64,000 bases of DNA from an uncultured Pelagibacteraceae bacterium (GTDB lineage Bacteria > Pseudomonadota > Alphaproteobacteria > Pelagibacterales > Pelagibacteraceae). The notes under the pieces were generated by a model. It was not told where the DNA came from. It saw nothing but the letters and a program-made list of their open reading frames with translations, and searched no databases. Location: NCBI GenBank assembly GCA_902596915.1, contig CACJVQ010000002.1, forward strand, positions 1-64,000. Direction: 5' to 3'. Positions 1-64,000 of this stretch are shown one piece after another. The position numbers and the translations under genes are program-made. Each line of letters begins with the position of its first letter. The first letter of the stretch is position 1.

Positions 1-175
1 TTTCTATAATTTCTCTCGCATGTAGATAAATAATTCTAATATTTTTATTTCCTTTAACATATCCAAAGAGATCCCTATCACCTCTTTCTGATAGAATTTT
101 GAGCTTTTTAATTTTAAATATATTTAAAGTATCTTTTCTTAATCGACCTTTGCTTGGAATACCAATTTTAATCAT
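1..175 (-). CDS. hisG: ATP phosphoribosyltransferase catalytic subunit (N-terminal part, runs off window)
   Basis: Reverse translation MIKIGIPSKGRLRKDTLNIFKIKKLKILSERGDRDLFGYVKGNKNIRI matches the HisG N-terminus; directly downstream of hisZ. Confidence 0.85.
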   Translation of the reverse strand, partial: MIKIGIPSKGRLRKDTLNIFKIKKLKILSERGDRDLFGYVKGNKNIRIIYLHAREIIE

Positions 176-1217
176 TTAAACTTATTGCACCTCCAACTGC
201 TGGGATTTTTTTTGAAGATCCTAAATCAGAAATAAGATTGTCATAACGACCTCCATTAACCTGTATTTTTCTAGAGTTTGAATTTATTATAATCTTAAAT
301 ACCATCCCTGTGTAATATTCTAGATGTCTTCCAAAAGAAGATGAAAAATTTACATTTAATTTTGAAACCTTATCTTTTGTGATTGGAAAATAATATTTAC
401 CAACAGTAAGATTTATTTTATTTTTTTTAAAAAAAGCGTTTAGAGTAGTTGCTGCATTGCTCATTTTGCAATTAATTTTTAAATATTCCCTTATAATCTT
501 TACTACATTTTGACCTTTTACTTGTCTTCTAGGATCTTTTATTTTGTTATCAAATCTGATCAGTATTTCTCTTAAGGAACGCCCTGCTATATTTCTGTTT
601 TGATTTTGTTTACATAGTTTAAGGTATCTTTTTTTATCTAACTCAACGATAGTTTCATCAACATCTGAATTAGTCTCTAAACGTCTTAATAATTCATTAA
701 AATAAGCCTCTCGCCAAAAATGTCTTTGTAATCTAAGTTTCCACCTTTTTGGAATATCTAATTTATTTATCAATAAGTTAAATATTTCTACATTTCCTAT
801 TGTTATACTCCCAGACTTATATTTAAATTTATTTAAAACTTTAATACCAGTATTTATTATTTGCTTATCATCTCTTTTTTCATCTTTTGATCCTATGATC
901 TCGAAACCTATTTGATCTCTGATAATTTTTTCATTTTTTTTCTGAACTTTTCTGAATGCTTGACCATTATAAAATACTTTTGAAGATCTCTTTTTTTTTT
1001 GATTGAGATATTTGATACAAGAAGCAATAGTTAAATCAGGTCTTAAACAAATTTCCTTTCCATTCTGATCCATAAATGAAAAAATTAAACTTCTAAATGA
1101 TTCCCCAGATCTCTCGAGAATTAGATTGGTTGGAATTACTGTATCTAAATCTATATAATCAAATCCACTTGATTTTAAAGATTTAAGTATATTTTCAGAT
1201 AAGTTTTTTGACTTCAT
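168..1217 (-). CDS. hisZ: ATP phosphoribosyltransferase regulatory subunit (HisS-like)
   Basis: 349-aa degenerate class II HisRS-like protein between hisS and hisG. Confidence 0.85.
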   Translation of the reverse strand: MKSKNLSENILKSLKSSGFDYIDLDTVIPTNLILERSGESFRSLIFSFMDQNGKEICLRPDLTIASCIKYLNQKKKRSSKVFYNGQAFRKVQKKNEKIIRDQIGFEIIGSKDEKRDDKQIINTGIKVLNKFKYKSGSITIGNVEIFNLLINKLDIPKRWKLRLQRHFWREAYFNELLRRLETNSDVDETIVELDKKRYLKLCKQNQNRNIAGRSLREILIRFDNKIKDPRRQVKGQNVVKIIREYLKINCKMSNAATTLNAFFKKNKINLTVGKYYFPITKDKVSKLNVNFSSSFGRHLEYYTGMVFKIIINSNSRKIQVNGGRYDNLISDLGSSKKIPAVGGAISLND

Positions 1218-2589
1218 TTATTAAATCTTTCTTGAGAATTGTTTTGTTGTTCTCACCCTTTACACCCTTTAAATTTTTAATGGTCACTGTATTATCTTTA
1301 AATTCATTTTCTCCACAGATTACTGCAACTGGTAATTGGCGTTTGTTTGCATAAGTAAGCTGTTTACCAAGATTTTTTTTGGTATCTAAAAATATTTCTG
1401 AATTAATATTGTTTTGTCTTAAAAGATCTAAAATTTCGTAGTAGTTTTTTAAGTATTTTTGATCCATCACACACACTAAAACTGGTTTTTGTTCGTCTAA
1501 TTGAAACTGATCTAATTGCATTAATGCAAACAAAAGTCTATCTACACCAAAACTTATACCTGTACCTGGAATATCAACTCCTTTAAATCTTGATATAAGT
1601 TGTGCATAGGCTCCACCTGAACAAATACTCCCAATATCTACCTCTTTACCTTTATTATTTGTAACTTTAAAATTTAAATTAGTTTCAACAATGAAATCAG
1701 AATAATACGCCAATCCTCTGACAATTGTGAAGTTGGTTTTGACTTGATCTAAGTTTGATCCATATCTAAGGATTTCAAAAAAGTCTTCTAATTCCTTGAT
1801 TCCTTCTTGCGATAGTGAATTTTTTAAATTTTGTTTCAGTTCATTTAAATCTTTAATTTTTAAATAATCTAATATTTTAGAAACCTGCTTATCATTTAAG
1901 TCTGCACCTTTTGTAATAGCACCACTAGTATCTTTTCTTTCCTTTCTCAAAAGGTCCTCTACACCTTTTATTCCAAATCCAGGCTTATCAAGTTTATCAA
2001 TTGCCCTAATAACTTTTAATTGTTTTTCCTCAGTTATTTGTAATTCATTTAGTAAACCTTGAACTATTTTTCTGTTACTTACATTGATCGTAAACTGATC
2101 TTTCTTTAATCCACATTCTAAAAGTGTTGCTGAAATTAAATTACAAAGTTCAGCGTTAGCTTGTGATGAACTAACATTTCCTACAATATCAAAATCTGCC
2201 TGCAAAAATTCTCTATATCTTCCATTGCCTGCCTTTTCGTCACGAAATACATTTTGAATAGCATATCTTTTATAAATTGAAGGCAACTCTTGATTATTTT
2301 GAGCAACAAATCTTGCTAGAGGGCTAGATAGGTCATATCTAAGGGTAATATTTTTATCTCCATCTTTAAATGAAAATACATCAGACATAGGATTAGCTTC
2401 ATCTTCTGCTAGAAAAGATCCTATATTTTCACTTATTTCGAACGATGGTGTTTCGAGTGGTTCAGCACCAAACTTAATAAAATTATTCTCAATTACTGAT
2501 AACAGCTTTTTTTTGAGAAGAAGTTTTTTATCCCAACGATCTTCAAATCCTGAGGGCAACCCAGGTATTAATTTATTTTCTTTATTCAT
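1195..2589 (-). CDS. hisS: Histidine--tRNA ligase
   Basis: HisRS motifs (TLRYDLSSPLARFVAQN, GNGRYREFLQADFDIVG, GTGISFGVDRL); real start likely ATG at 2589 (MNKENKLIPGLPSGFEDR), since the longer track ORF reads through a tRNA. Confidence 0.93.
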   Translation of the reverse strand: MNKENKLIPGLPSGFEDRWDKKLLLKKKLLSVIENNFIKFGAEPLETPSFEISENIGSFLAEDEANPMSDVFSFKDGDKNITLRYDLSSPLARFVAQNNQELPSIYKRYAIQNVFRDEKAGNGRYREFLQADFDIVGNVSSSQANAELCNLISATLLECGLKKDQFTINVSNRKIVQGLLNELQITEEKQLKVIRAIDKLDKPGFGIKGVEDLLRKERKDTSGAITKGADLNDKQVSKILDYLKIKDLNELKQNLKNSLSQEGIKELEDFFEILRYGSNLDQVKTNFTIVRGLAYYSDFIVETNLNFKVTNNKGKEVDIGSICSGGAYAQLISRFKGVDIPGTGISFGVDRLLFALMQLDQFQLDEQKPVLVCVMDQKYLKNYYEILDLLRQNNINSEIFLDTKKNLGKQLTYANKRQLPVAVICGENEFKDNTVTIKNLKGVKGENNKTILKKDLINEVKKLI

Positions 2590-2593
2590 TTTT

Positions 2594-2668
2594 TGGTACC
2601 CTGGCTTGGAATTGAACCAAAAACTAAAGTTCCACAAACTTTCGTGATAACCATTTCACCACCAGGGC
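2594..2668 (-). tRNA. tRNA-His (GTG)
   Basis: Cloverleaf GCCCTGG TG GTGA..TCAC G AAAGT-TTGTGGA-ACTTT AGTT TTTGG-TTCAATT-CCAAG CCAGGGT A CCA; anticodon GTG. Confidence 0.9.
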
Positions 2669-2802
2669 ATGTTATTGTTTTATACTAAATAGAGTTAAAT
2701 TTAAATTTTAAAATAGTTAAATAGCTAGCTGCAAGCCAGCATGAAATGATGTCTTTTGTGAGATACTAAAATTTTACTATTTTTAATCATGGAGGTTAAA
2801 TA

Positions 2803-2822
2803 GCATTTTAGACTTAAAATGC
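2803..2822. other. Short perfect hairpin GCATTTTA-GACT-TAAAATGC
   Basis: 8-bp stem, 4-nt loop, intergenic between tRNA-His and cspA. Confidence 0.5.
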
Positions 2823-2831
2823 AAGTATGTA

Positions 2832-2878
2832 TTGTATAGGAATATTCATAGGGTTTACCTACTTTTATTCCTATACAA
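2832..2878 (-). terminator. Strong inverted repeat downstream of cspA, possible terminator or structured 3' element
   Basis: 13-bp perfect stem TTGTATAGGAATA / TATTCCTATACAA with an inner TAGG/CCTA stem in the loop; about 20 nt past the cspA stop. Confidence 0.5.
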
Positions 2879-2898
2879 AATTTTAAATGAAATAAATT

Positions 2899-3111
2899 TT
2901 AAGAAGTTTTCTTTAAATTCACAGCGCTTGGACCTTTGTCTCCATCCTGAATTTCAAATTCTACAGCGTCGTTCTCATTCAAAAAACGAAGTCCTGCTTC
3001 ACGAACTGCGCTTGCATGAACGAAACAATCTTTTTCTCCGTCTTCTCTTTCTATAAACCCGTAGCCCTTCTTACCGTTGAACCACTTTACTTTTCCTTTT
3101 AATGTACTCAT
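2899..3111 (-). CDS. cspA: Cold-shock protein, CspA family
   Basis: [32 protein letters not shown] is the canonical cold-shock domain. Confidence 0.93.
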
Positions 3112-3229
3112 ACTTTTCTTTTACTCTTTCTTTATTATATTAAACTTAGCTAAACTTCAGCTAGCGGGATAGTTATTAGATTTTAAAATTGAATGCAAGC
3201 ATTTTTGCTGCAAGGTTTTATTTCTAAAA

Positions 3230-3305
3230 TGGTGGCTTCGGCGGGACTCGAACCAGCGACACAAGCCTTTTCAGGGCTCTGCTCTACCAACTGAGCTACG
3301 AAGCC
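3230..3305 (-). tRNA. tRNA-Phe (GAA)
   Basis: GGCTTCGTAGCTCAGTTGGTAGAGCAGAGCCCTGAAAAGGCTTGTGTCGCTGGTTCGAGTCCCGCCGAAGCCACCA; anticodon loop CTGAAAA. Confidence 0.95.
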
Positions 3306-3310
3306 ATTAT

Positions 3311-3526
3311 CTAAAACCTAAAAATAATTCTTCCTTTTGTCAAATCATAAGGTGTTACTTCCACTGTTACATTATCACCTTGTAGGACTCTAATCCTATT
3401 CTTCCTCAACTTTCCAGCTGTGTGAGCTGTAACAATATGATTATTTTCAAGCTTTACTCGGAACATGGCATTAGGTAATAAATCGATTACTTTACCTTTA
3501 AATTCCAATAAATCTTGTTTCGACAA
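3311..3526 (-). CDS. infA: Translation initiation factor IF-1
   Basis: 71 aa, [51 protein letters not shown]. Confidence 0.95.
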
Positions 3527-3532
3527 ATTTTG

Positions 3533-4396
3533 TTACTCCTTATTTATTCTAGATTTTATACTCAAAGCATGACCTTTTAATTCTTCATACTCAGCGAGAT
3601 GTGTAGCGTATTCTCCTATTTTCTCAACACCTTTTTTTGAAAGAGTTATAAGGCTAATTTTTTTATAAAATTCACTTAAACTTAACCCTGATGAAAATTT
3701 AGCTGATGCATTAGTTGGTAATACATGATTTGTCCCAACAGCATAGTCGCTCAATGCCATAGGAGAATATTTTCCTATACAAATACTTCCCGCATTAACA
3801 ATTTTATCTTTATACTTTTTATAATTGCCAACATTTATTTCTAAGTGTTCAGGAGCTATCTCATTGATTGCATCAATAATTTGTCTATCATTATATACTT
3901 TTAAAATTAGTCCATTACTTTTTATACTTTTAGTGGCAATACTTTGCCTTGGTATCTGTTTTAATTTTAATTCTAAATCTTTTTTAAATTTTTTAATCAA
4001 ATTTAAATCCTTGGTGATTAATATACACTGTGAATTTGAGTCGTGTTCTGCCTGCCCAATCATAGATGTGGTGACTTCGTTTAAATTAGTTTTGCTATCT
4101 GCTAATATTGTTATTTCAGACGGGCCTGCAATCATTCCTTCAATACCTACATCTCCAAAAACTTGTCTTTTAGCACCAGCAACAAAGATATTACCTGGTC
4201 CAACAATTTTATTTACTTTTTGAATATAAGCCAAACTACCTATAGCTTGTGCGCCTCCCATTGAATAAATTTCATTAATTCCTAATTTTTTTGCTGCATA
4301 TAAAACTGCAGGATTTAATTTTCCATTATTTTTTGGATTTGCTAGTACAATTCTTTTTACACCCGCTATTTTTGCTGGAATAGCATTCATTAACAA
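3533..4396 (-). CDS. hisD: Histidinol dehydrogenase, open C-terminal part of a disrupted gene
   Basis: HisD motifs (MGGAQAIGSLAY, GPGNIFVAGAKR, GPSEI, GQAEHDSNSQ, SDYAVGTNHVLPT); ORF begins at an internal TTG. Confidence 0.9.
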   Translation of the reverse strand: MLMNAIPAKIAGVKRIVLANPKNNGKLNPAVLYAAKKLGINEIYSMGGAQAIGSLAYIQKVNKIVGPGNIFVAGAKRQVFGDVGIEGMIAGPSEITILADSKTNLNEVTTSMIGQAEHDSNSQCILITKDLNLIKKFKKDLELKLKQIPRQSIATKSIKSNGLILKVYNDRQIIDAINEIAPEHLEINVGNYKKYKDKIVNAGSICIGKYSPMALSDYAVGTNHVLPTNASAKFSSGLSLSEFYKKISLITLSKKGVEKIGEYATHLAEYEELKGHALSIKSRINKE

Positions 4397-4804
4397 AGTT
4401 GATGGTAAGTTTGCTGGAACATAAATGCCGATAGATTGAATTGGTACGTATTTATATTCTATTTTATTATTTAAATTATCTTTATAAAAAATGTCTTTAG
4501 TTTTTTGTGCAGTATGAAATTTAAGTATACGTTTATAAGCAAAATCTATAGCTCTTTTAATTGTTGGATCTAAAGATTTAATTGCCTTATTAATTTGCTT
4601 AATACCTGGCTTAATTTGACTATTTTTACTAAATTTTTTCTCATATTTTAAAAGACTTTTATTTTTATTGTTCTTAATATCTTTTAAAATTTTACTGATC
4701 TGAAGCAGGATTTATTTGATCCCTTTTTCAGACCTTCTTAGATCTAAAAATTTTGTTAAAATATTTAAGTAATTTTTTTTATTACAATTAATTATTTTTA
4801 TCAT
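4397..4804 (-). pseudogene. hisD: N-terminal part of hisD interrupted by an in-frame TAA (4712-4714)
   Basis: ATG at 4804: MIKIINCNKKNYLNILTKFLDLRRSEKGIK* then in the same frame ILLQISKILKDIKNNKNKSLLKYEKKFSKNSQ...FAYKRILKFHTAQKTKD...YKYVPIQSIGIYVPANLPSTLLMNAIPAK. Confidence 0.8.
4694..4728 (-). repeat. 35-nt tract in hisD identical to dapD 12249-12283; contains the in-frame stop
   Basis: Minus strand reads AAAAAGGGATCAAATAAATCCTGCTTCAGATCAGT. Confidence 0.95.
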
Positions 4805-5198
4805 TTGCTATTTTTTGATCCTCTAATGTCACTTCAATTACTTCAGCGGCAAGAGTTATAATTCTATTTTTCGAAAATAACATAGTTATTTCAAAATTCT
4901 CCCCTTTCTTAAAAATATCAATTGTTAATAGTTCTAATGTTAGATTAGTGTCATTTTGGTCTATATTCTTAGATTTTGAGGAATTAATAAATTCAAATTT
5001 GATAATACTATTTATCAATTTATTTTTATTTTCCTCTTCTTTACTAAATCTTGCTATTGAAATTAGGAAAATTTTGTTAGAAGCTAAATATTTAACATCG
5101 TCAATATTAACTTTACCCTCAGAGCAGCAAGCTGAAATGATATGAAGATCTTCAGGAGTTTGTGCAATTATCTTTTTTAAATACTGGTTTTCCATCAA
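4788..5198 (-). CDS. DUF2948 family protein
   Basis: 136 aa between murA and hisD, the usual alphaproteobacterial position of DUF2948. Confidence 0.7.
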   Translation of the reverse strand: MMENQYLKKIIAQTPEDLHIISACCSEGKVNIDDVKYLASNKIFLISIARFSKEEENKNKLINSIIKFEFINSSKSKNIDQNDTNLTLELLTIDIFKKGENFEITMLFSKNRIITLAAEVIEVTLEDQKIANDKNN

Positions 5199-6457
5199 TT
5201 AACACGTCGAATGTTTACCCCAACTTTTCTTAGTTTATTCTCTATATTTTCATATCCTCTATCAAGGTGATAAATTCTATTAATTGTAGACGAACCTTTT
5301 GCAACTATTGCAGCTAAAACTAATGCAACTGAAGCTCTTAAGTCACTAGACATTAATTCTGCGGCTTGAAAGTTAGTATCACCTGAAATAAATGCCTTAT
5401 TTTTTTTAATTAAAATCTCAGCTCCTAATCTTCTTAATTCAGCTACATGCATAAATCTATTTTCGAAAATACTTTCAGTTATTGAACTTTTGCCTTTAGC
5501 CTTACAAAGAAGAACCATAAACTGTGCTTGCAGATCTGTAGGAAAGTTTGGATATTCTTTAGTAACTAAATTGGTTAAATTTTTAATTTTTTTTGGACCA
5601 GATATATGAATTTGTTTTTTGGCTACTTTGATTTTTGCTCCAACTTTTTTTAATAATGATAATTCTGTTTTTATAATGTTTGGGTCAAAATTATTTATTT
5701 TTAAATTACCTCCAGTTAAACATGCTGCTACACAAAAAGTTCCTGTTTCTATTCTATCTGACATCACTGAATAACTTGTACTTTTTAAAGATTTAATTCC
5801 TTCTATCTTCACAGTGCGTTTGCCTATAAATTTTATTTTTGCACCACCTGATTTTAAAAAATTTATTAAATCAATTATTTCCGGTTCGATTGCACAGTTT
5901 CTAAGAATAGTAATTCCATTTGCTAAACATGCAGCTATAATTGTATTTTCAGTTGCTCCAACACTAATTTTTGAAAATCTGATTTTTGCACCTTTGAGTT
6001 TTTCTTTCGTATGTGCGTGGATATAGCCTTTCTTAATATCATATTTCATTCCAAGTTTTTTAAGCGCATTCAAGTGATAATTTACAGGTCTTGCCCCTAT
6101 AAGGCAGCCACCAGGCAAAGAAGTAACAGACTTTTGATGTTTGGCGACAAGTGCTCCTAAAACTAATATTCCAGCTCTCATCGTTCTAACAAGTGAATAT
6201 GATGCAAAAAAATTTTGTTTTTTTTTCTTTGTTATTTTAACAATTTTTCTATTTTTATTAAATTTTATTTCAGAACCAAGAGATTTTAAAAGATTTATCA
6301 TTGTATTTATGTCTTTAACACGAGGTAAATTTTTTATTATGACCTCTTTTTCGAATAAGATTGTTGATGCCAAAATTGGTAAGGCAGCATTTTTTGAACC
6401 CGAAATTGAAATTTCGCCCTTTATTTTGCAAGGACCTTTAACAATAAATTTGTCCAT
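5195..6457 (-). CDS. murA: UDP-N-acetylglucosamine 1-carboxyvinyltransferase
   Basis: MDKFIVKGPCKIKGEISISGSKNAALPILAST...; EPSP-synthase-like family. Confidence 0.94.
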   Translation of the reverse strand: MDKFIVKGPCKIKGEISISGSKNAALPILASTILFEKEVIIKNLPRVKDINTMINLLKSLGSEIKFNKNRKIVKITKKKKQNFFASYSLVRTMRAGILVLGALVAKHQKSVTSLPGGCLIGARPVNYHLNALKKLGMKYDIKKGYIHAHTKEKLKGAKIRFSKISVGATENTIIAACLANGITILRNCAIEPEIIDLINFLKSGGAKIKFIGKRTVKIEGIKSLKSTSYSVMSDRIETGTFCVAACLTGGNLKINNFDPNIIKTELSLLKKVGAKIKVAKKQIHISGPKKIKNLTNLVTKEYPNFPTDLQAQFMVLLCKAKGKSSITESIFENRFMHVAELRRLGAEILIKKNKAFISGDTNFQAAELMSSDLRASVALVLAAIVAKGSSTINRIYHLDRGYENIENKLRKVGVNIRRVN

Positions 6458-6459
6458 TA

Positions 6460-7014
6460 TTATATTTTTGGAAGTGTAACTCCCTTTTGACCTTGGTATT
6501 TACCATTTCTATCTGCATATGAAACAGCTGGATCCTCATTGCCCTTAATAAAAACAAATTGAGCAACTCCTTCATTGGCATAAATTTTTGCTGGTAATGG
6601 TGTTGTATTAGAAAATTCTAATGTTACATGACCTTCCCAGCCTGGTTCAAGAGGTGTAACGTTGACAATTATTCCACATCTTGCATATGTAGATTTTCCT
6701 AAACATATAACCAAAACATTTTTAGGAATCTTAAAATATTCAACAGTCCTTGCTAATACGAATGAATTGGGTGGTATTATGCATTCAGATGAGTTTTTAG
6801 TAATAAAATTTGAGGATTTAAAATTTTTTGGATCTACAATTTCGGAATTTACGTTGGTAAAAATTTTAAATTCATCAGAAACTCTTGCATCATAACCATA
6901 CGATGATACACCAAATGATATTTTATCTCCTCTAACTTGTTTGTCTTCAAAAGGAGAGATCATATCATTATCTCTGGCCATTTGTATAATCCACTTATCA
7001 GATTGGACCGACAT
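6460..7014 (-). CDS. dcd: dCTP deaminase
   Basis: 184 aa with [45 protein letters not shown]. Confidence 0.93.
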
Positions 7015-7118
7015 TATTTATTTTTTTTCTTTGTTTTTTTTTGAAATTCTTTTCTTTTTTTTAAATTTTTTCTTAAGGCAAGTTCAAGTTTACTAAAATT
7101 ATTCTTTTTTGAACTCAT
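7014..7118 (-). CDS. 34-aa Lys-rich small protein
   Basis: [37 protein letters not shown]; stop overlaps dcd start (TAATG); not in supplied track. Confidence 0.5.
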
Positions 7119-7121
7119 TAT

Positions 7122-7319
7122 TTATTTTTTGTCAGGATTTGTAAGATGGTCAAGGGTTATGACCTGATCAAGAGGAATGGTTTTATCTTCTTCAATTTTT
7201 TCTGGGCCAGTTTTCACCTGCTTCTTAGCTCTTTTTTCAGCAAGTTTTTTTTCTCTTTTTGCTTTTTTTTCCATGAGCTTTGCATTTTTATTAGCTCCAT
7301 ATGTGTAGTGAATTCCCAT
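7122..7319 (-). CDS. Small charged hypothetical protein
   Basis: 65-aa ORF MGIHYTYGANKNAKLMEKKAKREKKLAEKRAKKQ..., same strand, 3 nt from the preceding small ORF. Confidence 0.6.
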   Translation of the reverse strand: MGIHYTYGANKNAKLMEKKAKREKKLAEKRAKKQVKTGPEKIEEDKTIPLDQVITLDHLTNPDKK

Positions 7320-7413
7320 AACATTATCCTTTAATAGATATAACGTATTTTAAAAAAAAAATTAAGGCAATAATTTGAAAAAATTAAATTTATACACTAA
7401 TTTAAGTAAATAT

Positions 7414-7487
7414 TGCCCCTATAGTTAAATGGTATAACACATCCATGGTAAGGATGAGTTTCCAGTTCAATTCTGGATGGGGGCACC
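7414..7487 (+). tRNA. tRNA-Thr (GGT)
   Basis: GCCCCTATAGTTAAATGGTATAACACATCCATGGTAAGGATGAGTTTCCAGTTCAATTCTGGATGGGGGCACCA; anticodon loop ATGGTAA. Confidence 0.93.
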
Positions 7488-7491
7488 ACTA

Positions 7492-8211
7492 TTATTTTGT
7501 ATAAAAATTTTTTTTTAACAAAAACCCAATTATAACTAAAATTATAATTCCCAGAATTGGTAAATAAATATCAGGAGAAAAAATTAATTCTAAAATACTT
7601 GGTACCTCAGAATTTTCCTCTAATATCTTGCTTAAACCAGCACCAAGAGATGCTCCAACAAATAATTGTGGGGTCATACCAATTATTGATCCTAGAAAGA
7701 AATTTCTAACCTTAACATTAAATATTGTAGGTAAAATATTTGAAATGAAAAAAGGAATGCCACCTACAAATCTATAGATTAGAAAAAAAACAAACTCATT
7801 CTTTTTAAACTTCTCAGTAAAATTGCTAAAACGAGATGAAAATTTTTCCTCAACCAAATCTTTTAAAAAATAGTTTGCAAAAATATAAAGAAATGTTGCG
7901 CCAATAGATAATCCAAAAACTACTAGTAAAGTTCCTAACCACTTACCAAAAATAAAACCACCAACTAGAAATACCGGTGATCCAAAGCCTAAAAAAAGGA
8001 CCCAAACTATGGTGCCTATTAAAAAAATAATACTTGATAAAAAAATATTACTATTTTTAATATTCTCTAAAGCTTCTCTATTTTGTCTTATTAATTCATA
8101 ACTTGAAAAATCCTGAAACGAAAAGTTATTAAAAAAAATCATTAAAAAAACAAATACTATCAAAATGTAGGCAGAGCCTAAAAATAGTTTAATTTTTTTT
8201 TCTCTATTCAT
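7492..8211 (-). CDS. TVP38/TMEM64 family membrane protein (SNARE-associated/VTT domain)
   Basis: Multi-TM protein with FLGFGSPVFLVGGFIFGKWLGTL and YRFVGGIPFFISNILPTIFNVKVRNFFLGSIIGMTP. Confidence 0.8.
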   Translation of the reverse strand: MNREKKIKLFLGSAYILIVFVFLMIFFNNFSFQDFSSYELIRQNREALENIKNSNIFLSSIIFLIGTIVWVLFLGFGSPVFLVGGFIFGKWLGTLLVVFGLSIGATFLYIFANYFLKDLVEEKFSSRFSNFTEKFKKNEFVFFLIYRFVGGIPFFISNILPTIFNVKVRNFFLGSIIGMTPQLFVGASLGAGLSKILEENSEVPSILELIFSPDIYLPILGIIILVIIGFLLKKNFYTK

Positions 8212-8293
8212 TGATTTTTAACTTATTAAAAATCGCTGTACTTATATATATATATTTGTATAACTACCGAAATTTAACATTAATTTAATAGGA

Positions 8294-8431
8294 ATGAAAC
8301 GTACATATCAACCAAGTAACAGAAAAAGAAAAAAGGCTGTCGGCTTTAGGGCTAAAAAAAAGACAAAGGGTGGAAGAAAAGTATTAAAAAGAAGAAGAGC
8401 TAAAGGAAGAAAAAAATTAACAAACGCTTAA
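8294..8431 (+). CDS. rpmH: 50S ribosomal protein L34
   Basis: [45 protein letters not shown], read from sequence; not in supplied track. Confidence 0.95.
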
Positions 8432-8772
8432 TGAAAAACAAGATTGTTAGCCTTTCTAAAAATGAGGATTTTAAGTCTATTCTGAGCGGAAAAAAAATTT
8501 CTAATAAATACTTAACAATTTTCTTTAAAAAACTTTCTGATAAAAATAATAATAGATTAAATATTAGTTTTGTAGCCAAAAAGAAAATTGGAAATGCAGT
8601 AACAAGAAACAGAATTAAAAGAAGACTAAGAAATATTATGAATGAAGCTGTAAAATCAATTAACATTAATCTTAATTACTGTTACTTATTGATTGCAAGG
8701 ATATCTGTTAGCAAAGATCCTTATGAAACAATAAAAAACGCAACACTAGAAGACTTTAAAAAAATTAAATGA
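8431..8772 (+). CDS. rnpA: Ribonuclease P protein component
   Basis: Follows rpmH; FVAKKKIGNAVTRNRIKRRLRNIMNE. Confidence 0.92.
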   Translation: MKNKIVSLSKNEDFKSILSGKKISNKYLTIFFKKLSDKNNNRLNISFVAKKKIGNAVTRNRIKRRLRNIMNEAVKSININLNYCYLLIARISVSKDPYETIKNATLEDFKKIK

Positions 8773-9011
8773 CCAATTTTATTAAATTTTTAATGATCAA
8801 GATTATAAGGTTTTATCAAATACTTATATCTCCGTATCTAGGTAATAATTGCAGATATCTTCCAACATGTTCTGATTATTTTATTGAAAACATAAAAGAG
8901 AATGGAATTTTAAAAGGAAGTATTAATGGATTTAAAAGAATACTTAGTTGTCATCCGATAAAAATTTTGGGCGGCGGAGAAGGATTTGATCCAGTTAAAA
9001 AGAAAAAGTAA
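8769..9011 (+). CDS. yidD: Membrane protein insertion efficiency factor YidD
   Basis: YQILISPYLGNNCRYLPTCSDYFIENIKENG. Confidence 0.92.
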   Translation: MTNFIKFLMIKIIRFYQILISPYLGNNCRYLPTCSDYFIENIKENGILKGSINGFKRILSCHPIKILGGGEGFDPVKKKK

Positions 9012-9014
9012 TTT

Positions 9015-10697
9015 ATGGATACGAAAAATGTAATTGCCGCAATATCTCTGAGTGCAGCCGTAATAATACTCTATAGTCTATTTTTTGCTCCAGCAGTAGT
9101 AGACCAAAAAGATATTTCTAATGACAAAAATATTACCAATGAAAATTCTTCAACGGATGCACCATCATTAGTTCAGGACGAGGAAACAATTAAAATATCT
9201 AGAAATGAGGCTTTAAAAGAAAATGAAAGAGTTCTTTTTGAAAATGATAAAATTAGAGGCTCAATTTCATTAATCGGATCTTCAATAGACGACTTAACTT
9301 TTAAAAATTATACAAATACTTTAAATGGAGATGATAATGTAATCTTATTAAATCCAAAACAGTCTGATAATGGATATTATGTAGAGACTGGATGGGCAAC
9401 TACCAACAAAAATATTGATTTACCAAACTCAAAATCTCTTTGGAGCATTGAAGGAAGTAACAAACTCACACCTAGTTCGCCAGTGATATTAAGTTGGACT
9501 AACAATCAAAATATTAAATTCTTAAAAGAAATAAGCATAGACAAACAATATCTTTTTAACATCAAACAAACGATAATTAATAGTTCAGATAAAACTTATA
9601 ACTTTTATCCATATGGACAAATTATTAGAAATGTAGCCCCTGATGTAACTAATTTTTATATTTTGCATGAGGGTTTAATTGGAGTTTTTGATGATCAATT
9701 AGTTGAAGAGGACTATGATGATATCGAGGAAAAAAAATATTCTAAAAATGCACAATCTGGATGGCTAGGTATCACTGATAAGTATTGGCTTACTAGTCTT
9801 ATACCCGAAAAAGATAAAAGTTTTAGATCTGATTTTGATTACAAAAATAAGTTCAGAGCAAATTTTATTGAGACGAATGCAACAGAAGTTGGCGCAAACG
9901 AGACAAAAAGTAACTCAATTAGAGTAATAATTGCAGCAAAAGAAGTAAACGTTATTGATGGATATGCTGAGAGTGAAAATATCAATAAGTTTGATTTAGC
10001 AATTGATTGGGGATGGTTTTACTTCATTGTGAAACCTTTATTCTTTGCAATTCAATATTTCTTTAATCTAGCTGGCAATTTTGGAATAGCAATTATAATG
10101 ATAACTGCTTGTATAAGATTAGCATTTTTTCCACTTGCAAATTACTCATTTAGATCCATGGCTAAAATGAAAGTTCTTCAGCCAGAAATGACAAGACTAA
10201 AAGAGTTGCATAAAGAGGATAAAATGAAACTCCAACAAGAAATGATGGCATTATACAAAAGAGAAAAAGTTAATCCAATAAGTGGGTGTCTTCCAATTTT
10301 TATACAGATACCTTTTTTCTTTGCAATTTATAAAGTTTTGTTTGTGACAATTGAGATGAGGCATCAGCCATTTTTTGGTTGGATAAAAGATTTAAGTGAA
10401 AGGGATCCTACATCCATATTTAATTTATTTGGACTAATTCCATGGGATCCTCCTTCTTTTTTACTAATAGGTGTGTGGCCATGCTTAATGGGTGTTTCAA
10501 TGTGGATGCAGCAAAAACTAAATCCAACACCTCCTGATCCTGTTCAAGCGAAAATATTTATGTTCTTTCCGTTATTTTTGACTGTAATACTGGCTCCTTT
10601 CCCAGCAGGACTAGTTATTTACTGGACTATAAATAACATATTAACAATGGCACAGCAGTACATAATAATCAAAAGAACGACTGTCAAAACTGTTTAG
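9015..10697 (+). CDS. yidC: Membrane protein insertase YidC
   Basis: 560 aa, YidC/Oxa1 C-terminus (LKELHKEDKMKLQQEMMALYKREKVNPISGCLPIFIQIPFFFAIYKVL). Confidence 0.95.
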   Translation: MDTKNVIAAISLSAAVIILYSLFFAPAVVDQKDISNDKNITNENSSTDAPSLVQDEETIKISRNEALKENERVLFENDKIRGSISLIGSSIDDLTFKNYTNTLNGDDNVILLNPKQSDNGYYVETGWATTNKNIDLPNSKSLWSIEGSNKLTPSSPVILSWTNNQNIKFLKEISIDKQYLFNIKQTIINSSDKTYNFYPYGQIIRNVAPDVTNFYILHEGLIGVFDDQLVEEDYDDIEEKKYSKNAQSGWLGITDKYWLTSLIPEKDKSFRSDFDYKNKFRANFIETNATEVGANETKSNSIRVIIAAKEVNVIDGYAESENINKFDLAIDWGWFYFIVKPLFFAIQYFFNLAGNFGIAIIMITACIRLAFFPLANYSFRSMAKMKVLQPEMTRLKELHKEDKMKLQQEMMALYKREKVNPISGCLPIFIQIPFFFAIYKVLFVTIEMRHQPFFGWIKDLSERDPTSIFNLFGLIPWDPPSFLLIGVWPCLMGVSMWMQQKLNPTPPDPVQAKIFMFFPLFLTVILAPFPAGLVIYWTINNILTMAQQYIIIKRTTVKTV

Positions 10698-10702
10698 TAG
10701 AA

Positions 10703-11551
10703 ATGGAAATAGAAAAAATAGTACCAAAAGATGGTCCTTCCATCGAAGAGGTTAATAAATATATAGATAAATATAAAAATGAATTAATAGTTATTAAATA
10801 TGGAGGAAACGTTTTTATTGATAGAAATATTTTTAACAATTTTATTTCGGATATAAGTATTCTAAATAAGTTAGGATTATCAATAATAATAGTCCACGGA
10901 GGTGGCCCTAGAATTAAAAGAGAGTTAGAAAAATCAAATATTCAATCAAAATTTATTAGAGGTTTAAGGGTTACGGATGAAAAAATTATAAATATAGTTG
11001 AGGATGTCCTCATTGATTTTAACGAAGACATTGTTAATTCCTTAATTGAAAAAGGATCAAATGCAGTCTCTATAAACACAAAAAAAAATAATGTTATTGA
11101 AGTTACTCCAGAAGCAGAGGAACTTGGATTCGTTGGAAAGCCAAGTAAAATTAATATAAATATAATAAAAGATATAATAAAGGAAAGTTCAGTTCCAATA
11201 ATATCACCTTTAGGTTTAGGTAAAAATAATCAAACATTTAATATTAACGGAGATACGGCTGCTGGTGCTATAGCTAAATCTTTGAAATGTAGAAGATTAT
11301 TATTAATGACCAATGTTGAAGGTGTACTTGATAAAGAAAAAAAGCTCATTGAGGAAATTACGTCATCTGAAATTTTAGAGATGATAAATAATGAAATTAT
11401 AACAGAAGGCATGATTCCTAAAATTAACACCTGCTTAGATGCAGTAATGAATGGAGTTACTGGTGTTGGAATTATTGATGGAAGAAAAAAACATTCAATT
11501 CTTTTTGAATTATTCTCAGATAAAGGTGCTGGTACATTAATAAGAAAATGA
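10703..11551 (+). CDS. argB: Acetylglutamate kinase
   Basis: VIKYGGNVF..., IIIVHGGGPRIKRELEK, NINGDTAAGAIA, GMIPKINTCLDAV. Confidence 0.94.
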   Translation: MEIEKIVPKDGPSIEEVNKYIDKYKNELIVIKYGGNVFIDRNIFNNFISDISILNKLGLSIIIVHGGGPRIKRELEKSNIQSKFIRGLRVTDEKIINIVEDVLIDFNEDIVNSLIEKGSNAVSINTKKNNVIEVTPEAEELGFVGKPSKININIIKDIIKESSVPIISPLGLGKNNQTFNINGDTAAGAIAKSLKCRRLLLMTNVEGVLDKEKKLIEEITSSEILEMINNEIITEGMIPKINTCLDAVMNGVTGVGIIDGRKKHSILFELFSDKGAGTLIRK

Positions 11552-12210
11552 AAAATATAAAAAATATTTTATTTGATTGTGATGGTGTTCTTTATCAGGA
11601 TTTAGAATCTGTATTTGGTCAAGTAAGTAAAAGAATGACACAATACATTTCTGAAAAATTAAAAATTAACTTAGTTGAAGCTAAAAAATTACAAACTGAC
11701 TACTTTTATAAATATAATACAAGTCTAAATGGATTAATGATACATCATGATATTCCTCCTAAAGAGTTTTTAAATTTTGTACATGACATTGACCTATCTT
11801 TTATGGAAAAGGATTTAGTTTTGAGAGGTGAAATAGAAAAGTTGGATTTAAGAAAGTTCGTTTTTACCAATGGTTCTAGGGAGCATGTTAGTAATATAAC
11901 TACACATTTGGGGATTGATGATCTCTTTGAGAATGTATTTGATATAGTTGATGCGGAATATAACCCAAAACCTGCAGCGAAAGCATTCGATCTGATGGTA
12001 CAAAAATTTGATATCGACCCAAAAGAAACAATTTATATTGAAGATATTGCAAAAAACTTGTCAATTGGTAAGGAAAGAGGAGCTACGACAGTCTGGCTAA
12101 TCAATAATGAATATTGGGGTAAAAAAGAATCTGATAAAGACTATATTGACTATAAAATAGAAAATCTCTCTTTATTTTTAAAAGAAATAAGGTTATTAAA
12201 AAACTCATAA
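11548..12210 (+). CDS. HAD-family hydrolase (pyrimidine 5'-nucleotidase type)
   Basis: DCDGVLYQDLES, FVFTNGSREHV, EDIAKNLSIGKERGATTVW; between argB and dapD. Confidence 0.85.
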   Translation: MKNIKNILFDCDGVLYQDLESVFGQVSKRMTQYISEKLKINLVEAKKLQTDYFYKYNTSLNGLMIHHDIPPKEFLNFVHDIDLSFMEKDLVLRGEIEKLDLRKFVFTNGSREHVSNITTHLGIDDLFENVFDIVDAEYNPKPAAKAFDLMVQKFDIDPKETIYIEDIAKNLSIGKERGATTVWLINNEYWGKKESDKDYIDYKIENLSLFLKEIRLLKNS

Positions 12211-12213
12211 ATT

Positions 12214-13041
12214 ATGAGTATAGAAAATGTAATAAATGAAGCTTGGGAAAAAAGGGATCAAATAAATCCTGCTTCAGATCAGTCTTTAAAAGATACCATA
12301 AATCAAGTTATTGATGATTTAGATAGTGGAAAGTCACGAGTTGCTGAAAAAATAAATGGTGAATGGATAACTCATCAACATTTGAAAAAAGCAATCATGT
12401 TAAGTTTTAGATTATATCCAATGGAGAATTTAAACGGTCCATATAGTAGTTGGTATGATAAAGCTCATTTACTAAAGGGTAAGACTGCAGGATGGACAAA
12501 AGAAGATCATGAGAAAGCAGGTTTTAGAATGGTGCCTAACTCACCAGTAAGAAAAGGAAGTTTTGTTGGCAAGAATGCAGTTTTAATGCCATGCTACGTT
12601 AACATTGGGGCATACATAGACGAAGGAACAATGATTGATACATTTGCAAGAGCAGGTAGCTGTAGCCAAATTGGAAAAAATTGTCATATCTCAGCAGGTT
12701 CAGGTGTAGGTGGAGTATTAGAACCCGCGCAAGCTCTGCCAACTATTATCGAGGATAATGTTTTTTTAGGCGCGATGTCTGAAGTTGTAGAGGGTGTAAT
12801 TGTAGGAGAAGGATCCGTACTGAGTATGGGCATGTACATAGGACAATCTACAAAAATTGTTAATAGAAAAACTGGAGAAATTACTTATGGAAAAATTCCT
12901 CCTTATTCAGTTGTGGTTCCAGGTTCACTTCCTGATAAAAATAACCCAACTGCACCTTCACTATATTGTGCTGTAATAATTAAGCAAGTAGATGAAAAGA
13001 CAAGATCTAAAACTTCTATTAACGATCTCTTGAGAGAATAA
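12214..13041 (+). CDS. dapD: 2,3,4,5-tetrahydropyridine-2,6-dicarboxylate N-succinyltransferase
   Basis: Hexapeptide-repeat protein; [66 protein letters not shown]. Confidence 0.95.
12249..12283 (+). repeat. 35-nt tract in dapD, exact inverted copy of 4694-4728 in hisD
   Basis: AAAAAGGGATCAAATAAATCCTGCTTCAGATCAGT, identical to the reverse complement of 4694-4728. Confidence 0.95.
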
Positions 13042-13046
13042 TTTCG

Positions 13047-14204
13047 ATGAAAATTATAAATGAACTTCAGTTAGCTAAAGAGCTAATTAGATTTCCGACT
13101 GTAACTCCTATAGATGCTGGAATAATGAAATTTTTGGAAAAAAAATTAAAAAAACTTGGATTTAAAACTAAAATTCTAGAATTCAAAGAAAAAGGAAATG
13201 CTCCAGTTAAAAATCTATATGCAAGATTAGGGAGCAAGAGTCCTAATTTTTGTTATGCTGGACATCTTGATGTTGTTCCTGCTGGAAATTTAAGAGATTG
13301 GACAGTAAATCCATTTAAACCATCAATTAAAAATGGACATTTAATTGGAAGAGGTGCAAATGATATGAAAAGCTCAATAGCTGCATTTGTTTCTGCTATA
13401 AGCGTTTTTGTTGAGAAAAATAAAGGATTTAATGGATCGATAAGTCTTTTAATCACCGGAGATGAGGAAGGTGTTGCCATCAATGGAACCAAAAAAGTTG
13501 TAGACTATTTAAAAAAGAAACGAGAGAAAATAGATTTTTGCTTGGTTGGAGAGCCAACAAATCCTAACAAATTAGGTGAAATGATTAAAATTGGTCGAAG
13601 AGGAAGTATGAACGGTCGATTAACAATTACAGGAGTTCAAGGGCATGTAGCATATCCTCATAGAGCAAATAACCCTTCAACTGCTCTAGTGAGAATACTT
13701 AAAGAACTAAAAGATTTACGATTTGACAAAGGCACGAAGGATTTTCAACCCACAAATCTTGAAATTACAAAAATTAATATAAATAATTCCGCAGACAATG
13801 TAATTCCAGGTCTTGCATATGCTTCATTTAATATAAGATTTAATAATATGCATACTTCAAATTCCATTAAAAAAAAAATTAATAAAATTTTGAAAAAAAT
13901 ATGTAATAAAACTAAATCTAAATATAAAATTGATTATAGTGTTTCAGGTGAAGCTTTTCTTACAAAGCCTAATAGTACAACATTTATGATACAAAATGTT
14001 ATTAAAAAAGTTACTAAAATAAAACCTAAACTTTCAACTACTGGAGGTACATCAGACGCAAGGTTCATTAGGAAAATAGCTCCTTGTTTAGAATTTGGCT
14101 TAGTAGGAAAAACTATGCATAAAGTTGATGAGGCTGTCTCACTAACCGATTTAAAAAAATTAAGTTTAATATATTCAAAAGTTTTAAAAAATTATTTTAA
14201 GTGA
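13047..14204 (+). CDS. dapE: Succinyl-diaminopimelate desuccinylase
   Basis: M20 peptidase family, YAGHLDVVPAG, GRGANDMKSS, TGDEEG; adjacent to dapD. Confidence 0.93.
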   Translation: MKIINELQLAKELIRFPTVTPIDAGIMKFLEKKLKKLGFKTKILEFKEKGNAPVKNLYARLGSKSPNFCYAGHLDVVPAGNLRDWTVNPFKPSIKNGHLIGRGANDMKSSIAAFVSAISVFVEKNKGFNGSISLLITGDEEGVAINGTKKVVDYLKKKREKIDFCLVGEPTNPNKLGEMIKIGRRGSMNGRLTITGVQGHVAYPHRANNPSTALVRILKELKDLRFDKGTKDFQPTNLEITKININNSADNVIPGLAYASFNIRFNNMHTSNSIKKKINKILKKICNKTKSKYKIDYSVSGEAFLTKPNSTTFMIQNVIKKVTKIKPKLSTTGGTSDARFIRKIAPCLEFGLVGKTMHKVDEAVSLTDLKKLSLIYSKVLKNYFK

Positions 14205-15130
14205 AGACTGGTCTAATCACTTCAGATACTTATAAAAACCACAATACTGGAAATGGCCATCCAGAAAAAATTGATAGGGTTACCGCAATAATTGATAACT
14301 TTAAAAAAGTAGATAACAAAAATCTTATATGGAAAAGACCAAATAAATTTGATGAATTTTTTTTAAATAAAACCCATTCAATAGAATATATTAATCATGT
14401 TAAACAGTCTTTTCCAAAAAAAGGTTTAGTATTTTTAGATGGTGATACAATTGTTTCCCCTGGTAGTAAAGATGCTACTAAAGATGCCGTAGGTTCAATT
14501 ATTACAGCAATAGATGGAGTACAAAATAAAGAATTTAAGAATGCTTTTTGTGCTGTAAGACCTCCCGGTCATCATGCAGAAAAAGAAAAGGCTATGGGAT
14601 TTTGTATTTACAATAATGTAGCCGTTGGTGCTAATTATCTTATTGAAAAGTATAAATACAAAAAAATTGCAATAATTGATTTTGATGTTCACCATGGTAA
14701 TGGAACTCAAGATATTTTTTATGATAATGAAAAGGTATTATATATTTCTACTCATCAATACCCTTATTACCCCGGCTCAGGTTCAAATGAGGAAAATGGA
14801 AAATTTAATAATGTATTAAATATTCCATTAGAAGCTGGAACAACATCTGAAGAATATTTGAATGCTTATGAAAATGTTTTAACTAAAATAAAGCAGTTTA
14901 AACCTGAATTTTTGTTATTTTCTGCGGGTTTTGATGCACATATTGACGATCCGTTAGCACAACTGAGATTAAGTACAGAGGATTTTTATAAAATTACCAA
15001 AAGGACTTTGGAATATTCTAAATCTTTTTGTAACGGAAGGGTCGTTTCAATTCTTGAAGGCGGTTATGATCTTAAAGCCTTACAAAATAGTACTCAAAGG
15101 CATGTTGATGCGTTGTTAGAATTTAATTGA
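14201..15130 (+). CDS. Histone deacetylase superfamily protein (acetylpolyamine amidohydrolase/HDAC-like)
   Basis: AVRPPGHHAEKEKAMGFCIYNNVAVGA, IIDFDVHHGNGTQDIFY, LFSAGFDAH, ILEGGYDL; GTG start overlapping dapE stop. Confidence 0.9.
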   Translation: MKTGLITSDTYKNHNTGNGHPEKIDRVTAIIDNFKKVDNKNLIWKRPNKFDEFFLNKTHSIEYINHVKQSFPKKGLVFLDGDTIVSPGSKDATKDAVGSIITAIDGVQNKEFKNAFCAVRPPGHHAEKEKAMGFCIYNNVAVGANYLIEKYKYKKIAIIDFDVHHGNGTQDIFYDNEKVLYISTHQYPYYPGSGSNEENGKFNNVLNIPLEAGTTSEEYLNAYENVLTKIKQFKPEFLLFSAGFDAHIDDPLAQLRLSTEDFYKITKRTLEYSKSFCNGRVVSILEGGYDLKALQNSTQRHVDALLEFN

Positions 15131-15161
15131 TAATATTTTTTTAAGCACTAAACACAAACAT

Positions 15162-15635
15162 ATGAAACTATATAAGATTAAAAAGTCTGATATTGATAAA
15201 AAAGGTAAAGGACTTTACGCCACAAGAGATATAAAGGAAGGTGAAAAAATAATAGATTATATTGGTAAATTAATTACCAAAAAACAAACTGAGAATTCTG
15301 ACAAATACGATAACAGTAAGCCAATATATTTATTTACAGTAAATAAAAGATATGATCTCGATGGAGATTTCCCATGGAATACAGCTGGTCTAATAAATCA
15401 TTCATGTGAAAATAATTGTGACTACGATGGCAAGGGGCTTAAAATTTGGGTTAAGGCAATAAAAGATATTAAAAAAGGTGAGGAATTAACTTGTGACTAT
15501 GGATTTGGTTATGACAAAGATTACAAACAATTTCCTTGTAAATGTAAGTCAAAAAATTGTTGTGGCTATATTGTAAGAGCAGAATCAAGGTGGAGAATTA
15601 ATAAAAAATTCTCAATGGGTAATAGGAAAAATTAG
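15162..15635 (+). CDS. SET domain-containing protein (putative lysine methyltransferase)
   Basis: GKGLYATRDIKEGEKIIDYIGK, LINHSCENNC, GEELTCDYGF and Cys-rich post-SET CKCKSKNCCGYI. Confidence 0.9.
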   Translation: MKLYKIKKSDIDKKGKGLYATRDIKEGEKIIDYIGKLITKKQTENSDKYDNSKPIYLFTVNKRYDLDGDFPWNTAGLINHSCENNCDYDGKGLKIWVKAIKDIKKGEELTCDYGFGYDKDYKQFPCKCKSKNCCGYIVRAESRWRINKKFSMGNRKN

Positions 15636-16372
15636 TATAAAACTTTTTTCAAAAATAATCCTTCTGCTGGTGCTGGCGGAGCGCATAAATTTCTATTTTT
15701 TGATTTAATTACGCTTGTAAATTTTTTTAATGTCCATTTTTTTTCACCAATATATTTTAAACAACCAACCATTGATCTAACTTGTTGTTTTAAAAATGAT
15801 TGAGATCTAAACTCTAATTCAATTTTGTTTTTTGTCTTTTTAATTTTAACTAATTTAATCGATCTTATTGGGCTCTTTGCATTACATCCAGATGCTCTAA
15901 AAGTTGAAAAATCATGAGTTCCAATTAACTTTTTTGCTGCTTTTTTCATTATCTCTAATTCTAGGTTTTTAATAACAAACCATCCTCGCTTATTTTGAAG
16001 GATCGGTTTACTTAATTGATTAAAAATAACATATTTATAAACTCTCTCTTTTGCAGAAAAACGTGCATGAAATTTCATATTTTTTCTTTTTATTTTTAAA
16101 ATGGCTATTTCGTATTTATTTAAAAAATAATTAATTGATTTTAAAAATTTATTTAAATTTTGTATTTTTGCAGTGACATCAAAATGTGCAGATTGTTCAA
16201 TTGCATGAACTCCGGAATCTGTTCTTCCCGAACCAATAAGTGTAATTTTTTCATTTAAAAGATATGAAATTTTTTTTTGAATTAATCCTTGTATAGTTTT
16301 GCCTTTTGATTGTACCTGCCAACCTATGAAAGAAGACCCAACATATTCAATTAGAATTTGATATCTAAACAT
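15632..16372 (-). CDS. truA: tRNA pseudouridine(38-40) synthase
   Basis: MFRYQILIEYVGSSFIGWQVQ, GSGRTDSGVHAIEQSAHFD. Confidence 0.94.
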   Translation of the reverse strand: MFRYQILIEYVGSSFIGWQVQSKGKTIQGLIQKKISYLLNEKITLIGSGRTDSGVHAIEQSAHFDVTAKIQNLNKFLKSINYFLNKYEIAILKIKRKNMKFHARFSAKERVYKYVIFNQLSKPILQNKRGWFVIKNLELEIMKKAAKKLIGTHDFSTFRASGCNAKSPIRSIKLVKIKKTKNKIELEFRSQSFLKQQVRSMVGCLKYIGEKKWTLKKFTSVIKSKNRNLCAPPAPAEGLFLKKVLY

Positions 16373-16374
16373 GT

Positions 16375-17295
16375 TTAATTCAAATCAGTGCCTTTAGTAA
16401 TTTGGCTACCACGCAGAAATTCCTTAGTTTTTTGAACTGTTTTACCTTGTCTTTGTATCTCAATAATCTTTATTGAATTTTCACCACAACCAATTTCAAA
16501 ATTATCTGATAAGACATATCCTGATTTTCCACTTAAAATTGATTTTTCTGCTTTTAGTATCTTGTATCTTTCCCCTTTAAATTCAAACCAGCCTCCTGGA
16601 TTAGGATATAGACCATTAATTTTTCCTATTATTTTTAAATTACTGTCCTCCCAATTTATTTTTCCTTCTTCTTTTTTAATTTTTTTTGCGTATGTAGATT
16701 TACTATGATCTTGTTCTTTAAAATGTGCTTTGTTATCAAATATATCATCAATATTTTGTAGTATTTTTTCAGATGCTAAATTACTTAATCTTTGAGATAA
16801 ATCCTCAGCATTTTCATTTTCTAAAATATTTATTGAATATTGATTACAGACGGGACCAGAATCTAAACCCTCATTAATTTTCATTATAGAAATACCTGTT
16901 GATGTTTCATTTTCCATAATTGCTCTTTGAATGGGAGCTGCACCTCGTAATTTTGGTAAAAGTGAATAATGAATATTTATCCATCCATATTTTGAAATTT
17001 CTAAAATATCTTTTTTAAGAATCTGCCCGTAAGCAACAACGATACCTAAACCTATATTTTGTTTATGAAGAAAGTTTTTTTCTTCAGTATTATCTAATAC
17101 AATTGGAGTTCTAACAGGAATATTTAATATATCAGCCATTATATGAACAGGTGACTTATTTAATCTGTGCCCTCTGTTTGATGCTACAGGTGGTTGAGTA
17201 TAAACAACCTCAATATCAAAACCATTTTGATACAATGATTTAAGTATTTGCCCAGAAATGGTGGGGGTACCCATGAAAGCAATTTTTTTGCTCAT
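16375..17295 (-). CDS. fmt: Methionyl-tRNA formyltransferase
   Basis: IAFMGTPTISGQILKSL, INIHYSLLPKLRGAAPIQRAI. Confidence 0.94.
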   Translation of the reverse strand: MSKKIAFMGTPTISGQILKSLYQNGFDIEVVYTQPPVASNRGHRLNKSPVHIMADILNIPVRTPIVLDNTEEKNFLHKQNIGLGIVVAYGQILKKDILEISKYGWINIHYSLLPKLRGAAPIQRAIMENETSTGISIMKINEGLDSGPVCNQYSINILENENAEDLSQRLSNLASEKILQNIDDIFDNKAHFKEQDHSKSTYAKKIKKEEGKINWEDSNLKIIGKINGLYPNPGGWFEFKGERYKILKAEKSILSGKSGYVLSDNFEIGCGENSIKIIEIQRQGKTVQKTKEFLRGSQITKGTDLN

Positions 17296-17816
17296 TAAAC
17301 AATAATTCTATCAGGAGGATTTTTTCTTTTTGATAATTTTTTAACAATCATTGTTTTTTTCAATTTTGATAAGTAATCTATAAATAAAATTCCTTCAAGA
17401 TGATCCATTTCGTGCTGTATACAAGTTGCAAGGAGCCCGTCGGCTTCTAAAATTTTATTTTCTCCATTATAATCTAAATATTCAACCTCACAATATTTAG
17501 GTCTATCAACTTCCGCGAAATAATCTGGGACAGATAAACAACCTTCTTCATATGTTGTTTTTTCTTCATCTTTGTTTTTAATTGTTGGATTTACAAAATA
17601 CATTGGATTTTTCTCCCCATCTTTTGAAATATCCATTACTATAATCCTTTTGGGAATACCAATTTGAATTGCTGCTAATCCAATACCATTAGCTGCATAC
17701 ATTGTTTCCAACATATCATCCATTAACTTTCTTTCTTCTTTACCCACAGATAACACTGGTTTTGAGACTTGTCTTAAAATCTCATTAGGTTCAGTTATAA
17801 TAGTTTTTATTGTCAT
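17295..17816 (-). CDS. def: Peptide deformylase
   Basis: GIGLAAIQIG, EEGCLSVPDY, QHEMDHLEGILF. Confidence 0.95.
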   Translation of the reverse strand: MTIKTIITEPNEILRQVSKPVLSVGKEERKLMDDMLETMYAANGIGLAAIQIGIPKRIIVMDISKDGEKNPMYFVNPTIKNKDEEKTTYEEGCLSVPDYFAEVDRPKYCEVEYLDYNGENKILEADGLLATCIQHEMDHLEGILFIDYLSKLKKTMIVKKLSKRKNPPDRIIV

Positions 17817-17832
17817 GATTGATTGAGGTATT

Positions 17833-19569
17833 TTAAACTTTTAATGGAAGAATTTCCAACAATAGTTCGTTTCTCAAGCTAATTAATTTTGTTCTATTCA
17901 TAATTTCAATTACAAAATTTAGTGACTCACTGTTTAATTCATTCAATTCTTTTTCACCAATAATCTCAACTAATTTTAATAGTATCATGCCAGATTCCTT
18001 ATTCTCAATCATTTTGTCAATTTCTGAATTTAATTCAGATTTGTATTGAGAAAGTTCATCAATTTGATCTATTTGAATTCCATCTGATCTCAATGATTGT
18101 AGTAATACAACATCTTTAAAGTTAAAAGAGTAATTTTTATCTTTTTTCATCTTTGATAACAAATTGTCAGTTAATTTTTGTGTTTTAGGTAAGCTTTGTT
18201 TGTTCAAAAAATAATTTAATACTTTTGATTGATGAAAAACTTCATTATTAAACTTAATTTTATTTTTTCTATTTTCCTCAGTAATTAGATTGGTTTGATA
18301 GAAGTCAGAAAACTTTGGGGGAATTTCTTTTTTGTCCATTTTTTTTAATAACTTAGATAGTTCATCGTCAAATGATTTTTTATAATTTGAGTTTTCGAAG
18401 GAATTATTCAATTTTGACAATAATGAAAGTTTATTTTCTAGATTATCTGTTAATAAAAACCTCTGATACATTAAAGCCCTTCCTTCATAATCTGGTAAGT
18501 TTTTTAATGCGTCTTCGTAATTAATAAGATCATCAATTTCATATTGGAATTTTTTGTACAAGTTCAACAGATCACTTTCATCAAAAATACCTTCACTAGT
18601 TGCTTTCTCTAAAAACTTAACCTGATCAATATCACTGAGATTAAAATCATTTAAATTTTTAAGCAAATTCGAGTTAGACAAATATTTCCAAATAAATTCA
18701 TCAGAATCTACGGATGGATAGTATAAAAAATTCTTATCTGTTTTGTGAGATAGGTGAAAATAAAGAACATTTTCATCAGACAATATAAAGTTATTATCCT
18801 CATATCCCATCAATACTTCAAACTTTTTAACAAAAAAGTCATTCAAAGAATCTAGCTCAGAGTTAAGATCAAACAACAACTGAGCCTCATCTTTTTTATT
18901 CTGAGTTATTAAACAATAAATTTTGAAATATGTTAAGTATTCATCAGTTATTAAACTTAAACTATCAATAGCAGAACATGAATTTTCTATTTTGTTTAAT
19001 GACAAATAATAATCAGCTACATGTTTTATGAGTCTTTCTTTATCTTTTATTGATGAATTTTTTTGAATAAATTCTTCAACTAAATCAAAATCTTTTTTTT
19101 TAATTAGATGGTCAAGTGTAAAATTTTCGAATTCATTTAATGAAAAATTTTGATTTGGAACATAAGAGTTTGTTAACAATGCTACATCCATTAACCTTTC
19201 AGAGAAACTTGATAAATTTTTAGACTGTATTTTTTCCAGTAACTTTTTAATTTTTATTCCATCAGTCTTTGACCACATATCTAGATTTAGATCATTGTCA
19301 TCAGGGTCAAATAATCCAGCTAATAAAATATTAGAATTATCTAAATTTTGATCTACTACAATATTCTCATCAGAAAGTTTTAATTTAACGCCTTCAAGCT
19401 GACCTGTATTAATAGATGTATCTACATTATTTTTTGATTCAGTATTTTTAATCTCTTTTTTTTCTATTTCTGACCAAATCTCTTTAACTTCCTGAGCCTG
19501 GGCTGACAGAACAATCAAAAAAAAAGAAGCAGAAATTAAAATCTTACTTAATTGTTTTGAAATTTTCAT
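17833..19569 (-). CDS. Large exported hypothetical protein
   Basis: N-terminal signal peptide MKISKQLSKILISASFFLIVLSAQAQ; long, no recognised motif; ATG at 19569 preferred over the longer track start. Confidence 0.65.
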   Translation of the reverse strand: MKISKQLSKILISASFFLIVLSAQAQEVKEIWSEIEKKEIKNTESKNNVDTSINTGQLEGVKLKLSDENIVVDQNLDNSNILLAGLFDPDDNDLNLDMWSKTDGIKIKKLLEKIQSKNLSSFSERLMDVALLTNSYVPNQNFSLNEFENFTLDHLIKKKDFDLVEEFIQKNSSIKDKERLIKHVADYYLSLNKIENSCSAIDSLSLITDEYLTYFKIYCLITQNKKDEAQLLFDLNSELDSLNDFFVKKFEVLMGYEDNNFILSDENVLYFHLSHKTDKNFLYYPSVDSDEFIWKYLSNSNLLKNLNDFNLSDIDQVKFLEKATSEGIFDESDLLNLYKKFQYEIDDLINYEDALKNLPDYEGRALMYQRFLLTDNLENKLSLLSKLNNSFENSNYKKSFDDELSKLLKKMDKKEIPPKFSDFYQTNLITEENRKNKIKFNNEVFHQSKVLNYFLNKQSLPKTQKLTDNLLSKMKKDKNYSFNFKDVVLLQSLRSDGIQIDQIDELSQYKSELNSEIDKMIENKESGMILLKLVEIIGEKELNELNSESLNFVIEIMNRTKLISLRNELLLEILPLKV

Positions 19570-19726
19570 TTGGTAGAATTTTTTCAATTTGTTTGTCTGG
19601 AGCGGGCAAATTAATCTGGTTAATCATAATAATGCCAAATACAATTATGAAAATTGCAATTATAATTTTTAAAATTGTCCCTAAGCTAAAAATTTTGTCT
19701 TTACTTGTATTTTTTGTAAATTGCAT
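19544..19726 (-). CDS. 60-aa single-TM protein
   Basis: MQFTKNTSKDKIFSLGTILKIIIAIFIIVFGIIMINQINLPAPDKQ...; 3' end overlaps the next gene by 26 nt. Confidence 0.55.
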   Translation of the reverse strand: MQFTKNTSKDKIFSLGTILKIIIAIFIIVFGIIMINQINLPAPDKQIEKILPNENFKTIK

Positions 19727-19781
19727 ATAATTTATTAATTTCAAAATAAGACATATTTGTGTTTTTTCAATATAGAAACTC

Positions 19782-20294
19782 ATGAAATCAAATAAAAATA
19801 TTGTATTAATTGGAATGATGGGATCTGGAAAATCATCAATTGGCAAAATTTTGTCAAAAAAATTAAACTTAACATTTATTGATATTGATCAAAAAATTGA
19901 AGAAACTGAAGATTCTAAAATATCAGAAATTTTTACTAAATATGGAGAGAAATATTTTCGTAAAATTGAAGAAAAAATATCTTTAAAATTTCTTAGTTCA
20001 GAAAATTCTGTAATATCTTTAGGTGGAGGAGGTTTTATAAATGCCTCAATCAGAAAAATGTGTAAGAAAAATTGTTTATCTTTTTGGCTAGATTGGAAAA
20101 ATGAAACAATAATAAAAAGGATATATAAGAGCAAGAAAAGACCATTGGCAATAAATCTTACTAAGACTCAAATTAATAATTTAATAAAAGAAAGATTAAA
20201 ATTTTATAGCATGTCGAATTACAGGATTAATTGTGATAAATTAGACAAAGTTGAAATTATAAATAAGATATTAAATATTTATGAATACAAATAA
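19782..20294 (+). CDS. aroK: Shikimate kinase
   Basis: IVLIGMMGSGKSSIGKILSKKL, FIDIDQKIE, followed by aroB. Confidence 0.93.
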   Translation: MKSNKNIVLIGMMGSGKSSIGKILSKKLNLTFIDIDQKIEETEDSKISEIFTKYGEKYFRKIEEKISLKFLSSENSVISLGGGGFINASIRKMCKKNCLSFWLDWKNETIIKRIYKSKKRPLAINLTKTQINNLIKERLKFYSMSNYRINCDKLDKVEIINKILNIYEYK

Positions 20295-21384
20295 AATTTC
20301 AATTAAAACAAGCACTAAGAACTACCCAATTGTAATTGGAAGAGATTTAATAGGTAAAATTGATAAAATTTTAAAAGCTAATCATTTAAAATTTGATAAA
20401 TGTTTAATTGTTACAGACAAAAACATTCCTCAAAAGTTTAAAAGAATTTTATACAAAAAGTTAAAAATAAATAAACTTTTTAAAATAGAATTAACAGCAT
20501 CAGAAAAAAACAAAAATTACCGAACAATTGAAAAAATTCATACAGTTTTATTTGAAAATAGGTTTAATCGAGAAGACTGTGTTGTTTCTTTTGGTGGAGG
20601 AATTATTGGAGATATAGTTGGTTTCGCATCTAGTACATTTAAAAGGGGCATGAAGTTCATAAATATTCCCACAACTTTACTATCTCAAGTAGACTCATCC
20701 ATAGGAGGCAAAACAGGTGTAAATAATAAATTTGGAAAAAATTTGATTGGAAGTTTTTATCAGCCTGATTTAGTTGTTTCTGACATGAATATTTTAGCAT
20801 CTTTACCAGAAAGAGAAATTATTTGTGGATATGCTGAAATATTAAAAAGCAGTATTATAGATAATTTAAATAATTTTCTCTATTTAGATAAAAATTTAAA
20901 TAAAATTTTAAAATTAAAATCACCTTTTATTGAAAGGGCAATAATTAAAAGCTGTAATTTAAAAAAAAGAGTTGTGGAAAAAGATGAGAACGAGAAGAAC
21001 TATAGAAAAGTATTAAATTTAGGTCATACCTTTGCTCATTCTTATGAGTCTACTTTGGGCTTTTCTAAAAAATTAAATCATGGAGAAGCTGTAATTTTAG
21101 GTATTAAAAATGCGGTAGAATTTAGTTTTAAAAGAAGATTTTTATCAAAACAAAAATTTAATATTATTATAAATCATATTAATAAAATTGAGATGAAACC
21201 AAAAATTGAAAAATTGTTTAAAAAAAAACATGTATCTAAAATTATGAATTATATGAGGAGCGATAAAAAAAATAATTCAAACAACATTAACCTAATTTTA
21301 ATAAAAGATTTTGGAAAGATAATAGTTGACTTTCAGATCAGTCCTTCAAATTTAAAAAAATATATTTCTAACAGTTTAAATTAA
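20281..21384 (+). CDS. aroB: 3-dehydroquinate synthase
   Basis: SFGGGIIGDIVGFASSTFKRG, PTTLLSQVDSSIGGKTGVN, NLGHTFAHSYE. Confidence 0.95.
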   Translation: MNTNKISIKTSTKNYPIVIGRDLIGKIDKILKANHLKFDKCLIVTDKNIPQKFKRILYKKLKINKLFKIELTASEKNKNYRTIEKIHTVLFENRFNREDCVVSFGGGIIGDIVGFASSTFKRGMKFINIPTTLLSQVDSSIGGKTGVNNKFGKNLIGSFYQPDLVVSDMNILASLPEREIICGYAEILKSSIIDNLNNFLYLDKNLNKILKLKSPFIERAIIKSCNLKKRVVEKDENEKNYRKVLNLGHTFAHSYESTLGFSKKLNHGEAVILGIKNAVEFSFKRRFLSKQKFNIIINHINKIEMKPKIEKLFKKKHVSKIMNYMRSDKKNNSNNINLILIKDFGKIIVDFQISPSNLKKYISNSLN

Positions 21385-21636
21385 TTTGATCTGCAATGAA
21401 TGAATATAATTTTTTAATTCATTATCTAAAATTTTATAGATAAACCTTGTTGAGTATAGCTTACTTTTATTCTTTAGCTCATCAGACTCAATCGAAAGAA
21501 CAATGTGAAATTTTCCATTTTCATTAGATTTATGATTTTTGTGCAAAAATGACTTATCCTCTATATAAACTTTTGAAATACAATCCTGCGACAAAATTTT
21601 TTTTTCTACAGTTTCAATTAGTTGATTAATATTCAT
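21376..21636 (-). CDS. BolA family protein
   Basis: 86 aa, N-HFHIVLS-type core (GKFHIVLSIESDELKNKSKLYSTRFIYKIL); divergent to a J-domain gene as in other alphaproteobacteria. Confidence 0.75.
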   Translation of the reverse strand: MNINQLIETVEKKILSQDCISKVYIEDKSFLHKNHKSNENGKFHIVLSIESDELKNKSKLYSTRFIYKILDNELKNYIHSLQIKLI

Positions 21637-21656
21637 TTTATAAAGTATTATACATC

Positions 21657-22190
21657 ATGAAATATATTTGTGATTGGAATAATTGCTCAGAGGAAGGTCT
21701 TTTTAAAGCACCTAAAGAAAGAGACAATAGTAAAGATTATAGATTACTATGTTTAAACCATGTTAAAGAATTTAATAAAAGTTGGAATTATTTTACAGGT
21801 ATGAGTGATCAACAAATAGTTGATTTTTTAAGGTCTGACATGACTTGGCACAAACCAACACAAAGTTTTAGTTCATCTGATAATTTTTTTAAAGTTCTTT
21901 GGAGCAATGCTTTAAAAGATGAGATGGATAAATTTAAATTTAATAATGATTTTAATAATATGAATAAGTTTAAATTTAATAATAATGATTTAAAAGCCTT
22001 TAATATATTAGGTATCAGTGTTGGATTAAAATGGGAAAAAGTACAAGAAAAATTTAAAAAGCTTGTCAAAAAATTTCACCCTGATATGAATTCTGGAAAT
22101 AAAAAATTTGAAGACAAGCTTAAAGTAATAACTTTAGCTTACACTCAATTAAAAAATACATATAAGGATAAAATTGACACCAAATATTAA
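21657..22190 (+). CDS. J-domain (DnaJ-like) protein
   Basis: C-terminal [56 protein letters not shown] with HPD. Confidence 0.88.
21925..21996 (+). repeat. Imperfect 36-bp tandem repeat in the J-protein linker
   Basis: [12 protein letters not shown] / [12 protein letters not shown]; both DNA units carry (a)ATAA(A/G)TTTAAATTTAATAAT. Confidence 0.75.
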
Positions 22191-23148
22191 CCATACCCCT
22201 GACATTAAATTATCTATAAAACAAACTTTTGGTATTGAAAGTGATATGGAAGTTGATGCATTTTCAAAATCAAGTGAGTATGTCCCGGAGATTGATAAAA
22301 CTTATAAGTTTGATAAAGATACTACATTAGCTATTTTGTCAGGATTTTCTTTTAATAAAAGAGTCTTAATCCAAGGATACCATGGAACTGGTAAGTCGAC
22401 TCACATCGAACAAATTGCTGCTAGGCTAAACTGGCCTTGTATAAGAATTAATCTCGATAGTCATGTTAGTAGGATTGACTTAATAGGAAAAGATTCAATC
22501 GTAATCAAAGATGGTAAACAGGTAACTGAATTTAAAGAGGGAATATTACCTTGGTCAATTCAAAATCCTGTGGCCTTAGTTTTTGATGAATATGACGCTG
22601 GAAGACCAGATGTAATGTTCGTTATTCAGAGAGTACTTGAGTCAGAAGGTAGTTTTACTCTATTAGACAAAAATAAAGTAATTAAACAAAATAAATTTTT
22701 TAGACTTTTTGCAACAACAAATACTGTTGGGCTAGGTGATACAACCGGATTATATCATGGGACACAACAAATTAATCAGGGACAAATGGATAGATGGAAT
22801 ATTGTATCTACTTTAAACTATCTTAGTTTAGATAAAGAAATGGAAATTATATTAGGTAAGAATAAAAATTTAAATAATCCCAAAGGTAAAGAGCAAGTTT
22901 CAAATATGATAAAAGTAGCCTCACTTACGAGGAAAGGTTTTATGGCGGGTGATATATCGACAGTGATGAGTCCTAGAACAGTTTTACATTGGGCGGAAAA
23001 TTCAGAAATTTTCAAAGATGTTGGATATGCATTTAGAGTAACATTTTTAAACAAATGTGATGATGCTGAAAAGAATACTATTGCTGAATATTATCAAAGA
23101 TGTTTTGGGGAAGAACTGCCAGAGTCAATGATCAATATTCAAATTTAA
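22174..23148 (+). CDS. cobS: CobS-like MoxR/AAA+ ATPase
   Basis: Walker [35 protein letters not shown]. Confidence 0.88.
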
Positions 23149-24941
23149 TGAACAAAGAAGATAGTATTAAAGAAAAATTTAAACAAGCCCTTCAATCAAC
23201 TTACAAAGTTATTTCAGATGACTATAAAGCTGTCAAAAATAAAAAAAATGACGAAAAAGTTTATGATATTGGAGAAATTGAAAATATTAATGATAAAAAT
23301 CAATTTAAAAAACTAAGGGCTGAGACAGATTCTGAAGCTTTAAAAACAAGATTTTCAAACAGAAAATTATTAGATAAAAACAATCCACAGAATCCATCAT
23401 GCAGAACACTCTACCAGCTTGCAGAAAAGGTAAGGTATGAATTACTTGGCTCAGAGATGCTAAAAGGAATTTCTAAAAATTTCAAAGACAATTACAAAAA
23501 TAGACTTCAATATTTGAAACAAGAAAAAATAACAAAAAAGGAAGATACAAATATTATAGATGCTTTTGAAATTTATATGACAAACAAGTTTTTTGATGTC
23601 GAATTATACCCAGAAAATAAAGAAATTCTTAAATTTTGGGAGAAAGATTTTAACAAGTCAATAGACAAACACTTTGAGTTTTTAAAACAAAATCTAGAAA
23701 ATCAAGAAGTATATAACGCTAAATTTTCTGAAATTTTGGAAAGTATGGATATATTTGAAAATGATGACACAACTGAAAAAGAAAATGAAGAAAATGATGA
23801 TACCCAAGATCATAATAATTCTAATAATAATGAAGACAAAGATAATAATGACTCAAGTAAAACAAGTGAAGATGAAAATATAAGTCAGGGAATGGATAGT
23901 GAGGATGACGTAAATGAGTTTAGACTTGAAGATCAACTTGGTAGTGAAAATAATGAAGACACAGAGTCAGAAAATATTATACAAAAAAAAAATTTAAGTA
24001 TAAGCGATAAAGAATATAAAATATTTACTACTGAATTTGATGAGGTTGCAAAAGCAGAAAGTTTAGATACAGCTGAGGAAATTCAAAAACTCAGAAAAAA
24101 TTTAGACCAACAGCTTACAAGTTTTCAAGATTTAATTACTAAGTTAGCAAATAAATTACAAAGACAATTAATGGCAAAACAAAATCGATCATGGGAATTT
24201 GATCTAGAAGAAGGATTGTTAGATAGTTCAAAATTACCTCGAATTATCATTGATCCATATAATTCATTATCATTTAAAAAAGAAAAAGATTTAGACTTTA
24301 AAGATACAATTGTAACTCTTTTAATTGATAATTCTGGATCAATGAGAGGAAGGCCTATAACAATAGCAGCAATATGTGCTGATATTTTATCGAGAACTTT
24401 AGAAAGATGCTCAGTTAAAGTTGAAATTCTTGGCTTTACTACGAAAAATTGGAAAGGTGGCAAAAGTCGCCAGGAATGGAATAGATTGGGTAAAAAGAAA
24501 AATCCTGGAAGACTTAATGATTTAAGACACATAATTTACAAAGGTGCTGATTCTCATTGGAGACAATCAAAAAAAAATTTGGGATTGATGCTAAAAGAGG
24601 GTTTATTAAAAGAAAATATAGATGGTGAAGCAATAACTTGGGCATTTAATAGATTAAAGAAAAGAAAAGAGGAAAGAAAAATCCTTATGGTTATTTCAGA
24701 TGGCGCACCAGTCGACGATTCAACATTGTCAGTAAATTCAGGAGATTTTTTAGAAAAAAATTTAAAAAAAATTGTAAAATTTATTGAGAATAAAAGTGAA
24801 GTAGAAATATTAGCTATTGGAATTGGTCATGATGTATCCCGATATTATAAAAAAGCTATCAAAATTTCTGATGTACAAGAACTTGGCGATGTTATGATAG
24901 ATCAATTAAGCGGACTATTTGAAAATAAAAAGCTTCACTAA
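23148..24941 (+). CDS. cobT: CobT-like VWA-domain protein
   Basis: Acidic low-complexity centre; C-terminal MIDAS-type [17 protein letters not shown] at 23148 preferred. Confidence 0.88.
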
Positions 24942-26215
24942 ATACTAATTAAATCTTTATTAGACCATTCTATTTTAATTTCAGCACCACCTCTGGTCTC
25001 TGAATTCCTAATTAAAAGTTTTGCCTTATTTTTTTCTAATAAAGTTTTACCTATAAATATTCCTAAGCCCAATCCTGCTCTTGATTTATTTTTAGATTGT
25101 AATGATTTTATATATGGATCCCCAATTTTGGTTAATATATCTTTTGGAAATCCCAGACCATCATCTTCGATAGATATCGAAGAGTTTTCACTATCACTTG
25201 TTATTGAAATATAAATATTTTTTTTTGCAAACTTATTTGCATTTCCAATAAAATTTCTTATACCATAAACAACTTCAATTAATTTTGAAACTTCAAAAGA
25301 ATTATAATTCTGCTCAGTATTAATGATAAAATTTTTATCTGATATTTCTTTAAAAGAGTTCACAATTTCTTTTACATAATTGTGTAAAGTAATATCCTTA
25401 TCTATAAAATCATCTTCAATAACAGGATTTAAAGATAATTTTTTTAATATTTCATTGCATCGATCAACTTGACTTACAAGCAGTTCAACATCTTTTTTTA
25501 ATTCTTTATTGTTTTTAAAATTATTATACAAATCTTGAGAAATAATCTTTATTGTAGAAAGTGGTGTGCCTAAAGAATGAGCAGCTGCTGCAGCTTGTCC
25601 ACCTAATGATACTAACTCATTCTCTTTAGAAATAACTTCCTGAATTTTATCTAATGCATCTTTTCTAACTTTTGACTCATTCCCAAATGTTAAAGCAAAA
25701 AAACTTAAAAAAATAAGTGCAATAATTAAGGCAATAGGAACTGAATAATAATAGTAATTACTAAAAATATATTCATTTAATGGCGAAGGTAATTCTTGGT
25801 GGAAGAAGGTAAGTAAAATTATTGAAAAAATTGTCAAAAATATTAATAAAATATTTGTTTTAATACTTAAGCTATTTGAAGCAAAAATACTTGGTATTAT
25901 TAAAAATATCGAGAATGGATTTATTGTGCCACCAGTTAAATAAAGTAAAAAACTTAATTGTATAATATCAAGAGTAAGAAAAGTTAAAGATATTTTTTCT
26001 TGCAATTGATTTTTTTTAAAAAAATAGAACAGAAAAATGTTACTTAAGGCACCAAATAAAACTATTATATTTGCTAGTAAAAAATTAAATTCAAATTTAA
26101 ATAAAAATGCAACAGCATTTATAGTAATAAATTGCCCTATTACACCTATCCATCTTAAATTAACGTATGTAATTTTGTTTAAATGAGATGATTTGGAATT
26201 GATGCTTATTCCCAT
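24938..26215 (-). CDS. regB: RegB/PrrB-like sensor histidine kinase
   Basis: Six-TM N-terminus with GGTINPF, H-box [26 protein letters not shown], HATPase motifs. Confidence 0.85.
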
Positions 26216-26218
26216 TAA

Positions 26219-28276
<2,058 letters not shown>

Positions 28277-28423
28277 TTATTTATTATTGGAAAGATTATT
28301 TATAACATTTTTATATTTTTAAATACAATTTGTATTAAATTTTTACTCAAATTAATGAGGAAATACTTACATTATAAGCAAGATTATTATAAATTTTTTT
28401 AATACTTAATAATTATCAAAAAA

Positions 28424-29251
28424 ATGAATTTTTTTAGTCAACTTTATCAAAATTATGTAAGATTCGTTTTAGTGGTTAAAAAATTATTAAAAAGAATTCC
28501 AATTATAAAAAGAATATATCCCTCTATAATAAAAAAAATCTATAATTATATTAATACTGATGAAATTAATTACGAGTATTTTGGTCTAAAGTTAAAAGGC
28601 AATATAAAAGAACCAATGGATAAGGAAATATTCTTATTCAGTGAATATGAGCATCTTCAAATTGATTATCTTCTTAAATTAATGAAAGAATCAAAATTTG
28701 ACTACTTTATAGATGTTGGTGCAAATTCAGGGTTATATAGCATGGTTGTAGCTAAAAATGACTGTAAGATTAAAATAAAAAGCTTTGAGCCAATAAAAAA
28801 AACAATATTAAAATTTAAAGAGAATATTCAACTCAATAAAAATTTAAATAACATTGAGATTTTTGAATTTGGACTTTCAAATAAAAATTCAGAATTACTA
28901 ATGAAATCATTGAAAAAAAAAAATTATATACAAACTGGTGGATTTGGAGTCGCACAAAGTGGAGAAATATTAAATAATCTACATACTGAGTATGCGGAAT
29001 TTAAAAAAGGAGATGATATTTTTAGTTTAGAAAATAAAAATATTATTTTGAAAATTGATGCCGAAGGACATGAAAAAGAGGTTATTCAAGGTTTAGAAAA
29101 TAATTTAAATAAAAACAGTATTTTATTACAAATCGAAATATTTGATAAAAATTTTGATGTTATGAATAATATTCTAAAAGATAAAAATTTTAATCAAATC
29201 CATATGATAAAAAGTGATGGTAAAAAAGATTATTATTATAAAAATTATTAA
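28424..29251 (+). CDS. FkbM family methyltransferase
   Basis: FIDVGANSGLYSMVVAK, ILKIDAEGHEKEVIQGLE. Confidence 0.88.
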   Translation: MNFFSQLYQNYVRFVLVVKKLLKRIPIIKRIYPSIIKKIYNYINTDEINYEYFGLKLKGNIKEPMDKEIFLFSEYEHLQIDYLLKLMKESKFDYFIDVGANSGLYSMVVAKNDCKIKIKSFEPIKKTILKFKENIQLNKNLNNIEIFEFGLSNKNSELLMKSLKKKNYIQTGGFGVAQSGEILNNLHTEYAEFKKGDDIFSLENKNIILKIDAEGHEKEVIQGLENNLNKNSILLQIEIFDKNFDVMNNILKDKNFNQIHMIKSDGKKDYYYKNY

Positions 29252-29256
29252 ATATT

Positions 29257-29346
29257 TGGCGGAGAGAATGGGATTCGAACCCATGATAGAGTTTCCCCTA
29301 TACACGCTTTCCAAGCGTGCGCCTTCAACCACTCGGCCACCTCTCC
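29257..29346 (-). tRNA. tRNA-Ser (GGA)
   Basis: GGAGAGGTGGCCGAGTGGTTGAAGGCGCACGCTTGGAAAGCGTGTATAGGGGAAACTCTATCATGGGTTCGAATCCCATTCTCTCCGCCA; long variable arm. Confidence 0.96.
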
Positions 29347-29348
29347 AT

Positions 29349-31160
29349 TTATTTCTCCTTAGATATTTTGAGCACACCTATGAATGCTTCTTGTGGGATC
29401 TCAACTTTTCCAAATTGTTTTGCCCTTGCTTTTCCTTTTTTTTGCTTTTCAAGTAGCTTTCTTTTTCTGTCAGTAGCTCCTCCACCATGAATTTTGGTTA
29501 AAACATCTTTTTTAAAACCTTTAATTGTTTCTCGCGCAATAATCTTTCCGCCTATTGCTGCTTGGACTGGAATCATAAAGTTATGTCTTGGAATTAAATC
29601 TTTTAATTTCTCACATACCTCTCTACCAGTCTTTTGAGCAAAGTCTTTGTGTATCATCATAGCTAATGCATCTACTGGTTCTGTGTTTACTAAAATACCC
29701 ATTTTAACAAGATCTCCCTCTCTATGACCTATTATTTCATAATCAAAACTAGCATATCCACTTGTCATAGATTTTAATCGATCATTAAAATCAAATACTA
29801 TTTCATTTAATGGTAATTCATAATTTACAACTGCTCTACTTCCGGAGTAACTTAAGTTTGTTTGAATTCCTCTTTTATCTTGGCATATTTTCATTATGGG
29901 ACCAAGATACTGATCGGGAGTAATAATAGTTGCCTTGATCCAAGGTTCTTCAATAAATTTTATCAAACTTGGATCTGGTAAACTTGATGGATTTTGTAAA
30001 TCTTTTATCTCACCATTGTTCATATGGATCTTATATACAACGCCAGGAGTTGTAGTTAATAGATTTATGTCAAACTCTCTTTCAAGCCTTTCTGTAACTA
30101 TTTCTAAGTGCAATAAACCTAGAAAACCACACCTGAAACCTAAGCCTAGAGCACTTGAAGACTCGGGTTCAAAAGAAAAACTCGAGTCATTTAACTTTAA
30201 TTTAGCTAATCCGTCTTTTAATTTTTGATACTCAGAGCTATCGACTGGAAATAATCCACAAAACACTACCGGTTTACTTGGCTTAAAACCAGGTAACGAC
30301 TCTGATAATGGTTTAGATGCATCACAGATTGTATCTCCAACTTTTGTCTCTGATAAAATTTTTATTCCTGTTGTTATAAACCCAATCTCTCCAGAATTTA
30401 GTTCATCAACATCTTTTGGTTTGGGTGTAAAAACTCCTACTTTCTCAACAAAATATTCCTGATTTGTAGACATCATTTTAATTTTCATATTATTTTTGAT
30501 TTTTCCATCAATTACTCTTACTAAAATGACTACGCCTAAATATGTATCATACCAACTATCTACTAATAAACACTTTAGTTTTTGATCTTTTTGACCTTTT
30601 GGACCTGGAAGAGTATGGATAATTTGTTCTAAAATTTCATCAATTCCTTCACCAGTCTTTCCAGAACATGGAACAGCATTGGATGTGTCAATACCTATTA
30701 CATCTTCAATTTGTTTATTTGTTCTATCAATGTCTGAAGCTGGTAAATCAATTTTATTTAAAACTGGTATTATTTCATGATTTATATCAAGAGCTTGATA
30801 AACATTCGCCAATGTTTGAGCTTCAACTCCTTGAGTACTATCCACAATTAATATTGAACCTTCACAGGCATACAAAGATCTACTTACTTCATAGCTGAAA
30901 TCAACATGACCTGGGGTATCTATAATATTAAGAATATAATTTTTCCCATCTTTAGATTTATAATTTAATTTTACCGTTTGAGCTTTAATAGTTATACCTC
31001 TCTCTCTTTCAATATCCATCGAGTCTAGTACTTGAGCTTTCATTTCTCTGTCTGTCAAACCACCACATTTATGTATAATTCTATCTGCTATAGTTGACTT
31101 GCCATGGTCAATATGAGCAATGATTGCAAAATTTCTGATATTATCAATTTCAGTAGACAT
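29349..31160 (-). CDS. lepA: Elongation factor 4 (LepA)
   Basis: [54 protein letters not shown]. Confidence 0.96.
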
Positions 31161-33569
31161 TTAAGATCTAATTTTTGCGCCAGATTTAGTTTCTACAGTT
31201 GAAATAATTAACTTATTAATTTTTTCAAGATCACTCTCTTCAAGAGTCTTTTCAGATGATTGAATTGTTACATTGAGAGCTATCGACTTTTTGTCTTCAG
31301 GAATATTTTCACCTTCATAAATATCAAAAATTTTAATAGATCTAATTAAATTTTTATCAATTGATGATATTATTTCTATTAAATCCTGTGCCTTAAAATT
31401 TTTATTTACAACAAATGCAAAGTCTCTTTCTGATTTTTGATAATCTGAGTACTCAAAATTTGTTTTTAGGTCTTTGAGTTTTGATTTATGCTCCCTTAGA
31501 TAATCTATATAAATTTCAAAACCAACCAGACCTTCAGTTTTAATATCAAGTTTTTTTAAAATATTTGGATGGATTTCACCAAAATAAGCAACAGGGTCTA
31601 TTTCGTCCTTATCAAGATAGACAGAGCCAGATTTGCCTGGGTGATAATATGAAGGAGATTTATCTCTTACAAAAAAACTTTGCCTATCGTATCCAGCTTC
31701 GACTAGTGTCTGAATTACATCCTTCTTAACGTCAAAAACATCAACTATCCTGTCTTTTTCTTTCCAGTTTAATCTTGATACTTTTCCTGATTTTATCGCA
31801 CCAATTATCGTCGATTGCTCGCCTGGCTGACTACCCTTAAAAATTGGTCCAATTTCAAACAGTGAAATATCTTTAAATCCTCTGTCTAAATTTTTCTTTA
31901 AATAAAATGTCAAATTTGTGAAAATCGAATTTCGTAGAACATCTAAGTCTGAACTTATTGGATTTACTATTTTAATTTCTTTTAGATTTTCTTTAAAAAG
32001 TTTGTTTATTTTTGAATCTGTGAATGACCATGTTACAGTCTCAAAATATCCTTTAGATGCCACAGAACGTTGAAGAAAGTGAAAAAGTTTTTGTTGTGCA
32101 TTTAAAGTATCTTTTATTTTTGTTTTTTCAGGTTGTAAGGTTTCTATGTTCTCATATCCTTTAATTCTTACTATTTCTTCAACTATATCAATTGGTTGAG
32201 TTATATCAGGTCTCCAAGTAGGTATTTTTAAATCTAATTTAAATTTTTCCTTTGAAACTTCAAATCCTAGATCGGTTAAAATTTTAATTATTTCATTATC
32301 ACTTACTTTAAAGCCAGTTATTTTTTCAAATAAAGAGACATTAAATTTAATTTTATTCTTTTCATGCTTATCGGTTTGTTGAATATCAAAATTACTTATT
32401 TTACCGCCACAAATCTCAGATATCAATTCAGCAGCTTTTGACAAACCTAATTCGATCGATTGAGGATCAATCCCTCTTTCAAATCTGAATTTTGCATCAG
32501 TATCAATATTTAATAATTTTGAAGTTTTTCTAATTGATCTAGGAATAAAATAGGCAGATTCTAATAAAATATTTTTAGTATTAATTTCAGTTCCAGAACG
32601 TGTTCCTCCAATGATTCCTCCCAAGCCTAAAACTCCAGATTTATCAGAAATAACACACATATCATCATCTAATTTATACTCTTTGTTATCAAGAGCTTCA
32701 AAAGTTTCACCCTTTTTTGAATTTCTTACTATAATTTCCTTATCAATTTTATCTGCATCATATGCATGAAGCGGTCTATTTAAATCTAACATCACATAAT
32801 TTGTAATATCAACAACTGCTGAAATTGGTTTTTGACCAAGCGAAATAATTTTTTCTTTAAGCCATTGAGGACTTTCTTTATTAGTAACATCCTCAATTAA
32901 GCAACTACCAAATACAGTACAACCTTGATTTTTATCTTTTGTAATTGAAACATTAATTTTTTGTGATCCATTTTTTTTAATATTTTTAGGTGAAATTTTT
33001 TTTAATTTACCAACCCCAGCAGCAGCAAGATCTCTAGCTATACCTCTTACCCCCAAGCAATCAGGACGATTAGGTGTAATTGATAAATCTACAACTTTTT
33101 CAGTATTACTTTTAAAAAAATTTTTACCAATTTTATCAGAGTATTTACTAGTTGTTAGTTCTGTTATTCCTTCACTTTCATTTGATAAGTTAAGTTCAGA
33201 CTCTGAACACAGCATTCCATAGGAAGTAACACCTCTAATCTTACTAACTGAGAGTTTCATGTTATTTTTTGGAATTATTGATCCTGGACCTGCATAAATA
33301 GTCAAAAGATCTTTTTTTGCATTTGGTGCTCCGCATACTACCTTAACAGTATCATCTAACCCAATATCAACATCGCATATTCTCAGTCTATCTGCATTCG
33401 GATGCTGTTCAGCATTAATAATTTTTGCTACTTTAAAACTGTCTAATCCAGAGCTTAGATTTTCAAAACTTTCAACTTCTAAACCAATATCTGTTAGTTT
33501 TTCAATTAACTCGTTATCTTTCTTTTGAGTGTCTAAGTGCTCCTTTAACCAACCTATGGTAAATTTCAT
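31161..33569 (-). CDS. pheT: Phenylalanine--tRNA ligase beta subunit
   Basis: 802 aa, [14 protein letters not shown]..., C-terminal anticodon-binding fold; next to pheS. Confidence 0.95.
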
Positions 33570-34633
33570 CTGCTAAGACCTCTATAATTTGATGGAACAT
33601 CCAATGGATCAAAACCAAAATGATTAAGCCATCTATAGTCAGTCTCAAAAAAAGCTCTTAAATCATTGATTCCATATTTAAGCATTCCAAGTCTATCTAT
33701 ACCAATCCCAAAAGCATAACCTTGGTACTTATCTGGATTTACTTTAACATTCTTAAGTACATTGGGATGCACCATCCCACAACCAAGAATTTCTAACCAT
33801 TTATCTCCTTCTCCAATTACTATTTTTCCATCTTTTATCTCATAACCAATATCTACTTCTGCAGATGGTTCAGTGAAAGGAAAGTGACTAGGTCTGAATC
33901 TCATTTTTATTTTATCCACTTCAAAAAATGATTTTATGAAATAATTCAAGCATCCTTTTAGATGACCCATGTTTATGTCTTTATCTATATGAAGACCTTC
34001 AACTTGGTGAAACATAGGAGAATGAGTTTGATCACTATCAGATCTATATGTTCTGCCTGGAGCTATAATTTTAAATGGAGGTTTTCCATTTAGCATTGTT
34101 CTAACTTGTACTGGAGAAGTATGAGTTCTTAATAATAATTCTTTATTATTGTCTATATAAAAAGTGTCATGCATATCTCTAGCTGGATGATTGTCAGGTG
34201 TATTTAATGCAGTAAAATTATAATGCTCATTCTCTATGTCTGGTCCTTCTTCAACGCTAAACCCAATTTCTGAAAATATTGACGATATCTCGTCAATTAC
34301 TTGTGAAACAGGATGTATTTTTCCTCGAGTAAATTCTCTCTCAGGTAATGTTACATCTACTTTTTCATTTTCAAGTTTAGAGTTAATCTCTTTTGTTTCA
34401 ATTTCTTGAAGTTTAGAATCTATCTTATCTTGAAGTTCGTTTTTTATTGAATTTAAATCCGATGCAAATTTTTTTCGCTCATCAGTTGGTAAAGATCCTA
34501 AATTTTTAAAAGAATTAGAAATCTTTCCATTTTTACCAAATAATTCTGTTTTTATTTGATTTAAACTTTCAATATTCAAATCATTATTTAATTTATTCAA
34601 ATAATCATCTTTGATTTTTTTAATATCGGACAT
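33566..34633 (-). CDS. pheS: Phenylalanine--tRNA ligase alpha subunit
   Basis: [42 protein letters not shown]-type motif. Confidence 0.95.
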
Positions 34634-34676
34634 ATTTGTAGAATATTTGTTAACTCTAGAAAAACAACAATGAATA

Positions 34677-35033
34677 TTAATTCAATGCTGCTTGAGCTTT
34701 TTTAACTATAGTTTTAAATGCTTCAGGATTATCATAAGCAATTTCAGCAAGTATTTTTCTGTCAATTTTAATACCAGATTTGCTTAAACCATTAACAAAC
34801 TTGGAATAAGTCATCCCTTCAGCTCTTACCCCAGCATTTATCCTGGTAATCCATAGCGATTTAAAATCTCTTTTTTTATTTCTTCTATCTCTGTAGGCAT
34901 ACTGCATAGCTTTTTCCATAGCCTGTCTTGCAGCTCTTATAGTGTTTTTTCTTCTTCCCCACTGACCTTTAACAGCTTTCAATACTTTTTTATGTTTAGC
35001 TCTGCTTGTTACACCTCTTTTTACTCTAGCCAT
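34677..35033 (-). CDS. rplT: 50S ribosomal protein L20
   Basis: [62 protein letters not shown]. Confidence 0.96.
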
Positions 35034-35034
35034 T

Positions 35035-35241
35035 TTATCCTCTTAAGTTATACGGCATGTAAGATTTTACAATTTTTCCATCTTGTTTAGATAGTACCGT
35101 AGTTCCTCTTTGCTTTCTTATCTGTGAATTAGTTCTTTTTATCATACCATGTCTTTTACCCGCTTGAGCAGTTATAACTTTTCCTCTTGCAGATACTTTA
35201 AATCTTTTTTTTGCTGAACTTTTTGTTTTTAATTTAGGCAT
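35035..35241 (-). CDS. rpmI: 50S ribosomal protein L35
   Basis: [22 protein letters not shown]. Confidence 0.96.
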
Positions 35242-35296
35242 AATTTTTGTGGGGGTTATACAAATATTGTTATTAATTTACAACTACAAATATAGC

Positions 35297-35842
35297 TTAT
35301 AAAGGCTGAATAACCATGATCATTTGCTTGCCATCAAACTTTGGCTGAAGTTCTACACGTCCAATTGCTTCCATATCTATTTTTATCTTATCCATAAGCT
35401 CATGCCCTAAACTAGAATGCTGAAGTTCTCTACCTTTGAACCTAATTGTAAATTTTACCTTGTCACCTTTTGCAATAAATTTTTGTGCATTTTTTATTTT
35501 AAATGAATAATCGTGAACTTCTGTAACTGGTCGTAATTTAATTTCTTTTAGTTCAATCTTTTTCTGTTTTTTCTTTGCTTTGTTTGCTTTTTTTTGTGCA
35601 TCATATTTATATTTTCCCATATCCATAATTTTGCACACAGGAGGTTTTGCATTAGGAGCGATTTCAATTAAATCTAAACCTTGTTCCTTAGCTCTACTAA
35701 TAGCATCTTGTAAATTTAGAATTCCTAAATTATCACCATCGCTTGCTATAACTTGAACATCTTGTGAAGTTATTCTTTGATTTGTTCTAGGACCTCTAGA
35801 TTTTGTTCTTCTCTGGAAATAATTTTGTTTAAAATCTGCCAC
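35297..35842 (-). CDS. infC: Translation initiation factor IF-3
   Basis: LIEIAPNAKPPVCKIMDMGKYKYDAQKK; GTG start. Confidence 0.95.
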   Translation of the reverse strand: MADFKQNYFQRRTKSRGPRTNQRITSQDVQVIASDGDNLGILNLQDAISRAKEQGLDLIEIAPNAKPPVCKIMDMGKYKYDAQKKANKAKKKQKKIELKEIKLRPVTEVHDYSFKIKNAQKFIAKGDKVKFTIRFKGRELQHSSLGHELMDKIKIDMEAIGRVELQPKFDGKQMIMVIQPL

Positions 35843-37759
35843 TTAGATTGAAGGTGCTTTATTAAGAGCAGAGTATTTTTTTAAGAATTCTTTTAAATCC
35901 ATAGTTTCTTGTTTTTTAGAATCCAATCTTCTAATAGTTACTGTGTTACTGTCAACTTCTTTTTTTCCACATATTAGTAGCATTGGAACTTTAGTTAATG
36001 AATGTTCTCTTATTTTATAATTTAAATTATGATTTTTTAAATCTACTTCAGAAGAAATCCCTGCTTTTTTTAACTGGCTATTTACTTCTTTTGCATAATC
36101 ATCAAAATCACTCGAGATAGGAATTACTATTGTTTGAACTGGACAAAGCCAAAAAGGTAATTTCCCTGAATAATTTTCAATTAAAATTCCAATAAACCGT
36201 TCTAATGATCCAAATAAAGCTCGGTGAAGCATTACAGGAACTTTTTTATTTCCATCGCTATCAACAAATGAGGCGCCTAATCTACCTGGTAAGTTTAAAT
36301 CTACTTGCAAAGTTCCACATTGCCAATCTCTTCCAATTGCATCTCTTAAAACAAATTCTATTTTTGGACCATAAAAAGCTCCTTCGCCCTTATTAATAGA
36401 ATATTCTAATTTTGTTGCTTTAATTGCTTCTAATAAAGCGGCCTCTGATTTATCCCAAACCTGATCGTCACCAACTCTTAATTCTGGTCTATCAGAATAT
36501 TTTAAAATTACTTCTTCAAATCCTAAATCTTTATAAATTTCCAAAATTAAATTAGTTACAGTTAAACATTCTTCAGTAATTTGTTCCTCAGTACAAAAAA
36601 TATGTGCATCATCTTGAGTGAAAGCTCTAACACGCAATAACCCATGAAGTGCACCTGATGGTTCATACCTATGAACCTTTCCAAATTCTGACATTTTAAG
36701 TGGTAAATCTCGATAACTTTTTAAACCTTGATTAAAAACTTGAACGCAACCTGGACAATTCATTGGTTTTATTGCAAATACTTTTTCATCAGGTGTAGTA
36801 GAAGTATACATATTGGCTCCAAATTTTTCCCAATGACCAGATTTCTCCCACAGTGAGCGATCTAATATTTCTGGAGTATTTATTTCTCGATACCCTGCTG
36901 TTTCTTGTTTCATTCTCATATATGAAATAAGTTTTTGGAATAAACTCCAACCTTTTTGATGCCAAAATACAGATCCGGGACTTTCTTCTCTGAAATGGAA
37001 CAAATCCATTTCTTTACCAATTTTTCTGTGATCTCTTTTTTCGGCTTCTTCTATTCTATTTAAATAATCATCTAACTCTCTTTGCGTAGACCAACTTGTT
37101 CCGTAGACTCTTTGCAACATTTCATTATTAGAATCGCCTCTCCAATAAGCACCTGAGACTTTTGTTAATTTAAAATATTTTCCAATTTTACCAGTTGAAC
37201 TTAAATGAGGGCCCCTGCATAAATCATGCCAATCTCCATGAAAATATAAAGACACTTCTTCTCCCTCTGGAATATTTTCTATTATCTCAGCTTTATATAT
37301 TTCTCCCTTTTTTTTAAAATGTTCAATTGCGTCATTTCTTTTCCAAACCTCTCTATAAGTTTTTTCATCTCGATCTACTATTTCTTTCATTTTGTTTTCA
37401 ATTTTATTTAGATCTTCTATTGTAAAAGGTTCTTTTCTTGCAAAATCGTAATAAAAGCCATCTTCAATAACTGGTCCTATTGTAACTTGCGTCCCTGGAA
37501 ATAATTCTTGAACTGCCATAGCGAGTATGTGAGCAGTATCATGTCTTATGGTCTCTAAACCTTCTTTATCTTTTGATGTAAATATCTTTATCGAAGAATC
37601 TTTAGAAATACTATGATTTAAATCTTTTAATTCTCCATCAACGCTTATTAGCAAAGCTTGCTTTGATAGAGATTTGCTAATTTTTTCTGCAACTTCAAAT
37701 CCCGAGATACTTTTTTCAAAATTAATTTTTTTTCCGTCTGGTAATGTAATATCTGGCAT
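35843..37759 (-). CDS. thrS: Threonine--tRNA ligase
   Basis: RHDTAHILAMAVQELFPG, AIKPMNCPGCVQVF, HRALFGSLERFIGILIE. Confidence 0.96.
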   Translation of the reverse strand: MPDITLPDGKKINFEKSISGFEVAEKISKSLSKQALLISVDGELKDLNHSISKDSSIKIFTSKDKEGLETIRHDTAHILAMAVQELFPGTQVTIGPVIEDGFYYDFARKEPFTIEDLNKIENKMKEIVDRDEKTYREVWKRNDAIEHFKKKGEIYKAEIIENIPEGEEVSLYFHGDWHDLCRGPHLSSTGKIGKYFKLTKVSGAYWRGDSNNEMLQRVYGTSWSTQRELDDYLNRIEEAEKRDHRKIGKEMDLFHFREESPGSVFWHQKGWSLFQKLISYMRMKQETAGYREINTPEILDRSLWEKSGHWEKFGANMYTSTTPDEKVFAIKPMNCPGCVQVFNQGLKSYRDLPLKMSEFGKVHRYEPSGALHGLLRVRAFTQDDAHIFCTEEQITEECLTVTNLILEIYKDLGFEEVILKYSDRPELRVGDDQVWDKSEAALLEAIKATKLEYSINKGEGAFYGPKIEFVLRDAIGRDWQCGTLQVDLNLPGRLGASFVDSDGNKKVPVMLHRALFGSLERFIGILIENYSGKLPFWLCPVQTIVIPISSDFDDYAKEVNSQLKKAGISSEVDLKNHNLNYKIREHSLTKVPMLLICGKKEVDSNTVTIRRLDSKKQETMDLKEFLKKYSALNKAPSI

Positions 37760-38913
37760 TAATTAAATAGTTTTTTGTATTCTGAATAAGTAGAAAAACA
37801 CATTTTTTCAACATTAAATTTTTTTACTGCATTTTCTCTTCCATTATTACCAATTTTGCTGATTTCATCAGAGTCCATATTCATTACTTTAATTATCTTT
37901 TCAGATAATTCATCAGAGTTTCCTGCTTCAAATAAAATACCAGTTTTTCCATCTATCACAGTTTCATTAGATCCACCTAAATTACTCGCTAAAATCACTT
38001 TTTGCATGGATTGTGCTTCAACTGATACTCTACCAAATGCTTCCGGCTCTATTGATGCAGAAATAATTATATCTGAAATTTTGTAAGCTAATGGCATATT
38101 TTTACAGTGATCGATAAATCTAATTTGTTTTGTAAGTCTATATTGTTCGACAAGTCTAATAAGTTTTTTTTTGTAAAGGTCTCGTCCTTGATCATTGCCA
38201 AGAATAACTGCTATGAAAGCATCGTTACCTAATTGAATATTTACTTTATTTAAAGCTTCTAAAAACATTTCTTGTCCTTTCCAAGCAGTTAGTCTTCCAG
38301 GTAATAAAATTATTTTTTTACCAACAATTAAATTCCAGGATTTGAATAAGTTATCTTCATCATTTTCAAGAGTTGTAGAAGCATCATAATAGTCTGTATT
38401 AATCCCACGAAAGATGGAGAGTAACTTTTTTTTATCTGATAAGTATTCTGAATAGTTCTCTTTAATGTGTGAAAATATAAAATTTGATCCTGCAATAATT
38501 AAATCTGATCTAACCATAACAGAATTATAAAATTTTTTTATATTGCTTTTAAAATTATATGTTCCATGGAAAGTGGTAACAAATTTTGTTCTCGTTATTT
38601 TTGTTGCAATTAAACATGACCAAGCTGGAGCTCTACTTCTTGCATGAACTATATTTATTCCATTTATCAGAATAATAATTGAAATAACAATTGAATTAAT
38701 AAGTATGAGTAAGGGATTTTTAGATTGAACAGGGAGTCTAATTACTTTAACTTTTTTTTTATCAATAAATTTTAATAGTTCACCACCACTTGTTATTAAA
38801 TACGAACCAACATTATTTTCTGGCAAATAATGAGCAATATCATAGCATCCAGTTTCAGCTCCACCGTAACCTAGTTTAGGAATTACTTGAAGGACTTTTA
38901 ATTTAGACTGCAT
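37759..38913 (-). CDS. Glycosyltransferase (GT4-like)
   Basis: LQVIPKLGYGGAETGCYDIA, EAFGRVSVEAQSMQKVILASNLGGSNETVIDGKTG. Confidence 0.88.
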   Translation of the reverse strand: MQSKLKVLQVIPKLGYGGAETGCYDIAHYLPENNVGSYLITSGGELLKFIDKKKVKVIRLPVQSKNPLLILINSIVISIIILINGINIVHARSRAPAWSCLIATKITRTKFVTTFHGTYNFKSNIKKFYNSVMVRSDLIIAGSNFIFSHIKENYSEYLSDKKKLLSIFRGINTDYYDASTTLENDEDNLFKSWNLIVGKKIILLPGRLTAWKGQEMFLEALNKVNIQLGNDAFIAVILGNDQGRDLYKKKLIRLVEQYRLTKQIRFIDHCKNMPLAYKISDIIISASIEPEAFGRVSVEAQSMQKVILASNLGGSNETVIDGKTGILFEAGNSDELSEKIIKVMNMDSDEISKIGNNGRENAVKKFNVEKMCFSTYSEYKKLFN

Positions 38914-38955
38914 GTGGTAATAATATTATAAACTTGATCAACTTTATTACTTTAT

Positions 38956-39717
38956 ATGAAAAAATATAAATTTCTAAGAATTTCTAAATATAAAAAACTA
39001 AGATATATAGCAAATAATTATAAAAAAAAACTTTACGTAGTTTTTTTACCTGGTTTTGCATCTGATATTGACGGTGAAAAACCAAAGAAATTTTTAAAAT
39101 TTGCCATTCAAAATAAACTTGGATTTTTAGCCATGGAATACTTTGGTCATGGAAGATCATCAGGAGAATTTACAAGAGGTAACATCACTAAATGGTCAAA
39201 TGACGCAAGAATTACAATAAGTAAAATAGTTAAAAAAAATGACTTTATACTAATTGGATCTAGCATGGGTGGCTGGATTTCTTTGTTAATGCATAGATAT
39301 TATAGTTCGCAAATTAAAGGTTTTTTAGGAATTGGATCTGCTCCTGAATTTCTTACAAGAATTATGTGGAAAAAATTTTCAAAAAAAACAAAAAGTGAAA
39401 TTTTGAAAGAAGGTATCTCAAAAATTAAAAATGGTGATTATGAGTATTTAATAACAAAACAGCTAATTTTAGACGGTAAAAAAACCAGTAATAAAGTTCT
39501 TAATAAAAAATTATACAACACAAATCCTGTAACTATGGTTCATGGGCAGAAGGATGAAGTAGTTCCTGTAATGTATTCAAGAAAAGTTTTAAAAATTTTT
39601 CCTAATGCAGAAAAAAAACTACTAGTGATAAAAAATGGAGATCATAGCCTTTCTTCGAAAAAAAATTTAAATATTATTTGTAAAGAGTTAAAATCTATAA
39701 TCAAAAAAGTTAACTAG
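38956..39717 (+). CDS. Alpha/beta hydrolase
   Basis: FLPGFASDIDGEK, LIGSSMGGWISLLM nucleophile elbow, GDHSLS. Confidence 0.82.
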   Translation: MKKYKFLRISKYKKLRYIANNYKKKLYVVFLPGFASDIDGEKPKKFLKFAIQNKLGFLAMEYFGHGRSSGEFTRGNITKWSNDARITISKIVKKNDFILIGSSMGGWISLLMHRYYSSQIKGFLGIGSAPEFLTRIMWKKFSKKTKSEILKEGISKIKNGDYEYLITKQLILDGKKTSNKVLNKKLYNTNPVTMVHGQKDEVVPVMYSRKVLKIFPNAEKKLLVIKNGDHSLSSKKNLNIICKELKSIIKKVN

Positions 39718-42700
39718 CTTTTCCAACTAAACTTTTATTTGAAATAGGATTTTCTAATTTATTTAACATTTCTTTAGGGCAAACTTGTAAGAAATTTTTA
39801 ATTTCATCGTCAAAATTTTTAATAATCTGCGATGATAAATTAGAGTTAGTTTCATCATTGTGTTTTAAAACTAAATCTTTTAGATAGTTTTTCCAGTATT
39901 CTGTCTCGGGCGTTTGCCAAACTATCGTTTCAGGATTAGCTTTTTTTGCGAACTGGCTTTTTGGATCATATATAAATGCCATACCACCAGTCATACCAGC
40001 TCCAAAATTATCACCTACCTCTCCCAATATTACTATTGACCCACCTGTCATGTACTCACAACCATTTGAATCACATCCTTCTATGACTGCAGTAGCACCC
40101 GAGTTTCTAACAGCAAATCTTTCTCCAGCTTGTCCTGCTGCAAAAAGATATCCTGATGTTGCTCCATACAGTACTGTATTCCCTATAATAGTATTCTCAT
40201 TTGAAATTAAATTACTCTCATCTTGAAGTTTAATTATAATAGATGCACCTGATAGACCCTTTGCAACATAATCATTAGCATCACCTTTTAATATCAATTT
40301 AAGTCCTTTAACACCAAATGCACCAAAAGATTGACCAGCAGAACCTTTGAAATTTATAGCAAAAGTATTTTCCTCTAATTTATTATTTCCAAATTTTTTA
40401 TAAAGATTATAAGAAATTCTTGTTCCAACTGCCCTATCTGTGTTTTCGATTGCATAAATATTTTCTAAAGGCAATTTTCTATTAATTAAACTTTCTATCT
40501 CAGGCCAAATTTTTTGGTCCAAAGTATCTGGAACTTCATTTATTATTGGTGTTTCACAATATCTTTTATTTGTGCCGGGATCAGCTTGAACAAATAGAGG
40601 ATTTAAATCTAAGTCATCTAAATTTGGCGATCCTTTACTAACTTGTCTTAATAAATCTGTTCTTCCAATTACTTCGTTTAAATTTTTAAATCCTAAACTT
40701 GATAAAATTTCTCTAACTTCTTGAGCAATAAAAGAAAATAGATTTACTATTTTATCCGGAGTACCAGTAAATTTTTTTCTTAATTCATCATCTTGTGTAC
40801 AAACTCCAACTGGACATGTATTAGAATGGCATTGCCTTACCATAATACAGCCCATTGCGACTAACGCAGTTGTTGCTACACCAAATTCTTCAGCACCCAT
40901 CATTGCTGCCATCACTACATCTCTTCCTGTTTTAATTCCTCCATCTGTTCTTAATGTAACAAGGTGCCTTAATTTATTTAAAGTTAATACTTGGTTTGCC
41001 TCTGTTAGGCCCATTTCCCATGGAATACCAACATATTTAACACTTGTTTGTGGGGTAGCGCCTGTTCCGCCATTATGACCTGAAATTAATATTATGTCAG
41101 CTTTAGCTTTGGCAACACCTGCTGCAATAGTTCCTATACCAGAAGAGGCAACTAATTTAACACCAACTCTTGCCTTAGGATTAATTTGCTTGAGGTCATA
41201 AATAAGCTGAGCTAAATCTTCAATTGAATAAATATCGTGGTGTGGTGGTGGTGAGATTAAAGTTACACCAGGAGTAGAATGTCTCAATCTTGCAATTTCT
41301 TCAGTTACTTTAAATCCTGGTAATTGACCACCTTCTCCAGGTTTTGCTCCCTGAGCAATTTTAATTTCAATCTCATTACAATTATTTAAATAGTTAATAG
41401 TCACTCCAAATCTCGCTGAAGCAATTTGCTTAACTCTAGAATTTGCACTATCTCCATTATCTAATACTTTAAATCTCTCTTCATCTTCTCCGCCTTCTCC
41501 ACTACATGAAGCTCCTTTAATTCTGTTCATGCCCATGGCAAGTGTTTCGTGTGCTTCTTTTGATAAGGCTCCATGAGACATACTTCCACTTCCAAATCTT
41601 TTCATGATTTCAGTTATTGGCTCAACTTGATTAATATCAATTGCCTGTTGATTTTTAAAATCAATTAAATCTCTTAAACTAATTGGTTTTAAACCATAAA
41701 TACCCTTAGTATATTTTTTATAAGTTTCATATGAATTTGAGCCTACAGCTGCTTGTAAAAGATGAATTAATTTTCCTTGATATTGATGAGTTTCACCATT
41801 TTTTCTATATCTGTAAATTCCACCAATTGGTAAAATATTAGAGTGAATATCAAATGCATCTTTATGTATAGATCTTATTTTTTTTTCAATACCAGTTAAA
41901 CCTATTCCAGAAATTTTAGATAATACTCCTGGAAAATAATCTTTTACAATTGTTCTACTCAATCCAACAGTTTCAAAATTACATCCACCTCTATATGAAC
42001 TTAAAACTGATATACCCATCTTTGACATTATTTTTAATAGTCCAAGATTTACTGATTTTATATATCTACCCACGCACTCATCAAATGAGAAATTCCCAAA
42101 AAGCTTTTTTGAATATCTTTGATATAAACTATCAAATGCTAAGTAAGGATTGACCGTTGTTGCTCCAACACCTATTAATGTTGCAAATGAATGGGTATCT
42201 AGAGCATCTCCTGTTTGTACATTAATTGATGCATAGCCTCTTAAGCCTAATTTTATTAAATGAGTATTTATTGCACCAATGCATAGCAGTATTGGCATTG
42301 GTAATTTTGTTTCAGATATATTTTTATCAGACAAAATAAGTTGAGTATTGCCTTCTCTAACTGCTTTTTCAGCGTCATTTTTTAATAATTCAATAGCCTC
42401 TTCTAAAGTTTGATCAGTATTAAATGTGCAATCTAAAATTTTATAATTATCTCCAAAATACTTTATAAATTTTTCAAACTGAGTATTTGATAAAATTGGA
42501 CTATCTAAAACATAAATATTTTCCTCTGTAAGATTAGAAAAATCTAGTATGTTTCCTAAATTTCCAAACCTAGTTTTCAAGCTCATCACCTTATTTTCTC
42601 TAAGTGAATCGATAGGGGGATTGGTCACCTGACTAAAATTCTGTCTAAAATAATGATAAAGAGGCCTATATTTATCAGATAAAACTGCAAGGGGAGTGTC

Positions 42701-44206
42701 ATCTCCCATAGATCCAGTTGCTTCTTTAGCATCCTCAGCCATAGGATGTAGAATTAACTCCAAGTCCTCAAGACTATAACCAAAACAATGTTGAATCTTT
42801 TTTAAATCAGCACCTGAAAAGTGGCTTTTTTCATTTTCTATAGTTAATGATTTATCTAATTCAATTATTTGATTATTGAAGTGTTTGTATTCTTTAGACA
42901 AAAAATTCTTTATTTGATTGTTTGTATAAACTTTTCCTTTTTCAATTCTCACTCCTAATATTTCACCCGGTCCCAATCTTCCTTTTGAAATAATTTTCTT
43001 CTCATTTAGGTCAATCATTCCTGTCTCAGATCCTGCGAATAGAAGTTTATCTCTTGTAATTGTATATCTAAGAGGTCTAAGTCCATTTCTGTCACTTCCT
43101 ACAATAACCCACTCATTGTCAGTTGCAGCTATAGCAGCAGGTCCATCCCAAGGTTCCATTGTACTATTTAAAAAGTTAAAAAGTTGTTGATGATCTTTTG
43201 GAAGAACTTTACTTTTTTTTGACCAAGCATCTGGTATTAGCATAAGTTTAGCTAAAGGTGCTGAATGTCCAGAAATATTTAATAATTCAAACACATTATC
43301 TAATGATGCAGAATCAGAATTACCAGCTGGGATAACCGGTTTTAAATTTTCCATATCATCAAACAAAGGACTAAACATTTCCTCTTCGTGAATTCTCATC
43401 CAATTAATATTTCCTTTTAAAGTGTTTATCTCCCCATTGTGAGCAATTGATCTAAAAGGTTGGGCTAAATCCCAACTTGGAGCAGTGTTAGTAGAAAATC
43501 TTTGATGGAAAATTGCATAACGTGAAATGAAACGTTCATCTTTTAAATCTGGATAAAAATCAGATAAAGACTCCGCTAAAAACATTCCTTTATAAATTAT
43601 TGATTTCGAGCTGAATGAACAAATATAAAAATTGTTTAATTGATTTCTTAAAGCTTCTTTTTCAATTTTTCTTCGAGTTTCATAAAGAGCTCTTTCTAAA
43701 TCCTTACCATGAATTGACTTATCATTATGAGTAAAAAGAACTTGTGTAATCTCAGGCCTAGTTTGTTCTGCCTTTTCTCCTAAAACAGAAGGATCCACAG
43801 GTACTTGTCTCCATCCGTAAATATTAAAATTCTTTTTTGTTAATTCACTTTCTACAATTGATCTGCATTGCTCTTGTCCCCCAAAGTCATTTCTTGGCAA
43901 GAAAATCATTCCCACACATAAATCTGAGTTATCGTGCTGATGACCTGTTATTTCAATTTTTTCTGCAAAGAAATCATTTGGTATTTCAATATGAATACCT
44001 GCTCCGTCTCCAGTTTTGCCGTCTGCATCAATTGCACCTCTATGCCATACAGCTTTTAGAGCCTCGATGCCATATTCGACTACTTTTCTTGATTTTAGAC
44101 CCTCAGTTGACGCAACAAGACCTACTCCGCATGCATCATGTTCCATAGTTTCATCATAAACATGATTTTTTTTTAAAAGTTTACGATTTTTGTTTTGAAT
44201 ATTCAT
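39710..44206 (-). CDS. gltB: Glutamate synthase large subunit
   Basis: 1498 aa; HDACGVGLVAS, GAKPGEGGQLPG, ISGHNGGTGATPQTS. Confidence 0.96.
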   Translation of the reverse strand: MNIQNKNRKLLKKNHVYDETMEHDACGVGLVASTEGLKSRKVVEYGIEALKAVWHRGAIDADGKTGDGAGIHIEIPNDFFAEKIEITGHQHDNSDLCVGMIFLPRNDFGGQEQCRSIVESELTKKNFNIYGWRQVPVDPSVLGEKAEQTRPEITQVLFTHNDKSIHGKDLERALYETRRKIEKEALRNQLNNFYICSFSSKSIIYKGMFLAESLSDFYPDLKDERFISRYAIFHQRFSTNTAPSWDLAQPFRSIAHNGEINTLKGNINWMRIHEEEMFSPLFDDMENLKPVIPAGNSDSASLDNVFELLNISGHSAPLAKLMLIPDAWSKKSKVLPKDHQQLFNFLNSTMEPWDGPAAIAATDNEWVIVGSDRNGLRPLRYTITRDKLLFAGSETGMIDLNEKKIISKGRLGPGEILGVRIEKGKVYTNNQIKNFLSKEYKHFNNQIIELDKSLTIENEKSHFSGADLKKIQHCFGYSLEDLELILHPMAEDAKEATGSMGDDTPLAVLSDKYRPLYHYFRQNFSQVTNPPIDSLRENKVMSLKTRFGNLGNILDFSNLTEENIYVLDSPILSNTQFEKFIKYFGDNYKILDCTFNTDQTLEEAIELLKNDAEKAVREGNTQLILSDKNISETKLPMPILLCIGAINTHLIKLGLRGYASINVQTGDALDTHSFATLIGVGATTVNPYLAFDSLYQRYSKKLFGNFSFDECVGRYIKSVNLGLLKIMSKMGISVLSSYRGGCNFETVGLSRTIVKDYFPGVLSKISGIGLTGIEKKIRSIHKDAFDIHSNILPIGGIYRYRKNGETHQYQGKLIHLLQAAVGSNSYETYKKYTKGIYGLKPISLRDLIDFKNQQAIDINQVEPITEIMKRFGSGSMSHGALSKEAHETLAMGMNRIKGASCSGEGGEDEERFKVLDNGDSANSRVKQIASARFGVTINYLNNCNEIEIKIAQGAKPGEGGQLPGFKVTEEIARLRHSTPGVTLISPPPHHDIYSIEDLAQLIYDLKQINPKARVGVKLVASSGIGTIAAGVAKAKADIILISGHNGGTGATPQTSVKYVGIPWEMGLTEANQVLTLNKLRHLVTLRTDGGIKTGRDVVMAAMMGAEEFGVATTALVAMGCIMVRQCHSNTCPVGVCTQDDELRKKFTGTPDKIVNLFSFIAQEVREILSSLGFKNLNEVIGRTDLLRQVSKGSPNLDDLDLNPLFVQADPGTNKRYCETPIINEVPDTLDQKIWPEIESLINRKLPLENIYAIENTDRAVGTRISYNLYKKFGNNKLEENTFAINFKGSAGQSFGAFGVKGLKLILKGDANDYVAKGLSGASIIIKLQDESNLISNENTIIGNTVLYGATSGYLFAAGQAGERFAVRNSGATAVIEGCDSNGCEYMTGGSIVILGEVGDNFGAGMTGGMAFIYDPKSQFAKKANPETIVWQTPETEYWKNYLKDLVLKHNDETNSNLSSQIIKNFDDEIKNFLQVCPKEMLNKLENPISNKSLVGKAS

Positions 44207-45639
44207 TATGCAACCTTCATTTTTTGTTTTGATTGAAGATAGCTTTCGATTGAAGTCGCAGCATCTCTACCGTCTTTAATAGCCCATACAACTAATGAGG
44301 CTCCTCTTACAATGTCTCCAGCCGCAAATACACCTGGTATACTAGTCTCCAAGGTATCAAAGTCAGCTTTTATTGTTCCCCACTGTGAAACTTGTAATCT
44401 AGGTTCCTGAAATAGAACTGGTAAATCTTCTGGATCAAAACCTAAGGATTTAATTACCAAATCAGCATTAATTTCAAATTCTGAGTTTTCTTCTGCAACA
44501 GGTCTTCTTCTGCCACTTTCATCCGGATTTGTTAATTTCATTTTATCTACAATTATACTATTTACTTTATTGGTTCCTCTAAACTCTTTTGGATTACTTA
44601 ACCAAATAAATTCTACACCTTCCTCTTCAGCATTACCGACTTCTCTCGCTGATCCAGGCATATTTTCTCTATCTCTTCTGTAAAGGCATTTTACAGATTT
44701 GGCTTTTTGTCTTACTGATGTTCTTACACAGTCCATTGCCGTGTCTCCACCACCAATTACCACTACATCTTTACCTTCGGCATTTAGTGTTCCGTTATCA
44801 AACATTTCGACTTTATCGCCTAAGCCTTTTTTGTTTGAAGCTGTTAAGAATTCCATTGCAGGAAAAATATTACTTAGATCATTTCCAGGTAAGTTAACCT
44901 CTCTTGCTTTGTAAACACCTGTTGAAATTAATAAGGCATTATGTTTTGATTGTAATTCTTTTAATGTAGAGTCTTTACCAACCTCAAAATTATGAACAAA
45001 CTTTATTCCACCTTCTTTTAAAAGTTTAATTCTTCTCTCAACTACATGTTTTTCTAATTTAAAATTTGGTATTCCATATATTAACAATCCACCTGCTCTG
45101 TCATACCGATCATATATTGTTATTTGATATCCCTTTTTACGTAATTCTTCACCACAAGCTAATCCTGCAGGACCAGCTCCAATAATTCCAACACTTTGTT
45201 CATTTTCAATTTTTACATTTATTGGTTTTACCCAACCATTTTCCCACGCTTTATCTGTTAAATATTTTTCAACTGAACCAATTGTTACTGTTCCATGTCC
45301 TGATTGCTCAATTACACAGTTTCCTTCACATAACCTATCTTGTGGGCATATTCTTCCACAAACTTCCGGCATATTATTGGTACTTTGGGATAGATGGTAA
45401 GCTTCTTCATACCTGCCCTCTGCAGTTAATTTTAACCAATCAGGTATATTGTTACTTAATGGACAGTGAACCTGACAAAAAGGAACACCACACTGTGAAC
45501 ACCTGCTCGATTGTTCTTTAGCTTTTTCATGAATAAACTCTTGATAAATCTCTCCAAAATCCTTTTTTCTCTGGGATTTATCTCTTTTAGGTGGATTTTG
45601 TTGACCTATATCTACAAACTTAAGCATTTTATTTGTCAT
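44206..45639 (-). CDS. gltD: Glutamate synthase small subunit
   Basis: CSQCGVPFCQVHCPLSNNIPDWLKL, GAGPAGLACGEELRKKGY, VVIGGGDTAMDCVR. Confidence 0.96.
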   Translation of the reverse strand: MTNKMLKFVDIGQQNPPKRDKSQRKKDFGEIYQEFIHEKAKEQSSRCSQCGVPFCQVHCPLSNNIPDWLKLTAEGRYEEAYHLSQSTNNMPEVCGRICPQDRLCEGNCVIEQSGHGTVTIGSVEKYLTDKAWENGWVKPINVKIENEQSVGIIGAGPAGLACGEELRKKGYQITIYDRYDRAGGLLIYGIPNFKLEKHVVERRIKLLKEGGIKFVHNFEVGKDSTLKELQSKHNALLISTGVYKAREVNLPGNDLSNIFPAMEFLTASNKKGLGDKVEMFDNGTLNAEGKDVVVIGGGDTAMDCVRTSVRQKAKSVKCLYRRDRENMPGSAREVGNAEEEGVEFIWLSNPKEFRGTNKVNSIIVDKMKLTNPDESGRRRPVAEENSEFEINADLVIKSLGFDPEDLPVLFQEPRLQVSQWGTIKADFDTLETSIPGVFAAGDIVRGASLVVWAIKDGRDAATSIESYLQSKQKMKVA

Positions 45640-45745
45640 TTAAATCGGCTTATACACCAGAAGCATATTTCCTTAAAGTATTACTAGGTAATAAATACTG
45701 ACATATATTTTCAAAAAATCCTAATTTTGTTACATTTTCTATTTT

Positions 45746-45764
45746 ATGCATAGTTGATATGCAT
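45746..45764. repeat. Inverted repeat ATGCAT-N7-ATGCAT
   Basis: In the divergent gltD/uppP intergenic region. Confidence 0.5.
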
Positions 45765-45766
45765 TT

Positions 45767-45795
45767 AAAAGATTGCCTTATTTAGGTAATCTTTT
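45767..45795. other. Hairpin AAAAGATTGCC / GGTAATCTTTT
   Basis: 11-bp stem with one G-U, 22 nt upstream of uppP ATG. Confidence 0.5.
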
Positions 45796-45817
45796 AACTA
45801 TCTATTAAAAGTCCTTA

Positions 45818-46585
45818 ATGATTTCAAAATATATAGAAGCATCAATTTTAGCGTTTGTGCAAGGTTTTTCAGAATTTATACCAGTCAGTTCCTCTGCCCA
45901 CCTTATAATTATATCAAAAATATCGAACTTTAGTATTAGTTCGCTTCAACTTGATATCAGTCTTCACTTAGGTTCCCTTTTGGCAATTATTTTTTATTTT
46001 AGAAAGGATTTAGTAAATATTTTAATAAATAAGTCTTTATTATTACTTATAATTTTAGGTTCTTTTCCATTAGTTGTTGTTGGTTATTTTATTTATACCT
46101 CAGGACTGATTGAAAATTTAAGAAGTTTAAAAGTTATAGCATGGACGACTTTAATATTTGGTATTTTATTATTTATTGCGGACCGATCTAGTATTAAAAA
46201 TAAAATTGATACCAGTTTAAGTTTAAAAAATATTTTAATCATTGGTATTTTTCAAATTTTAGCTGTTATACCTGGTGTAAGCAGATCAGGTATAATAATT
46301 ACAGCTTCAAGGTTTTTAAATTTCGATAGAGTAGATTCTTCAAAAATATCTTTTTACTTATCAATACCTGCATTAGCGGGAGCAAGTATCCTTAGCTTGA
46401 AAGATGTGATAAATGCAAACATAGAATTGAACATATTATTTTTATATTCAATAATATTTTCATTTATAGTTTCTTACTTAACAATTAAATATTTTTTAAT
46501 TTATGTAAAAAATTTTAATCTAAATATTTTTGTTTATTATAGAACTTTTCTTGCTTTAATTCTTTTTGTAATTGCTTATAGCTAA
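45818..46585 (+). CDS. uppP: Undecaprenyl-diphosphatase
   Basis: VQGFSEFIPVSSSAHLIII, PGVSRSGIIITASRF. Confidence 0.93.
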   Translation: MISKYIEASILAFVQGFSEFIPVSSSAHLIIISKISNFSISSLQLDISLHLGSLLAIIFYFRKDLVNILINKSLLLLIILGSFPLVVVGYFIYTSGLIENLRSLKVIAWTTLIFGILLFIADRSSIKNKIDTSLSLKNILIIGIFQILAVIPGVSRSGIIITASRFLNFDRVDSSKISFYLSIPALAGASILSLKDVINANIELNILFLYSIIFSFIVSYLTIKYFLIYVKNFNLNIFVYYRTFLALILFVIAYS

Positions 46586-47466
46586 TTTTTAGTACTAGGT
46601 GAAATTTGAGAAGAAATTACTGCAATCAATATTAGTAAACAACCAATCATGTTATTTATACTTAAAAATTGATTGAGAATAATCCATCCTGCTATAGCTG
46701 CAAATACTCCCTCGAGAGAATAAATAATTGCTGCTGGTGCTTCTTCTATGTTTTTTTGTGCATACATTTGTAATGTAAAGGCTATACCACCTGATAATGC
46801 TCCTGCGTAAAGAATAGAACTACTTTCCATTAATATTTTTGAAATATTTATTTCTTCAAAAATATAAGAAAAGATTAATGAAAGTGTTGCAACAAATAAT
46901 GCTTGCAGTGCAGCATAAAACATTGGAATATCAAATTCTTCCATGAACTTACCTGCAAAAATTATATGCAAAGCCCAAAATACTGAGCACAATATAACTA
47001 GACCATCACCTAACATAATTTCTGAGTTAGAAAAATCACTTAGAAGGTATACACCAACAACACAAAGACCAATTGCCGGCCATATACTCCAATGAACTTT
47101 TTTGGAGTAGATGAAAAATAACAAAATCGGAACTATCGGTACGTAAAATACTGTAAAAAAAGCTGCATTTGCAATATTTGTATATTGGAGAGCAGTTTGT
47201 TGTAAAAAAGTACCCAAAAACAGTGATACTCCCATGAAAACTAAGTATTTTATAAAAAGTTTTGATTTTGGCAATATTTCTAGTTTAATTTTTTTCCTCT
47301 CAAATAATAAGGCAAGTGGCAATATTGTAAAAAAGCCAACAATAAATCTTGCTGAATTAAAAGTTAATGGACCGATATTATCCATACCAGTATCTTGAGC
47401 GATGAAAGCTGTTCCCCAAATAAAAGTTGTGACTAGGGCGCAGACCATTGAAAGGGATTTTGTCAT
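46582..47466 (-). CDS. EamA/DMT family transporter
   Basis: Ten-TM EamA-type protein. Confidence 0.88.
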   Translation of the reverse strand: MTKSLSMVCALVTTFIWGTAFIAQDTGMDNIGPLTFNSARFIVGFFTILPLALLFERKKIKLEILPKSKLFIKYLVFMGVSLFLGTFLQQTALQYTNIANAAFFTVFYVPIVPILLFFIYSKKVHWSIWPAIGLCVVGVYLLSDFSNSEIMLGDGLVILCSVFWALHIIFAGKFMEEFDIPMFYAALQALFVATLSLIFSYIFEEINISKILMESSSILYAGALSGGIAFTLQMYAQKNIEEAPAAIIYSLEGVFAAIAGWIILNQFLSINNMIGCLLILIAVISSQISPSTKN

Positions 47467-47492
47467 TGTATTTAATTAAATAATTTTATTAA

Positions 47493-48593
47493 TTAATTTA
47501 TTCCGTTTAACTTACAAGAGCTATCAAAATCCTCTTTGTTAATATAACACCCTGACATTTTTCTAACTCCATTAAACGATCCTCTACCATGAAGTATTCG
47601 CCAATTATTAAATATTAGAAGTTCTCCAGGTTTAAGTATATGTCGCCACTGATAATCTTTGTTATTAGCAATAAGATCAAATTTTTTAATTGCTTCATAA
47701 AACTTTAATGTTAAATCTTTTTCAAATCTAAATGGTGCTCGATCATAATTATTAAAACTAACTTGAACTATTTCATTATTTTCATTTAACTTAAATATTG
47801 GTCTTTCAGCCTCAAGATAAACACCATCACCGATATAATTTCCCTTAACATTTATTTTTGTCATTAATTCATACATCGGCTGGTTTTCTTTTTTTATTGT
47901 TTCTGCTATTTTTAATCCATCAACCATAATCGATTCACCACCTTTAGCATTATATTCGCAACAAAGTAGTAATTGTAATCCAGGAGCGTCATTACTATAT
48001 GTTGAATCTGTGTGAGGTCTGAGTTCTTCTTGAGTGTATGCGCTATCAGCTTTATTTTCATCTGACTCAAAACTCCATAGTCCTCCAAATATAGAATTTC
48101 TTACGTAACCAATTCTATTTGCAATTGTTTCAACAGACTTTAAATTGGTTTCACAGTTTTTAATTACTGAAAATCCATGGTCATAAAGATTTTTCAAAAA
48201 ATTTCTAAATCCTTCATTTGATAAAATTGAATTATAATCTAAAAAAATTTCTTCTTTTATTTCATTAGCTTTCCAGATTTTTAAATTAGATTTTACTTCT
48301 TTTTTCTTTTTTAATTTATTATTAGTTAGAAATTCAGATGAATATTTAACTGGTTTTTCTAAATCAGGCCATGAGACACTCATATATTTTCCATTTTCAA
48401 TTATTTCTGCCTTTTTAACTTTTAAATTTATATCTAATGCTGCTGTATATGTTTTCCTTTGACTAGACCTTTTATCCCAATTTTGTTCATCTTTTGCATG
48501 ATCTCTTAGCCAAATATTAGGAAAAATTTCAGAATTTTCTCCATTGAAGTGGACGTGTACATCATCTGCTAATATTTCAATTTTAGTAATCAT
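47493..48593 (-). CDS. Gamma-butyrobetaine hydroxylase-like Fe(II)/2OG dioxygenase
   Basis: N-terminal IWLRDHAKDEQNWD; LRPHTDSTYSNDAPGLQLLLC, NNWRILHGRGSF. Confidence 0.85.
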   Translation of the reverse strand: MITKIEILADDVHVHFNGENSEIFPNIWLRDHAKDEQNWDKRSSQRKTYTAALDINLKVKKAEIIENGKYMSVSWPDLEKPVKYSSEFLTNNKLKKKKEVKSNLKIWKANEIKEEIFLDYNSILSNEGFRNFLKNLYDHGFSVIKNCETNLKSVETIANRIGYVRNSIFGGLWSFESDENKADSAYTQEELRPHTDSTYSNDAPGLQLLLCCEYNAKGGESIMVDGLKIAETIKKENQPMYELMTKINVKGNYIGDGVYLEAERPIFKLNENNEIVQVSFNNYDRAPFRFEKDLTLKFYEAIKKFDLIANNKDYQWRHILKPGELLIFNNWRILHGRGSFNGVRKMSGCYINKEDFDSSCKLNGIN

Positions 48594-49516
48594 TTACTCA
48601 AATTATATGCAAAATTAGAACCAAGATTATCTTTTAATTCGTTATTAAATTTAGCAGCCTCAGCTCCATCTATAATTCTGTGATCATATGAGAGGGATAG
48701 TGGAAGCATGGTTCTTGGAACAAATTTACCATCAATAAATACCTGTTTTTTATAACTTCTACCAACGCCAAGTATAGCAACTTCTGGAAAGTTAATTATT
48801 GGTGTAAAAAACGATCCACCTATGCCACCTAAGCTTGTGATAGTCATTGATCCTCCAAAGAACTCTTTTTTATCAATTTTTAAATTTCTACAATCATCAC
48901 TTACTTTTTTTAATTCCTCACTTAACTGATTGATATCTTTTTGATTAGCATCTCTAATTTTAGGAACCATAAGTCCATGTTGAGTATCAACTGCGATACC
49001 AACATGAAAATACTTTTTAAAAGTAATCTTTCCATTTTCAATATCATCAATTGATGAATTAAATGATGGAAATTTTTTTAGTGAAAGTACTAATGCTTTT
49101 ATAATAAATGCAAGAGGAGTAATTTTTATTCTTTCTCCTGTATAATTATCTTTTATTGAACTTCTAAATTCTTCCATTTCTGTAATATCAGCCTCATCAT
49201 GGTTAGTTACATGTGGAATGTTTGTCCACGAATTTACAAGATGTGGAGCTGCTATTTTTTTTACTCTAGGAATATCTTTAATTTCAACTTCCCCAAAATC
49301 TGAATGTTGATATTCACTTTTAATAATTTTTTCTTTTTGTCTTTCACTATTATTCTGAGGATGATTGATTCTAGATGAGACAAAATCTTTTAAATCTTTT
49401 TCAACAACTCTACCTGACCTCTCTGTTCCCTTAACATTATTTATATCTACTCCCAGTTCTCTTGCAAATTTTCTAACTTTTGGACTTGCAGATATTTTAT
49501 TTGATTGATCAGACAT
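48590..49516 (-). CDS. aceF: Dihydrolipoyllysine acetyltransferase (E2) lacking a lipoyl domain
   Basis: 308 aa: peripheral subunit-binding domain (ASPKVRKFARELGVDINNVKGTERSGRVVEKDL) plus catalytic domain with SYDHRIIDG. Confidence 0.88.
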   Translation of the reverse strand: MSDQSNKISASPKVRKFARELGVDINNVKGTERSGRVVEKDLKDFVSSRINHPQNNSERQKEKIIKSEYQHSDFGEVEIKDIPRVKKIAAPHLVNSWTNIPHVTNHDEADITEMEEFRSSIKDNYTGERIKITPLAFIIKALVLSLKKFPSFNSSIDDIENGKITFKKYFHVGIAVDTQHGLMVPKIRDANQKDINQLSEELKKVSDDCRNLKIDKKEFFGGSMTITSLGGIGGSFFTPIINFPEVAILGVGRSYKKQVFIDGKFVPRTMLPLSLSYDHRIIDGAEAAKFNNELKDNLGSNFAYNLSK

Positions 49517-52500
49517 TTACATTTTTGTTGGCATGGGTTTATTTTTATCGATTTTATACTTTTTGAATGCATCTTCAGCATACTTTGATGCAACAAGCTG
49601 TTCATTGGCTAAGACGCTAAGGCTATAAGCAACTATGTGTTCTTTATCTACTTCAAAAAAATTTCTTAAGTTTTTTCTTGTGTCACTTCTTCCATATCCA
49701 TCAGTACCTAATGAATAAAAGCTCTTTTTTGTAAAAGGTCTTATTTGATCAGCATTTATTCTCATATAGTCAGTGGCTGTAAGGATAGGACCTTGTTGTT
49801 TGCCTAAACATTCCTCTACATATGATTTTTTATTTGTTTCTGCGGGATTTAGAAGGTTAAATCTTTCAACTTCCATTCCATTTTTTCTTAACTCATTAAA
49901 ACTAGTAACACTCCAAACTTCACTATCGACCTGATATTCTTTTTTGAGAATTTCTGATGCTGCCATCATTTCTCTTAGTATTGTTCCAGAGCCTAATAAT
50001 TGAATTTTTACATCTTTAGAATCTGATGTTTCTTTAATTTTGTACATTCCCTTGAGAATTCCATCCTCACAATCCTTTGGCATTTCGGGGTGAGAGTAAT
50101 TTTCATTCATTGTAGTAATATAATAAAAAATATTTTCATTTTTTTCGTGCATCCTTCTTAAACCTTCTCTAAAAATCACAGCTAATTCATAATGGAATGT
50201 TGGATCATAAGAAATGCAGTTTGGAATTGTTGATGCTAACAAATGGCTATGACCATCTTGGTGTTGAAGACCTTCTCCTGCAAGTGTTGTTCTTCCTGCA
50301 GTCGCACCAATTAAAAAACCTCTCGCTTGACTATCTCCTGCAGCCCAAGCAAAATCTCCAATTCTTTGAAAGCCAAACATAGAATAGAAAAGATAAATTG
50401 GTATCATTTCAATATCATGATTTGTATATGCTGTTCCAGCTGCTATCCAAGAAGACATTGAACCGGCTTCTGTAATACCTTCTTCTAATACCTGACCACT
50501 TTTTTCTTCTCTATAAGATGAAAGTTGTGCTGAGTCCTCTGGCTCATATTTTTGGCCTTCATGAGCATAAATACCTATTTTTTGAAAGAAACCTTCCATT
50601 CCAAATGTTCTAGCTTCATCGGGAATAATTGGAACTAATTTTGGTGCAACATTTTTATCTCTCAAAAGATTTGTTAGCATTCTTACTAATGCCATTGTTG
50701 TGGACATTTCCTTTTCCCCAGTAGACTTTTTCATAAAATCAAAAATATCTTTCACTGGAGCTTTAATCGGTTTTGAATATGATGTTCTCTCTGGTATAAA
50801 ACCACCAAGTTCTAGTCTTCTTTTTTTTAAGTATTTAATCTCTTCAGAATTTTCGCCTGGTTTGAAATATTCAATATTTTTGACTTGAGAGTCTGTTAAA
50901 GGAACATCAAACCTATCTCTATAATACATTAAATCGTCAACATCTAATTTCTTTTGTTGGTGAGTAGTGTTTACACTTTCACCACTTTTACCCATACCAT
51001 AGCCTTTTATAGTTTTGGCTATTATAACTGTGGGACTTCCTTTGTGATTGACCGCTTTATCATATGCAGCATAAACTTTATGAGGATCATGACCTCCTCT
51101 ATTCAATCGCCAAATATCAGTATCTGACATTGATGAAACTAATTCTGTAGTTTCAGGATATTTGCCAAAAAACTTTTCTCTTACATATAGTCCATTTCTT
51201 GCTTTAAATGCTTGATATTCACCATCTACGGTCTCATTCATAATTTTTACTAAATGTCCCGTCTTATCATTTGCTAAAAGTGAGTCCCAATAAGATCCCC
51301 AAATAACTTTTAAAACATTCCAGCCGCCGCCTCGAAAAATACCCTCTAATTCTTGAATTATTTTTCCATTTCCTCTTACTGGACCGTCTAATCTTTGTAA
51401 GTTGCAGTTTACAACAAATATTAAATTATCTAAATTTTCACGCGCCGCTAAACCAATTGCCCCAAGTGACTCAGGTTCATCCATTTCTCCATCTCCAAGA
51501 AAAGCCCAAACTTTTCTTCCCTCATCTTTAATCAATCCTCTATTAATTAGGTATTTCATAAATCTCGCTTGATATATTGCTAGCATTGGACCAATACCCA
51601 TTGAAACTGTTGGAAACTGCCAAAAATTTGGCATTAGCCAAGGATGAGGATAAGATGAAAGTCCACCAGTTTGTACTTCTTGTCTAAATCTATCTAACTG
51701 CTTTTCATTTAGTCTTCCCTCAAGAAAAGCTCTTGCATACATACCTGGTGCACTATGACCTTGAAAATATACTAGATCACCTCCAAATTTATTATTTTTT
51801 GCTCGCCAAAAATGATTCATACCAACATCATATAACGTTGCAGCTGATGCAAATGTTCCTATGTGACCGCCAAGTTCAGGATATTTTTTATTTGCTCTTA
51901 CTACCATAGCAGCAGCATTCCATCTAATTAATGATCTTAACTTACGTTCTATGTTTTGATCTCCAGGTGATCTTTTTTCCTCTTCAGGTGGTATAGTATT
52001 TACATATGGAGTAGTTTGAGTATGAGGAATTTTAGATCCAGCTTTGTAAGATTGATCAATTAATTGTTTAATTAAAAAATGAGCTCTTTCAGAACCATCA
52101 TTTTGTAGAACTGCACTTAAGGAATCTAGCCACTCTTTAGTTTCGACAGGATCAATATCGTCGTTACTACTAACCATTTTAACTTCATTAATCAATCTTG
52201 TTTGCTTGATTAGTTTTGGCTCTATAACTTTTGTTTCAACTTTTAAGTCAGATTTTGTAGCAGTTTCTGCTTCCTCTATTAATTTCTCTGTTGAAGGTGG
52301 GATTTTTTCGTCTAAGGTTTTGCTAATTGTCTCATGTTCAGCTTTGTTTTCCGAAGATAGAGTTAATATTAAATCACCTTTTGAAACTTTATCACCAATT
52401 TTTACATTTATATTTTCAATTATGCCTTCATAATTGGATGGTACTTCAACGCTTGATTTATCACTTTCCAAAGTGACAACAGGGTCATTTTTATTGATTT

Positions 52501-52582
52501 TGTCCCCTTTTTTTACAAGTACTTCGATTATTTCAACACTTTCAAAGTCTCCTATATCAGGAACTAATAAATCTAGATTCAT
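49517..52582 (-). CDS. aceE: Pyruvate dehydrogenase E1 (AceE type) with N-terminal lipoyl domain
   Basis: N-terminus PDIGDFESVEIIEVLVKKGDKINKNDPVVTLESDKSSVEVPSNYEGII (lipoyl), then homodimeric E1 from about residue 145. Confidence 0.92.
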   Translation of the reverse strand: MNLDLLVPDIGDFESVEIIEVLVKKGDKINKNDPVVTLESDKSSVEVPSNYEGIIENINVKIGDKVSKGDLILTLSSENKAEHETISKTLDEKIPPSTEKLIEEAETATKSDLKVETKVIEPKLIKQTRLINEVKMVSSNDDIDPVETKEWLDSLSAVLQNDGSERAHFLIKQLIDQSYKAGSKIPHTQTTPYVNTIPPEEEKRSPGDQNIERKLRSLIRWNAAAMVVRANKKYPELGGHIGTFASAATLYDVGMNHFWRAKNNKFGGDLVYFQGHSAPGMYARAFLEGRLNEKQLDRFRQEVQTGGLSSYPHPWLMPNFWQFPTVSMGIGPMLAIYQARFMKYLINRGLIKDEGRKVWAFLGDGEMDEPESLGAIGLAARENLDNLIFVVNCNLQRLDGPVRGNGKIIQELEGIFRGGGWNVLKVIWGSYWDSLLANDKTGHLVKIMNETVDGEYQAFKARNGLYVREKFFGKYPETTELVSSMSDTDIWRLNRGGHDPHKVYAAYDKAVNHKGSPTVIIAKTIKGYGMGKSGESVNTTHQQKKLDVDDLMYYRDRFDVPLTDSQVKNIEYFKPGENSEEIKYLKKRRLELGGFIPERTSYSKPIKAPVKDIFDFMKKSTGEKEMSTTMALVRMLTNLLRDKNVAPKLVPIIPDEARTFGMEGFFQKIGIYAHEGQKYEPEDSAQLSSYREEKSGQVLEEGITEAGSMSSWIAAGTAYTNHDIEMIPIYLFYSMFGFQRIGDFAWAAGDSQARGFLIGATAGRTTLAGEGLQHQDGHSHLLASTIPNCISYDPTFHYELAVIFREGLRRMHEKNENIFYYITTMNENYSHPEMPKDCEDGILKGMYKIKETSDSKDVKIQLLGSGTILREMMAASEILKKEYQVDSEVWSVTSFNELRKNGMEVERFNLLNPAETNKKSYVEECLGKQQGPILTATDYMRINADQIRPFTKKSFYSLGTDGYGRSDTRKNLRNFFEVDKEHIVAYSLSVLANEQLVASKYAEDAFKKYKIDKNKPMPTKM

Positions 52583-52659
52583 TTTTGTAATATATATATA
52601 TCAATATTTGCTAAAAAAATAATTTACATTATTAATTATGTATAAAAACTGTACAAATT

Positions 52660-52736
52660 GCGCCTGTAGCTCAATTGGATAGAGCGCTTGGCTACGGACC
52701 AGGAGGTTCTGGGTTCAACTCCTAGCAGGCGCACCA
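52660..52736 (+). tRNA. tRNA-Arg (ACG)
   Basis: GCGCCTGTAGCTCAATTGGATAGAGCGCTTGGCTACGGACCAGGAGGTTCTGGGTTCAACTCCTAGCAGGCGCACCA; loop CTACGGA. Confidence 0.96.
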
Positions 52737-52750
52737 AAACGAAAGGATAA

Positions 52751-52834
52751 ATGAAAATATCACTTGAAAAATCTGTAATATATTTCTTTTGTTTAGTTTT
52801 ATTATTTATACTAATTATGGCAATAATCCTTTAA
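52751..52834 (+). CDS. 27-aa single-TM microprotein
   Basis: MKISLEKSVIYFFCLVLLFILIMAIIL, stop overlaps next ATG (TAATG), 14 nt after tRNA-Arg. Confidence 0.5.
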   Translation: MKISLEKSVIYFFCLVLLFILIMAIIL

Positions 52835-53259
52835 TGAAAAAAAAATTTGAACAATTAAGTAATAAGCCAAGCTACATGAAGCATAATGGTGGTTTATTAT
52901 TTAGATCAATTACTAAAAAAAAATTTGAGTTTAAAACTAAGATTAAAAAAACGCATTTAAATAAAGCTGGGATAACCCATGGCGGTTATATTTGTACAAT
53001 CATTGATGCTGGTGCAGGCACTGCTTGTCATAGAGCAAGTGGTAATAAACCATGTGTAACTATTTCATTGGATATAAAATTTATAGCTCCCTCGAACATA
53101 GGAGATGAATTATTGGGAACAGCAGAAATTCAAAAAGTTACAAAGTCAATGATATTTATAAATTGCAAACTAAAGTGTAAAAATAAATTAATTGCAAGTG
53201 CGGTTGGGATTTGGAAAATTTTAAGAAGAGCTCTTCCAAATGCTGGACTAGGTGGATAA
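52834..53259 (+). CDS. PaaI-type hotdog thioesterase
   Basis: THLNKAGITHGGYICTIIDAGAGTACHRASGNKPCVTISLDIKFIAPSNIGDELLGTAEI; ATG at 52834 preferred. Confidence 0.85.
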   Translation: MKKKFEQLSNKPSYMKHNGGLLFRSITKKKFEFKTKIKKTHLNKAGITHGGYICTIIDAGAGTACHRASGNKPCVTISLDIKFIAPSNIGDELLGTAEIQKVTKSMIFINCKLKCKNKLIASAVGIWKILRRALPNAGLGG

Positions 53260-53262
53260 GTT

Positions 53263-55248
53263 TTATTTTCTTAATTGAAGAATAAATATTGGCAACACTA
53301 AAACTAAGCCAATAATTGATGAACTTAAACCAGGCGCAATAAATAATAGTGAAATAATTCCCAAATACCATCTTTGAAAACTAGAAACTTTTTTAAATAG
53401 ATAGCCTGTAAATCCAATACCAATCAAACCAATTCCAATCATTGCAGATATTAAAGTTACAAAAAAATCATAAAAATTAAATCCTTGGGCAACCAGTAGT
53501 AGAGATGGTGAATAAACAAATACAAAAGGCACAAGAGCTTTTGCAATTCCTAACCTAAATGCTGTATTACCTGTAGTAAATGGATTTGATCCTGCAATTC
53601 CAGCGGCAGCGTACGCTGCAAGGGCAACAGGGGGTGTTATGTCAGCTAAAACACCATAATAAAATACAAAAAAGTGAGAAACAATTGGCTCAATTTGTAA
53701 TTGAGTAAGAGCTGGTGCTGCAACAGCAACTAGTATTATATATGTTGCTGTAGTTGGTACTCCTGTACCCATAAATATGCATGATATAGCAATTAATATT
53801 AATGAAAAAAATAATGTTAGATCAGCTAAAGAAAAATAATTAAATGGTAAAAAGGTTAAAAAGAAACCTCCAATATCACCAGCCGTTTGAATTACTACAT
53901 ACCCTAATCTAAAGCCAACGCCTGTAAGTGTAACTACACCAACAATAATTCCAATTGATGTTGCAGCAGCTCCAACTGCTAAAGTATTCTTTGCACCTCT
54001 TGCAAGACACTCAAATAAGTCGTTAAAAGTAAGTCTATTTTTTTTTCTGATAAATCCAATAACGACACATGCAATTATTCCATTTACTGCAGCATAATCT
54101 GGAGTCCGACCAATTAAAATTAAATATACCAAGATAAACAACGGAACTATTGAAAGCCAATTGTCTTGTATAATTTTTATAAATTTAGGAACTTCACTTT
54201 CATTTAAACCTCTAAGTCCTAGTTTTTTTGCCTCTAAATGAACCATTACAAATATTCCAAAATAGTGAAGCAATGCTGGAATTAACGCAGCTGCTAAAAT
54301 ATCTCTTAAAGGTAATTCTAAATATTCTACCATAATAAATGCTGCAGCCCCTAAGATTGGAGGGGTTATTTGTCCACCAGTAGATGCTGTGGCTTCTACA
54401 GCACCAGAAAAATGTGGAGGATATCCAACTTTTTTCATTGCAGGTATTGTTAAAGATCCAGTTGTTACTGTATTTGCAATTGAAGACCCAGATATGGTTC
54501 CTAAAAATGCTGAAGAAAAAATTGCTACTTTTGCTGGTCCTCCAGAATATCGTCCAGCTATTACCATTGCTAAATCAATAAATAATTGTCCTAGTCCTAT
54601 TCGTGTTGCAAGTACACCAAATAGAATAAATAAAAAAACATATTGAGCCATAACACCAACAGCTATTCCATAAATTCCTTGGTTAGTTATATAAATGTGA
54701 TTTACAAACCCTGCCCAACTGCTGCCACCGTGCTTTAAAGCTCCAGGGAAAATAGGACCATAAAGTGCAAAAATCATAAATATTACACATATTAACGGCA
54801 GTGTGTATCCAATAGATCTTCTTGCAGCTTCAAGGGTCAAAATTATAAGTATTGATCCCATGATAACTTCAGTACTTGATGGATTTCCTACTCTACTAGC
54901 TAATATTTCAGGAGGCAATAAAGGTAGATAAAGTGCAGTTATTATAACTAGAATTGAAAAAATAATATCTATTATAGGAACTTTACTTTTTGATTTTTCA
55001 TCAGGAAAACTTTTCCAATTATAAAATAGAAATACTAGACCAACTACAAAAGAAATATGAATTCCTCTATGAAGTATATCTCTAATTGTTCCAAATCCTG
55101 AAGCATAAAAATGGTAAATTGACATTGTAACTAGTGCAATAAACGTCAATAATTTCAGAAAATTTTTTAATTTTCTTTCGTTACTTTTTATTTCAAACTT
55201 TTCTTCAAGTTTTGAAACTTCCTCAGGAGAAATATTAAATTGAGACAT
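53263..55248 (-). CDS. TRAP transporter fused permease (TAXI type)
   Basis: 661-aa 4TM/12TM fusion; GSISGSSIANTVTTGSLTIPAMKKVGYPPHFSGAVEATASTGGQITPPILGAAAFIM (actual TISGSSIAN...). Confidence 0.92.
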   Translation of the reverse strand: MSQFNISPEEVSKLEEKFEIKSNERKLKNFLKLLTFIALVTMSIYHFYASGFGTIRDILHRGIHISFVVGLVFLFYNWKSFPDEKSKSKVPIIDIIFSILVIITALYLPLLPPEILASRVGNPSSTEVIMGSILIILTLEAARRSIGYTLPLICVIFMIFALYGPIFPGALKHGGSSWAGFVNHIYITNQGIYGIAVGVMAQYVFLFILFGVLATRIGLGQLFIDLAMVIAGRYSGGPAKVAIFSSAFLGTISGSSIANTVTTGSLTIPAMKKVGYPPHFSGAVEATASTGGQITPPILGAAAFIMVEYLELPLRDILAAALIPALLHYFGIFVMVHLEAKKLGLRGLNESEVPKFIKIIQDNWLSIVPLFILVYLILIGRTPDYAAVNGIIACVVIGFIRKKNRLTFNDLFECLARGAKNTLAVGAAATSIGIIVGVVTLTGVGFRLGYVVIQTAGDIGGFFLTFLPFNYFSLADLTLFFSLILIAISCIFMGTGVPTTATYIILVAVAAPALTQLQIEPIVSHFFVFYYGVLADITPPVALAAYAAAGIAGSNPFTTGNTAFRLGIAKALVPFVFVYSPSLLLVAQGFNFYDFFVTLISAMIGIGLIGIGFTGYLFKKVSSFQRWYLGIISLLFIAPGLSSSIIGLVLVLPIFILQLRK

Positions 55249-55254
55249 AATAAT

Positions 55255-55278
55255 GCCCTAGGTCTAATGACCTAGAGC
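55255..55278 (-). terminator. Hairpin between TAXI solute-binding protein and permease genes
   Basis: GCCCTAGGTC-TAAT-GACCTAGAGC, 9 of 10 pairs, 6 nt upstream of permease ATG. Confidence 0.55.
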
Positions 55279-55305
55279 ACAATATATTTAAGAATACTTA
55301 TAAAT

Positions 55306-56319
55306 TTAATTTATAAGTCCTGCTTCTTTATAGAACTTTTCTGCACCAGGATGTAATGGCACTCCTACTCCAGAAAGAGCTGTATCAGGCGTTATTGTTT
55401 TACCTTTAGCATGACCAACATCCATAAGCTTTCTAGATTCTTTATTCCATAGAGCTTTGGTTATTTGATATATTAGCTCGTTATCTTCTTTTGCAGAGGT
55501 AAACCATTGAGCACCGACTGCTACAGTATTTACTTCATCAACACCTTCGTAAGTTCCTGAAGGAATTGGGCTTTGTGAGAAAAATCCATATTTTGAAGTT
55601 AATGCTTTCGCTCCTGCACCGTCTATAGGAACTAATTTTACATCAACTGCAGATGCTAACTCAACAATTGCTCCTGTTGGAAAACCTGCTACAACAAAAA
55701 TTGCATCAACTTTACCATTTCTTAATGCATCTGTAGCTGCTTTACCTTTCAGAGCCTCAGCTTTTACGTCACTAGTGCTTAGACCATTAGATTCTAAAAT
55801 TAATTTAGCATCAACATACGTACCAGATCCAGGTTCATCGAGTGACACTCTTTTACCTTTTAGATCTTTAACAGAATTTATATTGCTTTTTTTAAGAGCA
55901 ACTAAATGTATGTGTTCTTGAAATAGTGCTGCGATAGTTCTTAAATCTTTTGCTGGTTCTTTTCCTTCCATAGTACCAGTGCCAGTGTAAGCCCAATAAG
56001 CAACATCAGACTGTGCAAATCCTGAATTTCTTAAACCTGAAATTATAGCATTTACATTATCTACTGATCCTCTTGATGAAACAGCTGACGCAATTAAGTT
56101 AGGAACTCCACAACTTCCACCTTTACCACATTCTCTTGATCCTGGCGGTTTAGAAATTGCATTTGCAATCATTCCACCAACTGGATAATAAGTGTAAGCT
56201 GTTCCTCCTGTACCAATTGTAAAAAATTTTAGTTCTTGAGCAAACGATTTACCTGACAAACCAAGCGTCAGAAGTAATATCATTAGAGAACTTTTGAATA
56301 AGTTTTTAATCATTTTCAC
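55306..56319 (-). CDS. TAXI family TRAP transporter solute-binding protein
   Basis: Signal peptide; FFTIGTGGTAYTYYPVGGMIANAIS, SVKDLKGKRVSLDEPGSGTYVDAKLIL. Confidence 0.93.
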   Translation of the reverse strand: MKMIKNLFKSSLMILLLTLGLSGKSFAQELKFFTIGTGGTAYTYYPVGGMIANAISKPPGSRECGKGGSCGVPNLIASAVSSRGSVDNVNAIISGLRNSGFAQSDVAYWAYTGTGTMEGKEPAKDLRTIAALFQEHIHLVALKKSNINSVKDLKGKRVSLDEPGSGTYVDAKLILESNGLSTSDVKAEALKGKAATDALRNGKVDAIFVVAGFPTGAIVELASAVDVKLVPIDGAGAKALTSKYGFFSQSPIPSGTYEGVDEVNTVAVGAQWFTSAKEDNELIYQITKALWNKESRKLMDVGHAKGKTITPDTALSGVGVPLHPGAEKFYKEAGLIN

Positions 56320-56389
56320 TCCAATCTATTAATTATTATTACTATTTAATATTAATCAATTATTATTGTCTATATAAATTTAGAAGTAT

Positions 56390-58348
56390 TTATGGTGTCT
56401 TAAGTTCATCCAAATTTTTAAATTCATTTAAAATATTAGGATTTATAAGAGCTTGAATATTTTTTATTTTATTTCCTTCAATTGTATTTCTGACAGCAAT
56501 CTCAACTATTTTTCCATTTTTTGTTCTCGGTATATCTGAGACCTCAATTATTTTTTTGGGTACATGACGTGGGGATGCATCTTTACGTATAGCCTTCTTT
56601 AAATTAAAAGATAAATCTTCATTTAGCGACTTGGGTTTCTTTAAAACAACAAATAATATAATTCTTACATCATTATCCCATTTCTGACCTATAACTATTG
56701 ATTCTTTAACTTCTTTAAATTTATCGACTACAGAATATATCTCAGCAGTACCTAACCTTGCTCCACCAGGATTTAGTGTAGCATCTGATCTTCCATAAAT
56801 TACATAACCTCCGTTAGATTTTCTTTCAGCAAAATCTCCATGATGCCAAACATTTTTATATTTTTTGAAATATGCACTCTTATATTTTTTATTATTCTTA
56901 TCATTCCAAAATAACTTTGGCATTGAAGGAAAAGGCGATTTACAAACTAATTCCCCTTTTTGATTTGTTAAGGATTTTCCTCTTTCAGAAAAAACATCAG
57001 TATTCATTCCTAATCCGTTATTTTGAATCTGTCCCCTGTAAACTGGTGAATATATATTTCCTAATACGAAGCACGATACTAAGTCTGTTCCACCTGCAAT
57101 AGACGCTAGATGAACATTTTTTTTTATATTTTTATAAACATAATCAAAACCCTCAGATGATAAGGGTGATCCGGTAGAACAAATAATTTTGAGATAATTT
57201 AGTTTATATTTATTTTTAACCTTTACATTAAGCTTTTTTAATTGATCAATGTACTTGGCACTTATACCAAAGAGAGAAATTTTTTCTTTCTCCGCTATCT
57301 CAAATAATAAATCATTTCTTTTATGCATTGGAAAACCATCAAATAGTACAATAGACGCTTTTGATCCTAAAAAAGTCATTAACCAGTTCCACATCATCCA
57401 CCCACAAGTTGTAAAATAAAATACATTATCTCCTTCCTTAACATCACAATGAAGTTTATGTTCTTTAAGATGCTGTAACAAAACCCCGCCAGCTCTATGA
57501 CATATACATTTTGGTTTTCCTGTTGTTCCACTTGAGTATAAAATTGCTAGCTCTTTATCAAAATCAAACTTTTTGAATGTAAATTCTCTCTCTTTTTTAA
57601 ATTTAATTTTATTATAATAAAAAATTTTAATTCCTTTGATCTTATTTTGTTTTAAACTTTTTTTACCTGGATAATTAGTAATTAGAACACATTTAATAGA
57701 TTTTATTTTTTTTAAAATAGCTGGTAATCTTTCAACTATATTGATCTCTTTACCATTATAGTAATACCTATCTGTAATTATTAATACTTTTGGTTTAATT
57801 TGAGAAAATCTTTCTATAACACCTTGTATACCAAAGTCTGGGGAACATGATGACCAAATGGCTCCAATAGCACTAGTTGCTAAAAAACTCTCAACTGTCT
57901 CAATTTGATTTGCTGTATACGCTGCAATTCTATCTTTTTCTTTTATTTTATGTTTTTTAAAAAAATTAATTAATTTTAGAGTGTTATCATTTAATTCATT
58001 CCAAGATTTTTCTTCTCGGTATCCGTTTTCACTAATAAATGTAACAGCCTTTGAATTATCTTTTTTAGACAACAAGTTTTCTGCATAATTTAATTTAGAT
58101 TTTACTAAAAATTTACTTTTAAAAATTTCTTTTGGAAAATGAAATTTATCATTTTTGATACCTTTTATATTTGAAAATTCCCATATAGAAGACCAGAAAA
58201 GCTTTGGGTTTTCAATTGTCCAATTATACAATTTTTTATAATTTTTCTTAGGCACGTAATTAAATTTCTTTGCTAAAAACTTTTCAAATTCAAATAAATT
58301 TGATTTTGATTTTGTTTTAGAATTTGCTTCCCACAGTTTATGAGGCAT
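56390..58348 (-). CDS. Acetoacetate--CoA ligase
   Basis: 652-aa AMP-binding enzyme; LYSSGTTGKPKCICHRAGGVLLQHLKEHKLHCDVKEGDNVFYFTTCGWMMWNW. Confidence 0.9.
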   Translation of the reverse strand: MPHKLWEANSKTKSKSNLFEFEKFLAKKFNYVPKKNYKKLYNWTIENPKLFWSSIWEFSNIKGIKNDKFHFPKEIFKSKFLVKSKLNYAENLLSKKDNSKAVTFISENGYREEKSWNELNDNTLKLINFFKKHKIKEKDRIAAYTANQIETVESFLATSAIGAIWSSCSPDFGIQGVIERFSQIKPKVLIITDRYYYNGKEINIVERLPAILKKIKSIKCVLITNYPGKKSLKQNKIKGIKIFYYNKIKFKKEREFTFKKFDFDKELAILYSSGTTGKPKCICHRAGGVLLQHLKEHKLHCDVKEGDNVFYFTTCGWMMWNWLMTFLGSKASIVLFDGFPMHKRNDLLFEIAEKEKISLFGISAKYIDQLKKLNVKVKNKYKLNYLKIICSTGSPLSSEGFDYVYKNIKKNVHLASIAGGTDLVSCFVLGNIYSPVYRGQIQNNGLGMNTDVFSERGKSLTNQKGELVCKSPFPSMPKLFWNDKNNKKYKSAYFKKYKNVWHHGDFAERKSNGGYVIYGRSDATLNPGGARLGTAEIYSVVDKFKEVKESIVIGQKWDNDVRIILFVVLKKPKSLNEDLSFNLKKAIRKDASPRHVPKKIIEVSDIPRTKNGKIVEIAVRNTIEGNKIKNIQALINPNILNEFKNLDELKTP

Positions 58349-58480
58349 AAAAAAATATATTTAATTTTTAGAAATTATGATAACCTTAAAACATTAAATA
58401 ATAAAAATGAGAACTTTTTCCTCAATGATTCGGACTAGTTTTAGCCCATTTTTGTTCTTTAGAGGTAACAATATATAGTA

Positions 58481-60994
58481 TTGGTAAAAAAACCTATACC
58501 AAAGCTAGAAATGACAAAAAATAAAATCACAGCAGTTCTCGGGCCTACAAATACTGGAAAAACCTTCCTAGCAATTGAAACTATGCTTTCTTTTGATTCG
58601 GGCATGATTGGTTTCCCTTTAAGACTTTTAGCAAGAGAAGTTTATGACAAAATTATAAAAAAAATAGATCCATCAAAAGTTGCTTTGATTACAGGTGAAG
58701 AAAAAATAATTCCAATGAATGCAAAATATTTTCTTTGCACTGTTGAGTCTATGCCATTGGATAAAAGTTTAGAATTTGTTGGTATAGATGAAATACAAAT
58801 GTGTAATGACCACGAGCGAGGTCATATTTTTACAGATAGATTGTTAAATATGAGAGGTGAAAAGCTTACCATGCTCATGGGTTCAAACTCTATTAAAAAA
58901 ATTATTCAAAAACTTGATGATGATATTGAATTTAAAAATCGAGAAAGGCTTTCTAAATTATCTTTTGGTGGTCACAAAAAAATTTCAAGAATAGAAAGAA
59001 AAAGTGCCGTAATTGCTTTTTCTACTGAAGAGGTATACGCAATTGCAGAATTGATAAGACGTCAAAAAGGTGGCGCCGCTATTGTTATGGGTTCACTTAG
59101 CCCCAAAACAAGAAACTCACAGGTAAGTTTATATCAATCTGGGGATGTTGATTATTTAGTTGCTACTGATGCAATTGGAATGGGAATAAATATGGATTTA
59201 GATAATGTTTATTTTTCAAATTTAAAAAAGTTTGATGGAAAAAAATTAAGAAATTTAAATATTTCAGAAATTGGGCAAATAGCAGGTAGAGCAGGAAGAT
59301 ATTTAAATGATGGCATGTTTGGTACAACTGGAGAATGTAAAGAGGTTGGACCTGAGGAAATTGAAGCATTAGAATCTCATAGCTTTCCAGATATACAAAC
59401 TATCTTTTGGAGAAACTCAAAATTGAATTTTAGTAATAAAGTTTCATTATTAAAATCTTTAGAAGAGAGACCACAAAAAGAGTGGCTAAGACGAATTAAT
59501 GAATGCCAGGATGAAAAGGTATTAAAATATTTTTTAAAAGAATCATCGAGTATTAAAATTCAAGATAATAGTGAAATCTTACAAATACTTTGGGAATGTT
59601 GCCAAATACCTGATTTTGTAAAAAAAACTTATGGTCATCACTTTGAAGTTGTAAGTAAAATTTTTAATTTTTTAACACTTGGGAATAAAAAAGTTCCAAA
59701 TCACTATATGAAAGAACAGCTATCTTTATTGGATAAATTAGATGGAAACGTTGACTCTTTATCCAATAGAATTGCTAATGTCAGAACCTGGGCTTATGTT
59801 TCAAATAAATCAAATTGGGTTGAAAATCAGGACTATTGGATAGAGAGAACTAAAAATCTAGAAGATAAGCTATCTGATAGACTTCATGAAGAGTTAACAA
59901 AAACATTTATAGATAAAAGGGCAAGTGTTTTGGCCAGAGGTTTAAAACAAGACATTACGTTTGAAACAGAGATTATTAATGATGAAGAGGTAATGATAAA
60001 TGAACAATTTATTGGTCGTTTAAAAGGTTTAAAATTAGAATTAGATCTTAAAGTTGATACATTGGATGCTGATGTAAAATCATTAAAAAAGGCTGCAAGA
60101 CAAAACGTAGTTCCTGAAATTATAAAAAGAATAAATCAAATAATTGACACTGGCTTAATTGAACTGAAGGATGATTTTAAAATTTATTGGAACAATAATC
60201 AAATTGCTAAATTAATTCCGGGCTCCGATTATCTAAATCCACAAATTCAAATAATTATTGATGAAATGATTGAAAATACTGAAAAATCAAGACTTAATTT
60301 TTATTTACAGTCCTGGCTAAATGATAAAATTGAAACAGAGCTACAAAGTCTAATAGACTTAAAAAATGTTAAGGATAATAATTCAGAACTAAGAGCTTTA
60401 GCTTATCATCTCTATGAAAATAATGGAGTTGTTAAAAGAGATGAAGTTATAAATTATTTAAATAAACTTAATCAAGATGAAAGGAAAAAATTAAGAAACT
60501 TAGGTGTAAAATTTGGCAGATATCATATTTTTTTGTTTAAATTATTTAAACCGAGCTCTGTATCCTTAAGAATTCTTTTATGGAAAAACTTTTATGAGAG
60601 AAATTTTGACTTCTCACCACCAACTTTTGGATTGAACTTTTTAGAAGAAAAGAAAACACTTAATAAAAATTTAATGCTTTTATGTGGTTTTGAAAAGTTT
60701 GAAAATCTATATGTAAGGATAGATATTTTAGAGAGGTTATTTTTAATGATTTTTAATACTAAATCCGAAGATAAAATTAAAGAGATAAAATTAATTCCTG
60801 AAATGTTGAATTTGCTAGGTTGTAATAAAGAAAATTTTGTGAAATTAATTAAAAAAATGAATTATAAAACTTATGAAAAAGATAATAATCTTCACTTTAG
60901 ATATATTCCATTAAGAAAAGTAATAAAAAAAGATACTAAAAAGAATATTAATGATAATCCATTTAATGTTCTTTCACAGCTTAACTTAAAATAA
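58481..60994 (+). CDS. SUV3-like SF2 helicase
   Basis: LGPTNTGKTFLAIETM, LRLLAREVYD, GIDEIQMCND, ATDAIGMGINMDL, GQIAGRAGRY. Confidence 0.88.
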   Translation: MVKKPIPKLEMTKNKITAVLGPTNTGKTFLAIETMLSFDSGMIGFPLRLLAREVYDKIIKKIDPSKVALITGEEKIIPMNAKYFLCTVESMPLDKSLEFVGIDEIQMCNDHERGHIFTDRLLNMRGEKLTMLMGSNSIKKIIQKLDDDIEFKNRERLSKLSFGGHKKISRIERKSAVIAFSTEEVYAIAELIRRQKGGAAIVMGSLSPKTRNSQVSLYQSGDVDYLVATDAIGMGINMDLDNVYFSNLKKFDGKKLRNLNISEIGQIAGRAGRYLNDGMFGTTGECKEVGPEEIEALESHSFPDIQTIFWRNSKLNFSNKVSLLKSLEERPQKEWLRRINECQDEKVLKYFLKESSSIKIQDNSEILQILWECCQIPDFVKKTYGHHFEVVSKIFNFLTLGNKKVPNHYMKEQLSLLDKLDGNVDSLSNRIANVRTWAYVSNKSNWVENQDYWIERTKNLEDKLSDRLHEELTKTFIDKRASVLARGLKQDITFETEIINDEEVMINEQFIGRLKGLKLELDLKVDTLDADVKSLKKAARQNVVPEIIKRINQIIDTGLIELKDDFKIYWNNNQIAKLIPGSDYLNPQIQIIIDEMIENTEKSRLNFYLQSWLNDKIETELQSLIDLKNVKDNNSELRALAYHLYENNGVVKRDEVINYLNKLNQDERKKLRNLGVKFGRYHIFLFKLFKPSSVSLRILLWKNFYERNFDFSPPTFGLNFLEEKKTLNKNLMLLCGFEKFENLYVRIDILERLFLMIFNTKSEDKIKEIKLIPEMLNLLGCNKENFVKLIKKMNYKTYEKDNNLHFRYIPLRKVIKKDTKKNINDNPFNVLSQLNLK

Positions 60995-61419
60995 TGTTTA
61001 ACATTTTTAAAAAAGAAGAAACTGAAAAAGATAATAATCATCCATCTATAATGGCTGTTGCTTGTTTGTTAATTCATTCAGCCAAAATTGATGAGAATTA
61101 TACTGATAAAGAAAAAAAAATTATAAAAGATGCAATCATTGAAATGGGGGCTGAAGCTGATGAAATAGATAAAATTATTCAAGATGCAGAGGAAAAGGAG
61201 AAAGATTCAAATCAAATACTTGATTTTACTAGAGAAGTGAAAAATATAAATGAGGAAGATAAAAAAATCATAATTGAGGCATTATGGGATATTATATATT
61301 CAGATGAAGATGCCGATATGTACGAAACAAACCTAATGAGAAGATTATCTGGTCTGCTTTATCTAGATCCAAAAGTTGTTGGTGATATTAAAGAGAAAGT
61401 TCGACAAAAAAAAACATGA
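60994..61419 (+). CDS. TerB-family protein
   Basis: [30 protein letters not shown]...[29 protein letters not shown]. Confidence 0.8.
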
Positions 61420-61745
61420 CATATTTAGTTAATGAAAAGTGCATCAAATGTAAATTGATGGATTGTGTAGAGGTATGCCCAGTTGATTGTTTTTATGAAG
61501 GCAAAAATATGCTTGTAATTAAACCTGATGAGTGTATAGATTGTGGCGTTTGTGAGCCAGAATGTCCAGTGGACGCCATAATATCAGATAATGATGATGA
61601 AAATGGTAAATGGATGGAAGTAAATAAAAAGTATGCGGATATATGGCCAAACATTAGTGAAAAAAAAGATCCCCCAACGGATCATGAAAAATTTAAAGAT
61701 GTAAAAAATAAATATGAAGAATATTTTAAAGAAAATCTTGAATAA
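61416..61745 (+). CDS. fdxA: 7Fe ferredoxin
   Basis: [53 protein letters not shown]. Confidence 0.93.
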
Positions 61746-62541
61746 AAAAAAAACTAAAAAAGTTACAAAAAAAAAGACTACACCAGCAAAGAAAACTGCA
61801 AAAGTAAAGAAAACTGTAAAAGTACCAAAAGTAAAAAAAATAGCCAAAGAATTAAATAAAAAAAAAATAATTAAAAATCAAAAAAAAAAAGAAAAAGTCG
61901 AAACAAAAACTGATCCATTAAGAATTCCTAAAAATAACGAACAAAAACCTGAAATCAAAAAAGTAAAAAAACAAGAAACTGAGAAAAGGTTATTTAAGGC
62001 TAAAGATTATGTTGTATATCCAAAACATGGTGTTGGTCAAATAACTGAAACTAAAAAAATTAATATAGGCGGAATTGACGTTGAAACATATATTTTAAAA
62101 TTTGAAAAAGATAAAGCAAATGGAATGGTTCCTGTAAATAAACAATCTCACTTAAGACCTCTTGCAACTATTAACCAAATTAATAAATGTGTAAGTATTT
62201 TAAAAAGTAAACCAAAAATTAAGCGTTCAATGTGGAGCCGAAGAGCTCAAGAGTATGAAGCAAAAATTTCGTCTGGTAAGATATATGACTTAGCAGAAGT
62301 TGTGAGAGATCTTAATAAGGGTGATGATATCATGATCGACCAGTCATATAGTGAAAGACAATTATTTGAAAAAGCCTATGATAGATTATTGACAGAGTTC
62401 CAAATTGTGATTGGCTCAAGTTTGGAAGATGCTCAGAAAAAACTAGATAAAGCTCTTAAGAGAAACTTGGAGAAACAAGTACAAAAAATTGAGGAAAAAC
62501 CAATCAAAGAAGAAGTAATTAATCAGGAAATAGCAGAGTAA
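61714..62541 (+). CDS. CarD-family regulator with Lys-rich N-terminal extension
   Basis: [22 protein letters not shown]...[27 protein letters not shown]; about 90-residue K-rich N-terminus. Confidence 0.9.
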
Positions 62542-62545
62542 AAAA

Positions 62546-62578
62546 AACGCTCCCCACGCAAGCGCCATGAGAAGCGTT
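62546..62578. terminator. Possible bidirectional terminator between convergent genes
   Basis: AACGCT ... AGCGTT inverted repeat with large loop. Confidence 0.35.
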
Positions 62579-62600
62579 ATCAGTTAAAAAGAATACTAAA

Positions 62601-62684
62601 CTATCTTCTTTTTTTCTTCTTAGCCTTTTTCTTAGCTTTTTTCTTAGTTTTCTTTTTAGCAGCTTTCTTTTTTCTTTTAGCCAT
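62601..62684 (-). CDS. 27-aa histone H1-like Lys-rich peptide
   Basis: ORF MAKRKKKAAKKKTKKKAKKKAKKKKRR with GGGAGC RBS-like sequence; not in supplied track. Confidence 0.6.
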   Translation of the reverse strand: MAKRKKKAAKKKTKKKAKKKAKKKKRR

Positions 62685-62705
62685 CTTTAGCTCCCTTTTT
62701 TTATA

Positions 62706-62726
62706 AACGAATCTTTATGATTCGTT
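62706..62726 (-). other. Perfect hairpin AACGAATC-N5-GATTCGTT in leader of the Lys-rich peptide gene
   Basis: 8-bp stem, 22 nt upstream of ATG. Confidence 0.5.
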
Positions 62727-62874
62727 AATTACTAATTTTTATTTTTTTTGCATAGTTATGTCAAACATATAATTTTTTGAAAAAAATTTAGAAAAATATT
62801 TTTTTTTATTTTTTTTTTTAAGAATTAAAAAAGTTAAATAAATCGCTATTAATAAAGTGTTTTATCAAAATTTT

Positions 62875-64000
62875 TTAGTAAAGTTTTTCAAATTGATTTT
62901 TATATTTTGTAACTATTTTATATCTTTTAAGTTTTAAAGTTGGGGTTAACATTCCATTTTCAATTGAAAATTTTTCATTAATTATAAAAAATTTTTTTAT
63001 TTGTTCTATTTTTGCAAGGTTTTGATTTACTTTGTTAATTTCTTTTTCTATTTGTTCGTGATTTATATTCAAATTTTCTTCAGACAAAACCAATAAAGCA
63101 ACTAAGTATGGTTTATTATCTCCATAAACAATTGATTGATCAATAAATTTCGAATTTGATAATTCATTTTCTATTTTAACCGGAGAAATATTATCCCCAC
63201 CAGGTGTTATCAAAATATCTTTTTTTCTGTCAGTAATTTTTAAATAACCATTCTCAAAAATTCCAATATCACCCGTATGTAACCAACCATCTTTTAAAAC
63301 TTTATTAGTTTCTTCTTCATTATTCCAATAGCCTAACATTACATTTTCACCTTTAACTAAAATTTCTCCATCTGAAGCTATTTTTACCTCATTGCCTTTA
63401 AACGGTGGACCCACAGTCTCAACCCTAATATCATCAATTGGGTTACAACTCACAACTGGAGAGGTTTCGGTTAATCCATAACCTTGTAGTGTAGGTAGAC
63501 CAATGGCATTTAAAAAAATACCAACTTCTTTATCAAGAGCTCCTCCACCTGAAACAAAGGTTTTTAGCTCACCTCCAAATTGACTTTTAATTTTTTTCCT
63601 TACAATTTTTTCTAAAATAATATCAATTAATTTTTCTATAATTGTTAAAGATTGTTTGTTTATCTTCTTGGTTCCTAGTTCTAACATTTTTAATACTAAA
63701 CTTTTTTTTAATCCTGTTGCTTTATTAAAACTTGCATTAATCTTTTGAAATAAATTTTGGTAAAATCTAGGCACTGCAGTCATTATTTGGGGTTTGCAAT
63801 CGTTCATATTTTTAATTAATTTTTCAATACTTTCTGCATAGAATATTTTTGCTCCAACACTTATTTGAACAAATTGAACTGTATGTTCATAAGAATGTGA
63901 AAGAGGTAACCAAGTTAAAAATCTAGTCTGATCTGTTAGCAAAGGTTTTAATATATCAAGTGCACCTTCACAATTATTTAAAATACCACCATGACTTAAG
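62875..64000 (-). CDS. Long-chain acyl-CoA synthetase (C-terminal part, runs off window)
   Basis: TWLPLSHSYEHTVQF, GYGLTETSPVVSCN, GWLHTGDIGIFENGYLKITDRKKDILITPGGDNISP; reading continues beyond 63942. Confidence 0.88.
   Translation of the reverse strand, partial: LSHGGILNNCEGALDILKPLLTDQTRFLTWLPLSHSYEHTVQFVQISVGAKIFYAESIEKLIKNMNDCKPQIMTAVPRFYQNLFQKINASFNKATGLKKSLVLKMLELGTKKINKQSLTIIEKLIDIILEKIVRKKIKSQFGGELKTFVSGGGALDKEVGIFLNAIGLPTLQGYGLTETSPVVSCNPIDDIRVETVGPPFKGNEVKIASDGEILVKGENVMLGYWNNEEETNKVLKDGWLHTGDIGIFENGYLKITDRKKDILITPGGDNISPVKIENELSNSKFIDQSIVYGDNKPYLVALLVLSEENLNINHEQIEKEINKVNQNLAKIEQIKKFFIINEKFSIENGMLTPTLKLKRYKIVTKYKNQFEKLY

Follow-up and report, generated by a model that had tools for sequence, protein, structure and literature searches.

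Pyruvate dehydrogenases of SAR11 bacteria with a lipoyl domain on AceE-type E1 and, in several lineages, none on E2

In the textbook pyruvate dehydrogenase (PDH) the swinging arm is carried by E2. A locus in an uncultured Pelagibacteraceae bacterium (assembly GCA_902596915.1, contig CACJVQ010000002.1) raises the question of whether E1 can carry it instead: in the 64,000-nucleotide stretch analysed here, which we call the window, two adjacent genes specify an AceE-type E1 headed by a lipoyl domain and an E2 that has none (Table 1). Is the E1 arm the only one available to this enzyme, and how did it come to be there? Our preferred answer, to which we give a probability of about 0.8, is that the cell's PDH has its swinging arm on E1 and not on E2, through an early gain by E1 and a later loss by E2, and that the E1 arm works with a shared E3.

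The E1 of the preliminary description, a homodimeric-type enzyme of 1021 residues with a complete N-terminal lipoyl domain, is borne out by profile searches: Pfam Biotin_lipoyl (PF00364) matches residues 6-75 at 67.9 bits (cut-off 22.1), TIGR00759 (aceE) matches residues 139-1019 at 1435 bits (cut-off 859.9), and the competing exception model TIGR03186, at 1284 bits, falls under its cut-off of 1408. The protein departs from the usual AceE layout of about 890 residues without a lipoyl domain, a layout on which TIGR00759 sets no condition. Residues 141-1018 align with residues 6-883 of E. coli AceE (1l8a), and the catalytic positions H106, H142, H407, E571 and H640 of the latter correspond to H240, H276, H541, E705 and H774, all of them kept and all invariant in 12 aligned SAR11 E1s. 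By the same alignment the AceE N-terminal region, the contact site for the subunit-binding domain of E2, is still present behind the added domain. Structure prediction gives an all-beta lipoyl domain with pLDDT of about 71-84; for the full E1 it was poor (mean pLDDT 46) and is usable for this domain only. The linker, by the domain cuts used, is 40-64 residues long across relatives.

Table 1. Positions in the window of the E1 and E2 genes and their parts.
Feature	Position	Strand	Details	Basis
aceE-type homodimeric pyruvate dehydrogenase E1	49517..52582	-	1021 aa; N-terminal lipoyl domain	TIGR00759
E1 lipoyl domain	52349..52582	-	residues 1-78; motif ESDKSSVEV; predicted lipoyl-Lys42	PF00364
E1 linker	52166..52348	-	residues 79-139; low model confidence	pLDDT about 30-45
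E1 catalytic body	49517..52165	-	residues 140-1021 and stop; includes AceE N-terminal region	1l8a alignment
Lipoyl-less E2, dihydrolipoyllysine acetyltransferase	48590..49516	-	308 aa	E3_binding and 2-oxoacid_dh
E2 peripheral subunit-binding domain	49391..49492	-	residues 9-42	PF02817, 45.9 bits

The E2 proves likewise to be as described, a protein of 308 residues that starts with the subunit-binding domain and lacks a lipoyl domain: Pfam places E3_binding at residues 9-42 and 2-oxoacid_dh (PF00198) at 78-298, and the profile search returns no PF00364 match on it. Its score against the AceF-type model (TIGR01348 / NF008814) is 333 bits, under the cut-off of 552; the catalytic motif DHRIIDG is intact, AceF of E. 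coli (7b9k) ranks first among solved relatives, E. coli E2p is the best sequence match, and the cubic-core E2p proteins of E. coli and Azotobacter are among the top solved folds. At four loci of a lipoyl-less clade (L053, L062, L210 and L211) the DHRxxDG motif of E2 reads DHRxxNG, the Asn being probably equivalent to Asn614 of Azotobacter E2p (titles of PDB 1dpb-1dpd).

An E2 lipoyl domain might nevertheless be there and have been overlooked, through an error of assembly or gene calling, the more so as the window genome is a fragmented metagenome-assembled genome (Pelagibacteraceae, SAR11; 1.01 Mb, 44 contigs, 78% complete). The junction of the two genes speaks against this: E1 ends in ...AAAATGTAA and the ATG of E2 follows at once, with zero spacer, so that a missed in-frame start, the weak point named in the preliminary description, cannot provide E2 with a lipoyl domain. 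The same E1/E2 architecture is found in separately assembled genomes (L034-L036), and its recurrence in many such genomes, belonging to several distinct lineages, means that it is no assembly artefact; the count of PF00364 domains, moreover, is identical in 12 relatives, as detailed below. We consider the probability of an overlooked domain to be negligible.

A second place to look for an arm is elsewhere in the genome. The closest named relatives by E1 are uncultured Pelagibacteraceae genomes at 98% identity; next to the E1-E2 pair are genes for a dioxygenase of the trimethyllysine/gamma-butyrobetaine type and for an EamA transporter, and a tRNA-Arg (acg) gene (window 52660-52736, + strand) sits just upstream of E1 on the opposite strand. 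The assembled part of the window genome holds three PF00364 domains, those of SucB, AccB and E1. Exactly three are found also in each of 12 relatives whose E2 lacks a lipoyl domain, that of E1 among them every time (G004, G005, G463, G472, G533, G550, G577, G614, G484, G554, G025 and G616; six are 90-96% complete). A second lipoyl-bearing E2 for pyruvate, which the preliminary description had named as the finding that would undo its reading, is thus seen neither in the window genome at its 78% completeness nor in these 12 relatives. An alpha/beta E1 is likewise missing from the window genome, in which the single full-length E1_dh match is SucA. No E3 gene adjoins E1-E2, as was first remarked: the only E3 found, of about 471 residues, is on contig C10 near sucA-sucB, and must therefore be common to both complexes; it has no lipoyl domain, not being among the three PF00364 places. 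Of the lipoylation genes, lipA is present in all seven genomes tested, and the lipB model matched in four of the seven; the window genome (G000), G004 (96% complete) and G472 give no match, a point against the reading proposed here. These three may rely on a different octanoyl transferase or on a lipoate ligase.

The SucB domain offers another way for a lipoyl-less E2 to be served. E1 and E2 might form part of a hybrid complex that borrows the lipoyl domain of SucB in trans, leaving the E1 domain an accessory; SucB does carry such a domain, the only E3 found is encoded near sucAB and so must be shared, and OdhA is a documented case of a lipoyl group supplied in trans (PMC10415282). An accessory role fits poorly, however, with the conservation of the E1 domain, whose ESDKSS motif, with the lipoyl-Lys, is kept in 98 of 98 complete SAR11 E1s, including every lineage with a lipoyl-less E2. 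It also fits poorly with the type of the domain, for profile scores give 92 bits with the long-type acetyltransferase model, that is, the AceF type, against 42 with sucB and 21 with E1-beta. We hold such borrowing to be very unlikely. The last of these scores also disfavours the alphaproteobacterial E1-beta as source of the domain. The rate at which the E1 lipoyl domain evolves, relative to the core, is 1.74 where E2 has no lipoyl domain and 2.08 where it has one, with a wide spread among clades (1.08-2.77), and sole-arm E1 domains are not consistently slower-evolving in this comparison.

How widespread is the arrangement? A PDH-type E2 (best match below 1e-50) occurs in about 193 of 250 genomes sampled from the genus, and in 58 of these (30%) the E2 frame is short, about 296-334 residues; most other frames are of about 415-455 residues, a few being cut by contig ends. 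Among genus members having a PDH E2, about 70% retain the E2 lipoyl domain alongside that of E1 and about 30% lack it; some genome records in these counts may be the same genome twice. Reading of individual loci gave 55 with one lipoyl domain each on E1 and E2, and 43 with one on E1 only. Two loci of the sister genus g5 (L248 and L249) have an E1 of about 1110 residues with two tandem lipoyl domains, beside a one-lipoyl E2. Outside this 55/43/2 count stand two loci with E1 cut by a contig end, one with E2 cut off, and one (L175, in the single draft genome G472) with a frameshift in the E1 linker between lipoyl domain and body, which may be a sequencing error or real. Every complete PDH E1 read in this genus and the sister genus has the lipoyl domain. 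The earlier claim of an E1-only arm accordingly stands for the assembled part of the window genome and for some 30% of the sampled genus members that have a PDH E2, and not for the remainder.

The domain search across SAR11 and other genomes that the preliminary description proposed confines the E1 lipoyl domain, among the loci read, to SAR11. In an order-wide search, AceE appears among the matches listed only in this family, with none in the listed genomes of a second family; none of 47 non-SAR11 loci (beta- and gammaproteobacterial and other) has a lipoyl domain on AceE, their E2s, where found, mostly having one or two; and among the matches listed from 399 surveyed genomes across the phylum no non-SAR11 AceE match reaches the lipoyl residues. 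Of twelve unusually long proteobacterial AceE frames taken as possible further fusions, none of those that could be read (all but L268, which gave no E1 anchor) shows an upstream lipoyl motif. Two loci of relatives with E1-alpha/beta-like genes (L272 and L273), considered as an alternative PDH, lie among sugar-nucleotide-type genes with no E2 seen beside them.

Some SAR11 genomes carry a second AceE-like protein, of 884-891 residues and 52-53% identical to E1 (L247 and L250-L252, in G158, G027, G013 and G010; also in G011 and G018). It has no lipoyl domain and no E2 is seen alongside it; at L250-L252 its gene adjoins histone-deacetylase-like and methionine sulfoxide reductase-like genes. At the other extreme, 15 genus members of 86-97% estimated completeness (G1031, G1059, G1087 and G009 among them) have no AceE match, and some SAR11 may, as far as such genomes indicate, do without this pyruvate dehydrogenase or have another route to acetyl-CoA.

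To follow the history of the two domains we built a tree from the E1 and E2 cores, excluding the lipoyl domains (91 rows, 1186 columns; a quick method with a single-matrix model). Presence of the E2 lipoyl domain changes state five times on it, all five changes being forced by well-supported branches, and a tree constrained to unite the lipoyl-less E2s in one group is rejected (delta lnL 837, AU p 7.5e-13), which speaks against their single origin. Trees of E1 alone and of E2 alone require seven changes each, which implies that gene-level noise or recombination is present. Parsimony counts of this kind carry no direction, losses and some regains by recombination counting alike; an early loss of the E2 domain in the genus, reversed in some lineages by recombination with lipoyl-bearing alleles, is conceivable, as the undirected five changes and the excess in the single-gene trees would allow. 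Set against this, nearly all E2s read in the sister genus and in the beta- and gammaproteobacteria have a lipoyl domain, which makes loss the simpler direction, and the lipoyl domains borne by E1 and by E2 form largely separate lineages, with five label changes within SAR11. Fewer losses combined with regains are, on balance, unlikely.

We conclude from these comparisons that an AceF-like lipoyl domain probably joined AceE early in SAR11, drawn from an AceF-type source while E2 kept its own, and that the E1 arm would have made the E2 copy redundant, to be deleted repeatedly in several lineages, that of the window included; genome streamlining is a plausible driver. Relocation from E2 to E1, as initially proposed, does not hold as a one-step move, since the E1 domain mostly stands beside a lipoyl-bearing E2 and loss came later and more than once. 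The history appears better described as a gain on E1 followed by about five separate E2 losses.

How would such a complex work? We infer that E1 is lipoylated, that it assembles with E2 and that its arm services the E2 core. Lys42 of E1 is expected to be lipoylated in a LipA-dependent manner, and the E1 dimer would attach to the E2 core by way of the peripheral subunit-binding domain, each dimer bringing two arms on flexible linkers of roughly 60 residues. The arm would be reductively acetylated in the E1 active site, transfer its acetyl group to CoA within the E2 core and, once spent, be reoxidised by the single E3 that would serve PDH and 2-oxoglutarate dehydrogenase alike. With the arms on E1, their number per complex should follow E1 occupancy and not E2 copy number.

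Lipoyl domains are not restricted to E2 in other bacteria. In some alphaproteobacteria the alpha/beta PDH carries one on E1-beta, its E2 keeping its own; the E2 of Mycoplasma hyopneumoniae is not known to have one; and that of Neisseria / Alcaligenes (Ralstonia) retains one. E2 of the E. coli / Azotobacter type bears one to three lipoyl domains (PMC8421416), and this AceE-AceF-Lpd system resembles that of SAR11 in its homodimeric E1, in the same catalytic residues and in an AceF-type E2 core with a subunit-binding domain; it differs from the window in having lipoyl domains on E2 and none on AceE, the reverse of the one and none seen here. In the alpha/beta PDH of Zymomonas the E1 subunit PdhA has a lipoyl domain (PMC7873978). 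The alpha/beta enzymes are thus like those of SAR11 in having an E1 subunit that bears a lipoyl domain, but that E1 is of another family than AceE, and the resemblance looks convergent because the SAR11 domain is AceF-like (92 against 21 bits). In M. hyopneumoniae it is E3 (PdhD) that carries the arm, with lipoylation at Lys42 (Matic et al. 2003, cited in PMC7873978), and by the same source the Neisseria / Alcaligenes (Ralstonia) PDH also has a lipoyl domain on E3; both share with SAR11 a lipoyl domain outside E2, and both differ in its position, the window genome having its arm on E1 and an E3 without one. Actinobacterial OdhA depends for its E2 activity on the lipoyl group of another protein, AceF, in trans (PMC10415282), as the lipoyl-less SAR11 E2 would on that of E1, but OdhA is an E1-E2 fusion and acts on 2-oxoglutarate.

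We found in the open-access literature no account of a homodimeric AceE with a lipoyl domain, none of an arm on E1 alone, and no paper that treats lipoyl domain, pyruvate dehydrogenase and SAR11 together; SAR11 aceEF is noted in PMC10030771, in passages that leave its domain layout unmentioned. With lipoyl domains outside E2 already known, the AceE-borne and repeatedly arisen E1-only arm is a new variant. It probably represents a class of SAR11 PDH in which the sole acyl arm is on a homodimeric E1 while E2, free of lipoyl, serves as scaffold and catalyst, a class with some five independent origins made possible by the ancestral E1 arm.

Labelling the E2 of SAR11 an ordinary AceF gives, on this evidence, an incomplete annotation. 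In a bacterial group that is among the most abundant in the ocean, a central enzyme has its arms on E1, and the loss of the E2 arm on about five separate occasions amounts to a natural experiment in which the E1 arm appears to be enough for the E2 core. A classical question, that of whether the choice of subunit to bear the lipoyl domain makes a difference, thereby becomes directly testable.
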